NCBI GenBank assembly: GCA_001872455.1
Contig: MNXJ01000062.1
Span: 1-43,540 of the forward strand
Source: Anaerolineae bacterium CG2_30_57_67
GTDB taxonomy: Bacteria; Chloroflexota; Anaerolineae; Anaerolineales; Villigracilaceae
Direction: 5' to 3'
DNA: 43,540 nucleotides
Below are positions 1 to 43,540 of the stretch, piece after piece. How positions within the stretch are numbered: the stretch's first letter is position 1; every line of letters starts with the position of its first letter. The notes under the pieces were generated by a model that made no database searches, was not told the DNA's origin, and worked only from the letters and a program-made list of their open reading frames with translations. Made by a program: the position numbers and the translations under genes.

Positions 1-378
1 GCGGACCTCGTCGGCGGGCAACCTGGCGGCAACGCGGGGGTGGGCATCCACTATACCAACCACGGCGCGACAACCGCCACCGGCGTCGTCCTGACCGTCA
101 CCCTGGACAGCAATCTCACCTACATGAGTGATACTTCGGGCGTTGTCCCTAGCGTGAGCGGCAACACCGTCACTTGGAACCTGCCGAACATGGCTTCCCT
201 GGGCGGACAGGATTTCACCCTTAATGTTGGGGTTCCAGCGGACGCAACCCTCGGCACGCTCTACTCGCTCTCGTTGAGTTTGACCTCGAACGAGGCAGAC
301 ATCAACCCAAGCGATAACACCGACAACGCGCAGGTGATGGCAGCGCTGCAGATTTACCTTCCGCTGATCATGCGGTAA
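1..378 (+). CDS. 3' end of exported DUF11-like repeat protein with LPL tail (partial)
   Basis: The reading frame is open from base 1, so only the C-terminal 125 residues are present. The residues alternate short beta-type stretches (GVGIHYTNHGATTATGVVL; NPSDNTDNAQV) typical of the DUF11/conserved repeat domain family, extracellular Ig-like modules found in tandem in large surface proteins. The protein ends QIYLPLIMR-stop, the same tail seen in two other exported proteins in this window (ends at 35404 and 36086). A strong GC-rich hairpin follows the stop. The role is inferred to be cell-surface or secreted; nothing about a ligand can be said. The upstream part, including any signal peptide, lies outside the window. 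Confidence 0.75.
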   Translation, partial: ADLVGGQPGGNAGVGIHYTNHGATTATGVVLTVTLDSNLTYMSDTSGVVPSVSGNTVTWNLPNMASLGGQDFTLNVGVPADATLGTLYSLSLSLTSNEADINPSDNTDNAQVMAALQIYLPLIMR

Positions 379-395
379 CTGCCAACAAAAGCAAA

Positions 396-427
396 TGCCG
401 GGGCAGGCGTGCAAAACTGCCCCGGCA
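396..427 (+). terminator. GC-rich hairpin after DUF11-like gene
   Basis: There is a perfect 11-bp inverted repeat (TGCCGGGGCAG / CTGCCCCGGCA, 396-406 and 417-427) with a 10-base loop, 18 bases after the stop at 378. No T tract follows, so it may be a factor-dependent terminator or an mRNA 3'-end stabiliser rather than a classical intrinsic terminator. Confidence 0.55.
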
Positions 428-492
428 ATCCCATAATCTGCTACAGATTGTCGAATGAATAAGCACTTTGCCCGGGAAATTTGTACTTAAAG

Positions 493-792
493 TTACGCTG
501 GCACTCGTGGTCTTACTTCTCGGTCAAGACGACTACCCAAAGAATCAAGTGTAATATCTAGATCGTACTCTGCTTGTAGCCCAAGCCAAAACTGAGGCGA
601 GATGCCAAAATAGCGAGACAAGCGTAAGGCTGTATCTGCAGTAACGCTGCGAACTCCCAAGACGATTTCATTGATACGGCGTGCGTCTACACCAATATCA
701 ATTGCTAACCGATTCTGACTTAAACTCATCGGCTTCAAAAATTCTTCCAATAAAACTTCACCAGGGTGAACAGGGTTTAATTTATCAGACAT
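493..792 (-). CDS. higA: HigA-family antitoxin (XRE helix-turn-helix)
   Basis: This 99-residue protein carries the HigA signature N-terminus (NPVHPGEVLLEEFLKPM) followed by an XRE-type helix-turn-helix at about residues 24-70 (LSQNRLAIDIGV, ARRINEIVLGVRSVTADTALRLSRYFG) and the family's FWLGLQAEYDL segment. HigA proteins bind and neutralise the HigB RNase and repress their own promoter. It lies 14 bases downstream of the toxin gene, the toxin-first order typical of higBA loci, so the two should be co-transcribed. Length matches the family. The operator is presumably in the short region upstream of the toxin start at 1088. Confidence 0.92.
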   Translation of the reverse strand: MSDKLNPVHPGEVLLEEFLKPMSLSQNRLAIDIGVDARRINEIVLGVRSVTADTALRLSRYFGISPQFWLGLQAEYDLDITLDSLGSRLDREVRPRVPA

Positions 793-806
793 TTTTACCT
801 ACCAAT

Positions 807-1088
807 CTAGTGATAATCCGCAATCTCAACGTCATATGCGTCACTGCCTTCCCATCGAAAGCATACACGCCATTGGTCATTAATCCGAATACTCCATTGA
901 TCCGCTCGATTCCCGCTTAATTTCTCAAGATGGTTAGCAGGAGGAACACGCAAATCAATAATGGAAGCGGAGTTGTTTATCATGCGTAACTTACGCAAAG
1001 CGATTTGCTGAATATCGCTTGGTAGATTGCGTGAACGTTGACGCTGATAAATTTTCTGAGTTTCATCGCCTTTGAATGTTTTTATCAC
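807..1088 (-). CDS. higB: HigB-type mRNA interferase toxin (RelE fold)
   Basis: This 93-residue RelE/HigB-like toxin is expected to cleave mRNA on the ribosome. The N-terminus (IKTFKGDETQKIYQ), the central IDLRVPPANHLEKLSG and the C-terminal QWRVCFRWEGSDAYDVEIADYH are diagnostic of the HigB/plasmid maintenance killer family. Its start is a GTG at 1088. There is no Shine-Dalgarno sequence in front of it. Instead a consensus promoter places the predicted transcription start on or next to this GTG, so the mRNA is probably leaderless. It is the first gene of the pair, with the antitoxin 14 bases downstream. Length is normal for the family. Confidence 0.92.
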   Translation of the reverse strand: MIKTFKGDETQKIYQRQRSRNLPSDIQQIALRKLRMINNSASIIDLRVPPANHLEKLSGNRADQWSIRINDQWRVCFRWEGSDAYDVEIADYH

Positions 1089-1094
1089 GGCTTT

Positions 1095-1123
1095 ATTTTA
1101 TAGCGCGACGCGCCAAGTGTCAA
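1095..1123 (-). promoter_or_regulatory. Strong sigma70-type promoter of higBA
   Basis: On the minus strand the -35 box is a perfect TTGACA (1118-1123), the spacer is exactly 17 bases, and the -10 box is TAAAAT (1095-1100). Six bases separate the -10 box from the GTG start of the toxin gene, so transcription is predicted to begin at about 1088, on the start codon. HigA autorepression would be expected here. Confidence 0.75.
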
Positions 1124-1211
1124 CCGCCTAATTTTCCAGACTGTGTCGAGTCTCACAAAGTCGTATCAGGGCAAGCAACGAGTAGCGCCAGTTGGCAGAC
1201 GGCGTAACCTG

Positions 1212-1379
1212 GTGCCGGAACTTTATAAAGATGTAGGGTAAAAACGGCTGAATTGCGCCGTTTTTACCCTACGAAATCGGAAAGTTCCGGTACTAGTGCC
1301 GGAACTTTATAAAGATGTAGGGTAAAAACGGCTGAATTGCGCCGTTTTTACCCTACGAAATCGGAAAGTTCCGGTACTA
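1212..1379. repeat. Perfect tandem duplication of an 84-bp nested palindrome
   Basis: Two identical 84-bp units lie head to tail (1212-1295 and 1296-1379). Each unit is two-tiered. An outer inverted repeat (GCCGGAACTTT / AAAGTTCCGG) encloses an inner, perfect 16-bp inverted repeat (GTAGGGTAAAAACGGC / GCCGTTTTTACCCTAC) with an 8-base loop. The units lie in the roughly 470-bp gap between higB and the thioredoxin reductase terminator, which has no convincing gene. The structure suggests a REP/BIME- or MITE-like element. A REP-transposase relic lies elsewhere in the window at 24224-24361, but a direct link is not shown. Confidence 0.9.
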
Positions 1380-1561
1380 GGCGCGTTTTGTCCGGTCGTT
1401 TTTGCAGTAGAGCCATTTATACAAAAAGGGCTCTCCCGTATCCGGTGGAAAAATTCTTACCACAACGGGTCACAAAGGGCATTTTGGTGCTTTTTTCCTT
1501 CGTACTCCTTTGTCCCTTTGTGGTCGAAAATAGATTTCCCGTTAAACATGATAGAGCCAAA

Positions 1562-1595
1562 AAAAGTCCCGCTGAAAATTTCCAGCAGGACTTTT
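1562..1595 (-). terminator. Intrinsic terminator of the thioredoxin reductase gene
   Basis: Read on the minus strand, a 13-bp stem (AAAAGTCCTGCTG / CAGCGGGACTTTT, one G-T wobble pair) with an 8-base loop is followed by seven T residues. It begins four bases after the stop codon at 1600. This is a textbook Rho-independent terminator. Confidence 0.88.
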
Positions 1596-1599
1596 GATT

Positions 1600-2844
1600 T
1601 CAGACTTTCTTGAAATATTCGCGGATGAGCAGCGCGGCGGTCGCCCCCTCGCCTGCCGCCGAAGCGACCTGCTTGGTGCTGCCCTGACGCACATCCCCCG
1701 CTGCGAAAATTCCCGGCACGCTGGTCTCCAAAAACGCCGGTTCGCGCCCGTTGAACGCGGAAATTTTCCGCCCGTCATGCACCAGGTCGTGCCCCGTTTG
1801 CACAAAACCCCATTGATTTCGCTCGACGCTGGTGTTTTCCAAAATACTCGTATTGGGAGTCAGCCCGATGAAGACAAACACTCCCGCCGGGTGGATACTC
1901 TCGCTGGCGCCGGTCTTGCGGTCTTTGAGCTCCACCGTCTTCAACTTGCCGCCCGCCCCGCTGAAGCGCGTTACGTCGGTATTGAAGCGCACCTCAATCT
2001 GCGGATGATTGAGCGCCTTCTCCTGAATGACCTGGCTGGCGGATAATTTATCGCCGCGCACCAGCAGGGTGACCTTCTCGACGAATTTCACCAGAAACAG
2101 GCTCTCTTCCGCCGCGCTGTTGCCGCCGCCGATGACCGCCACCGGCAGGCCCTTGTAAAATGGCCCATCACAAGTGGCGCAGAAATGAATCCCGGCGCCG
2201 ATGAAATCATCCTCGCCCGGCGCGCCGAGACGCTTATAGCGGCTGCCGGTGGCAAGCAATATCGCTTTGGCGCTGTATTCGCTACCGTCGGCGGTTTGCA
2301 CACAGTGATAATTATCGTGGCTGCTGATTTTGGCGACATCCTGCGCCTGCAGCATTTCCACGCCGAAGCGCTCGGCCTGCCGCCGAAGCTGCGAAGCAAA
2401 TTCCGAACCGAGCACACCCTCCGCGAAACCGGGGACGTTATCCAGCCTTTCGGTGGCTGCCGCCTGCCCGCCCAGCGCGGCGCGCTCAATGACCAGCGTT
2501 TCGATTCCCTCGCGCGCGGTGTAAAGTGCCGCCGTCAGCCCGGCAGGGCCGCCGCCAATCACAATCAGGTCATAGTGATGGCGCGCGGCGGTCGTTTTTA
2601 ATCCCAGTTTGGCGGCAATTTGCGCATTGGACGGTTCCACCAAAATGGAGCCATCGGCGAATTCAATCGTCGGGATGATGCGTTTGCCGTCATTTTTTTG
2701 CAGCACATAGGCTTCGCCCGCTTTATCCTGTTCAATATCCACCCAATTGTAGGGGATTTGATGTTCACCTAAAAATTGTTTGCTGCGGCGACAGTCCGGG
2801 CACCAATAAGCGCCATAAACGGTGATGGAAGGTTCGTTGGTCAT
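1600..2844 (-). CDS. trxB: Glutaredoxin-thioredoxin reductase fusion (FAD flavoprotein)
   Basis: This 414-residue protein has two modules. Residues 1 to about 80 are a glutaredoxin/NrdH-like thioredoxin fold with the redox pair CPDC (ITVYGAYWCPDCRR) and the cis-Pro region RIIPTIEF. From about residue 90 follows a class II thioredoxin reductase: FAD-binding GGGPAGLTAALY, redox-active CATCDG, NADPH-binding GGGNSAAEE and the C-terminal FAD motif GIFAAGDVR. It should pass electrons from NADPH through FAD and CATC, perhaps to its own glutaredoxin domain, for cytoplasmic thiol homeostasis. An AAAGGAG site 7-8 bases upstream supports the start. It is a monocistronic unit closed by an intrinsic terminator. 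The fusion is known in several phyla; the in-cis substrate relationship is inference. Confidence 0.9.
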   Translation of the reverse strand: MTNEPSITVYGAYWCPDCRRSKQFLGEHQIPYNWVDIEQDKAGEAYVLQKNDGKRIIPTIEFADGSILVEPSNAQIAAKLGLKTTAARHHYDLIVIGGGPAGLTAALYTAREGIETLVIERAALGGQAAATERLDNVPGFAEGVLGSEFASQLRRQAERFGVEMLQAQDVAKISSHDNYHCVQTADGSEYSAKAILLATGSRYKRLGAPGEDDFIGAGIHFCATCDGPFYKGLPVAVIGGGNSAAEESLFLVKFVEKVTLLVRGDKLSASQVIQEKALNHPQIEVRFNTDVTRFSGAGGKLKTVELKDRKTGASESIHPAGVFVFIGLTPNTSILENTSVERNQWGFVQTGHDLVHDGRKISAFNGREPAFLETSVPGIFAAGDVRQGSTKQVASAAGEGATAALLIREYFKKV

Positions 2845-3153
2845 AAAAATTCTCCTTTTATAAGAGAAGGCGCGGGTCGGTCAAATCTTACCCAGCGAAA
2901 ATTTACCAGGTATTGTTATTGACAGCATGACCACACTTTTGGCAAAGATCCTGTCATTGCGATGGCGGCGTTTTCCCGCCCGAAGCATCCATAAACAAAC
3001 AGTAAATCTCGTTTAATGGGAGAAGCATTGTAAACCTCAAAGCCAAAGTGGGTCCGTTTTCGATGTCAATTTTAATCGTAACTGCCCAGCCGCCTGGTTT
3101 TCCGCCCTGTTCGGCGGGCTTGCGATTACCCATATCTTTGCTCCACCCTGCAA

Positions 3154-3197
3154 AGCGACATAAATGTCGCACAACGTAGCGCGACATTTATGTCGCT
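3154..3197. repeat. 17-bp perfect inverted repeat with self-palindromic arms
   Basis: The arms AGCGACATAAATGTCGC (3154-3170) and GCGACATTTATGTCGCT (3181-3197) are perfect inverted copies separated by 10 bases. Each arm is itself nearly palindromic (GCGACAT-AA-ATGTCGC), so several alternative foldbacks exist. It lies downstream of the complex I operon and upstream of the thioredoxin reductase gene on the same strand. Both a 3'-end structure of the nuo transcript and a dimeric-regulator site are possible. No T tract follows. Confidence 0.7.
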
Positions 3198-3210
3198 ATT
3201 GTCCACACGG

Positions 3211-3235
3211 CCCCTTCCCTACACTGGGAGGGGGC
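3211..3235 (-). terminator. Possible terminator hairpin after nuoN
   Basis: CCCCTTCCC and GGGAGGGGG pair around a six-base loop, about 20 bases past the nuoN stop codon. One position is mismatched and there is no downstream T run on the transcript, so assignment as the end of the nuo operon is tentative. The remaining 2845-3256 gap shows no gene I can support. Confidence 0.35.
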
Positions 3236-3256
3236 TAGACCAAAAAAACGCCAAAA

Positions 3257-4702
3257 TCATTTCATCACCATCAACAGCGCGCGGCTGGCCCAATCAAAAA
3301 GCGGGGCTGGGAACAGGCTGATGATGACCGTAGCCAGCGCGGAAAAAACGATGGTGGCAGTCAACCAGGTTTCGCGCGCCACGTCAGGCTGGCCGTCTTT
3401 CATGTACATCGTCAGCACAACGCGCAGATAGTAGAAGGCGGAAATCAACGAAGTGACCACGCCAATGATGGCCAGCCAGTACAAACCGCCTTGCAGAGCG
3501 GCGCGGAAGAGGTAGAGTTTTCCAATCAGGCCAATGGTCGGCGGCAGACCGGTGAAGGAGAGCATGAAAAGCGTCATGGCGGCAGCCAGCCAGGGGAATT
3601 TTTTGCCCAGCCCGGCGTAATCGGCAATTTGCAGGTCTTTTCCCTGTTCTTTTTCGAGGGAAATGACCACGCCCCAGGCGCCGAAAGAACTGACAGTGTA
3701 GGCGACCAGATAAAAGAGCGCGGCAGAAATCGCCACCGGGCGGGCCAGGTCGCTGCCAAAGGCGACGAAAGCCATGAGAATATACCCAGCCTGAGCGATG
3801 CTGGAATAGGCCAACATGCGTTTGATATCGCTCTGGGCGATGGCGACCAGGTTACCAAGAATCATGGTCAGCGCGGCGAGCGCCCACAAAATGGGCGTCA
3901 GGTCGGCGGCGAGCGCGGGGAAGGCGCTGGAGAAGACGCGAATGAGGGCGGCAAACCCGGCAGCTTTGGCACCCGCGGCCATGAAAGCGGTGACGGAGGT
4001 GGGCGCGCCCTGGTAAACATCGGGCGTCCACATGTGGAAGGGAACCAGCGCGGTTTTGAAGCCCAGACCGACCAAAATCAGCGCCGCGCCGGAAAGCAGC
4101 AGGGCCTTGTTGGCGACGCCAGCGGCCGTAGCAGCGACAATCGCCGCAATCGAGGTGGCGCCCGTCGCGCCGAAGGTCAAGGCAATGCCGTAGACCACGA
4201 AGCCGGTGGAAAATGCGCCGAGCAGAAAATACTTCAACCCGGCTTCTTCCGATGCGGTGTTGGGGTAGGCAAAGGCGGCCAGCACATAAAGCGGGATGGA
4301 AAGCAGTTCGAGCGCGATGAAAATGACCAGCAGGTCGGTCGCCTGCGCCATGAGCATCATGCCAACGATGCTGAAAAGCATCAGGCTGTAGTATTCACCG
4401 CGCTCAATGCCCATGCGGCGCAGGTAGCCGTAGGCGACAGCGACGCCGAGCAGACCCGTCAGCAGAAAGAGGGAAATGAGAAAATTGGCAAATCCATCGC
4501 GCACCACCATGCCGTTGAAACCAGTGTATTCGCCCGGCTGCAGGAAGGTGACGCCCAGGGTGAACGCCAGCCCCAGCGCGGCCAGGAATGCCGTGCGTCC
4601 TTTGTGCGCGCCGGGGGTAAAAACATCCACCAGCAACAGCGCACATGCCCACAGGGTCAGCAGGATGGCCGGGAGCAGGGTAAAGAAATCGGTTTGAGTC
4701 AT
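3257..4702 (-). CDS. nuoN: NADH-quinone oxidoreductase subunit N
   Basis: This 481-residue, multi-membrane-spanning subunit is one of the three antiporter-like (Mrp-type) proton-pumping modules of complex I. Family landmarks are EEAGLKYFLLGAFSTGFVVYG, the buried lysine/proline region GFKTALVPFHMWTPDVYQGAP, and IKRMLAYSSIAQAGYILMA. Length is typical. It is the last gene of the nuo operon, 25 bases after nuoM, with a GGAGAG site before the ATG. A long antisense frame across this gene is a codon-bias shadow. Confidence 0.96.
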   Translation of the reverse strand: MTQTDFFTLLPAILLTLWACALLLVDVFTPGAHKGRTAFLAALGLAFTLGVTFLQPGEYTGFNGMVVRDGFANFLISLFLLTGLLGVAVAYGYLRRMGIERGEYYSLMLFSIVGMMLMAQATDLLVIFIALELLSIPLYVLAAFAYPNTASEEAGLKYFLLGAFSTGFVVYGIALTFGATGATSIAAIVAATAAGVANKALLLSGAALILVGLGFKTALVPFHMWTPDVYQGAPTSVTAFMAAGAKAAGFAALIRVFSSAFPALAADLTPILWALAALTMILGNLVAIAQSDIKRMLAYSSIAQAGYILMAFVAFGSDLARPVAISAALFYLVAYTVSSFGAWGVVISLEKEQGKDLQIADYAGLGKKFPWLAAAMTLFMLSFTGLPPTIGLIGKLYLFRAALQGGLYWLAIIGVVTSLISAFYYLRVVLTMYMKDGQPDVARETWLTATIVFSALATVIISLFPAPLFDWASRALLMVMK

Positions 4703-4727
4703 AGTCTCTCCACGGGGAGCAGCATGG

Positions 4728-6224
4728 TTACTTGACCGCCGTCAGGAAGGGGATAAGCAATTTGTCCACCGCTGGAGCCATCAGGTCAAAGAAGGGTTTG
4801 GGGTAAAGACCAATCCAGAAGATGAAGAGCAGCAAGGGAAGCATGGTGGCGATTTCGCGCCAGTTGAGGTCTTTCAGTTCGTGGTGTTGGGTGATTTCGC
4901 CCGCCGGGCCGAGGAACATTTTCTGGAACATGTAGAGAATGTAGGCGGCGGCCAGGATGACGCCCACCGCTGACAGGATGGCGAACCAGTAGGAGCCGTA
5001 GGCCTGAGAGCCAAAAGCGCCCAGCAAAATGGTAAATTCGCCGACAAAACCGTTCAGGCCGGGCAAGCCCATCGAGGAGAGGGAAACAATCAGCATGAAG
5101 GTGCCGAAGAGCGGGGTAATTTTCCACAAGCCGCCGTAGACCGCCATTTCGCGGGTATGGGTTTGTTCATAAATCATGCCGACCAAAAGGAAGAGGGCGC
5201 CGGTGCTCAGGCCGTGATTAATCATCTGCAAAATGGCGCCCTGCACGCCCTGAGAGTTGAGTGCGAACAGGCCGAGCATGACAAAGCCGAGGTGGCTGAC
5301 GGAAGAATACGCCACCAGTTTTTTGACATCTTTTTGCGAGTAGGAAACCAGCGCGCCGTAAATAATGCCAATGACGGCCAGCCAGCCAATCACCGGAGCG
5401 GCCTGACGGGCGGCTTCGGGGAAAAGCGACAGGTTGAAGCGCAGGAAACCGTAGGTGCCCATCTTCAGCAAAACACCAGCCAGAATGACGGAACCGGCGG
5501 TGGGCGCTTCGACGTGAGCATCGGGCAGCCAGGAATGCAGCGGCCACATGGGAACTTTGATGGCGAAGGCGGCGGCAAAAGCGATAAAAAGCACCATCTG
5601 CGCGGCGGCGGGGACTTTGCCAATCAAGTCGGGGGTGGAGAAGGTGCCGAGGTTGACGCCGAGCCACAGAATGGCGAGCAACATCAGGATGGACCCGGCC
5701 ATGGTGTAGAGGAAAAATTTGACCGAGGCGTATAAGCGACGCGGCCCGCCCCAAATGCCAATCAAAAAATACATGGGAACGAGGGTGAATTCCCAGAAGA
5801 TGTAGAACAGGAATAAATCCTGGGCAAGGAAAACGCCGGTCATGCCCACTTCCAACAGCAGGAAGAAGAGCATGAAATCTTTGACGCGTTCCTGCACCGC
5901 CGTCCAGGTTGAGAGGATGGCAAGCGGGGTCAGGAAGGTGGTCAGCAATACCAGCAAAATGCTGAGGCCGTCAACCGCCAGGTAGAACTGGATGTTCCAC
6001 CCGGCCACCTGAATCCAGGGATATTGGGCCGCCAGCTGCAAATCGGGGTTGGCGGCGTTGAATTGTCCCAGCACCCACAGCGAGATGACAAAGGTCAGCA
6101 GGGAGGTGATCAGCGCCGTCCAGCGGATGGCGTTTTTCTGCTCGCCGTTGATGAAAAGCAGCGCCAGCACGCCCAACAGCGGGAAGAATGTGACAACAAA
6201 CAGGGGTTGTAGAAGAAAGTCCAT
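4728..6224 (-). CDS. nuoM: NADH-quinone oxidoreductase subunit M
   Basis: This roughly 498-residue antiporter-like membrane subunit has the diagnostic FYIFWEFTLVPMYFLIGIWGG segment with the conserved Glu of TM5, and the pumping-channel region AFAIKVPMWPLHSWLPDAHVEAPTAGS. Two in-frame starts exist (6230 and 6224). I prefer ATG 6224, because the GAGG element lies 7 bases before it but directly abuts the other ATG. Upstream, between it and nuoL, lies a 100-bp array of 7-mers that also supplies the nuoL stop region. It pumps protons across the cytoplasmic membrane during quinone reduction. Confidence 0.96.
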   Translation of the reverse strand: MDFLLQPLFVVTFFPLLGVLALLFINGEQKNAIRWTALITSLLTFVISLWVLGQFNAANPDLQLAAQYPWIQVAGWNIQFYLAVDGLSILLVLLTTFLTPLAILSTWTAVQERVKDFMLFFLLLEVGMTGVFLAQDLFLFYIFWEFTLVPMYFLIGIWGGPRRLYASVKFFLYTMAGSILMLLAILWLGVNLGTFSTPDLIGKVPAAAQMVLFIAFAAAFAIKVPMWPLHSWLPDAHVEAPTAGSVILAGVLLKMGTYGFLRFNLSLFPEAARQAAPVIGWLAVIGIIYGALVSYSQKDVKKLVAYSSVSHLGFVMLGLFALNSQGVQGAILQMINHGLSTGALFLLVGMIYEQTHTREMAVYGGLWKITPLFGTFMLIVSLSSMGLPGLNGFVGEFTILLGAFGSQAYGSYWFAILSAVGVILAAAYILYMFQKMFLGPAGEITQHHELKDLNWREIATMLPLLLFIFWIGLYPKPFFDLMAPAVDKLLIPFLTAVK

Positions 6225-6241
6225 GTGCATACCTCAGTGAA

Positions 6242-6348
6242 AATGATGAATGATGAATAGCAAATTATGAATGATGAGCAATGAATGATGAATGATCATT
6301 CCGCATTCTTCATTCTGCATTCCGCGTTTTCATCATTTTGCATTCAAA
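6242..6348. repeat. Heptamer array with mid-point inversion, nuoL-nuoM junction
   Basis: Eight units related to AATGATG (6242-6297: AATGATG, AATGATG, AATAGCA, AATTATG, and so on) switch without loss of phase into units of the opposite sense related to ATTCNNC (6298-6325: ATTCCGC, ATTCTTC, ATTCTGC, ATTCCGC), then irregular ATTTTGC and ATTCAAA units. Thus the left half can pair with the right half. The array runs into the last codons of nuoL (residues NAK and stop at 6333). It fills essentially all of the only large gap inside the nuo operon. Confidence 0.9.
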
Positions 6349-8405
6349 AGCAAATATCCCAAAATTGCGACGACACCGACCACAATCGAGAGCGCGTAGG
6401 AGCGGACAAAACCGTTTTGCAGTTTTCCCAGCGCAGCGGAAGAGGCCGAAACCAGGTCGCTCAGCCAGTAGGAAACGCGGTCAATCAGGCCCAGGTCAAT
6501 CGGGTCGGCCAGGAAGCGGGTAAAGCCGACAAAGCCTTTGGCGATGACGGAGTCGTGGAACCATTCGTGCCAGAAATCCCAGTCCACGGTTTGCGCCAGG
6601 AATTTGGCGAGGGCCTTGTAGGGTTGAATGACGACGAGTTGGTAGCCTTCATCTACAAACCATTTATTTTCCATGCCGGTAAAGAGCAGGCCAAGCGGTT
6701 TTTTGAGCGGGTCAATTTGCCCAACCTGGAGCGGGTTGCGCCCGTAGAGCCACCACGAAAGCCCAATCGCGGCCAGCGCCAGCAGGGTGGAAACGCCCGC
6801 CACGACCAAACTGAATTCGGGGGTTTCGACTTCGCCCAGGGTGTGCGCCAGCCAGCCGCCAAACTGATGCAGGCCGGGGAAGTTCAGAAAGCCGCCGAAA
6901 ATTGAAAGCGCGGCCAAAACCATCAGCGGCGCGGTCATCACCAGCGGCGATTCTTCGGCGTGAGCGGCGGCGGCGTGCCGCGCTTCGCCAAAGAAAACCA
7001 TCCAGATTTGGCGTCCCATGTAAAAGGCGGTCAAAAAAGCGGCGGCGGTCAAAATCCAATAAACGTGCGGGAAGTGCAGCGAAGCGTCCAGCAAAATTTC
7101 ATCTTTGGAGAAGAAACCGGCAAAGGGCGGCAGCCCCATCAGCGCCAGGGTGCCAATGATGTAGAGCCAGAAGGTGACCGGCATGGTTTTGCGCAGGCCG
7201 CCCATGTTGCGCATGTCGCCGGGGTCAAAGACTTCGTGATGGTCGCCGTGCGGCAGGTGATGATGGCCGCGCTCCATGCCGAGAATGACGGAACCCGCCG
7301 AAAGGAAGAGCAGCGCCTTGAAGAAGGCGTGCGTCATCAGGTGGAACATCCCGGCCACATACGCGCCCATGCCGACGCCCGCCACCATGAAGCCCAACTG
7401 GCTGATGGTGGAGTAGGCCAGCACCTTCTTCAGGTCGTACTGGCCGACAGCGATGGTGGCGGCAAAAAGCCCCGTCACCGCGCCGACAGTGGCGACGATG
7501 TACTGCGCGTCGTGGCTCAGGCTGTAAATCGGGTAAGAGCGGGTAATCAGATAAACGCCCGCCGTGACCATCGTGGCGGCATGAATCAGCGCCGAAACGG
7601 GGGTCGGGCCGGCCATCGCGTCTGGCAGCCAGATGTAGAGCGGAATCTGCGCCGATTTCCCGGCAACGCCCACCAGGAAGAAAATCGTTATCCACAAAAT
7701 GACCCAAGGTTCGTGCGCGGCGACTTCAGCCACTTTGGCGAAAACCAGGTCAAAATCGGTCGAGCCGAATTTCCAAAACATCATGAAGGCGGCCATCAGG
7801 AAGCCGAAATCGCCAACGCGGTTGGTGATGAAGGCTTTTTTGGCGGCGTTGGCGTTGGCGAGCGATGGTCTGCCCAGCGTATCCATGTCGTACCAGAAAC
7901 CAATCAGCAGGAAGGAAGCCAGGCCGACGCCTTCCCAGCCGACAAAAAGCATCATGTATGAGTTGCCGCTGACCAGCGTCAGCATGGCGATGATGAAGAA
8001 ATTCAGAAAGACGAAAAAGCGAGGGTAGCGCGGCAGGTCGTTTTTGAAGCGCACGTCTTCGTGCATGTAGCCGATGGCGTAGATGTGAATCAGCGTGCCG
8101 ACGCCGCTGACGACGAGCATCATCGTCACCGAGAGCGTATCCACGCGGAAGGCCCAATCAACCGCCAGCTGGCCGATGTGAATCCAGTCGGCGAGGCGGA
8201 CAACGGCGCCTTCGGGATGTTGCCCCAGCGAAATGGCCTGTAAAACCGCTGTCAGAAAGGCCGTGCCAGATGCCAGGCTGGCGACCAGGCCTACGCCTTT
8301 TTCGCCCAATTTGGGGCCGAGGAACATGTTAATCAGCATACCCGCCAGCGGAGCAAAGACAATCAACGGAACGAGATAGAAGAACAGTCCGGCAGTATTT
8401 TCCAT
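6333..8405 (-). CDS. nuoL: NADH-quinone oxidoreductase subunit L
   Basis: This 690-residue membrane subunit combines an antiporter-like core with the C-terminal lateral helix region expected for NuoL. Landmarks are the conserved FVGWEGVGLASFLLIGFWY (TM5 Glu) and GVAGKSAQIPLYIWLPDAMAGPTPVSALIHAATMVTAGVYL, which continues to KKVLAYSTISQLGFM. An unusual His-rich loop (ERGHHHLPHGDHHEVFDPGD) sits in the middle of the chain; similar short loops occur in other NuoL proteins, and metal binding is not shown. The start is 4 bases after nuoK. The last residues are encoded within the neighbouring heptamer array. Confidence 0.96.
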   Translation of the reverse strand: MENTAGLFFYLVPLIVFAPLAGMLINMFLGPKLGEKGVGLVASLASGTAFLTAVLQAISLGQHPEGAVVRLADWIHIGQLAVDWAFRVDTLSVTMMLVVSGVGTLIHIYAIGYMHEDVRFKNDLPRYPRFFVFLNFFIIAMLTLVSGNSYMMLFVGWEGVGLASFLLIGFWYDMDTLGRPSLANANAAKKAFITNRVGDFGFLMAAFMMFWKFGSTDFDLVFAKVAEVAAHEPWVILWITIFFLVGVAGKSAQIPLYIWLPDAMAGPTPVSALIHAATMVTAGVYLITRSYPIYSLSHDAQYIVATVGAVTGLFAATIAVGQYDLKKVLAYSTISQLGFMVAGVGMGAYVAGMFHLMTHAFFKALLFLSAGSVILGMERGHHHLPHGDHHEVFDPGDMRNMGGLRKTMPVTFWLYIIGTLALMGLPPFAGFFSKDEILLDASLHFPHVYWILTAAAFLTAFYMGRQIWMVFFGEARHAAAAHAEESPLVMTAPLMVLAALSIFGGFLNFPGLHQFGGWLAHTLGEVETPEFSLVVAGVSTLLALAAIGLSWWLYGRNPLQVGQIDPLKKPLGLLFTGMENKWFVDEGYQLVVIQPYKALAKFLAQTVDWDFWHEWFHDSVIAKGFVGFTRFLADPIDLGLIDRVSYWLSDLVSASSAALGKLQNGFVRSYALSIVVGVVAILGYLLLNAK

Positions 8406-8409
8406 AGTT

Positions 8410-8712
8410 TTATCCCTTCAGACTGTTCATCTGGTCGAGGTCAATGCTCTGTTTCGAGCGGAAAATGGTCACAATCAGCGCCAGGCCAACCGCCACTTCT
8501 GCAGCGGCGACGGCCATGATGAAAAAGACGAAAATCTGGCCGTGGAAGGTTTGGTAGAGGCGCGAGAATGCGACCAGGCTCAGGTTGGCGGCGTTGAGCA
8601 TCAGCTCAATGGACATGAAAACAACCAGCGCGTTGCGGCGAATGAGCACGCCGAACATGCCGGTGGTGAAAAGGATGGCTGATAAAGCCAGGTAGTATGA
8701 AACTGGAATCAT
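8410..8712 (-). CDS. nuoK: NADH-quinone oxidoreductase subunit K
   Basis: This 100-residue subunit has three transmembrane helices and carries the conserved glutamates of the proton path ([20 protein letters not shown] and [19 protein letters not shown]). The length is exactly that of the family. An AGGAG site lies about 7 bases before ATG 8712. It starts 9 bases after the nuoJ stop and precedes nuoL by 4 bases. Confidence 0.96.
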
Positions 8713-8721
8713 GCGCGTCTC

Positions 8722-9237
8722 CTAAAGCGACCTTTTTTTGACTTGCTTGGTCAGCACAATCGCGCCAATCATCGCCACCAGCAAGAGGATGGAGGTCAGC
8801 TCAAAGGGCAGCAGGTAATCGGTGAACAAGACCTTCGCCATTTCGGACGGGTTGGTCAGCACGGAAGCGGTATTGAAAGGCAAATTCGCCGCCTGCCCCA
8901 TGCGCTGAAAGAGCATGACGAAACCTTCCACCAGCAGCGCCAGCGCCAAAACGGCCTGCAGCCAGATTTTTTTCCAGTCAAATTCGGCGCGCAAGGTTTC
9001 GACACCGAGCAGCATGATGACAAATAGGAACAAAACCATGATGGCCCCGGCGTAAACCGTCACCTGCGCCAGCGCGATGAAGGGCGCGTCGAGCAGCAGG
9101 TATAAAATAGCCACACTCAAAAAATTGGTGACCAGGTTAAGCGCGGCATAGACGGCGCTCTTGCTGAAAACCATGCCCCCGGCGGTGACCAGGGCAATCA
9201 GCGCCAGGGTAAAAAAGAGAAAGAGTTCTAACGTCAT
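8722..9237 (-). CDS. nuoJ: NADH-quinone oxidoreductase subunit J
   Basis: This membrane subunit of 171 residues has five predicted helices. The motif QVTVYAGAIMVLFLFVIMLLG, which contains the conserved Tyr and pi-bulge region of TM3, identifies NuoJ. The frame opens at 9261, but the ATG at 9237 (MTLELFLFF) is preceded by AAAGGAG and starts directly with the first helix, so it is chosen. It sits in the hydrophobic arm adjacent to NuoK and NuoH, in standard operon position. Confidence 0.94.
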   Translation of the reverse strand: MTLELFLFFTLALIALVTAGGMVFSKSAVYAALNLVTNFLSVAILYLLLDAPFIALAQVTVYAGAIMVLFLFVIMLLGVETLRAEFDWKKIWLQAVLALALLVEGFVMLFQRMGQAANLPFNTASVLTNPSEMAKVLFTDYLLPFELTSILLLVAMIGAIVLTKQVKKRSL

Positions 9238-9261
9238 GGGACTCCTTTGGGCAGGACGCAA

Positions 9262-9768
9262 TCAGTCCTGCGGGTCGCGCATTTCCGGCACCGAACGGGT
9301 AAATTTGCCGGGTTCGGTCACTTGCGGCGTAGCGCTCATTCCTTGCGGCGCGGCTTCAATCAGCCGCTCTTTGGTGTAAATCGCGTCGCGGCGGTCGGTG
9401 AAGGAGAGTTCGTATTGGTGTTCCAGCGTAATCGCCTCGGTCGGGCAGGCGTCTTCGCAAAAGCCGCAGTAGATGCAGCGCAGCATGTTGATTTCATAGG
9501 TGCTGGCGTAACGCTCGCCGGGCGAAAAGCGTTTCTCGTCGGTATTTTCGGAGGCTTCGACAAAAATCGCGTCTGAGGGGCAGGCCGCCGCGCACAGCGA
9601 ACAGCCGATACATTTTTCCAGGCCATTGTCGTAGCGATGCAGCACGTGCCGCCCGCGATAGCGCGGCGCCACCGGTCGGGTCTGCTCCGGGTACTGAATG
9701 GTGACTTTTTTCTCGAAGAAAAGGGCGCGCAGGATGGTACCCAGGCCCTTGCCAAATTCTTTAAGCAT
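9262..9768 (-). CDS. nuoI: NADH-quinone oxidoreductase subunit I (2x[4Fe-4S])
   Basis: This ferredoxin-like peripheral-arm subunit carries clusters N6a and N6b, ligated by CIGCSLCAAACP and CIYCGFCEDACP. The frame opens at 9816, but ATG 9768 (MLKEFGKGLG) has a GGAGG site 5 bases upstream, giving 168 residues, close to family length. It overlaps the end of nuoH by 8 bases. The C-terminal extension after the second cluster (ending PEMRDPQD) is hydrophilic and less conserved. Confidence 0.95.
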   Translation of the reverse strand: MLKEFGKGLGTILRALFFEKKVTIQYPEQTRPVAPRYRGRHVLHRYDNGLEKCIGCSLCAAACPSDAIFVEASENTDEKRFSPGERYASTYEINMLRCIYCGFCEDACPTEAITLEHQYELSFTDRRDAIYTKERLIEAAPQGMSATPQVTEPGKFTRSVPEMRDPQD

Positions 9769-10891
9769 GTTGCCTCCGGGCGAGTGAGTTTTGTAACAAT
9801 AAAACCGTGAGGCCAAAAGCGGCCAGCGAGAGGACGGGGGTCAAAATATACGGTGCGAGCGCCCACATCGGCTGCAAAACAAGCCCCAGCGCCGTGATGA
9901 CAATCAGCGCCAGCGAGAGCGGCAGCATCACCTTCCAGCCGAAAGACATCAGCCGATCATAGCGGATGCGCGGCAACGTAGCGCGAATCCAGACCATCAC
10001 AAACAGCATCGCCAGCACTTTCAGGAACATGTAAATCGGGCCGAGCCACCAGGTTTGGTCCACGCTGAACCAGGTGTTTTGCAGGCCGGGCAGTTCGCGG
10101 TAGCCGCCCAAAAAGAGCATGACCATGATGGCCGAGACGGCAATCATTTTGATGTATTCGGCCATGAAAAACAGCGCAAACTTCATGCCAGAATATTCGG
10201 CGTGGTACCCGGCGGTTAATTCCTGCTCGGCTTCGGGCATATCGAAAGGCGCGCGGTTGACTTCGGCCAAAATTGAAATCAAGAACAACAGCGCGCCGAC
10301 CGGCTGCATCAGCCCAAACCACCAGCCGCGCTGCGCCTCGACAATATCCACCGGGCGCATCGAACCCGCCATCAGCGTCACCAGCACAAACGACAGGCCG
10401 AGCGGCAGTTCATACGAAATCATCTGCGCCGAGGAGCGCAGGCCGCCCATCATGGCGTATTTATTATTGGAAGACCAGCCCGCCAGCACAATGCCGTAGA
10501 CCGCAATCGAAGCAATCGCCGTGATGTAAAGTACGCCAATATTGATATCGGCCACGTAGAGCGTGATGGTGCGGCCAAAGGCTTCAAACTGCGTTCCCCA
10601 CGGAATGACCGCAGCAATCACCACCGCCGGAACCACCGTCACAATCGGCGCCAGCAGAAAAAGAAATTTTTCCGATTTGGCCGGGGTCAATTCCTCTTTG
10701 AAAATCAATTTCACCGCGTCCGCAATCGGCTGCAAAATGCCTTGCGGCCCGGCGCGGTTGGGGCCGATGCGTACCTGCATAAACGCCAGAATGCGACGCT
10801 CAAACAACGTCAGGTAGGCAAAGCCGGTCAGCAGAATCATGACCAGCGCAAAACCTTTAATTACCCATTCCAGAAGCAAAATCCAGTCCAT
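9761..10891 (-). CDS. nuoH: NADH-quinone oxidoreductase subunit H
   Basis: This 376-residue membrane subunit builds the quinone-binding chamber between the peripheral and membrane arms. Family motifs include RRILAFMQVRIGPNRAGPQG near the N-terminus, the acidic loop NRAPFDMPEAEQELTAGYH with the E-channel glutamates, and ATLPRIRYDRLMSFGWK near the C-terminus. Nine or so hydrophobic helices are evident. It begins 3 bases after the nuoG stop. Confidence 0.96.
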   Translation of the reverse strand: MDWILLLEWVIKGFALVMILLTGFAYLTLFERRILAFMQVRIGPNRAGPQGILQPIADAVKLIFKEELTPAKSEKFLFLLAPIVTVVPAVVIAAVIPWGTQFEAFGRTITLYVADINIGVLYITAIASIAVYGIVLAGWSSNNKYAMMGGLRSSAQMISYELPLGLSFVLVTLMAGSMRPVDIVEAQRGWWFGLMQPVGALLFLISILAEVNRAPFDMPEAEQELTAGYHAEYSGMKFALFFMAEYIKMIAVSAIMVMLFLGGYRELPGLQNTWFSVDQTWWLGPIYMFLKVLAMLFVMVWIRATLPRIRYDRLMSFGWKVMLPLSLALIVITALGLVLQPMWALAPYILTPVLSLAAFGLTVLLLQNSLARRQHA

Positions 10892-10894
10892 AGG

Positions 10895-13453
10895 TTATGC
10901 CTTTTCTGCGGCGTGTAATTTGACCAGCGCGGGAGCGGAAATCGCCAGCCCCATGCTGCGCGGGATTAAGACCACCCCGGTGGAAATAGAGGCGTCCAGC
11001 GCGGCCCGGAAGGTAAACTGCGCCCCATTGATTTCCACGGAAAGTTGGTCGCCAGCCCCCAGGCCGAGTTTTTCAACGGTGACGGGGTGCAGCGCGGCGA
11101 CGGCGCTGCGCTCAATGTGCGCCGAAAGCAGTTTGGCCGGGGCGACGGTTGCGCCCAAGTCGTACAGTTTGGTGACCGGCACGGCGAGAAATTCATTTTC
11201 TTTGGGGCGCAGACCGGAGACGGTTGACGATTGACGGTCGGCCTTTGGCTGAAGCGCCAGCGTGACACCCAGCCCCAGTTTATTTTCGTAACTCGTGCCG
11301 CCATAATACAAATCACTGCGGCCAATCAGCGGCCACTGTTCGGCGGGTTGGGAAAGCGTCTCGTAGGAGACTCCGCTGAAGGCGGGTTCCGCCGTCGAAA
11401 GTCGATTCATCACCAGCAGCGGGGAACGCCCTTCGAGCGCGATGCCGCAGCCTTTGGCGACTTCGGCCAGCAGGGCAAAATCGGCTTTGGTGCCGGGGCG
11501 CGTCGGAACCGCCGGGTAAAAACGCTGAACGCGGCGCTCGCCGTTGGTGTAGGTTCCTTCGCGCTCGGTAAATGCGGCAGCGGGCAAAACAACGTCAGCC
11601 AGTTTAACGGTTTTGGTCGTCAAAATATCCTGCGCGATGACGGTTTTGGCCGCTTTGAGCGCTTCGGCCAGGGCCGGGTCGTCGCCCGCCGGGTCGGCGG
11701 CGATAACGTAGACGGTTTTTCCGGCCAATTCAGCCGCCAGATTTTCCGCCGGGCGGAAGCCCATTTCCAGCGCGCCCTGCTGATTGGGGGTTGACCAGAC
11801 GCCGATAAGGCCGGTGTTCGATTTTCTGGTTGTCCGATTTTCCGGTTGTTCGGTTGTTCGGTCTTCCGGTTGTTCAGTTGTTCGGTCTTCCGGTTTTCCG
11901 GTTAACTGCTCAACCGGGAAACTGGCTGACTGGCTAACTGGAGAACCGGTTAACTGGCTAACTGGAGAAATGGAGAACAGCTCCGCGCAAGACTGGGCAA
12001 GGGCTGTCGTTCCGGCCAGGCCGAGACCGTCCGAACCGTAGAAAATCATCAGATTGTTGGCATTTTTAATCGCTTCGCCAATTTTATCTTTGGCGGGCAG
12101 CGCCTGGATGGTTGCCACTTCGTCGCCGTAGGCGTAGCGCACCACGAAACTGGCGAATTCATCCAGCTTGGTAGCGCGGGCGGCGGCGACGATGAGCGTG
12201 GCGCCGCGCTGGGCGGCAGCCTTCAGACGCAGATGCCAGAGCGGGGCTTCATTGTATAAATCGGAGGCCGCCACCAGCACGGTATCACCTTTGCCCAAAG
12301 CGCCCAGGTCGGCGCCGGAGGTCAGTCCGTAGGCGGTGGTGAATTCTCCGCCGCCGTGCTGCGTGTACAGGTAGGTTTTGGCGTGGAGCGCGGCGGCCAA
12401 CTGTTTGAGCGTGAACAAATCTTCGTTGGCGAGACGCCCGCTCGCCAGGAAAACCGTCTCCGATTGGGATTCGACCAGTTTGGCGACGGCCTGGCCGACA
12501 GCGGCGTCGAGCCCGGCGGGAGTCGCCATCAACCGCGATTCGGCTTCGGTGTACTGATAACCGGCGAAGCGCCCCTTGTCGCACATCCAGATTTCGTTGA
12601 CTTGTTCATTCTGGCGCGGCATGACGCGCTTGATGACGTAGCCGCCGCCGGCTTTGGCTTCGCGGCGGACGTTGAAGGTGACGTTGCAGCCGACCGGACA
12701 CTGCGAGCAGACCGAGGCGGCCTGCTTCAACTCCCAAGGGCGGGCGCCGAAGCGAAAATCGGCAGTGGTCAGCGCACCCACCGGGCAGATGTCGCTGGTG
12801 TTGCCGCTGAAAATCGAGTCAAAGCCGGGTTCGCCGTAGGTGACGATGTCGGTGTTGCGCCCGCGCTGGTAGAAACCGAGCACGGGTTCACCGGCGATGA
12901 TGTCTTGGAAGCGGATGCAGCGCGCGCATTGGATGCAGCGCTCGCGGTCGAGAAAAATCAGGTCGCCGAGCGGGACGTGCTTTTCGGCGCGGTGTTTTTC
13001 GTCGAAGATGAAGCGGCTCTCATCGGCGGCGTGTTCCATCGTCAGGTTTTGCAGGGGGCATTCGCCGCCCTTGTCGCAGACCGGGCAGTCGAGCGGGTGC
13101 GAGGTCAGCAGCAGTTCGAGAATTTCTTTTTGGCCGCTTTTGGCTTTGGCGGTTTCGGTGAAGACCGCCATGCCTTCAGAGACGGGGTTGGTGCAGGCGG
13201 TTTCGAGTTTGGGCATGAATTGCAGTTTGGGCGAGCCATCTTCATTGAGCACGGGCTGACCAGTGGCGCGGTCCACCATCGGACGGCCAATTTCCACCAG
13301 GCACTGGCGGCACATGCCGACCGGTTCCATTTTGGGGTGGTAGCAAAAGACCGGGATGTCAATGCCAATTTTTTTGGCGGCGTCCACCACCAGCGTGCCC
13401 GCCGGGACGGTGACGGGCGTTCCATTAATTGTAAGGTTAATCAGTTTTGCCAT
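10895..13453 (-). CDS. nuoG: NADH-quinone oxidoreductase subunit G, with octamer-encoded insert
   Basis: This 852-residue molybdopterin-oxidoreductase-like subunit holds the N1b, N5 and N4 clusters. Ligands visible include CYHPKMEPVGMCRQC, HPLDCPVCDKGGECPLQN, CIQCARCIRFQ and CSQCPVGCNVTF, followed by a degenerate molybdopterin domain with no evident active site. About residues 492-547 are unlike any NuoG sequence I know: a Ser/Pro/Thr/Gln/Arg-rich tract (SPVSQLTGSPVSQ ... TTEQPEDRTTEQPENRTT) encoded exactly by 21 consecutive 8-mers. The frame stays open on both sides and the C-terminal domain continues normally, so the gene appears functional with an extra disordered loop. Gap to nuoF is 4 bases. 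Confidence 0.94.
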   Translation of the reverse strand: MAKLINLTINGTPVTVPAGTLVVDAAKKIGIDIPVFCYHPKMEPVGMCRQCLVEIGRPMVDRATGQPVLNEDGSPKLQFMPKLETACTNPVSEGMAVFTETAKAKSGQKEILELLLTSHPLDCPVCDKGGECPLQNLTMEHAADESRFIFDEKHRAEKHVPLGDLIFLDRERCIQCARCIRFQDIIAGEPVLGFYQRGRNTDIVTYGEPGFDSIFSGNTSDICPVGALTTADFRFGARPWELKQAASVCSQCPVGCNVTFNVRREAKAGGGYVIKRVMPRQNEQVNEIWMCDKGRFAGYQYTEAESRLMATPAGLDAAVGQAVAKLVESQSETVFLASGRLANEDLFTLKQLAAALHAKTYLYTQHGGGEFTTAYGLTSGADLGALGKGDTVLVAASDLYNEAPLWHLRLKAAAQRGATLIVAAARATKLDEFASFVVRYAYGDEVATIQALPAKDKIGEAIKNANNLMIFYGSDGLGLAGTTALAQSCAELFSISPVSQLTGSPVSQSASFPVEQLTGKPEDRTTEQPEDRTTEQPENRTTRKSNTGLIGVWSTPNQQGALEMGFRPAENLAAELAGKTVYVIAADPAGDDPALAEALKAAKTVIAQDILTTKTVKLADVVLPAAAFTEREGTYTNGERRVQRFYPAVPTRPGTKADFALLAEVAKGCGIALEGRSPLLVMNRLSTAEPAFSGVSYETLSQPAEQWPLIGRSDLYYGGTSYENKLGLGVTLALQPKADRQSSTVSGLRPKENEFLAVPVTKLYDLGATVAPAKLLSAHIERSAVAALHPVTVEKLGLGAGDQLSVEINGAQFTFRAALDASISTGVVLIPRSMGLAISAPALVKLHAAEKA
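11811..11978. repeat. 21-unit octamer array inside nuoG
   Basis: Twenty-one consecutive 8-base units fill 168 bases (56 codons) with no loss of phase. The first part is CGGTTGTT/CGGTCTTC-like. After the GGTTAAC at about 11900 the sense flips to TGGCTAAC/TGGAGAAC-like units, giving a large imperfect foldback. Three octamers make eight codons, so the reading frame is kept, and the peptide repeats with an eight-residue period. The same octamer family occurs at 20900-20955 and 22799-22862. Confidence 0.93.
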
Positions 13454-13457
13454 ACCC

Positions 13458-14714
13458 TTACGCCTTTACCTTTTCAAAATCTTCGGGGAAGCGCTCAATT
13501 GCGGTGCGGACGGCCATGGTGGAAAAATCGCCCAGGGCGCACAGGCATTTGCCGTAGACTTGCGCGGCAACGCTATCGAGCAGTTTGACATCCTGTGCGC
13601 TGGCCTGTCCGGCGTGAATGCGCTCAGTGAGATGCAGCATCCAGTAATTGCCGTCGCGGCAGGGGGTGCATTTGCCGCACGATTCGTGCTTGAAGAAGTG
13701 GATGGTTTTGTTGATGACCCAATCCATCGTATGCGTATCATCAATCAGGATGACCGAAGCCGAGCCGAGCATGGAGCCAACGCTCTGGACGTTTTCATAA
13801 TCCATCGGGGTATCCATCACCTTGTCGAAAACCGCATCGTCTACGCGGATGATGGAGGAGGAGGCTCCGGCGGGCATGATGGCGCGCAGTTTGCGCCCGT
13901 TGGGAATGCCGCCGCCATGGGTAAAAATCAACTCGCGGAAAGTGGTTCCCAGCGGAAGTTCGTAGTTGCCAGGGTTGGCGACGTTGCCCGAAAGCGAGAA
14001 AATCTTGACGCCGGGGCTTTTTTCGGTGCCATTTTGGCGGAAACCCGCCGCGCCGTGTTCAATGATGTACGGTAAATTTGTGAGCGTCTCGACGTTGTTG
14101 ATGACGGTCGGTTTGCCATACAGGCCGACCACCGCCGGAAACGGCGGGCGCAATCGGGGCTGACCGCGCTTGCCTTCAATCGATTCGAGCAGGGCGGTTT
14201 CTTCGCCGCAGATGTAGGCGCCCGCGCCGAGATGCGTTTTCAGCCGGATGGATGTTTCCGTGCCGAAGAGTTTGTCGCCGAGATAACCCTGCTTTTCCAT
14301 TTCGGCCAGACAGGCATCGAGTTGTTCGGCAATCGGATAAAACTCGCCGCGCAGGTAAATGTAGCCTTCGGTTGCGCCGACGGCGTAGCAGGCAATCGCC
14401 ACCCCTTCCAAAAATTGATAAGGGTTATACGTCATAATTTCGCGGTCTTTGAAAGTTCCCGGCTCCGACTCGTCGGCGTTGCAGACGACGTAGTGCGGCC
14501 AAAGATTGTCGGGCAGGAACGACCATTTGACACCAGTTGGGAAGCCCGCGCCGCCGCGTCCGCGCAGGCCGGAGGCCTTGACTTCTTCGACAACCTGCTT
14601 GGGCTGCAGCGTGGTGACGGCCTTCTTGAGCGACTCAAATCCGCCGTTTTGCTTATAAACTTCGATGTTTTTGATATCGGGAATATCCCGATGACGTAGA
14701 AGAATGTGGGGCAT
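13458..14714 (-). CDS. nuoF: NADH-quinone oxidoreductase subunit F (FMN, NADH site)
   Basis: This 418-residue flavoprotein binds NADH and FMN and carries cluster N3. The FMN/NADH glycine-rich motif GLRGRGGAGFPTGVKW is near residue 50, the NADH-binding acidic pocket CNADESEPGTFKDRE follows, and the cluster ligands ESCGKCTPCRDG and a later CLCALGDF are present. No strong Shine-Dalgarno site is visible before ATG 14714. An octamer array occupies the gap between this gene and nuoE. Confidence 0.96.
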   Translation of the reverse strand: MPHILLRHRDIPDIKNIEVYKQNGGFESLKKAVTTLQPKQVVEEVKASGLRGRGGAGFPTGVKWSFLPDNLWPHYVVCNADESEPGTFKDREIMTYNPYQFLEGVAIACYAVGATEGYIYLRGEFYPIAEQLDACLAEMEKQGYLGDKLFGTETSIRLKTHLGAGAYICGEETALLESIEGKRGQPRLRPPFPAVVGLYGKPTVINNVETLTNLPYIIEHGAAGFRQNGTEKSPGVKIFSLSGNVANPGNYELPLGTTFRELIFTHGGGIPNGRKLRAIMPAGASSSIIRVDDAVFDKVMDTPMDYENVQSVGSMLGSASVILIDDTHTMDWVINKTIHFFKHESCGKCTPCRDGNYWMLHLTERIHAGQASAQDVKLLDSVAAQVYGKCLCALGDFSTMAVRTAIERFPEDFEKVKA

Positions 14715-14736
14715 AGTATTTTTTCCGATTAAGGGG

Positions 14737-14784
14737 CAGACGAGTAGACAAGCAAACTTATTTACTCGTCTACTTGTTTACTTG
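14737..14784. repeat. Six-unit octamer array, nuoE-nuoF junction
   Basis: On the minus strand the units read CAAGTAAA, CAAGTAGA, CGAGTAAA, TAAGTTTG, CTTGTCTA, CTCGTCTG: a strict 8-base period with the last three in the opposite sense to the first three. The first units encode the last residues of NuoE (KQVDE) and its TAA stop, so the array has replaced or extended the nuoE 3' end. Confidence 0.88.
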
Positions 14785-15265
14785 ATTTTCTCAACGCTTC
14801 CACCAGTTCCATCGTCTTATCCACGGTCATATTTTCGTGATAGGAAACCTGGTCGCCTTGCTGAAGTTGGAACATGGGGGCTTTGTCGCAGCCAGCCAGG
14901 CACATCACCGCTTCAACGGTCACCAGGCCATCGGGCGTGGTCTCGCCGACTTTGACGCCGAGATTCTGACAAAGATTTTCGAGGAAAGCATCCGCGCCGC
15001 GCAAGGCACAGGATAAATCGGTGCAAACCTGCATCCGGTATTTTCCGGCGGCTTCGTCGTGATACATGCTATAAAAACCGACGATGGCGGCAACTTCGGT
15101 CACATCTAATTCCAGCAAATCTGCAATTTCGGCCATGGCGCCTTTGGTGATGTAGCCCTCGGCGCGCTGCGCCAGGTACAGCAGCGGCATGACGGCGGAA
15201 CGCTTGACAGGATATTTGGCGAAAATCGCCTGGATTTCATCCGTATATTTTTCTGCGATACTCAT
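14762..15265 (-). CDS. nuoE: NADH-quinone oxidoreductase subunit E ([2Fe-2S])
   Basis: This 167-residue thioredoxin-like subunit binds cluster N1a. The four cysteine ligands appear as the pairs CTDLSC and CLAGC within the family framework (VGFYSMYHDEAAGKYRMQVC; VEAVMCLAGCDKAPM). The ATG at 15265 overlaps the nuoD stop (ATGA), indicating translational coupling. The final five or six residues and the stop come from the adjacent octamer array, so the native C-terminus has probably been altered. Confidence 0.96.
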   Translation of the reverse strand: MSIAEKYTDEIQAIFAKYPVKRSAVMPLLYLAQRAEGYITKGAMAEIADLLELDVTEVAAIVGFYSMYHDEAAGKYRMQVCTDLSCALRGADAFLENLCQNLGVKVGETTPDGLVTVEAVMCLAGCDKAPMFQLQQGDQVSYHENMTVDKTMELVEALRKSSKQVDE

Positions 15266-16491
15266 CGGTCAATATCTCCCAAAACAATGTCCACCGAGCC
15301 GATAATTGCCACCAGGTCGGCAACGAAAACGCCGCCGGAGAGCGCGGGCAGCACCTGCAGGTTGTCGAACGATGGCGTGCGAAAGTGAACGCGGTACGGC
15401 TTGGGGCCGCCGTCACCTTCCAGATAGCAGCCCAACTCACCGCGCGGAGATTCCGTCGCCACATAGACCGAACCTTGCGGGGCGTTGAAGCCTTCCGTCC
15501 ACAACTTGAAGTGGTGAATTAGGGCTTCCATGCTGGTGCCAATTTCGGAACGCGGCGGCGGGACAAATTTGTAGTTGCTGGAACGCACCGCGCCGCTGGG
15601 GAGTTTGTCCAGCGCCTGCTGAATGATGCGCACCGATTGGCGCATTTCCGCCATGCGGACGAGGTAGCGGGCGTAGACATCGCCTTCGCTGCGCAGGGGA
15701 ACTTCAAAATCGTATTGTTCGTAGCCAGAGTAGGGGAAAACCTTGCGGACATCGTAATTGACGCCCGAACCGCGCAGGCTGGCGCCGGTCATGCCCCAGT
15801 TGATGGCATCTTCGCCAGAAATTGTGCCAATTTTCACCGTACGGTCGAGGAAAAGCGGGTTTTTGGTGAGCAGGTCTTCGTATTCGTCAATGCGCTTGGG
15901 GATAATTTTGAGAAAGTCACGCACGGCCTTGTCAAATTCGGCGGGCACATCGCGCCAGAGGCCGCCGGGGCGGAAGTAGGTGGTCATCATGCGCTGACCG
16001 GAGACGAGTTCAAAAATATCCAGAATGATTTCGCGCTCACGGAAGCAGTACAGAAAAACCGACATGGCGGCCACATCCAGGGCGGAAGTTCCCAGCCAGA
16101 CGAGGTGCGAGGAAATACGCTGCAGTTCAGCCAAAATGACGCGAATGGCCTGGGCGCGTTCCGGCACATCCAGCCCGACCAGTTTTTCGACGGCCAGACA
16201 GTAGGCGAAGTTGTTGCCGAGCGGATTCATGTAATCCATGCGGTCGGTCATCACTTCGGCTTTTTGGTAGGTTTTGGATTCCATGTTTTTCTCAATGCCG
16301 GTATGCAAGAAGCCGACATCGGGAATGCAGTTGACGACGGTTTCACCGTCCAGTTCGAGCAAGAGACGCAAAACGCCGTGCGTGGATGGGTGCTGCGGCC
16401 CCATGTTGAGCAAAACCGTCTCGCCGCTCATGGCGCGGTCGGAGACGAGGTGGCGAATTTCTTCGTAGGAGACTTCTTTTAAGTCGGTCAT
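15262..16491 (-). CDS. nuoD: NADH-quinone oxidoreductase subunit D (49 kDa)
   Basis: This 409-residue hydrogenase-like subunit lines the quinone pocket together with NuoB. It shows the family's NMGPQHPSTHGVLRL (quinone-site His), SHLVWLGTSALDVAAM, and the C-terminal ESPRGELGCYLEGDGGPKPYR. The N-terminal VSYEEIRHLV extension is short. The start is 3 bases after the nuoC stop, and it shares an ATGA overlap with nuoE. NuoC and NuoD are separate here, not fused as in enterobacteria. Confidence 0.96.
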   Translation of the reverse strand: MTDLKEVSYEEIRHLVSDRAMSGETVLLNMGPQHPSTHGVLRLLLELDGETVVNCIPDVGFLHTGIEKNMESKTYQKAEVMTDRMDYMNPLGNNFAYCLAVEKLVGLDVPERAQAIRVILAELQRISSHLVWLGTSALDVAAMSVFLYCFREREIILDIFELVSGQRMMTTYFRPGGLWRDVPAEFDKAVRDFLKIIPKRIDEYEDLLTKNPLFLDRTVKIGTISGEDAINWGMTGASLRGSGVNYDVRKVFPYSGYEQYDFEVPLRSEGDVYARYLVRMAEMRQSVRIIQQALDKLPSGAVRSSNYKFVPPPRSEIGTSMEALIHHFKLWTEGFNAPQGSVYVATESPRGELGCYLEGDGGPKPYRVHFRTPSFDNLQVLPALSGGVFVADLVAIIGSVDIVLGDIDR

Positions 16492-16494
16492 GGC

Positions 16495-17010
16495 CTACTC
16501 CCGGGTGGCGGACGGTTTACGGGCCGCAATTTCATCAAAGTTGAAGGTGTATTGCGGTTCTTCGTAGCCGAGCGGGTAATCTTTGCGCAGCGGGTGTCCC
16601 TGCCAGTCGGCGGGCATCAGCAGGCGGCGTAAATCGCTATGGCCGGTGAAGGTGATGCCGAACAGGTCAAACACTTCGCGCTCGTGCCAGTTGGCGTTGC
16701 GGTATTCTTTTTCCAGCGTCGGGGCGACGGGGGAAATTCCGCTGAGCGGGACGCGCACGGTGAACGCCAGGGCTTTGCTGACCGAGGTGAAGCGATAAAT
16801 CAGATGAAAGCGCGGTTCTTCCTGTGGCCAATAATCCACGGCGGAGACGAACGAGAGTAGTTCAAAGCCAAAGTCGCGGTGAATCATTTGGGCGGCGGCG
16901 GTTAGTTTTTCCAGGGGCAGAATCAGACTGGTTTCACCGGCAAATTTCTGAGGCTGGGCGGAAAATTTTTCAGCGAGGCTGTCGAGATAGGGCTGAAGTT
17001 TTTCGTTCAT
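16495..17010 (-). CDS. nuoC: NADH-quinone oxidoreductase subunit C (30 kDa)
   Basis: This 171-residue peripheral-arm subunit lies between NuoB and NuoD. The family signature is clear in NANWHEREVFDLFGITFTGH and RRLLMPADWQGHPLRKDYPL. The open frame extends far upstream through nuoB, but ATG 17010 (MNEKLQPYLD) is 2 bases from the nuoB stop and gives normal length, so the upstream part is rejected as out-of-frame nuoB sequence. Confidence 0.95.
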   Translation of the reverse strand: MNEKLQPYLDSLAEKFSAQPQKFAGETSLILPLEKLTAAAQMIHRDFGFELLSFVSAVDYWPQEEPRFHLIYRFTSVSKALAFTVRVPLSGISPVAPTLEKEYRNANWHEREVFDLFGITFTGHSDLRRLLMPADWQGHPLRKDYPLGYEEPQYTFNFDEIAARKPSATRE

Positions 17011-17012
17011 GG

Positions 17013-17495
17013 TTAGGCCCAATCCTTCAGTTTGTCTTTGCGGACTTTGTCGTGCAGGGTCAAAATGCCGTGAATGAGGGCTTCGGGGCGCGGCGGGCAG
17101 CCCGCGACGTAAACATCCACCGGGACAACTTCGTCCACGCCCTGAACGACGGCGTAATTGTTGAAGACGCCGCCGCAGGAGGCGCAGTCGCCCATGGCGA
17201 TGACCCATTTGGGGTCGGGCATCTGGTCGTAGAGGCGGCGCAGAACAGGCGCCATTTTGCGGCTGACGCGCCCGGCGACAATCATCAGGTCGCTTTGGCG
17301 CGGGCTGGGGCGCATGAGCTCCATGCCGAAGCGGCTCATGTCGTAGTTGGCGGCCTGGGCGGCCATCATTTCGATGGCGCAGCAGGCCAGGCCAAAGAGC
17401 ATCGGCCACATGGCGTTGGTGCGGCTCCAGTTGACAACATCTTCCAGCCGGGCGGTGACGATGCCCGATTCGCCTAATTTTTGTTCTATTCCCAT
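17013..17495 (-). CDS. nuoB: NADH-quinone oxidoreductase subunit B (N2 cluster)
   Basis: This 160-residue subunit holds the terminal [4Fe-4S] cluster N2 that reduces quinone. Ligands are the adjacent cysteines in [12 protein letters not shown] plus those in MGDCASCGG and VAGCPPRPE. Length is typical. It overlaps the nuoA 3' end by 10 bases and is followed by nuoC after 2 bases. Confidence 0.96.
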
Positions 17496-17857
17496 TCCAA
17501 CGCTCCCTTCTTCCAGGCGTAAATATAGCCTACCAGTAAGATGACGATGAAGGTTGTCATTTCGGCAAAAACAAAAAATCCCTGGCTTTGGCTGACGAAT
17601 TGCTTAAACACCAGCGCCCAGGGCACAAAAAAGACCACTTCAATGTCGAATAAAATAAAAAGCACCGCTATCAGGTAAAAGCGTACCGGAACGCGGCGGG
17701 TTCCCGGCCCAATCGGGTTCATGCCCGATTCGTAAGGCATGGATTTTTTATCGGTGGGACGTTTGGGGCCAAACAGCACCCCCAGAACGATAGCGATAAC
17801 GGCAACCAGCGCCGTCACAAAAATCATGGTTGCGATTGCGGCATATTCGAGCAACAT
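17486..17857 (-). CDS. nuoA: NADH-quinone oxidoreductase subunit A
   Basis: This 123-residue subunit has three transmembrane helices and includes the functionally critical loop [22 protein letters not shown] with its conserved acidic residue, and [15 protein letters not shown] in TM2. It is the first gene of the operon. A GAAGG element lies 5 bases before ATG 17857, and an extended -10 promoter lies about 40 bases upstream. The following genes B to N are all on the same strand. Confidence 0.96.
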
Positions 17858-17895
17858 AAAAACCTTCTTCGGGATGGGTTTGAGACACGCGCGCG

Positions 17896-17904
17896 CAAGT
17901 ATAA
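17896..17904 (-). promoter_or_regulatory. Extended -10 promoter of the nuo operon
   Basis: Minus strand: TGTTATACT, which is a -10 box TATACT with the TG dinucleotide one base upstream. No good -35 box is seen at 17 bases, which fits an extended -10 promoter. The predicted transcription start near 17889 leaves about a 30-base leader with a ribosome site before nuoA. Confidence 0.55.
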
Positions 17905-18092
17905 CATAAGATGATACCTGAACTAATTTTCACAAAGAAAATTTTATGCGGAAAAACGTCCAAAAAGGTCATAATTCTTGTGACATTGAAGGGGTGACAT
18001 GAGGATAAATGTAACTTCTCCCCCTCTTCAGACCTCTTTATGATGAAAGCGGTACAATCGGTTTTGCCCCCAGCGGCGGAGGCGATTGTTCG

Positions 18093-18117
18093 CAAAACGG
18101 TGAAAGTAACCGTTTTG
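18093..18117. promoter_or_regulatory. Inverted repeat in the nuoA / HdrD-like divergent region
   Basis: CAAAACGGT (18093-18101) and ACCGTTTTG (18109-18117) form a perfect 9-bp inverted repeat with a 7-base spacer, about 48 bases before the ATG of the plus-strand iron-sulfur reductase. It could be a repressor or activator site, or a leader hairpin. A TACAAT at 18053-18058 is a possible -10 box for the plus-strand gene, but its -35 region is poor. Confidence 0.45.
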
Positions 18118-18164
18118 TTGTTAACGGGTAAACATGGAAGAATGAAATAGAATCCGGAGGAGAC

Positions 18165-20165
18165 ATGCTGACAACCATCGAAAAAATTCTGTTCATTATG
18201 CTGGTGTTGGGATCACTTTTTCTCACCTGGAGCGGCGTCCAGCGCATCATTCGCGCCATCGGACGCGGCCAGGGCAAACCCGACTGGAAAGTGGCGCAAA
18301 AACGCCTGGTGAATGTCCTGCTCAAAGTGGCGGCTTTTCAGCCGGTCTTCCGCTTTCGCCCGCTGCCCAGCCTGATGCACGGATTAATTGGCTGGGGCTT
18401 CATCTACTTCCTGGTCGTCAACCTGGTGGATTTTCTGCGGGCGTTTTGGCCCGGCTTTGAACTGCCCGACGCGCTGGGAAATCTTTACAGCCTGCTGGCC
18501 GATATTTCGGGCCTGGCGGTGTTGATTGGCATGATTTTCATGATTGTGCGCCGCTTCGCCACGCACGACCCGGCGCTGAGCACCCGCGCCAAAACCTTCC
18601 TCTCCCCGGCGGCGCGCAGCGGCATCAGCCGCGATTCGGCGATTGTCGCCACCTTCATTTTGATTCACATCAGCGGGCGGATTTTCGGCGAAGCGGCGAC
18701 GGTGGCGCTGACGGGAAGTACCGACCGCTGGCAACCCTTCGTTTCAACGGTGGCAGGCTGGATGCAGGGCTGGTCGAAGGCCGGATTAACCTTCAGCGAG
18801 CACCTCGGCTTCTGGCTCTCGCTGGGCGGCATCGTCGTCTTCCTGCCCTACTTCCCGCACTCCAAACACATTCACCTGTTTTTCGCCCCGCTCAATTTTT
18901 TGCTCAAGCCGGAGCGAAAATCCATCGGACAATTGGGCTACATCAACCTGGATGACGCTTCCATTGAACAGTTCGGCGCGGCCAACCTGGAACATTTGGG
19001 CTGGGAACAGGTGATGGATTCGTACGCCTGCATCATGTGCTTCCGCTGTCAGGAAGTTTGCCCGGCCTACAACACCGGCAAGCTGCTCTCCCCGGCGGCG
19101 CTGGAAATCAACAAGCGCTATTACCTGAACGCGGATGGCGGCAAATTTGCCGCTGGCGCGGCCTCGACCCCGCTGACCGAATTCGCCATCCCGCCCGAAG
19201 CGGTTTGGGCCTGCACCAGCTGCGGCGCCTGCGTGGATATCTGCCCGGTCGGCAACGAACCGATGCGCGATATTCTCGAAATTCGGCGTAATCTGGCGAT
19301 GATGGAAAGCGACTTCCCCAAACAGTTGGAAACCGCCTTCAAGGGCATGGAACGCAACGCCAATCCCTGGAACATTTCCCAGGCCGACCGCATGAAGTGG
19401 GCCGACGGGCTGAACGTGCCAACCATTGAGCAAAACCCCGAACCGGAAATTTTGTGGTGGGTCGGCTGTGCCCCGGCGACTGACCAGCGCGCCCAAAAAA
19501 CCGCGCGCGCCTTTGCCAAAATTTTGGAGGCCGCCGGAGTGAATTACGCCGTGCTGGGACGCAGTGAACAATGCACCGGCGATTCCGCGCGCCGCGCCGG
19601 ACGCGAAGACATCTTCTTTGGGCTGGCCAGCGCCAACGTGGAAATTTTGAACGAGGTCGCCCCCAAACGCATCGTCACCACCTGCCCGCACTGCCTGCAC
19701 ACGCTGAAAAATGAGTACCCGGCCTTCGGCGGCAGCTACGAGGTCATTCACCACACGCAGTTCATCAACGAGTTGGTCGGCGCGGGGAAAATCACCCTGG
19801 CCGAAAGCGGCGAATCGCTCTCCGTCACCTTCCACGACCCGTGCTATTTGGGGCGGCACAATGGCATCACCGAAGAACCAAGAAACGTACTAAAATCTGC
19901 CGGAGCGCTGACGATTGAAATGCCGCGCCACGCCGAAAAATCCTTCTGCTGCGGCGCAGGCGGGGCGCAAATGTGGAAAGAAGAAGAAGCCGGTGAGGCG
20001 CGCGTCAACCTGACGCGCTACGCCGAGGCCAAAGCGACCGGCGCAAAAACCGTCGCTGTCGGCTGCCCCTTCTGCCTGACGATGATGAGCGACGCCGCCA
20101 AAACCGAAGAAAACGGCCTAGAAGTGCTGGACGTGGCCGAAATCGTTGCCGCGCGTCTGAAGTAG
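18165..20165 (+). CDS. Membrane-anchored HdrD/DsrK-like iron-sulfur reductase
   Basis: This 666-residue fusion has an N-terminal membrane part to about residue 240 with several hydrophobic helices (NarI/DsrM-like). Two ferredoxin-type cluster sites follow: CIMCFRCQEVCP near residue 288 and CTSCGACVDICP near 350. Two CCG-type domains complete it; the first has a variant EQCTG plus CPHCLHTL, the second has FCCGAGGAQMW plus CPFCLTMM. Family members move electrons between the quinone pool and cytoplasmic thiol or disulfide partners. A strong GGAGGAG site precedes ATG 18165. It is transcribed divergently from the complex I operon, suggesting a respiratory role. The physiological partner cannot be told from sequence. 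Confidence 0.88.
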   Translation: MLTTIEKILFIMLVLGSLFLTWSGVQRIIRAIGRGQGKPDWKVAQKRLVNVLLKVAAFQPVFRFRPLPSLMHGLIGWGFIYFLVVNLVDFLRAFWPGFELPDALGNLYSLLADISGLAVLIGMIFMIVRRFATHDPALSTRAKTFLSPAARSGISRDSAIVATFILIHISGRIFGEAATVALTGSTDRWQPFVSTVAGWMQGWSKAGLTFSEHLGFWLSLGGIVVFLPYFPHSKHIHLFFAPLNFLLKPERKSIGQLGYINLDDASIEQFGAANLEHLGWEQVMDSYACIMCFRCQEVCPAYNTGKLLSPAALEINKRYYLNADGGKFAAGAASTPLTEFAIPPEAVWACTSCGACVDICPVGNEPMRDILEIRRNLAMMESDFPKQLETAFKGMERNANPWNISQADRMKWADGLNVPTIEQNPEPEILWWVGCAPATDQRAQKTARAFAKILEAAGVNYAVLGRSEQCTGDSARRAGREDIFFGLASANVEILNEVAPKRIVTTCPHCLHTLKNEYPAFGGSYEVIHHTQFINELVGAGKITLAESGESLSVTFHDPCYLGRHNGITEEPRNVLKSAGALTIEMPRHAEKSFCCGAGGAQMWKEEEAGEARVNLTRYAEAKATGAKTVAVGCPFCLTMMSDAAKTEENGLEVLDVAEIVAARLK

Positions 20166-20217
20166 TGGATGTTACGCAGAATATCAAAAACAAATCTCTA
20201 AGTTGAGGTCAGCGACC

Positions 20218-20697
20218 ATGGATTTCACAGGCTTATTCGCAACAGTAGTCACAACATTCATTATAAAACTCATCGAGAAAGGATTTGAAGCGAAAGACAA
20301 TGCAAGTAATGAAACACTAACAGAGTCACAAATCCGCAGACAGAAATTTTTGAAACAATTGGGTCAATTTGCGATTTGGGCAACAGTGATAATCGCTCTT
20401 GTTTCGTTGGGCTACAGCGAATTGCAACAAAAATATTTTCCTCGCGTCCGGGGCTGCATTGAAAGCACGAATGCGTATGTGTACGATGTACCTTCAGGCA
20501 ATAAAGGCGGTCCCGTATCGCAGGGCTGTTATTTCTTTGACATGCAAGACAAAAATGGTTACTGGTTTCGATTAAGTAGTGAAAATGAAAACTTGGATAG
20601 ACAATGGGTACAATCTTCACTGGTCAAGTTTAGTCTTTGTAAATCGGATAACCTTCAAGGTAACTTTTTAAGTTGTGTATTTTCCAATAAAAAATAA
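20218..20697 (+). CDS. Small membrane-anchored protein with SH3-like C-terminus
   Basis: The frame opens at 20203, but ATG 20218 (MDFTGLFATVV) has GAGG 9 bases upstream. The roughly 159-residue product has an N-terminal hydrophobic or amphipathic stretch, a charged region, one clear transmembrane helix (FAIWATVIIALVSLGY) and an external part with two or more Cys. The tail pattern NAYVYDVPSG ... GYWFRLSS ... RQWVQSSLVKF resembles a bacterial SH3 (SH3b) domain. Base composition is clearly more AT-rich than its neighbours, which hints at recent acquisition. No specific function can be assigned. Confidence 0.65.
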   Translation: MDFTGLFATVVTTFIIKLIEKGFEAKDNASNETLTESQIRRQKFLKQLGQFAIWATVIIALVSLGYSELQQKYFPRVRGCIESTNAYVYDVPSGNKGGPVSQGCYFFDMQDKNGYWFRLSSENENLDRQWVQSSLVKFSLCKSDNLQGNFLSCVFSNKK

Positions 20698-20820
20698 AAA
20701 CGCCCAACACCGCGTCCTCAGAACGGAGATTTGCAAAGCCTTTATTAACCGTGATTTTGAGCCACCCCAGCCCCTTCAACGCCCCCTGCTGACTTGCGTT
20801 GTAACATGAGCGCGACACAA

Positions 20821-20850
20821 AAAAAGCCCTGGCAAATGTCAGGGCTTTTT
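20821..20850. terminator. Intrinsic terminator before glyA-gcvT
   Basis: AAAAAGCCCTG (20821-20831) and CAGGGCTTTTT (20840-20850) form a perfect 11-bp stem with an 8-base loop and a T run. It sits 124 bases after the small membrane protein gene and 15 bases before the -35 box of the next promoter, so it insulates the glyA-gcvT fusion from upstream transcription. The 20698-20820 stretch shows no gene. Confidence 0.85.
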
Positions 20851-20864
20851 CATGCCCTTCTCAC

Positions 20865-20893
20865 TTGACCCGCCGCTCTACCCGTCCTACAAT
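20865..20893 (+). promoter_or_regulatory. Sigma70-type promoter of glyA-gcvT
   Basis: TTGACC (20865-20870), a 17-base spacer, then TACAAT (20888-20893). The predicted start of transcription is near 20900, the first base of the octamer array, so the 5' leader would consist largely of that array followed by the ribosome site AGGAG before ATG 20999. Confidence 0.75.
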
Positions 20894-20899
20894 CAGTGG

Positions 20900-20955
20900 C
20901 GGTTGTCCGGTTGTCCGGTTGTCCGGTTCTCCGGTTCTCCGGTTTTCCGAATGTC
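20900..20955. repeat. Seven-unit octamer array in the glyA-gcvT leader
   Basis: Units are CGGTTGTC three times, CGGTTCTC twice, CGGTTTTC and CGAATGTC, with a strict 8-base period. It is the same family as the arrays inside nuoG and inside the glyA-gcvT linker. Unlike those arrays it has no inverted half. Confidence 0.92.
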
Positions 20956-20998
20956 TCTTCATCTCGTTTTCCCATTTTCCACCTCTCAGGAGATTTCC

Positions 20999-23900
20999 AT
21001 GTCCGATTACCTGTTCCGCGGTTCGCTGGCCGACCTTGACCCCGATGTGTACAAGCTAACCCAACTCGAAGCCGAGCGTCAGGCGCGAAAAATCATTCTC
21101 ATCGCCTCCGAAAGCCAGGCGCCACTGGCCGTGCGCGAAGCGATGGGCTCCGCCTTCCAGAACATCTACGCCGAAGGCTACCCCGAAGACGAATGGCGCA
21201 AAATGGCCGAAGCCGACCTGCTGGATTACCCCGCCCGCCTGGCCGAATATCGCCGCCGCGGCGACCCACGCTACTACAAAGGCGTCGAATATGCGGACGT
21301 GGTCGAAAGCCTGGCCTGCCGCCGCGCCGCCGAAGTTTTCGCCGCCAACGGCATCAAACCGGAACAACTCTTCGTCAACGTCCAGCCGCTTTCGGGCGGC
21401 CCGGCCAACAACGCCGTCTATCAAGCGCTCGTCCCGCTCGGAGAAACCATCCTGGGCATGAACCTGCTGCACGGCGGGCATCTTTCGCACGGCTCCTCCG
21501 TCAATCGCTCTGGCAAATGGTTCAAGGCCGTCCACTACGCCGTGGACCCCCAAACCGAAAAAATTGACTACGACAAAGTGCGCGCCCTGGCGCTGGAAAA
21601 CAAGCCCAAACTGCTGATTGCGGGCGCCTCGTCCTACTCGTGGGTTCCCGACTGGAAAAAGTTCCGCGAAATCGCTGACGAAGTTGGCGCCATTTTCCTG
21701 GCCGACATTTCGCACCTGGGCGGGCTGGTCGCCGCGGGCGTCGTCCCCTCGCCGGTTGGCTACGCGCACGTCGTCATGACCACCACCCACAAAAGCCTCG
21801 ACGGCCCGCGCGGCGCGATTCTGCTGACCACCGACGCCAGCATCGCCAAAAAACTCGACAAAGCCGTCTTCCCCGGCGAGCAGGGCGGGCCGCACGTTCA
21901 CATCTTCGCCGCCCTGGCGCTCACCTTCAAACTGGCGCAAACCGAACAATTCAAAAAACTGCAGACGCAAACCCTCAAAAACGCCGCCGCCATGGCCGAC
22001 CAGTTCCAAAAACGCGGCTTGCGCGTACCCTTCGGCGGCACCGACACCCACCTCGTCAACGTAGACTGCACCAGCGTCAAATCACCTGACACCACTGCGG
22101 GTGCAGGTGGAGTATCCCTCTCCGGCGACATGGCCGCCCGCATCCTCGACCTGGTCGGCATCGTCGTCAATCGCAACACCATCCCCGGCGACAAATCCGC
22201 CCTCGACCCCAGCGGCATCCGCCTCGGCACACCCTGGATTTCTCAGCGCGGATTCAACGAAAGCCAAACCCGCGCCCTGACCGACATCATGGCCGACGTG
22301 TTGCTGGCCTGCGCCCCGCACGCCGTCGAAACCGTGCGCAAAGGCAAAGTGCGCCGCGCCAAACTGGATTGGAACCTGCTCAACGACGCCCGTCTCAAAG
22401 TACGCGCCCTGGCCGAACAAGCAGGCGTGGATTTTGACTACCAGAAATCTGCCTACCCGCACTTCTTTTATGTGGATGATGTCTCCGCCAGCGGCGTCTT
22501 CACCCTCGAGGGGAATCGCGTCCGCCAATTTTTAGACTACGCTGTCAGCGCCGACCTTTCCGCGCTGAAGCCTGGTTCCGTTACCGAAACCGAAATCGCC
22601 CTGCCGGGAAAAACCATCCGCGGCGAACTGGCCTGCCTGGCCGAGGGCCGCTACCAGTTGGCCGTTCCCGCCGCCGAAGCGGGCCTGGCCGCCACCTGGC
22701 TGCGCGACCTTTCGGACGCCTACACCTCCCTGCGTCTCGACGGCCAGCCCGATTTCGACGCCGCGCGCCTGCCGGGGCCGGTCATCGTTGCCGAAAGCCA
22801 GTTGTCCAGTTCTCCAGTTGTCCAGTTAACTGGACAACCGGACAACCGGAAAACCGAAAAACCCTGGTACATCGGTGTTAAGTCGGGCAGCGGCGCGGCC
22901 AAACCCGCTTTCAGTTGGCTGGAAAGCGAGGGCGCGCTGAAACGCACCAGCCTGTACGAAATCCACAAATCCCTGGGCGGACGGCTGGTACCGTTTGCCG
23001 GTTGGGAAATGCCGGTGCAGTATACCGGCGTCAAAGAGGAACATCTCGCCACGCGCCAGGCGGCGGGACTGTTCGATGTCAGCCACATGGGCGTGTACGA
23101 AGTGCTGGGGCGCGACGCGGCCTCGTTTTTGGACACCGTCTGCGGCAACGACTGCGGCGGCCTGCTGCCCGGCGAAAGCCTGTACAGCCACTTTTTGACC
23201 CCCGACGCCGATGTGATTGACGACACGCTCATCTACCGGCGCGGCGCAGAGAAGTTTTTGGTGGTGGTCAACGCCTCCAACGATGACAAAGACCGCACCT
23301 GGCTGGAAAGCGTGCGCGACGGCGCGGTGAAAATTGACAACGCTCGCCCCGGCGCGCGCACCTACGGCTACGAGGCCGTCATCCGCAACTTGCGCGCCCC
23401 GCAAGCGGGCAACGATATGCGCGTGGACATCGCCCTGCAAGGCCCCAAAAGCCGCGATATTCTGCTGGCGATGGGCGTGGACGCGGAAACCAAAAAGCGC
23501 ATCATGAAGTTGAAGCGCACCGAATTATGTGACGCGGTGGTGGGCGGCTTCGACCTGATTGTCTCGCGCACCGGCTACACCGGCGAAAAGATGGCCTTTG
23601 AGCTGTTCGTCCACCCCGACCGCGCGCCGGAATTCTGGAACGCGGTTCTGGCGGCGGGCGAAAAATTCGGCGTCAAGCCGATTGGTCTGGGCGCGCGCGA
23701 CAGCCTGCGCACCGAAGCCGGTCTGCCGCTCTACGGCCACGAGATGGGGCTTGGCTCTGGCAAATTCGGCGAGCGCGATTTGGGCGTGGCCGAAGGCGGT
23801 TTTGGCTCGTATGTCAAACCCTACAAACCCTGGTTCATCGGGCGCGAGGCCTTCATCGCCCGCGAAGCGGCGCGCAAAGGCGTGGTGATTCGCTTCCGCT

Positions 23901-24178
23901 TCACCGAGCAGGGCGTGCGCATGGCGCATAACAGTGACCCGGTGGTGGACAAAAAAGGCAAAGTCATCGGCTGGGTGACAAGCTGCTCGCTGGACAGCCA
24001 GGGCTACCTGACCGGCGAAGCGTTTGTGACGCTGGCAAATGCCGTCGAAGGCACGCCCATCTTCATTTACCAGGGTTCGCCCAAAGACGCAGGCAAAGCC
24101 CCCGCCGAAATGACCCTGGCCGATAAGGGCATTCTGCCCGGCGCAGCGCTGGTGGTAAGCAGATTTCCAAAATTATAG
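20999..24178 (+). CDS. glyA-gcvT: Serine hydroxymethyltransferase-aminomethyltransferase (GlyA-GcvT) fusion
   Basis: ATG 20999 is chosen because AGGAG lies just upstream; the frame extends further but only through the repeat array. The 1059-residue protein begins with a PLP-dependent SHMT (ILIASESQAP, IYAEGYP, LADISHLGGLVAAG, PLP lysine K265 in TTTHKSLDGPRG). The SHMT carries an insertion of about 40 residues after YAEGYP. A middle segment (about 490-590, GVFTLEGNRVRQFLDY) faintly resembles a GcvT-type folate domain. An octamer-encoded linker (about 601-622) leads to a complete GcvT domain (LVPFAGWEMPVQYTG, FDVSHMG, RTGYTGEKMAFELF). The two activities interconvert serine, glycine and methylene-tetrahydrofolate, so the fusion could channel the folate one-carbon unit. 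GcvP and GcvH are not in this window. Confidence 0.9.
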   Translation: MSDYLFRGSLADLDPDVYKLTQLEAERQARKIILIASESQAPLAVREAMGSAFQNIYAEGYPEDEWRKMAEADLLDYPARLAEYRRRGDPRYYKGVEYADVVESLACRRAAEVFAANGIKPEQLFVNVQPLSGGPANNAVYQALVPLGETILGMNLLHGGHLSHGSSVNRSGKWFKAVHYAVDPQTEKIDYDKVRALALENKPKLLIAGASSYSWVPDWKKFREIADEVGAIFLADISHLGGLVAAGVVPSPVGYAHVVMTTTHKSLDGPRGAILLTTDASIAKKLDKAVFPGEQGGPHVHIFAALALTFKLAQTEQFKKLQTQTLKNAAAMADQFQKRGLRVPFGGTDTHLVNVDCTSVKSPDTTAGAGGVSLSGDMAARILDLVGIVVNRNTIPGDKSALDPSGIRLGTPWISQRGFNESQTRALTDIMADVLLACAPHAVETVRKGKVRRAKLDWNLLNDARLKVRALAEQAGVDFDYQKSAYPHFFYVDDVSASGVFTLEGNRVRQFLDYAVSADLSALKPGSVTETEIALPGKTIRGELACLAEGRYQLAVPAAEAGLAATWLRDLSDAYTSLRLDGQPDFDAARLPGPVIVAESQLSSSPVVQLTGQPDNRKTEKPWYIGVKSGSGAAKPAFSWLESEGALKRTSLYEIHKSLGGRLVPFAGWEMPVQYTGVKEEHLATRQAAGLFDVSHMGVYEVLGRDAASFLDTVCGNDCGGLLPGESLYSHFLTPDADVIDDTLIYRRGAEKFLVVVNASNDDKDRTWLESVRDGAVKIDNARPGARTYGYEAVIRNLRAPQAGNDMRVDIALQGPKSRDILLAMGVDAETKKRIMKLKRTELCDAVVGGFDLIVSRTGYTGEKMAFELFVHPDRAPEFWNAVLAAGEKFGVKPIGLGARDSLRTEAGLPLYGHEMGLGSGKFGERDLGVAEGGFGSYVKPYKPWFIGREAFIAREAARKGVVIRFRFTEQGVRMAHNSDPVVDKKGKVIGWVTSCSLDSQGYLTGEAFVTLANAVEGTPIFIYQGSPKDAGKAPAEMTLADKGILPGAALVVSRFPKL
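22799..22862. repeat. Eight-unit octamer array encoding the GlyA-GcvT linker
   Basis: CAGTTGTC, CAGTTCTC, CAGTTGTC, CAGTTAAC, TGGACAAC, CGGACAAC, CGGAAAAC, CGAAAAAC: eight units in strict phase, with sense inverted at the central GTTAAC, so the DNA or RNA can form a long hairpin. It is translated in frame as a Ser/Gln/Pro/Asn-rich linker of about 22 residues between the two enzyme halves. Confidence 0.92.
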
Positions 24179-24185
24179 GCGCAAC

Positions 24186-24216
24186 AGCAGGGGCGCAGCA
24201 ATGCTGCGCCCCTGCT
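24186..24216. repeat. Perfect 31-base palindrome, REP-like
   Basis: AGCAGGGGCGCAGCA and its exact complement TGCTGCGCCCCTGCT flank a single central A. It lies 7 bases after the glyA-gcvT stop and 8 bases before the recognisable frame of a REP-associated transposase relic. It may act as a transcript end, but there is no T tract. Its position beside the RAYT relic fits a REP sequence. Confidence 0.75.
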
Positions 24217-24223
24217 TACACAG

Positions 24224-24361
24224 GTTATACCCATCCAATTTGACCCAAAAATTCATTATCGCAAATCCATGCGCCTGCCAGGCTATGACTATTCCCAGGC
24301 AGGCGCCTATTTCGTGACGGTTGTCACCTGGCGGCGGAAATATTTGTTTGGGAACGCGGTA
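24224..24361 (+). pseudogene. RAYT (REP-associated IS200-like transposase) N-terminal relic
   Basis: The frame reads QFDPKIHYRKS followed by RLPGYDYSQAGAYFVTVVT and RRKYLFG, which is the conserved N-terminal region of Y1-type REP-associated tyrosine transposases. Similarity is lost after about position 24361, before the HUH histidine pair and the catalytic Tyr region, and the convergent dioxygenase gene occupies the following DNA. It is therefore a truncated, inactive fragment. An ATG at 24269 opens a frame to 24484, but the latter part is antisense to the dioxygenase gene. Confidence 0.7.
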
Positions 24362-24379
24362 AACAGCGCAATTACCACG

Positions 24380-25186
24380 TTATTTCCACAAAAATCCCAC
24401 GCCGCGCTTGCCCAAAATTTTATCGTCGAAAATCACTTTCGCAGGCGCGCCTGCCATGCCCTGACAAACATGCAGGGGCAGTAAATGCTCCTCGCGCGGG
24501 TGACAGTAACGGGCGGAAGGTGCTTTTTCCCATTCGATCAGCCGCCGCTCCCGTTCGGCCTGAGAGAAGCCGCCAGTACAGGTTTCAATCAGCCAGTCCT
24601 GAAAAGCGTCATTGGCCGGGTCAGGTGCACCCAATTCCTGCCCGAAAAAGGCGTTCTGGTTGTGGAAAGAAAAGCCCGAGCCAGCCACCAGGATATTTTC
24701 GCTCAGTAATTCGCGCAGCGCCTGACCGAGGGCGATGTGCGCGGTGGCGTTCAATCCGCGCAGAAGCGAAAGTTGGATGACGGGGATGTCGGCGGCGGGA
24801 TACATCAATTTGAGCGGGATGAAGACGCCGTGGTCAAAGCCGCGCCGGGCATCCAGCCGCGCTGGAATGCCGTTTTTCTCCAGCAAGACGGCAACCCGCT
24901 CCGCCAACGCCGGGTGACCGGAGGCGGGATAGGTGATTTCGTAGGCTTGCGGCGGAAAGCCGTAGTAGTCGTAAAACATGGGCGGATTGGGCGCGCTCAA
25001 CAGGGTGGCGGCGCTCTCTTCCCAATGCGCACTGATGACAAGAATGGCGTCTGGCCGGGTGAGTTGTGCGGGCAGGCGCGTCATAAAATCCACCATCGCC
25101 TGGTGGCCGGGGTCGCCCAAAATGGGTAACGGCCCGCCGCCGTGCGGGAAATAAATCATTTGCGCTTTTTGGGTGATGGTTGCCAT
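24380..25186 (-). CDS. DODA-type extradiol ring-opening dioxygenase family protein
   Basis: This 268-residue class III extradiol dioxygenase-like protein (LigB superfamily, DODA/YgiD group) uses a non-haem Fe(II) or Zn site. Candidate metal and catalytic histidines are visible in YFPHGGGPLP, ISAHWE, RRGFDHGVFIPL, and the C-terminal HPREEHLLPLHV. It should cleave a catecholic ring such as DOPA, though family members often have unknown substrates. A GAGGAG site precedes ATG 25186. The gene is downstream of the LUD-domain gene on the same strand, separated by 144 bases that contain a hairpin (25286-25315). Confidence 0.9.
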   Translation of the reverse strand: MATITQKAQMIYFPHGGGPLPILGDPGHQAMVDFMTRLPAQLTRPDAILVISAHWEESAATLLSAPNPPMFYDYYGFPPQAYEITYPASGHPALAERVAVLLEKNGIPARLDARRGFDHGVFIPLKLMYPAADIPVIQLSLLRGLNATAHIALGQALRELLSENILVAGSGFSFHNQNAFFGQELGAPDPANDAFQDWLIETCTGGFSQAERERRLIEWEKAPSARYCHPREEHLLPLHVCQGMAGAPAKVIFDDKILGKRGVGFLWK

Positions 25187-25285
25187 TGGAAACTCCTCGG
25201 GTAAAAAGTTGGTAACTGTTGATGATGTCAGCCTCTTCGACGATTTTATCCCTGGCTAACGTGCCAAAAACCGTAACGGATTCCC

Positions 25286-25315
25286 CCAGCCCATCACCAG
25301 CGGGAGGTGGGCTGG
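25286..25315. terminator. Hairpin between LUD and dioxygenase genes
   Basis: CCAGCCCA (25286-25293) pairs with TGGGCTGG (25308-25315) across a 14-base loop, 16 bases downstream of the LUD gene stop. No T tract is present; it may attenuate read-through into the dioxygenase gene. Confidence 0.35.
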
Positions 25316-25330
25316 AGGAATGAGCGGTAA

Positions 25331-25960
25331 TTAGAAGCCCAGATTTTCTTTAACCAAAATCATCGTCGTGCGCCCGGGCATCACTTCGCGGTGAACAATG
25401 AGCAGCTTGCTGACGTTGCTGTTCATGCCGTAGGCTTTCAGAGCACGTTCATCTTCCAACGGCAGAGTGTACTCGTCAATACGCTTCACGGCTTCATCGA
25501 GGCTGGAAACAATTTTCTGTGCACCAACCACCCAGACGACATGCGCGGCGCTGGCGGCGTAACCAGCCAACTGACTGCCCGTGTTCGAGGCAATGACCAC
25601 CGAACCATCTTCGGTCACGGCGTGAACACTGCCGACAATCCATTCTGGCACGGCGCCCATCTTGATCATTTCACGCATCTGTGTGGCGCGGTCCATTTTG
25701 AAAAGTTTGACGCGCACCGAGTCGTAGCGTTGGTCCACTTCAGCGGGAATGCCCAGTGTATCGAGCGTCACCGATGTACCGGTGAACACTTCCGCCCCGG
25801 CGGGAATCGTCTCAAACAACCTGGCTTTGGCTTCTTCGCCAGTGGCGGCCACGATAACGTGAATACCGTTTGCTTCCAACGCCCTGGCAGTACGTTCAAT
25901 TTGCTGGTCACTTGCCAGGTGAGCGTAGGCGGTATTGGGGGTGAGTTTGGATTGGGTCAT
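25331..25960 (-). CDS. LUD-domain protein (LutC/YkgG-like)
   Basis: This 209-residue protein of the LUD (DUF162) family is represented by the lactate-utilisation subunit LutC. Supporting segments are ALEANGIHVIVAATGEEAK, GAEVFTGTSVTLDTLGI, ASNTGSQLAGYAASAAHVVWVVG and the C-terminal IVHREVMPGRTTMILVKENLGF. LutA and LutB are absent here, so a lactate role is not supported; solitary LUD proteins are common. An AGGAG site precedes ATG 25960. It is transcribed divergently from a TetR-family gene, which likely controls it. Confidence 0.85.
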   Translation of the reverse strand: MTQSKLTPNTAYAHLASDQQIERTARALEANGIHVIVAATGEEAKARLFETIPAGAEVFTGTSVTLDTLGIPAEVDQRYDSVRVKLFKMDRATQMREMIKMGAVPEWIVGSVHAVTEDGSVVIASNTGSQLAGYAASAAHVVWVVGAQKIVSSLDEAVKRIDEYTLPLEDERALKAYGMNSNVSKLLIVHREVMPGRTTMILVKENLGF

Positions 25961-26001
25961 GCTGATAATCTCCTTGACGGTTAGTTTTGATGTGTGCTAC
26001 A

Positions 26002-26093
26002 CTTGTTTTGTAAACAACAAGCGTTGACTATTAAACACGAGTTGCAAAAAACGGTCAACCATCAAAAAGTGAGTTGTGTTGGGTAAACAACAA
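26002..26093. promoter_or_regulatory. Candidate TetR operator region (LUD / TetR intergenic)
   Basis: The 143-base divergent spacer holds CTTGTT-N8-AACAAG (26002-26021), whose core includes GTTT-TGT-AAAC, and a second copy of its right half, GTAAACAACAA, at 26083-26093 (first copy 26010-26020). The second copy is 10 bases before the TetR start and would overlap its leader. This is the arrangement expected for a regulator that represses both itself and the divergent LUD gene. Confidence 0.5.
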
Positions 26094-26103
26094 AGGAGAG
26101 AAA

Positions 26104-26697
26104 ATGTTGGCTACTACCCTAGTAGAAGAAAAACTCGACCCGCGCGTCAAGCGCACCCGCACCCTGATTCAGCAAGCCTTTACAGCGCTTCTGGCTGAAA
26201 AAGGCTTCGCGGCCACGACCGTGCAAGATATCACCGAACGCGCCGAAGTCAACCGCGCCACCTTCTACGCCCACTTTCCCGATAAATTCGCCCTGCTGGA
26301 GGCCAGCATCCGCCAATCTTTTCGGCAAGAGATGGAAAAACGCACACTGAGCGCCTGTCATTACACCGAAGAAAATTTGCGCGCCCTGATTGTGACGGTA
26401 TGCGAGTTTGTGGCGCAATCCAACCAGCACTGCACATCTACTGAAAATCAGTTCGAAGCGCTGGTGGAAACCCAGGTCAAGCAACAAATTCAGGAATTGC
26501 TGGAACTGTGGCTGGAAAAAGCCGGCGCGCAGTTTGACACAAAAACTGCGGCTATTGCCGCCAGTTGGGCGCTTTACGGTCTGGCATGGCAATGGAGCCA
26601 TGATAAAAACCACGCAGCGGCAGAAGATTACGCCGGGAAAATTCTGCCGCTGATTGAATCAAATTTACAGATGAATCCAATGCCCGTTTTGGCGTAG
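26104..26697 (+). CDS. TetR/AcrR-family transcriptional regulator
   Basis: ATG 26104 (MLATTLVEEK) with AAAGGAG upstream is chosen over the earlier in-frame ATG. The product has 197 residues. The N-terminal DNA-binding domain is clear: TRTLIQQAFTALLAEKGFAATTVQDITERAEVNRATFYAHFPDKFALLEA. The C-terminal ligand domain (QQIQELLELWLEKAGAQFDTKTAAIAASWALYGLAWQW) is of the short type seen in many Chloroflexota and Firmicutes TetR proteins. It is divergent from the LUD gene and converges with the VIT1 gene 8 bases away. The effector is unknown. Confidence 0.93.
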   Translation: MLATTLVEEKLDPRVKRTRTLIQQAFTALLAEKGFAATTVQDITERAEVNRATFYAHFPDKFALLEASIRQSFRQEMEKRTLSACHYTEENLRALIVTVCEFVAQSNQHCTSTENQFEALVETQVKQQIQELLELWLEKAGAQFDTKTAAIAASWALYGLAWQWSHDKNHAAAEDYAGKILPLIESNLQMNPMPVLA

Positions 26698-26705
26698 CGA
26701 AAAGA

Positions 26706-27833
26706 TTACCCGCCAATCGAAACACCAATCAGCCGCCCGATGCCGTAGGTCAACCCGGCGGCGACCAGGCCAAACAGTACCTGGCGCGAACCAGAAAACC
26801 AGATGCTGCGCCCGGTCATCAACGTAATTGCAGAGCCAATCCCAAACAGGCCCAAAGCGCTAATCACCACGCTGATGTACACCGCCGTCATACCACTCGA
26901 AAAAATGAAGGGCACAACCGGGATAATTGCCCCAACGGCAAACAAAAAGAACGACGTCAACGCGGCTTCCCAAGCCGAACCGCCCAATTCATCCGGGTCA
27001 ATTCCTAATTCTTCACGCGCCAGGGTATCCAGCGCGGTGGCCTTATTCGCCAAAAGGCTATGCGCAAGTTCTCGGGCGCGGGCTTCGGGCAAGCCCTTGG
27101 CCTGATAAATCAGCGCAAGCTCTTCGGCTTCTTCTTCGGGGTTGGCGGCCAATTCATCACGTTCAATGCCAATTTGGCGCTCGTACAACTCGCGCGAACT
27201 CTGCACCGAAAGCCATTCGCCCAACGCCATTGAACCTGCCCCAGCCAAAAGCCCCGCCAACCCGGTAATGAGAATGCCCCGACCGGCCAGTTCTGCCCCG
27301 GCGACGCCCATGACTAGGCTCAGGTTGGACACCAACCCGTCATTTGCGCCCAAGACTGCCGCACGCAAAGCATTTCCGCCCGAGGAACGATGCCGGCCCT
27401 CCGTCTCGGCGACAATGCTGCCGCTAACTCCGTCTCCGCCGCTGGCCGCAGAAAGCAAACGCGCGTGCGCTCGCTCCTCTGCCGACATGACCGCCGTTTC
27501 GGCCTCAGGCTGACCAGCGTAAGCGTTGCTATCGGCTTTTTCGTTGCTGGTTACAGTTGGCAAAATAAACTGTGGCCCAAAACGCTGCGCCAGCCAAATC
27601 AGCACGCGCGCCCGCCCGGTGGGGCGAATTTCTGGCAGACGCGCGCCAGCGGCGCTAATTTTTTCGCGCCAAAACTGAGCGTGACGCTCTTCACTTTCAG
27701 CCAAACGCCGGTAGACGGTCTGCATTTCTGGACGGGTTTCTTTGCGCTCCAACACTGCGTAAAGCGCTGCGCCATCAATTTCTTTTTGCAGGTTCTGTGT
27801 GTAACGTTGAACTTCTTGCAAGGAGGTTGTCAT
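26706..27833 (-). CDS. Ferritin-like domain-VIT1/CCC1 iron or manganese transporter
   Basis: The start is set at ATG 27833 (MTTSLQEVQRY), with AAAGGGA upstream, giving 375 residues. Residues 1 to about 90 form a rubrerythrin/ferritin-like four-helix segment with carboxylate/His ligands (EIDGAALYAVLERKE; ESEERHAQFWREKI). The rest is a VIT1/CCC1 transporter: RAAVLGANDGLVSNLSLVMGVAGA, MALGEWLSVQSSRELYERQI, an acidic helical cytosolic metal-binding segment (DELAANPEEEAEELALIYQAKG) and three further membrane helices. The architecture matches membrane-bound ferritin-like exporters that move Fe(II) or Mn(II) out of the cytoplasm. Confidence 0.9.
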   Translation of the reverse strand: MTTSLQEVQRYTQNLQKEIDGAALYAVLERKETRPEMQTVYRRLAESEERHAQFWREKISAAGARLPEIRPTGRARVLIWLAQRFGPQFILPTVTSNEKADSNAYAGQPEAETAVMSAEERAHARLLSAASGGDGVSGSIVAETEGRHRSSGGNALRAAVLGANDGLVSNLSLVMGVAGAELAGRGILITGLAGLLAGAGSMALGEWLSVQSSRELYERQIGIERDELAANPEEEAEELALIYQAKGLPEARARELAHSLLANKATALDTLAREELGIDPDELGGSAWEAALTSFFLFAVGAIIPVVPFIFSSGMTAVYISVVISALGLFGIGSAITLMTGRSIWFSGSRQVLFGLVAAGLTYGIGRLIGVSIGG

Positions 27834-27916
27834 GGTGATGTCCCTTTCTACACTCAATTGTACCTGACAAGCAAGGTTGACATGCGATAACACAGCTTTC
27901 AGATACACGGGGAAAA

Positions 27917-29086
27917 TTAACGCTTCCACAGTTGAGACAATCCTTTGACCACCCCGCTAGCAAAGCTTTGCCCCATATCAAATACTTCGGTCGTTAGAAG
28001 TATGCGCCCATCCGCCCCCAACAAACCAGTCGCATCGGGCGCAGAGAGCATATCAAAAAACACAACTCCCACATACAACTGCGCACGGAAGAGCATCTGC
28101 GCCTCCCGCAGCCAGGCAGATTGAGCGTCCAACGCGGCATTTTGAAGCGTCGGCGGCAGGGAGAGCCGCGTCAGCCACACCAACCCATCGCTGTGACCCT
28201 GCTCCAGCATCACAGCGCGAATGTCCTCCAGCGGACGCAGTGTAGCGGAGGAGACAGCCCCCTCAGCCGAAACGACTTGCAGGCTGATGATGGCTGGCCG
28301 CGCTCCGGCCTGGTACAGCCCGCGCACAAACTCCGCACCGGGCAGAGCGCCTGCTTCAACACTTTCCAGCAGCCCACCTGCCACCAGGTATACCGGCGGG
28401 TCTGTGGGCAGGCGCGCCTGCACCGCCTGCATCAGTGCGGCATAAGCAACCGGATTGGGTGATGCGCCCCAGCCGCCAGGTGTATTCGCCCCAGGGAAGA
28501 GTTCCACGGCGCGCACCTGCTGATATGTCGCCGTCAAATCGGCTACCAGCGCGGCGGTCAGGGCCGGGTTGGGGCCTTGCGCGGTTTGCGCCCAGACGGG
28601 CGCATCAACAACAGAAACCATCACGGTTAAATTTAAGATTTCGGCCTGCGCCATGGCCTGCGCAAACGGGCTATTCACGTTCCACGCGCCCGCTTCCGGC
28701 CAATCTGACGCCCAATGAAACGGAATCTGCACCCAGTCCAGCGGCAACTGCGCCGCCAGCCGCAGCGATTTACCCATCCGCGCAGCAGTCGGCTCCAGCC
28801 GCGCCCCCATTCCAAATTCCAGTGAATATGGCGTACCCCGTTGCGCCAGCGCCAAAGAAACCTGGCTAAATGTCAGCGCGATTGCCAAAATCAATGCCCA
28901 CAACAGGTGACAGGTGCGCAAACAAAACTCACAAATCTGGTCAGGCGAACAAGTTGGAAGCGGAGAATCGCGTCGTGACAAAAGGAAGGGCATACGCCTG
29001 GCAGAGTCGAGGTGTTTCTTGATAAAAGGCCGGGAAATTTCCAGCCGGAAATCGAGAGTGGTGCTGGTTGAACGGTCGGGTTTCAT
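27917..29086 (-). CDS. Secreted or membrane-anchored glycosidase-like TIM-barrel protein
   Basis: ATG 29086 (MKPDRSTSTT) with GAGG upstream gives 389 residues; an earlier in-frame ATG at 29131 lacks a site. A long basic N-terminal region precedes a hydrophobic segment ending in ALAQ (LLWALILAIALTFSQVSLALAQ), which looks like a signal peptide or anchor, so the 50 or so residues before it are odd and the true start may be internal. The mature part (LEFGMGARLEPTAARMG, LDWVQIPFHW, LTVMVSVVDAPVWAQ, VRAVELFPGANTPGGWG) resembles beta-alpha-barrel glycoside hydrolases of the GH5/GH39 type. The catalytic acids are not clearly identifiable, so activity is uncertain. Confidence 0.65.
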   Translation of the reverse strand: MKPDRSTSTTLDFRLEISRPFIKKHLDSARRMPFLLSRRDSPLPTCSPDQICEFCLRTCHLLWALILAIALTFSQVSLALAQRGTPYSLEFGMGARLEPTAARMGKSLRLAAQLPLDWVQIPFHWASDWPEAGAWNVNSPFAQAMAQAEILNLTVMVSVVDAPVWAQTAQGPNPALTAALVADLTATYQQVRAVELFPGANTPGGWGASPNPVAYAALMQAVQARLPTDPPVYLVAGGLLESVEAGALPGAEFVRGLYQAGARPAIISLQVVSAEGAVSSATLRPLEDIRAVMLEQGHSDGLVWLTRLSLPPTLQNAALDAQSAWLREAQMLFRAQLYVGVVFFDMLSAPDATGLLGADGRILLTTEVFDMGQSFASGVVKGLSQLWKR

Positions 29087-29162
29087 ATTGCCTCGAAAAG
29101 TTGATTTGGATTGATAATGGGTAAAAGACATGCCTGCTGATTGTGTTGCAAGAAACGTGCCA

Positions 29163-29203
29163 GATAGCCGGTATAATGCCGGCGATAGCCGGTATAATGC
29201 CGG
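29163..29203 (+). promoter_or_regulatory. Duplicated 21-bp unit, each with a perfect TATAAT
   Basis: The 20-base sequence GATAGCCGGTATAATGCCGG occurs twice with a 21-base period (29163-29182, 29184-29203). Each copy holds a consensus -10 box (29172-29177 and 29193-29198) inside an imperfect palindrome CCGGTAT-A-ATGCCGG. The second -10 ends 7 bases before ATG 29206, predicting a transcript starting at the start codon. No good -35 box is seen for either copy. Confidence 0.6.
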
Positions 29204-29205
29204 TT

Positions 29206-30141
29206 ATGATTCTCGTTACTGGCGGCACCGGCTTTGTTGGCCGCGCCCTGCTCCGTCAGCTTGCGCATACCGGTCAGCCGGTACGCACGCTTATTCGCCC
29301 ATCCAGTCAAACTCCCGCGCTGCCGCGCGGCGTAGCGGTGGAAGTTGCCATCTCTGCGCTCAATGATGAGCGCAGTCTGCGCGCCGCCTTACAAGGCGTG
29401 GATACAATTTATCACCTGGCGGGCGCTGAATTTGAAGGCATTCGCGGCAACATTCTTGAGACCGACGCACGCGGCACCGCCACGCTGGTACGCGCCGCCA
29501 AAGATGCCCGCGTACAACGCTTCTTCTACGTCAGCCACCTGGGCGCAGACCGCTCTTCCTACTTTCCGGTTCTCAAAGTCAAAGGGGTGGCCGAGGAATA
29601 CATTCGCAAAAGCGGCATGGATTTCACCATCTTCCGCTCTGGCTTGCTGTACGGTCCCGAGGACCACTTCACCACCGCCTTCGCCCGGCTGGGGTCACTC
29701 TACCCGGCGCTCTTCCTGCCCGGCAACGGCGAAGTGACCTTTCAGCCGCTGTGGGTCGAAGACCTGATCACCTGCCTGCTCTGGTCGCTTGACAACGCCG
29801 ACACCTCGCGCCAAACCTTCGAGGTCGGTGGCGCGGAGTACTTCACAATTCGTCAGGCGCTCATGCTCATCATGGCAGTCATCGGCAGAAATCCTACCCT
29901 CATACCACTTGGCTTGCCCTACCTGCGCGCCGCCACCGTCAGCGCACAAACACTCATCCCAAATTTCCCCTTTTCAACCTACTGGGTGGATTACTTCGGC
30001 GCCAACCGCGTCTGCGCCACCGACACCATTTCACGCATCTTTGGCTTCATTCCGGCGCGCTTCACCTACCGTCTCGAACATCTCAAAGCAATAGACTGGG
30101 AAAAAGAGGCCCGCGCCAATCTCTTCAAACGCAAAACATGA
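29206..30141 (+). CDS. NDUFA9-like atypical short-chain dehydrogenase/reductase
   Basis: The start is ATG 29206 (MILVTGGTGFVGRALL); the 21 extra upstream residues in the open frame are encoded by the promoter repeats and rejected. The 311-residue product has the NAD(P)-binding Rossmann motif TGGTGFVG, the VDTIYHLAG segment and HLGADRSSYFPVLKVKGVAEEYIRKSG, the pattern of the atypical SDR group that includes the mitochondrial complex I accessory subunit NDUFA9. The Tyr-x-x-x-Lys of classical SDRs is modified (YFPVLKVKG). A structural or cofactor-binding role with complex I is possible but unproven; the nuo genes are 11 kb away. Translation is coupled to the acetyltransferase by an ATGA overlap. 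Confidence 0.85.
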   Translation: MILVTGGTGFVGRALLRQLAHTGQPVRTLIRPSSQTPALPRGVAVEVAISALNDERSLRAALQGVDTIYHLAGAEFEGIRGNILETDARGTATLVRAAKDARVQRFFYVSHLGADRSSYFPVLKVKGVAEEYIRKSGMDFTIFRSGLLYGPEDHFTTAFARLGSLYPALFLPGNGEVTFQPLWVEDLITCLLWSLDNADTSRQTFEVGGAEYFTIRQALMLIMAVIGRNPTLIPLGLPYLRAATVSAQTLIPNFPFSTYWVDYFGANRVCATDTISRIFGFIPARFTYRLEHLKAIDWEKEARANLFKRKT

Positions 30142-30959
30142 ACATCCACATCCTGCACAGCCCCGAAGAAATGGAGCAGGTACAAGCCCTGCAACGCCTG
30201 GTCTGGCCTGGCTCCGAAGCAGATGTCATTCCCGTTCACGTCCTGCTCACCTTTGTCCACAACGGCGGCCTGGTGCTGGGCGCGTATGACGGCCAAAACC
30301 TGATTGGCATCTCCGTCGGCTTCCCCGGCCTGTACTCCACCCCGGACGGCCTGCGCCCTAAACATTGCTCACACGAGCTGGGCGTTGACCCTCACTGGCG
30401 CGACTCCGGCGTCGGCTTCGCCCTCAAACAAGCCCAACGCCAATACGTCCTGGCACAAAACATCAACCTGATTACCTGGACCTACGACCCCCTGCTCAGC
30501 CGCAACGCCCGGCTCAACATCGCCCGGCTGGGCGCAACTTGCAACACCTACCTGCGCGAACTCTACGGCGAAATGCGTGACGGCCTGAACACCGGGCTGG
30601 CATCCGACCGCTTTCAGGTGGATTGGTGGATTCGCTCACCGCATGTGCTGGAGAAAATGGAGGAAATTCTCACGGCTGAGAAAGTTCACGCTGCCGAACT
30701 CGCCCCGCTCTATCGTGTGCTCGTTAAAGAAAATTTCATCCGCCCTCCGGCATCGCTCCCAGCCCCAAGCGTGTCCCGTTTCGAGGCCGAAATCCCCGCC
30801 GATTTTCCCGCCCTGAAGGCCGCCGATTTGTCGCTGGCGCGCGATTGGCGCTTCTTCACCCGAGAATTATTTGAAACCTGCTTTCGCGCCGGGTACAGCG
30901 TCACCGACTTTCATTACAACCCCGCCGGCCCACGCAGCTTTTACGTTTTGGAAAAGTAA
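30138..30959 (+). CDS. GNAT-superfamily acetyltransferase (COG3375-like)
   Basis: This 273-residue protein has a GNAT core in its N-terminal half. VLGAYDGQNLIGISVGFPGLY is the beta-4 region, and SHELGVDPHWRDSGVGFALKQAQRQYVL is the acetyl-CoA-binding motif A in a relaxed form. LITWTYDPLLSRNARLNIARLGATCNTYLRELYG is characteristic of the predicted acetyltransferases of COG3375. The substrate is unknown. Its ATG overlaps the SDR stop by 4 bases, so the two form an operon. Confidence 0.8.
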   Translation: MNIHILHSPEEMEQVQALQRLVWPGSEADVIPVHVLLTFVHNGGLVLGAYDGQNLIGISVGFPGLYSTPDGLRPKHCSHELGVDPHWRDSGVGFALKQAQRQYVLAQNINLITWTYDPLLSRNARLNIARLGATCNTYLRELYGEMRDGLNTGLASDRFQVDWWIRSPHVLEKMEEILTAEKVHAAELAPLYRVLVKENFIRPPASLPAPSVSRFEAEIPADFPALKAADLSLARDWRFFTRELFETCFRAGYSVTDFHYNPAGPRSFYVLEK

Positions 30960-30988
30960 TTGCATTTTGATACAATTGTTCGTATACT
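30960..30988 (+). promoter_or_regulatory. Putative promoter of the 104-residue membrane protein gene
   Basis: TTGCAT (30960-30965), a 17-base spacer and TATACT (30983-30988). The -35 box is only a half match. The predicted start is near 30995, giving a leader of about 25 bases that includes AAGGAG (31004-31009) before ATG 31019. Confidence 0.45.
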
Positions 30989-31018
30989 AGAACCATCAAC
31001 CCAAAAGGAGCGTGCGGT

Positions 31019-31333
31019 ATGACTCTCAACTTGCAACAACTGGCATTGGTCGCCTTCCTGGTGGAGGCCCTCATTCAAACCATCAAACCGGTTTATGACA
31101 AAGAAAAAGGCTGGAACAAATCGGCGATTTTCTCGCTGGCTATGGGCATTGTCGTCTGCCTGTTTACCAACGTGGATTTATTCAGAGAATTGGGGCTGAG
31201 CGGCCAAATCCCCTACGTTGGCTCGGTATTCACCGGCATCATTGCCAGCCGCGGCTCCAATTTTGCTCACGACATTTTTAAATATGTCAACGGCAAAGCC
31301 CAGGAAAACCCCATGACTGGCGGCGTTGGCTAA
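31019..31333 (+). CDS. Small membrane protein of unknown function
   Basis: This 104-residue protein starts 9 bases after a clear AAGGAG site. It has a hydrophobic N-terminal helix (LALVAFLVEALIQTIKPV), a second helix (IFSLAMGIVVCLFTNVDLF), and a Gly/Ser-rich segment (SVFTGIIASRGSNFAHDIFKYV) that is reminiscent of phage holin-like or small lactococcal-type membrane proteins. I do not recognise the family with certainty. It stands alone and converges with the GT39 gene, 3 bases from its stop. Confidence 0.7.
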   Translation: MTLNLQQLALVAFLVEALIQTIKPVYDKEKGWNKSAIFSLAMGIVVCLFTNVDLFRELGLSGQIPYVGSVFTGIIASRGSNFAHDIFKYVNGKAQENPMTGGVG

Positions 31334-31336
31334 TTC

Positions 31337-32839
31337 TCATCGTTTGACGCACAAGGTCAAAGTCACACCCGTGCCGCTGGCGCGGGTGTGTGTTTTACAG
31401 CGCCAGACAGGCCTCAGAAAGTTCAGCGCCGCCTGCATTTCGTTGAAGTCACCCTCTGCGTAGACATGCGCAAACAAAATCCACAGGCGCGGCGCATTTT
31501 GCAACGGTTGTAAGTCTGCGCGAATTTGTTTGATATTGGACTGTCCCTGCAAGTAATCACCGACAACAAAATCTTCAAGCGCAAAGCCATAGCGCGGTGC
31601 ATAGTACAAAAAAGCGGGCGAGGCTGCCGGGTAGATGTAAACCGCGTCTTCTGGCTGGCGCGCCTGACGCAACGCAGAAAGCGCTTGACTAATATCTTCG
31701 TGCATGTAGGGGTGAATCAAAGGTTCTGCAGAGGCTTGCACAGGCGCGAAGACAAAAACAACACCCAGCGCCACCGTAAGCAGCCCGGCGGGGATGTTTC
31801 CAGCCAGGCGGCGCACTATTTTGTAAAGCGCATCCATGCTCGCGCCAAGCAAAGCGGCAACCAGCGGCAGAAGAAATAACACCATGCGCCCGCCAAAGGG
31901 ATATTTTCTCAACGCAGAGGCGGCCAGCGCAGCCGCAAAAATCAGGCCAATTTGCACCATCACGCGCGGCTGACGCATTCCCAGCCAAAGTATACCTGTG
32001 AATATGCCGAGCAGGTTAAACCACAGGGGAGTCTGCAGCCCCAGCCCGGCGGCGCTGAAAGAAGCAAACATATCGTTGAACTGTTTGGCTAGCCAGCTGG
32101 TTGTTGGCGGGATGGGCAGAAAAAAATCTTGCCAGAACGTCAACAAAAAATCATTCTGCGCCAACCCGCGCAGGCTGACGGCGTAAAGCAGCCCAAAACT
32201 TGCCAGCCAAACGGCAATCGTCACCAACCAGGCGCGCCAATCATGCGAACACTCAAAAATCAGCCCGGTCAGGCCAACGGCCGCCAGCGTAAAAATCAGC
32301 GGGTGTGAAAACCATAACCCAACTGCGCCCAATAAAGTAAGCAGTGGAAAGTGAAAAGCGGGAAGTGGAAGACGCCGGGTCGCCAGCCATAAAATCATCA
32401 GCGTCAGGGCGGCGTCGAGCATGTATTGCTTGTTCTCAGCGCTGTAATACACCAGCGTTGGGCTGACGGCGATCAGCGCCAGCGCCAGCAGCCAGCCGGG
32501 GGCAGATAGAAAACGCTTCAGCCAAAGTGCGGAAACTATCAGCAGAGCGTAGCCCGCCAGAAACGGGAGCAGGCGCAAGGCCAGTTCACCGCTCCCCAAC
32601 AGGGTGATAAGCGTCTTTTGCGCCAGCAAAAATCCCAGCGGCGCGCCCTGCTCATAATCCAGCGGCTTCAACAGGCCAGCAAAATCACGCTGAATCAAGT
32701 TGAGCGCCAACATGGCTTCATCTATCCATAGCGGACGGCCAGCAAAATAGTGGCGCAGGCGCAAAAACAGCCCAACGGCCACGAGCAATGCGGCCGCCAG
32801 GCTGGAATAGTTGACGCGGGAGCGCAAACGGGCAAGCAT
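31337..32839 (-). CDS. GT39/ArnT-like membrane glycosyltransferase
   Basis: This 500-residue, roughly ten-helix protein has the first external loop typical of GT-C polyprenyl-phosphate-sugar transferases (RLRHYFAGRPLWIDEAMLALNLI, where D-E is the presumed catalytic acidic motif) followed by GAPLGFLLAQK and ALRLLPFLAG. It would transfer a lipid-linked sugar to an acceptor on the outer side of the membrane. The ATG at 32839 overlaps the pgi stop by one base (TAATG), so translation is coupled. The acceptor is unknown. Confidence 0.8.
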   Translation of the reverse strand: MLARLRSRVNYSSLAAALLVAVGLFLRLRHYFAGRPLWIDEAMLALNLIQRDFAGLLKPLDYEQGAPLGFLLAQKTLITLLGSGELALRLLPFLAGYALLIVSALWLKRFLSAPGWLLALALIAVSPTLVYYSAENKQYMLDAALTLMILWLATRRLPLPAFHFPLLTLLGAVGLWFSHPLIFTLAAVGLTGLIFECSHDWRAWLVTIAVWLASFGLLYAVSLRGLAQNDFLLTFWQDFFLPIPPTTSWLAKQFNDMFASFSAAGLGLQTPLWFNLLGIFTGILWLGMRQPRVMVQIGLIFAAALAASALRKYPFGGRMVLFLLPLVAALLGASMDALYKIVRRLAGNIPAGLLTVALGVVFVFAPVQASAEPLIHPYMHEDISQALSALRQARQPEDAVYIYPAASPAFLYYAPRYGFALEDFVVGDYLQGQSNIKQIRADLQPLQNAPRLWILFAHVYAEGDFNEMQAALNFLRPVWRCKTHTRASGTGVTLTLCVKR

Positions 32840-33906
32840 TAGCGCGACATGGAGGCTTTGAAGTTTTGTAGCGCCGGAATGGGCGTGGGGTCAATATCGT
32901 AGGCGAGCGCCAGGTAATAAGCCAGATAATCGCCAAAATGCAACAAGGTCCACAGATGTTCGAGGCGGGTCTCGCCGTGCGCGTCGAGAAAGTCAGTGTT
33001 GACGCCTTCGAGCATGAAGGCCTGGCGGGTCAGTTCGATGCGCAAACGATTGCGAGGGTGATCGCTGGGCGCGCGCAGAAAGAGCGCGATGGAGCGCGAA
33101 AGAACTTCTTCCGGAACATTGAGACCTTGCAGCGTGTTGTGATTTGCTTCGGGCAGGGCTTCAAATTGCGCCAGCGCCTTGGCGATTTCGTTCATTTGGC
33201 CTTTCCAGCGGCGGGCGATGGGGGCGTGCAAACCCGCGCCAAAAAAGGTGATTCCGCGCCCGACCAACTGCCCGGCCATGCGTTTGGCCGGATTCTGGCT
33301 GACGGGGACTCCGCTCATCAGGCTGATTTTTTGGGTTTGCATGGCGACGACGGCGGCGCGCAGAGCAGAATTCTGATCGGGAATCAGGCCGAGACGCTGG
33401 AGGGCGGCCAACAGCAGGCCGAAGGAAAAGCCGACAGCGGCGCGCGGCTGTCCGGCGTGGACAAATTTCCAAGCGGAGAAGTGATTTTCGGCGGCGAGGG
33501 CGGCCAGTTTTCCGCCGGTGCAGAGCGCCAGCAGACCGCAGCCACGCTCAAGCGCTTGTTGTGTGGCGCTGAGGGTTTCTTCAGTGTTGCCGGAGTGCGA
33601 GCAGGCGATAACGAGTGTTTCTGCGCCGCGCGCCCAGGCAGGCAGGTCGTAGTCGCGCGAGACGAAAATGGGCAGGCGGCAAAAGGGCGCAACGTAAGCC
33701 GTCACCAAATCGGCGCCGATGGCCGAGCCGCCCATGCCAGTGATGAGAATACGCTGGAAGGCGGCGCTTTGTTCAGCAGAGAAAAAGTCTGCTTCTACCA
33801 GCCCCTGCTCCCAGGCGGCGAGCAACTGATCGGGCAAGCCGTCAATTTCGGCAAGCATGTTTTGCGGGTCAATTTTTGGGTAGAGTTCGGATTGGTCGAG
33901 GTTCAT
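32839..33906 (-). CDS. Bifunctional phosphoglucose/phosphomannose isomerase
   Basis: This 355-residue SIS-domain enzyme is of the archaeal-type bifunctional PGI/PMI family, interconverting fructose-6-P with glucose-6-P and mannose-6-P. The first SIS domain has RILITGMGGSAIGADLV and the phosphosugar-binding SHSGNTEETLSA. The C-terminal PGI/PMI region includes GRGITFFGAGLHAPIARRWKGQMNEIAKA and the catalytic-type EANHN. It provides sugar phosphates for both glycolysis and glycan building, consistent with its coupling to a glycosyltransferase. A GGAG site precedes ATG 33906, and a G8 tract (33922-33929) lies just upstream. Confidence 0.9.
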   Translation of the reverse strand: MNLDQSELYPKIDPQNMLAEIDGLPDQLLAAWEQGLVEADFFSAEQSAAFQRILITGMGGSAIGADLVTAYVAPFCRLPIFVSRDYDLPAWARGAETLVIACSHSGNTEETLSATQQALERGCGLLALCTGGKLAALAAENHFSAWKFVHAGQPRAAVGFSFGLLLAALQRLGLIPDQNSALRAAVVAMQTQKISLMSGVPVSQNPAKRMAGQLVGRGITFFGAGLHAPIARRWKGQMNEIAKALAQFEALPEANHNTLQGLNVPEEVLSRSIALFLRAPSDHPRNRLRIELTRQAFMLEGVNTDFLDAHGETRLEHLWTLLHFGDYLAYYLALAYDIDPTPIPALQNFKASMSR

Positions 33907-33933
33907 GAGGTCTCCGGGGAAGGGGGGGGCGGT

Positions 33934-34010
33934 TGTCAGGTGTCAGTTGCCAGTTGTCAGTTATCAGTCGTCAGTGACTCTGATTACTGCTCACTTCTCA
34001 CTGACTCGTC
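33934..34010. repeat. Heptamer array, rlmB-pgi junction
   Basis: TGTCAGG, TGTCAGT, TGCCAGT, TGTCAGT, TATCAGT, CGTCAGT run in strict 7-base phase (33934-33975), followed from about 33976 by opposite-sense units (CTCACTT, CTCACTG). The inverted part encodes the final residues of RlmB (RVSEK) and its TGA stop at 33991. It fills the whole gap between the two genes. Confidence 0.85.
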
Positions 34011-34743
34011 TCTGCAAATAGGCCAGGTAGAGTGCCACTGAACCGGCGACGGCGGCGTTGAGTGATTCGATTTTGCCGGTCATCGGCAGTTTTAGCACAA
34101 AGTCGCAGGATTTTCGCACGAGGGCGCGCATGCCTTCCCCTTCGGAACCAACGACCAGCGCCAGCGCACCTGTCAGCGACGAATGCTTTCCGGCGGTGGC
34201 GGAAACCTCCTCGCCGTCCTGGTCGAGGCCGACAATCCAGACGTTTTCGCGTTTGAGTTCTTCCATCGCCTGCGCCAGATTGGCCTGGGCAATCAGCAAA
34301 TGTTCGCTGGCGCCCGACGAGGCGTTGACAACAAACGGGGTTACTTCCACTGTGCGCGCCAGCGGAATTACAACGCCGTGAATGCCAACCGCTTCGGCAG
34401 TACGCAACAACGCGCCAAAATTTTGCGGGTCAGTGAGCGTGTCGAGCAGAAGCACAAACGGCGCTTCGTTTTTCTCGTGCGCCAACTCCAAAATATCAAT
34501 CAGATTGACGTAGGGATACCCGCCGGTTTCTAGCGCCACGCCCTGATGATAGGGGGTAACGTTATCCAGGCGTTGACGCGGCACGCGCTCTACCGGCAAT
34601 TTGCGCTCTTTCGCCAGTTGCAAAATTTCGGCCAGGCGGCCTTTTTCCTGCGTGTTATCACCCACCAGCAGGCGAATGGGCTGACGGCGACGGGCGCGCA
34701 GGGTTTCGTAGACAGCATTGCGTGAGTAGAGAAATTCTTTCAT
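33991..34743 (-). CDS. rlmB: 23S rRNA (guanosine-2'-O)-methyltransferase, TrmH/RlmB family
   Basis: This 250-residue SPOUT-class methyltransferase has an N-terminal substrate-binding domain (FLYSRNAVYETLRARRRQPIRLLV) and a C-terminal knotted SAM-binding domain with the three family motifs: LDTLTDPQNFGALLRTAEAVG, ALVVGSEGEGM and KLPMTGKIESLNAAVAGSVALY. It should methylate G2251 (E. coli numbering) in the ribosomal P loop. No ribosome site precedes ATG 34743; a TACAAT (34753-34758, minus strand) ends 9 bases before it, so a near-leaderless message is likely. The last codons lie in a heptamer array. Confidence 0.93.
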   Translation of the reverse strand: MKEFLYSRNAVYETLRARRRQPIRLLVGDNTQEKGRLAEILQLAKERKLPVERVPRQRLDNVTPYHQGVALETGGYPYVNLIDILELAHEKNEAPFVLLLDTLTDPQNFGALLRTAEAVGIHGVVIPLARTVEVTPFVVNASSGASEHLLIAQANLAQAMEELKRENVWIVGLDQDGEEVSATAGKHSSLTGALALVVGSEGEGMRALVRKSCDFVLKLPMTGKIESLNAAVAGSVALYLAYLQRRVSEK

Positions 34744-34905
34744 AGGAATTTAATTGTACCCGCTTTGTGAAAATTGCCGGAAAATTGGCTGGTGATCCTG
34801 GTGATTGTATGGGAAGAGCTATGCTCTTGATTTAAAGGCCTTTAATTCCGCCGATAACTGGGTAGTGGACGATCAAATACTGGTCAAATGCCCAGCTTTC
34901 AATCC

Positions 34906-34954
34906 ATGAAAAGCAACGCAAATCGCATGCGGCTCCGTCACCTTTTTTTTTGTT
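34906..34954 (+). other. Out-of-phase signal-peptide start with T9 tract
   Basis: ATG 34906 (MKSNANR) and ATG 34927 open the same frame and begin a basic-hydrophobic signal peptide, but after the nine T residues at 34943-34951 they run into TGA. With eight T the frame would continue as MRLRHLFFVVMGLSVV into the downstream protein, giving a standard signal peptide ending near PVWA. The tract is therefore a switch, a decay mutation or a sequencing error. The rest of the 34744-34905 gap shows only small palindromes (for example around 34831-34846). Confidence 0.65.
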
Positions 34955-35404
34955 GTGATGGGTCTGAGCGTAGTTTCGCAGTTCCCCGGCGATCCCGTTT
35001 GGGCTACATCGCTTCCAATTACTTCAGTCAACCTCAATTTGAGCAACCCGGCCTGTATTAAAGTTCTTCCGGAAAGTGGCGCTTGCTCAATTCAATTTAA
35101 TAGCCTGTCAGCCTCCGGCAGTGATACGTCTTTTTCGCGGGTTGAGATTCTGGCGAACGGTCATTTGAGAGTTTATATGGTCGGATTCTTTGAATCTTCC
35201 GCCTTCATCAACTCCCGCATGTTGCCAGGCGGCTTGGCAGTTGCGTGTGGCAAGCCAAATGACGGCGGACTGCCAAATTATGGCAAATCCTATTCAATAA
35301 CCACGAATGCGTACATGGCGGATGGGGCATTTGCTTCTAATTCGGCAGTGGTTTTTTGTCCGGCTTATGATGGGGAAATCTATTTACCTTTGATTAAAAA
35401 ATAG
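34955..35404 (+). CDS. Exported protein with LPL tail, signal peptide out of frame
   Basis: The 149-residue frame starts at GTG 34955 (or ATG 34958) inside what looks like the hydrophobic core of a signal peptide (MGLSVVSQFPGDPVWA). The real start is probably ATG 34906 or 34927 upstream, in another frame across a T9 tract. The mature part is Ser/Asn-rich and beta-like with four Cys (NPACIKV, SGACSIQF, VACGKP, VVFCPAYDG). The protein ends DGEIYLPLIKK-stop, the shared tail of exported proteins in this window. I do not recognise the domain. No ribosome site precedes 34955, which supports the frameshift reading. Confidence 0.6.
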   Translation: MMGLSVVSQFPGDPVWATSLPITSVNLNLSNPACIKVLPESGACSIQFNSLSASGSDTSFSRVEILANGHLRVYMVGFFESSAFINSRMLPGGLAVACGKPNDGGLPNYGKSYSITTNAYMADGAFASNSAVVFCPAYDGEIYLPLIKK

Positions 35405-35426
35405 TACTACTCAAGTCCGGTCCGCG

Positions 35427-36049
35427 ATGCGGCAAAGGAAAATGTTACTTTTTCATAAGTCCTTTACGGAGTCTCTGTCATGGATTGAAGTCAAACGGCG
35501 AGAAAGCAACGCATACGAGCTGTGCAAGCACACAGATATTGAGGCCGTGGCAGAGAAAGAAGGTTGGCACCCGGAGACTGTGCGGCTGATCTTTGGGCGC
35601 TGGACAAAACGGGCCGAGAAGAAGCAAATACGCCAAGAAGAAGAGCTCAAACTCCAGGCCGCTTTGGCCGCTTTCCCGGAATTCATCACCAGTGCGGTGG
35701 TTGCAGGTCTGAACAACGCCATTCGTGGCACTATTCGCCGAGATTACGACTACCTCGTATTTGAAAATTTCCGATTACACGTCATTCAACCGCTTCACCT
35801 ACCGCGAAGGATAGCGCTCTACGCATGCACCACAGGGGCTTGCTTTGAAGTTTGCAGCTACGATATCTGTGATCCGGATACGGACGAGTGTAAGTTGGCC
35901 TGCACAGGCGATTCGGCAGACTACCGGCAAAGCCAGTGCGATGTTTGGAGCGGCTGACAGTGCCAAGCAGATGGCGGTACGGAAGTGCGCACCTGCACAT
36001 ATCCCCAGTCCACGCCCTACCATCTGTCTGCTCAACACCACAAAGCATG
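35427..36049 (+). pseudogene. Composite remnant: ISL3-like transposase HTH joined to Cys-rich fragment
   Basis: The open frame 35427-35957 encodes 176 residues of two unlike parts. The first half (YELCKHTDIEAVAEKEGWHPETVRLIFGRW, then Lys/Glu-rich helices) looks like the helix-turn-helix region of an ISL3-type transposase, with no catalytic domain after it. The second half is Cys-rich (YACTTGACFEVCSYDICDPDTDECKLACTG). Beyond the TGA at 35955-35957 the same frame continues as QCQADGGTEVRTCTYPQSTP to a stop at 36049. Reading that TGA as Trp would restore a thrombospondin-1-like W-x(n)-C-x(n)-R-x-C pattern. It is best read as two decayed gene fragments; neither identification is secure. Confidence 0.4.
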
Positions 36050-36085
36050 AAAATCGGCTATTTCCGACAAGACAGCCACCAAGTA

Positions 36086-38779
36086 TTAACGTGCGACGAG
36101 AGGCAGGTGGATTTTATACAAAATATCAACCACCTTCACATTAACAGTCACCTGGGCAGTACCTCCCGTACCGGCGTCAACGGAAATAGTGCCAACATAA
36201 TCCCCGGGCGGGAGCGAGCTGACGTTCAGGGTGAAGGCAATCGTTCCCAATGTGGTTGTTTGTCCAGAAGGCGTATCCATCGTGATTAGGCTGGAAGTCT
36301 GGCTGGTTGCTGTCCATTGCAGCGTGCTGCCTCCATCATTCTTGATGTTAAAGTACCCCTTGTTCACTGAATAATTCAGCCCGGCCAAAACATTGACGGT
36401 ATCTGGCACATTGAGTATGGACGCTCCTGTATTGACAGATTTTACAATCCCGCCTTCCTGCGTGATCACATACAACCAGTAATCCGTATCCACAGGCGGT
36501 GAAACCTGCACCGAACCGCTGGACGAGGGCGGGATCGTAACGCCGTGATCAATCGCTGCATCCAGGAACGTTCCACCGGTCACAGACCAATTAAGCGTGT
36601 CCAACGAGACGCCAGTGACGGTAAACGCAGCGGCCGGGGTTGGCGCCTGAGAAATGCTGGCTGTGAAATCTGTGCCGCCAACCGACAGTGTATGCGTGCC
36701 GGGACCGGCAGAAGACATCCCGGCGTTGCCGTTCACTGCCTGCCCGTCCAGAGTGGCCGAGCCGCCGCTCCAGGCGTAGCCGAGATAAGAGAGTGTGGGC
36801 GGCGCGGAATCTCCGTTGGCGTTGGTTGTGAGAATTTGCGGGGGAGCAGCCAAAATTTTGCCCACCTCCGGAGCTGTGGAGAGAGCGACGTTGCCGAAGC
36901 CTTTGTCGGTCGAAGTACCGTTATTCCGACTGATCACGAGGGAGTTCAATTCAGAAGCGCTTTTATAGGTTCCATTGAGATTGTCGTAGTAAATAGTGGC
37001 ATTGATGCCGCTCGTATCATAGAATTGATTGTTATTGTAATGCGTGTCATTAATCGGCCCATTTGTACGATCATCTTCCATAATCATTGGCAGACCCGTG
37101 TTGTTGCTAAATATAGAGGTCTGTACCATTCCATTCGCGGGCAAATTACGGGCATCATCCGGGGCAGTAAGTATTGCCGAGCTACCATACAGCGGTGTCG
37201 AGTTTTCAATCAGATTACAACTTGTCAAGAATAGAAATGAACCCTGAGAAGAAATTGCGCCTCCAAACATTTGGGTCGAATTATGACTAAAAGTGCTGTC
37301 GCTCACATTGGCCTGGGTTTGGTTAAGAATTGCCATGCCTCCGCCAGAGCTGCTATTGGTGCTTGCAAAAGCATCAGAATTAAGAACGGAAGAATTTTGC
37401 ATGGTCAAATCTGCCAAATCAATCACAATTGCCCCCCCTATGCCTCCCATCCCTGAAGTCTCCTGAACATCCAGGTCATAAAAGACAACGTTATTCACTA
37501 CAACAGTGGCTCTATTTTGGGCGGCTGTTCCATTTTGGCTTACACCACCCACTCCATACATCCTGTTAACATCGCCATCGGCATATAAACCGCCAGCCAT
37601 TTGGGCGGCTATTGTTGTCGAGCCGTAACGCCCTTGAATGAAAGAGTTTTCCACTCTAAGAGAAGCAGAGCGGCGGTTGACAGCGCCATCCACCGAAGTA
37701 TCATTGGAGACGGCGCTGATAGCACCGCCAAATCCGATACCTGCTCCGATACCGGTGGCGCGATTACCCTGAAATATACTATTATAGATTTCGACAACTG
37801 CACGGTAAAGATTTACCCCCCCACCGACCATGGCGCTGTTTGTGATGAAACGAGAATTATAGATTTTGGCGGTAGTCAAGTCTTCGGCGTGAAAAGCGCC
37901 AGCCTCTGTGGGATAGGGGAAACTAACCGAGGCGTCGCGAATAGCCTGGTTATTCTCGAAGGTGCAGTTTGCCACAAGGATATCCGAGCCAATAACATCA
38001 GACCAGACGCCCAGGGAATAGATGGCTCCGCCAACATAACCGGCTTGATTATTATCAAAGCGCGTATTGGATACACGGAGTGTCGCATTCACTACGTGTA
38101 TTCCCCCGCCAGCCGCTGTTTGTATGTGATTGGGTAAATTCGTGCGGTTGTTGGTGAAGCGGGAATTGTGGATGAAAACCTTGGCGTGTGTATTAACAGC
38201 CAGCCCCCCCCCATAGTTTTTATCGGAGTTCCCCGTCCAGGTAGAGTTAAAGAAAAAAACAGTCGAATTAACGGCCACAACAGTACCACCACCCCCCGCA
38301 GCTGGCTGATTTCCCACGTTGTTTTGAAAGACGCAGTTTATGAAAGTAGCTTCTGCTTGTTGTAATGTTACGCCTCCCGCAAAACCATTTGTCGTAGAAT
38401 AACCATTTGCAAAGATTAAATCTTGATAAACGATAGAACGTCCATTGCTTAAGGCTGAGTTTATCTGGTGCAAGATATTTGTTGTGCCGCCGCCGCTCAA
38501 TATGACGGTTGCTCCTGATGCTGCTCGAATGGTAAAGCCTTTTCCTAAATCGTTAAAAATCCACCCGCCGGCTGGCGCAGTGTATGTTCCCGCTGCCAAC
38601 TCGATAATGTTCCCATCATTGACCATATTTACGGCGGCTTGCAGTGTGACTGCATCACCCGGCACATGAATCACAACTGGCGCTGTTGCGAGCGGCATCG
38701 AACGAACAGGCGAAGGATTTTTCCCAAAAATTAATGCGGCAGCTGTTAAGATTGATACCATTAAACGAGAAATTTTCAT
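36086..38779 (-). CDS. Large secreted right-handed beta-helix protein with BACON-like domain and LPL tail
   Basis: ATG 38779 (MKISRLMVSILTAAALIFG) has AGGAG upstream and gives 897 residues with a signal peptide. From about residue 40 to 560 are parallel beta-helix coils with repeated N-S-x-F-x-x-N and G-G-G/A-I/V motifs (FINCVFQNNVG, VSNTRFDNNQAGYVGGAI, IYNSIFQGNRATGIGAG), as in polymorphic membrane proteins and pectate-lyase-like adhesins. Later come Ig/BACON-like beta domains (LQWTATSQTSSLITMD, FTLNVSSLPPGDYVGTISVDA). It ends KIHLPLVAR-stop. A G9 tract (38204-38212) and several 6-7 G tracts lie in the coding strand. Probable surface adhesin or glycan-binding protein. Confidence 0.85.
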   Translation of the reverse strand: MKISRLMVSILTAAALIFGKNPSPVRSMPLATAPVVIHVPGDAVTLQAAVNMVNDGNIIELAAGTYTAPAGGWIFNDLGKGFTIRAASGATVILSGGGTTNILHQINSALSNGRSIVYQDLIFANGYSTTNGFAGGVTLQQAEATFINCVFQNNVGNQPAAGGGGTVVAVNSTVFFFNSTWTGNSDKNYGGGLAVNTHAKVFIHNSRFTNNRTNLPNHIQTAAGGGIHVVNATLRVSNTRFDNNQAGYVGGAIYSLGVWSDVIGSDILVANCTFENNQAIRDASVSFPYPTEAGAFHAEDLTTAKIYNSRFITNSAMVGGGVNLYRAVVEIYNSIFQGNRATGIGAGIGFGGAISAVSNDTSVDGAVNRRSASLRVENSFIQGRYGSTTIAAQMAGGLYADGDVNRMYGVGGVSQNGTAAQNRATVVVNNVVFYDLDVQETSGMGGIGGAIVIDLADLTMQNSSVLNSDAFASTNSSSGGGMAILNQTQANVSDSTFSHNSTQMFGGAISSQGSFLFLTSCNLIENSTPLYGSSAILTAPDDARNLPANGMVQTSIFSNNTGLPMIMEDDRTNGPINDTHYNNNQFYDTSGINATIYYDNLNGTYKSASELNSLVISRNNGTSTDKGFGNVALSTAPEVGKILAAPPQILTTNANGDSAPPTLSYLGYAWSGGSATLDGQAVNGNAGMSSAGPGTHTLSVGGTDFTASISQAPTPAAAFTVTGVSLDTLNWSVTGGTFLDAAIDHGVTIPPSSSGSVQVSPPVDTDYWLYVITQEGGIVKSVNTGASILNVPDTVNVLAGLNYSVNKGYFNIKNDGGSTLQWTATSQTSSLITMDTPSGQTTTLGTIAFTLNVSSLPPGDYVGTISVDAGTGGTAQVTVNVKVVDILYKIHLPLVAR

Positions 38780-38891
38780 TGGAAATGATCTCCTGAATGT
38801 CCGACAATCAACAATTCCATATTTACTCAACGCATCGAAAATTCCTTGTTTTGACCGAAAAGAGAGGGGATGGAGTAGGTACCCAAGGAAA

Positions 38892-38900
38892 ATTATAGCA
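38892..38900 (-). promoter_or_regulatory. Extended -10 promoter of the beta-helix gene
   Basis: Minus strand: TGCTATAAT, a perfect TATAAT with the TG extension. The predicted leader is about 105 bases, long compared with others in this window. It separates the beta-helix gene from the upstream glycosyltransferase cluster. Confidence 0.6.
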
Positions 38901-38991
38901 TATCCGCTCAATGAAATAAATCTTTTTTGAAAGGCTTGCAGTTTTATGAAATTGAAACACCTCTCCTTGTTTTTCCCTTTTATGGAGCGGA

Positions 38992-40014
38992 TTATTTCAA
39001 TAATGGCACTAATTTCTCTTCAACATAGACCGCATTCACACGGTCTGCAATGTTTTTTGGAAATGTTCCGTAAATTACCCCTTTCGTAAAAAAATAATTC
39101 AATATCTGCTTGTAGAAATTAGCAGTATTGATTCGTGATTGCGCCTCATAAGAGCTAGCCTGAGATAAGATTTTTGTTTCCAGATGTTCAAAATTGATCA
39201 GCGGCGATTTACGGAGAGCTAATTGAAATTGCCACCGCCAAACACGCGTTTGCCATGCCCGGCCTATAATTAGTGAAGATATTTGAGGGTGCTTCTTCAC
39301 CAGCAAGCAGGCCATCAATCCCGCGAGATATTGCCGCTTCGAGAATGTCCAAATGCTGTAATAGTGGTAGTGATATGCGAGCGGCGCAGAAACATAGAGA
39401 ATTTGCAATCCGTTTTTTGATAGGCGATAAGCAAGTTCGGCATCTTCAAAAGCCGCGTAGGGAAAATCGGTATCGAACCAATGATCGAGCGATTTGAGAA
39501 AGTCAGTTTTGATCGAAATGTTCGATGTATAAAAGTGTCGAAAATCATATTTGCGCCCATCTCGAAGGTGATAATAACTAAATTGCTGCGCTCCAACACC
39601 GTCAATATGCGCCATGAGGGTATTCATCGTAAGGTCTGGCGGCCAGGTCGTATAACCCAGTATCGCCGTGGTCAAGTCAGTATGAAGGTTATGGGCCGCG
39701 ATATGTTGGCGCACAAAATCCGGGGCAGGCAGGATGTCGTCGCCGACGAAGAGAGTCAATCGGGCTTGGGCCAGCGCAATCCCACGGTTGCGAGCGGCTG
39801 CCGGTCCCTGGTTGGCTGCCTGGCGCTCTACAATCAGCGAGTAATGCTTTGGGCGATAGGAAGTCAGCAGTTCGTAAGTATGATCTATGGAGGCGTCATC
39901 CACTGCGATCAATTCAAAAGGGATACCCGTATCCTGCTGGTCATAGGCTTCCAACACGCGCCGCAAATCATAGTCGCGGTTGTAGCAAGGCATAATGATA
40001 CTGATTGCGCTCAT
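38992..40014 (-). CDS. Family 2 glycosyltransferase
   Basis: ATG 40014 (MSAISIIMPCYNRDYDL) is chosen, 9 bases after the epimerase stop; the product has 340 residues. The GT-A fold is clear: nucleotide-sugar binding ELIAVDDASIDHTYELL, ANQGPAAARNRGIALAQA and the metal-binding DxD-like LFVGDDILP, with an acceptor-site AAFEDAELAYRLSKNG (ED motif). It is the distal gene of a cluster for polysaccharide or glycoprotein glycan synthesis. The sugar donor cannot be predicted. Confidence 0.88.
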   Translation of the reverse strand: MSAISIIMPCYNRDYDLRRVLEAYDQQDTGIPFELIAVDDASIDHTYELLTSYRPKHYSLIVERQAANQGPAAARNRGIALAQARLTLFVGDDILPAPDFVRQHIAAHNLHTDLTTAILGYTTWPPDLTMNTLMAHIDGVGAQQFSYYHLRDGRKYDFRHFYTSNISIKTDFLKSLDHWFDTDFPYAAFEDAELAYRLSKNGLQILYVSAPLAYHYHYYSIWTFSKRQYLAGLMACLLVKKHPQISSLIIGRAWQTRVWRWQFQLALRKSPLINFEHLETKILSQASSYEAQSRINTANFYKQILNYFFTKGVIYGTFPKNIADRVNAVYVEEKLVPLLK

Positions 40015-40022
40015 TGTATTGC

Positions 40023-40958
40023 TCAATCCACCTTCGCCTTGATCCACCTGGCTGTGCGGGCAATCCCCTCCGAGAGAGGGATTTCCGGTCGCCAGCGTAG
40101 TATCTCGCTAGCAGTGTGGATATCCAATTGCAGATGGGGGACATCGAATTTACGGGCAGATTCGTATCGAACCTGGATTTTGACTTTCAAAGTCTGTTCG
40201 ATGTTTTCCACCAACTGGTTCAAGGTATACACTTTTGTTCCGCCCAGGTTGATCACCGCATTTGCCGACATGGGTGAATCCAAAGCAGACAGAAGGGCCC
40301 TGGTCAAATCATCTACGTAAAAGTAATCACGCTGCACTTCCCCATCGCCCCAAATCGTCACCGGTTCACCGCGCAAGGCATGATAAATAAACACTGAAAC
40401 TGCCCCCTGACGGCGGTGAGGGTTTTGGTACGGACCATAGGGCACCGATGGCCGGAAGATGGTGTAATTCATACCGTGTAAATACGAATACATCTGCACA
40501 TATTTTTCAACGGTTAGTTTGGTAATACCGTAGGCACTGATAGGTCGCGTGGGGTGGTCTTCACGGACTGGTAACGATTGAGGGGTGCCGTATATGGTGC
40601 CCCCAGAGGAGAGATAAACGAATCGCTTGACATCCGCGTCCAGGCAGGCTTCCAGCAAATTGACGCTGGGGATTAAATTCTGTTCGATATCGGCGGCCGG
40701 ATTTTTTAAGGCGGTCTCGTGGATGGTTGACCAGGCCAAGTGATAAACCACCTCGATGCCCTGATCCACCAACGTTTGCCGAATCAGATTGGCATTGCCG
40801 AGAGTACCCTGGATGAATTGCACTCCATCAGGGATGGCATCGTAAGGGCGAGGGTAGAGATCAAACACTGTCACCCGATGTTGTTTCGATGCGGCCAATT
40901 GATTGACCAGGTGCGAGCCGATAAAGCCATTCCCGCCAGTAACCAAAATGTGGCTCAT
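40023..40958 (-). CDS. NAD-dependent sugar-nucleotide epimerase/dehydratase
   Basis: This 311-residue extended SDR has the Rossmann glycine motif VTGGNGFIGSHLV, a catalytic YGITKLTVEKY (Tyr-x-x-x-Lys), upstream SSGGTIYG and the sugar-nucleotide-binding FRPSVPYGPYQNPHRRQG. It resembles UDP-glucose/UDP-GlcNAc 4-epimerases (GalE-like) and related dehydratases; exact specificity is unclear. The ATG overlaps the preceding glycosyltransferase stop by 4 bases, indicating one operon that supplies an activated sugar to the neighbouring transferases. Confidence 0.9.
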   Translation of the reverse strand: MSHILVTGGNGFIGSHLVNQLAASKQHRVTVFDLYPRPYDAIPDGVQFIQGTLGNANLIRQTLVDQGIEVVYHLAWSTIHETALKNPAADIEQNLIPSVNLLEACLDADVKRFVYLSSGGTIYGTPQSLPVREDHPTRPISAYGITKLTVEKYVQMYSYLHGMNYTIFRPSVPYGPYQNPHRRQGAVSVFIYHALRGEPVTIWGDGEVQRDYFYVDDLTRALLSALDSPMSANAVINLGGTKVYTLNQLVENIEQTLKVKIQVRYESARKFDVPHLQLDIHTASEILRWRPEIPLSEGIARTARWIKAKVD

Positions 40959-41986
40959 AATCTATTACTCCTTAATTTCGACAGCACTCGCGCAATGATA
41001 TTTGTCCGAGGCATAGGCTGTGATGCGGGCAGGCCCGCCTGCGCTTTCGCTAATTCACACTGGATAAAAGCCAGATAACTGGCCCGCACAGGGTTGTCCG
41101 GCTCAAGCAGTTCCAGCGCTAGTTGCTGATTTTCAGCCAGGCGCTGCAAGAGCATCACGCTCAGCGCCCGCTCGAAGCCGAATGTGTAAATCGAGTGGAG
41201 CAACTCGTCTACGGCGGGCGCAGCAGAAAGATCCACAAATGTAGGATCTGCCAGGTGCTGGGGCAGATGCGCAGCCAAGCACCAGCAAATTTCGAAGATC
41301 ATCGCCGCCCGATCATTGCGAATGGTGTTGGTCGCATGAACCCGGTAGCGCATCAAAACTTCCGGCAGCAAAATCATGCGGGCTACTTTCGCCATTTTCA
41401 GGGCAAAATCCCAATCGTGGGTGAAACGCAATGGGCGAAACTCTCCAATAGATTCAAACCATTGTCTGGAAAAAACAAAATTGCTCGTGGTGCTCCAGTA
41501 GTTTTCAGTCAGCAACGCCTTGTGAAGGTCATTACCGGCGCGGAAACTGCGTTCGGGCGCTTCCAATGGCCAGGGTGAAGCGTCGGCATACCCATGTTTG
41601 GTTCCCAGGAATTTTCCGTCCTGATCGATAATGTCAATGTAAGAACCCACCAACCCGACCTGCCGGTCAGATTTGAAAACTGCGAGCGTTTTCTCCAACC
41701 GAAGCGGATGATAGAGATCATCGGAATTGAGGATCGCCAGGTATGCGCCGGTGGCTTCGCGCAGGCCGCGATTAATGGCGGCATGCGCGCCTTGATTCGG
41801 CTGAGTCAATACCCTCAGGCGCGGGTCATTGAAACCAGACAAGACTTCCAGGCTGTTATCCGTTGAGCCGTCGTCCACCACAATCAACTCTAAATCTGTG
41901 TGCGATTGGGCAAAAACACTCTCGACTGCATGACCAATGTAAGCCGCATGGTTATAGGAAGGAATGATTACCGAAATCTCAGGCAT
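40955..41986 (-). CDS. Family 2 glycosyltransferase
   Basis: This 343-residue GT2 enzyme has SVIIPSYNHAAYIGHAVESV, LELIVVDDGSTDNSLEVL, NQGAHAAINRGLREATGAY and the metal-binding LAILNSDDLYHPLRL, then FTHDWDFALKMA in the acceptor region. The C-terminal 90 residues are helical and less conserved. It overlaps the GT4 gene by 8 bases and the epimerase by 4, so the three are translationally coupled. Confidence 0.9.
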   Translation of the reverse strand: MPEISVIIPSYNHAAYIGHAVESVFAQSHTDLELIVVDDGSTDNSLEVLSGFNDPRLRVLTQPNQGAHAAINRGLREATGAYLAILNSDDLYHPLRLEKTLAVFKSDRQVGLVGSYIDIIDQDGKFLGTKHGYADASPWPLEAPERSFRAGNDLHKALLTENYWSTTSNFVFSRQWFESIGEFRPLRFTHDWDFALKMAKVARMILLPEVLMRYRVHATNTIRNDRAAMIFEICWCLAAHLPQHLADPTFVDLSAAPAVDELLHSIYTFGFERALSVMLLQRLAENQQLALELLEPDNPVRASYLAFIQCELAKAQAGLPASQPMPRTNIIARVLSKLRSNRL

Positions 41987-43540
41987 GATCTTCTCCCAAC
42001 CAGACCTGCAGGTATTGCTGGGCGATGTGCGAAATGCCGAATCGCTGGGCGATGGCCTGACGCATGGCGGCAGAATCTACCGGTTCGCGTAAAGCCTGCA
42101 ACACCCCCATTCGCAGGGCGGCCACATCGCCAATATTCGGCGCCACCACCCCGCCATGGGTCATCTCCACCACGTCACGAATGTGCCCGACATTGGTGGC
42201 TACCACTGGTTTCCCCATCGCCAAAGTCTCCAGTATCACCAGGGGCATCGCTTCATATTCCGACGGCAATACCATAACATCCGTAATCGCGTAAATATCA
42301 GAGATTGGGGTATAAAATTTGTGACGGGTGAAGTTTTTCAAGCCAGTACGCGCGATCTGTTCTTCGACCGCAGATGCCAACGAGCCGTCTCCGACCATCA
42401 GAAAATGAATATTCTCCTCGCTGGCAAACCGGCGCGCCAATTCGATGAAATCCAGTGGGCGCTTCTGAGGGTGCAGGCGTGCGCAAAAGGTAACCAGTTT
42501 TTTCTCTACCGGCAGTCCCAGCTTTTGCTTGATTTGAAGGCAACGCTCGGCAGGATAATCTGCCGGATTGACATCGTCCATGTTAATGGCATGTTCCACG
42601 AAATAGATTAGCTCCGGGCGAACACCGCGCTCAACGTAAGCCCGTGTTATGTTCGGGTTAGCCGAGATATACGCATCAATCGCGGTCACCACTGTTTGGT
42701 CATACCGATTGATCCAACCAAACTGGTGATCGTATACCTGATCAACAATACGAAGCCCGGGATAGTGCTGACGTAGCGTGCCCAACGCATCGTAAATCAA
42801 GTTGGAACCATTCGCAATATAAAACGTATCCGCCTGGAAGCGCTCGATCAGATAACTCAAAAAAGAGAAATTCAAGGGGGGAAGCAGATAATCGGCCGCT
42901 GTGTAAACAAACGGGATCGTTTGGTGAAATGCATCCGCTGTAGTTCCCAGGGCAGCATCCATCCCTTCTACCGTGACCACAATAAAGCGAGCTTGATCCT
43001 GTAAGTGGCGAATCAATTGCAAAGCCAGACGCTCTGCTCCTCCCACGGCCAGAAAGGACATGAAGATTATGATTGTAGGTAGATTAGAAGGCTCAGGGAG
43101 TACAGGAATTACCGTGTTGACAGGATGTACAACATGCGTCAGTGGTTCCCAAGGTATCTGGGAACTGCTTCGCGCCAAAATATAATTTCCCTTCAAACTC
43201 CATTCCGCAGTCTCTGACAACAAAGTTTCAACAGGAAAAGGATTGTCTGCATCGGGAAATGCCGTCGTATGCACGATTATTTTCCCAGCAACAGATGGCA
43301 TATCCTGCCGCTCTATCAAGCAACTCGTAATATCCAGGGAGAAATCATTACGCACACAATCTTTGCGTATCACTTGGCGAAGGTAAGGCAGCATGCGGTC
43401 ACCCGGCAAATGGCCGCTCCTTAAATGGGCAAGCAACCAGTCCGGCTTGCCAAGCGCATTCACCGTAAATGCCAGGCCTTCGCTTTCCAGTGCAATCAAA
43501 TTAGTCTCTAAATATGCCCGATTGTGTTGAAGGAGATCGG
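41979..43540 (-). CDS. Family 4 glycosyltransferase (5'-truncated at window edge)
   Basis: The frame stays open to the right edge; the TTG at 43499 is only an internal codon (DLLQHNRAYLETN precedes it), so the gene is partial. About 170 residues of an unassigned N-terminal region come first. A GT-B glycosyltransferase follows: FLAVGGAERLALQLI, then the GT4 donor-binding half with LVTFCARLHPQKRPLDFIEL, IHFLMVGDGSLA, and the E-x7-E motif in LPSEYEAMPLVILETLAMGKPVVATNVGH. It probably extends a surface polysaccharide. It is the first visible gene of the operon that continues into GT2, epimerase and GT2. Confidence 0.88.
   Translation of the reverse strand, partial: DLLQHNRAYLETNLIALESEGLAFTVNALGKPDWLLAHLRSGHLPGDRMLPYLRQVIRKDCVRNDFSLDITSCLIERQDMPSVAGKIIVHTTAFPDADNPFPVETLLSETAEWSLKGNYILARSSSQIPWEPLTHVVHPVNTVIPVLPEPSNLPTIIIFMSFLAVGGAERLALQLIRHLQDQARFIVVTVEGMDAALGTTADAFHQTIPFVYTAADYLLPPLNFSFLSYLIERFQADTFYIANGSNLIYDALGTLRQHYPGLRIVDQVYDHQFGWINRYDQTVVTAIDAYISANPNITRAYVERGVRPELIYFVEHAINMDDVNPADYPAERCLQIKQKLGLPVEKKLVTFCARLHPQKRPLDFIELARRFASEENIHFLMVGDGSLASAVEEQIARTGLKNFTRHKFYTPISDIYAITDVMVLPSEYEAMPLVILETLAMGKPVVATNVGHIRDVVEMTHGGVVAPNIGDVAALRMGVLQALREPVDSAAMRQAIAQRFGISHIAQQYLQVWLGEDHA

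Follow-up and report, generated by a model that had tools for sequence, protein, structure and literature searches.

An in-frame octamer array in nuoG is one copy of a satellite dispersed through an Anaerolineae genome

An array of 8-bp units lies in frame within nuoG, and the family to which its units belong is a lineage-specific dispersed satellite. Units of this family take the form (CCRGTTNN)n, often followed by the inverted form (NNAACYGG)m, and approximately 70 arrays are scattered through the genome (G000). The nuoG array is one copy of this satellite, with the unit CCRGTTNN, and the element is probably close to neutral, a piece of selfish DNA that does not serve NuoG. The window (the whole stretch of 43,540 nucleotides analysed here) is contig C63 of G000, a genome of 2.99 Mb in 87 contigs that is 98% complete.

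Results

The nuoG array is a bipartite insertion in a variable loop

The nuoG array is real, in frame and far beyond chance: the self-identity of 11811-11978 at a lag of 8 is 0.68, against a maximum of 0.40 among 5000 dinucleotide shuffles. Its host protein carries four Pfam domains of NuoG (PF00384, Molybdopterin, at residues 329-667; PF22117; PF10588; PF13510) and scores 451.7 bits with NCBIfam NuoG TIGR01973, for which the curated cut-off is 470. A NuoG match was present in 60 of the 61 genomes searched, the nearest relatives belonged to Anaerolineales/Anaerolineae (Chloroflexota), and a fold search with a model of the protein ranked structures of complex I subunit G/3 first.

The original prediction described exactly 21 octamers inside the molybdopterin domain, with the frame unbroken on both sides. 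We confirmed the location in PF00384 and the intact frame within the 852-residue reading frame. The count agrees with the length of the array (21 x 8 = 168), but the outermost unit (11811-11818) consists of native codons, its sense sequence AAC ACC GGC (N-T-G) aligning with AAC AAC GGA (N-N-G) of orthologues, and the array is bipartite. Read in the mRNA sense, CCRGTTNN units give SPVSQLTGSPVSQSASFPVEQLTG, and inverse NNAACYGG units then give KPEDRTTEQPEDRTTEQPENRTT (Table 1). The 8-residue period TTEQPEDR TTEQPENR is present as described, but it covers one arm only, the other arm encoding SPVSQLTG. The idea of a one-off, head-to-tail insertion did not hold: the array belongs to a dispersed family and is built as an inverted pair of arms.

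Table 1. Features of the window, with positions counted from its first letter
Feature	Position	Strand	Evidence or remarks
nuoG (NADH-quinone oxidoreductase subunit G), 852 aa, with in-frame array	10895..13453	-	translation, Pfam, NCBIfam
Bipartite octamer array in nuoG	11811..11978	-	encodes SPVSQLTG... then KPEDRTTEQPEDRTTEQPENRTT
nuoG array, 5' arm (mRNA sense): CCAGTT-type units, SPVSQL peptide	11904..11978	-	AACYGG-type on + strand
nuoG array, 3' arm (mRNA sense): AACCGG-type units, QPEDRTTE peptide	11819..11903	-	CCGGTT-type on + strand, degenerate
SHMT-GcvT fusion gene with second in-frame array	20999..24178	+	Pfam PF00464, PF01571; relatives
Bipartite in-frame array (CCAGTTNN)4 then (AACYGGNN)4, centre CCAGTTAACTGG	22798..22862	+	variable stretch before GcvT domain
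Spacer array, 6 units, shortly upstream of SHMT-GcvT start codon	20899..20944	+	

Comparison with orthologues bore out the proposal that NuoG, a core respiratory subunit, has taken up a repeat insertion. The array peptide was absent from every NuoG orthologue compared (an alignment of about 70 rows, in which some genomes appear twice, and a second comparison), and no homologous peptide stands at this site, G015 having at most a two-unit relic. The interval from CAEL to GLIGVW comprises 55 residues in the G000 protein and mostly 10-16 in orthologues, and the net gain of the loop is 39-45 residues (40 residues, or 120 bp, relative to G004 and G015). In an AlphaFold model built on a 32-sequence alignment (mean pLDDT only 65, but about 90 for much of the core on either side), residues 499-542, which follow a helix (479-495) and precede a strand (548-551), have pLDDT values of 33-39. 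The insert replaces a naturally variable loop and is predicted to be disordered. At the corresponding site of G015 nuoG (L094/L010), LPVSQT is encoded by CCAGTTTACCGGTCTCC, approximately two degenerate octamers, which is possibly a seed or a relic of an array.

The octamer arrays form a dispersed family with many genic hosts

A BLAST search with the nuoG array found 55 places in G000, and an exact 22-bp three-unit pattern gave 189 matches compared with 3 for a reversed control pattern. Of the 67 arrays that we examined, 17 are genic and 50 are not, most of the latter occupying spacers whose two neighbouring genes run in the same direction; this census is a lower bound, drawn from stretches around arrays rather than from the whole genome, and genic arrays were recognised in it by the open gene frame. 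Array lengths range from about 22 to 421 bp, without shared ends.

In addition to nuoG, the in-frame hosts encode SHMT-GcvT, PurL (two arrays), an ABC ATPase, a capsule-type protein, an ADH-MocA fusion, GlyQS, an E2 acyltransferase and GatB. NAD-dependent DNA ligase (LigA) has two in-frame arrays, in loops of the adenylation-domain region, and DNA polymerase III alpha (DnaE) likewise has two. A xanthine-dehydrogenase-like gene has one array inside and another at a contig break. Orthologue comparison showed that the sites in LigA, SHMT-GcvT and DnaE are length-variable loops or linkers in relatives, and the nuoG-array peptide itself recurs in unrelated G000 proteins.

Several further observations concern these hosts. 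The xanthine-dehydrogenase-like gene is apparently split within an array, with 31 units at the end of C1 (L129) and 21 at the start of C4 (L149); this second array appears to break the assembly and may be longer in G000 than assembled. The second ligA loop has a different repetitive peptide in G019 (L261; NHPTPQLPNHPTSRP), which suggests that it is also used by another repeat family. The dnaE genes of G002 (C27), G019 (C111), G020 (C34) and G107 (C21) show, near residue 587 or residue 740, in-frame alignment gaps that measure about 1.1-1.2 kb; these segments, each in one long open frame, look like inteins.

Other repeats were also noticed. The window contains a perfect 84-bp tandem duplication (1212-1380; 2.0 copies, 100%), with an apparent inverted repeat within the unit, and a heptamer array of the AATGATG type (6241-6296). 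Companion arrays with a 7-bp unit of the CAGTNNN type were seen in the window (33932-33975) and at the G000 loci L129 (3052-3083), L195 (274-312) and L199 (2415-2460); some of them abut or lie near octamer arrays, and the one in L129 is in frame within the xanthine-dehydrogenase-like protein. Heptamer-like arrays of the ATTCATC and CTAATTC types also border octamer arrays.

The family is restricted to one lineage

The octamer pattern occurred in 6 of 152 genomes of the taxonomic family (189 matches in G000, 42 in G036, 10 in G107, 9 in G028, 2 in G001 and 1 in G003), and outside it a 400-genome sample of the phylum yielded two single matches only. With a single consensus arrayed in tandem at numerous places and confined to a lineage, the octamers have the hallmarks of a dispersed prokaryotic satellite family. 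Short arrays of the same type were found at positions occupied in G000 in genomes of other genera, namely SHMT-GcvT in G107 and both ADH-MocA and DnaE in G028, and same-genus relatives were without arrays at the nuoG, ligA and SHMT-GcvT sites. The shared positions suggest that some sites may not be random but old or favoured, either inherited and then expanded in G000 or repeatedly chosen. The open-access literature that we searched contained no description of the octamer family, an absence that is weak evidence of novelty.

Genic arrays show a 24-bp superperiod

Eight is not divisible by three, and for this reason a series of units encodes one low-complexity peptide of 8 residues in any of the three frames; the array is stop-free provided that the variable bases make no TAA, TAG or TGA. 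Judged from its sequence, the octamer array is nearly frame-agnostic, and stops would arise from the variable bases alone. In the 17 genic arrays, we counted 0 stops in the gene frame, a value that is partly zero by construction because these arrays were recognised by their open frame, and 12 and 49 in the other two sense frames. The 50 non-genic arrays had 42-61 stops in each of six frames.

Selection on unit number had been thought visible in the nuoG array itself. One array is uninformative on this point, because any intact gene has frame-preserving indels; a three-unit superperiod is, however, present in genic arrays genome-wide. Identical units recurred in these arrays with frequencies of 0.073 at lag 1, 0.054 at lag 2, 0.287 at lag 3 and 0.312 at lag 6, and recurrence in non-genic arrays was flat (0.196, 0.194 and 0.230 at lags 1-3). 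The lag-3 contrast was significant for genic arrays (P<0.0005; P=0.06 for the others), as was the difference between the two classes (P=0.0005). Stop avoidance was rejected as its sole cause, since stop-free reshuffles gave a contrast of 0.029 (sd 0.029) compared with the observed 0.224, and the contrast persisted when the long dnaE and xanthine-dehydrogenase-like arrays were left out. The probability that a random order of units is stop-free was 0.042 for a nuoG arm, 0.010 for a dnaE arm and 0.006 for an arm of the xanthine-dehydrogenase-like array. Recurrence at lag 3 therefore implies growth in 24-bp steps, selection at the amino-acid level, or both. Genic arrays appear to grow in three-unit (24-bp) steps that keep the protein readable, and they should be translated as floppy linkers.

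Arm order is invariant and base choice depends on the strand

At every junction between arms, CCRGTT units precede AACYGG units (all 21 junctions of G000 and all 6 of its relatives), so that the order is convergent in 27 cases and divergent in none. The clusters of G000 comprise these 21 bipartite junctions and 46 clusters of a single orientation, and the spacing at the junctions varies, with no single fixed centre.

In the sense of transcription, which for spacer arrays was assigned from the co-directional neighbour genes, the 5' arm favours CCAGTT and the 3' arm favours AACCGG (an A/C bias). The A:G unit counts of the 5' and 3' arms were 66:28 and 12:82 in genic arrays, and 115:43 and 44:88 in spacer arrays. 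For this arm bias we prefer Fisher tests at the array level (P=0.0004 and 0.006), because units within one array are not independent. The bias gives the sense strand A.C mismatches where the antisense strand has G.U pairs, and for 16 of the 19 bipartite arrays the predicted hairpin of the sense RNA was the weaker one (Wilcoxon P=8×10−4); the nuoG array has predicted values of -48.5 (sense) versus -78.4 kcal/mol (antisense). We read the strand bias as selection against mRNA hairpins, and transcription-linked mutation bias is a possible alternative source.

Origin and spread of the arrays

The most probable account of these arrays, in our judgement, is a near-neutral satellite that forms by slippage, disperses by presumed template switching and is kept only where frame and fold survive. 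The arrays would grow by replication slippage and would spread probably from copy to copy, through either template switching or ectopic gene conversion. Those that break a frame or a fold would be purged, and those that survive in genes would yield disordered linkers that leave the enzyme largely unaffected. All ten spacer arrays tested separate two distinct genes (flanking ORF pairs compared by Pfam), for example argG and argH; one pair consists of two class-III aminotransferases, each complete enough for a gene of its own. The idea that spacer arrays disrupt genes was accordingly rejected. Because these ten all separate genes and only a quarter of the arrays are genic, purifying selection is suggested. 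Against this account, simple slippage predicts neither the strict arm order nor the strand-specific A/C bias, and the same gene positions are occupied in other genera.

More tentatively, the satellite might actively copy itself to new loci without transposase or reverse transcriptase, through directional template switching that always leaves converging arms, its all-frame unit invading essential genes and supplying them with linkers.

It is unlikely that the arrays have a selected host function, as an mRNA- or protein-level device (linker, regulator or binding site). Their concentration in operon spacers and linkers, the convergent arm order, the sense-strand bias that weakens the hairpin and the recurrence of gene positions in other genera would all suit such a device, but unit number and length vary freely and same-genus relatives lack the arrays at three host sites. 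Furthermore, the strand bias points to the avoidance of a harmful hairpin and not to the use of one.

We also think it improbable that the arrays are a non-autonomous mobile element, similar to MITEs, REPs or Rickettsia palindromic elements, that relies on a transposase or a reverse transcriptase for its movement. Dozens of dispersed copies with a single consensus, the inverted-repeat organisation and in-frame copies in unrelated genes, the last as known for Rickettsia palindromic elements (PMC10969869), are what such an element would show. Against it stand the variable length, the predominance of one-armed copies and the fact that no transposon-like ends, shared ends or target duplications were visible at the arrays. 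Our survey of movers covered RVT_1 and Y1_Tnp. No RVT_1 was found in G000 (98% complete), G036 or G107, all of which carry arrays, and the single Y1_Tnp protein of G000 (a 563-aa frame) belongs to a type that nearly every relative tested also has, with or without arrays; a reverse transcriptase or Y1 transposase is thus not supported as the mover. A plasmid or phage origin was rejected: there was no plasmid match, and two viral contigs held only short CCGGTTTT runs that are probably unrelated.

Finally, a native NuoG domain of some wider group, to which the LPVSQT stretch of G015 might belong, is very improbable, as all other orthologues compared carry an unrelated short loop and the same peptide occurs in unrelated G000 proteins; the orthologue alignments rule out a conserved domain and leave an old two-unit seed at the site as a possibility.

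Discussion

An insertion in an essential gene is commonly assumed to be either rare or lethal. In G000, a single 8-bp repeat lies in frame in genes of complex I and purine synthesis and in those for a replicative polymerase subunit, a DNA ligase, a tRNA synthetase and an amidotransferase, amounting to some 17 natural insertion experiments in one genome that mark tolerated loops. A non-triplet repeat can be coding because a stop-poor unit yields the same peptide in every frame, and the 24-bp superperiod offers a simple readout of translation-level selection. These arrays also reopen the question of how satellites disperse without an evident mobile element, which was raised for satellites of Chloroflexus and Leptospira (PMC6749651).

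Systems that depend on a Y1 transposase or a reverse transcriptase do not match the octamer family: a Y1 transposase tracking the repeats, as in REP/BIME-RAYT, was not found in G000, and the three array-carrying genomes searched lack the RVT_1 domain expected of a group II intron, DGR or retron-like system. The STRR of cyanobacteria are heptamer, non-triplet tandem repeats scattered mostly between genes. The octamer arrays share this intergenic scatter and differ in unit (8 bp versus 7 bp) and sequence; heptamer-like arrays also occur beside the octamers in G000. Within the same phylum, Fam_1_14_23 is a short satellite scattered in Chloroflexus aurantiacus and presumed to have transposed (PMC6749651), and like it the octamers form short-unit tandem arrays scattered in one genome. 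That survey counts as coding those satellites whose unit length is divisible by three, whereas here an 8-bp unit codes, its frame being kept via 24-bp steps.

Coding inverted repeats are known from the mitochondria of Nematomorpha, where palindromes lie in protein genes and both arms are translated (PMC6649704). Those repeats are perfect and encode conserved residues, whereas the octamer arms have diverged from each other and show weak pairing in the sense strand, and their peptides are low-complexity linkers. Rickettsia palindromic elements are described in later papers (PMC10969869, PMC6649704) as selfish DNA that lies in frame in many unrelated housekeeping genes and is apparently tolerated. 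The octamer arrays resemble these elements in being dispersed and in frame in unrelated genes (17 genic arrays), and they may in part share the palindromic organisation, which the 21 convergent junctions show and the 46 clusters of a single orientation do not. The Rickettsia elements form families of units that are roughly constant in length (about 150 bp) and have family-specific ends; the octamer arrays have neither constant length nor fixed ends, are often one-armed and, unlike those elements, encode one peptide whichever frame applies. Taken together, the octamer family combines the character of dispersed prokaryotic satellites (PMC6749651) with the in-frame tolerance of Rickettsia palindromic elements (PMC10969869).
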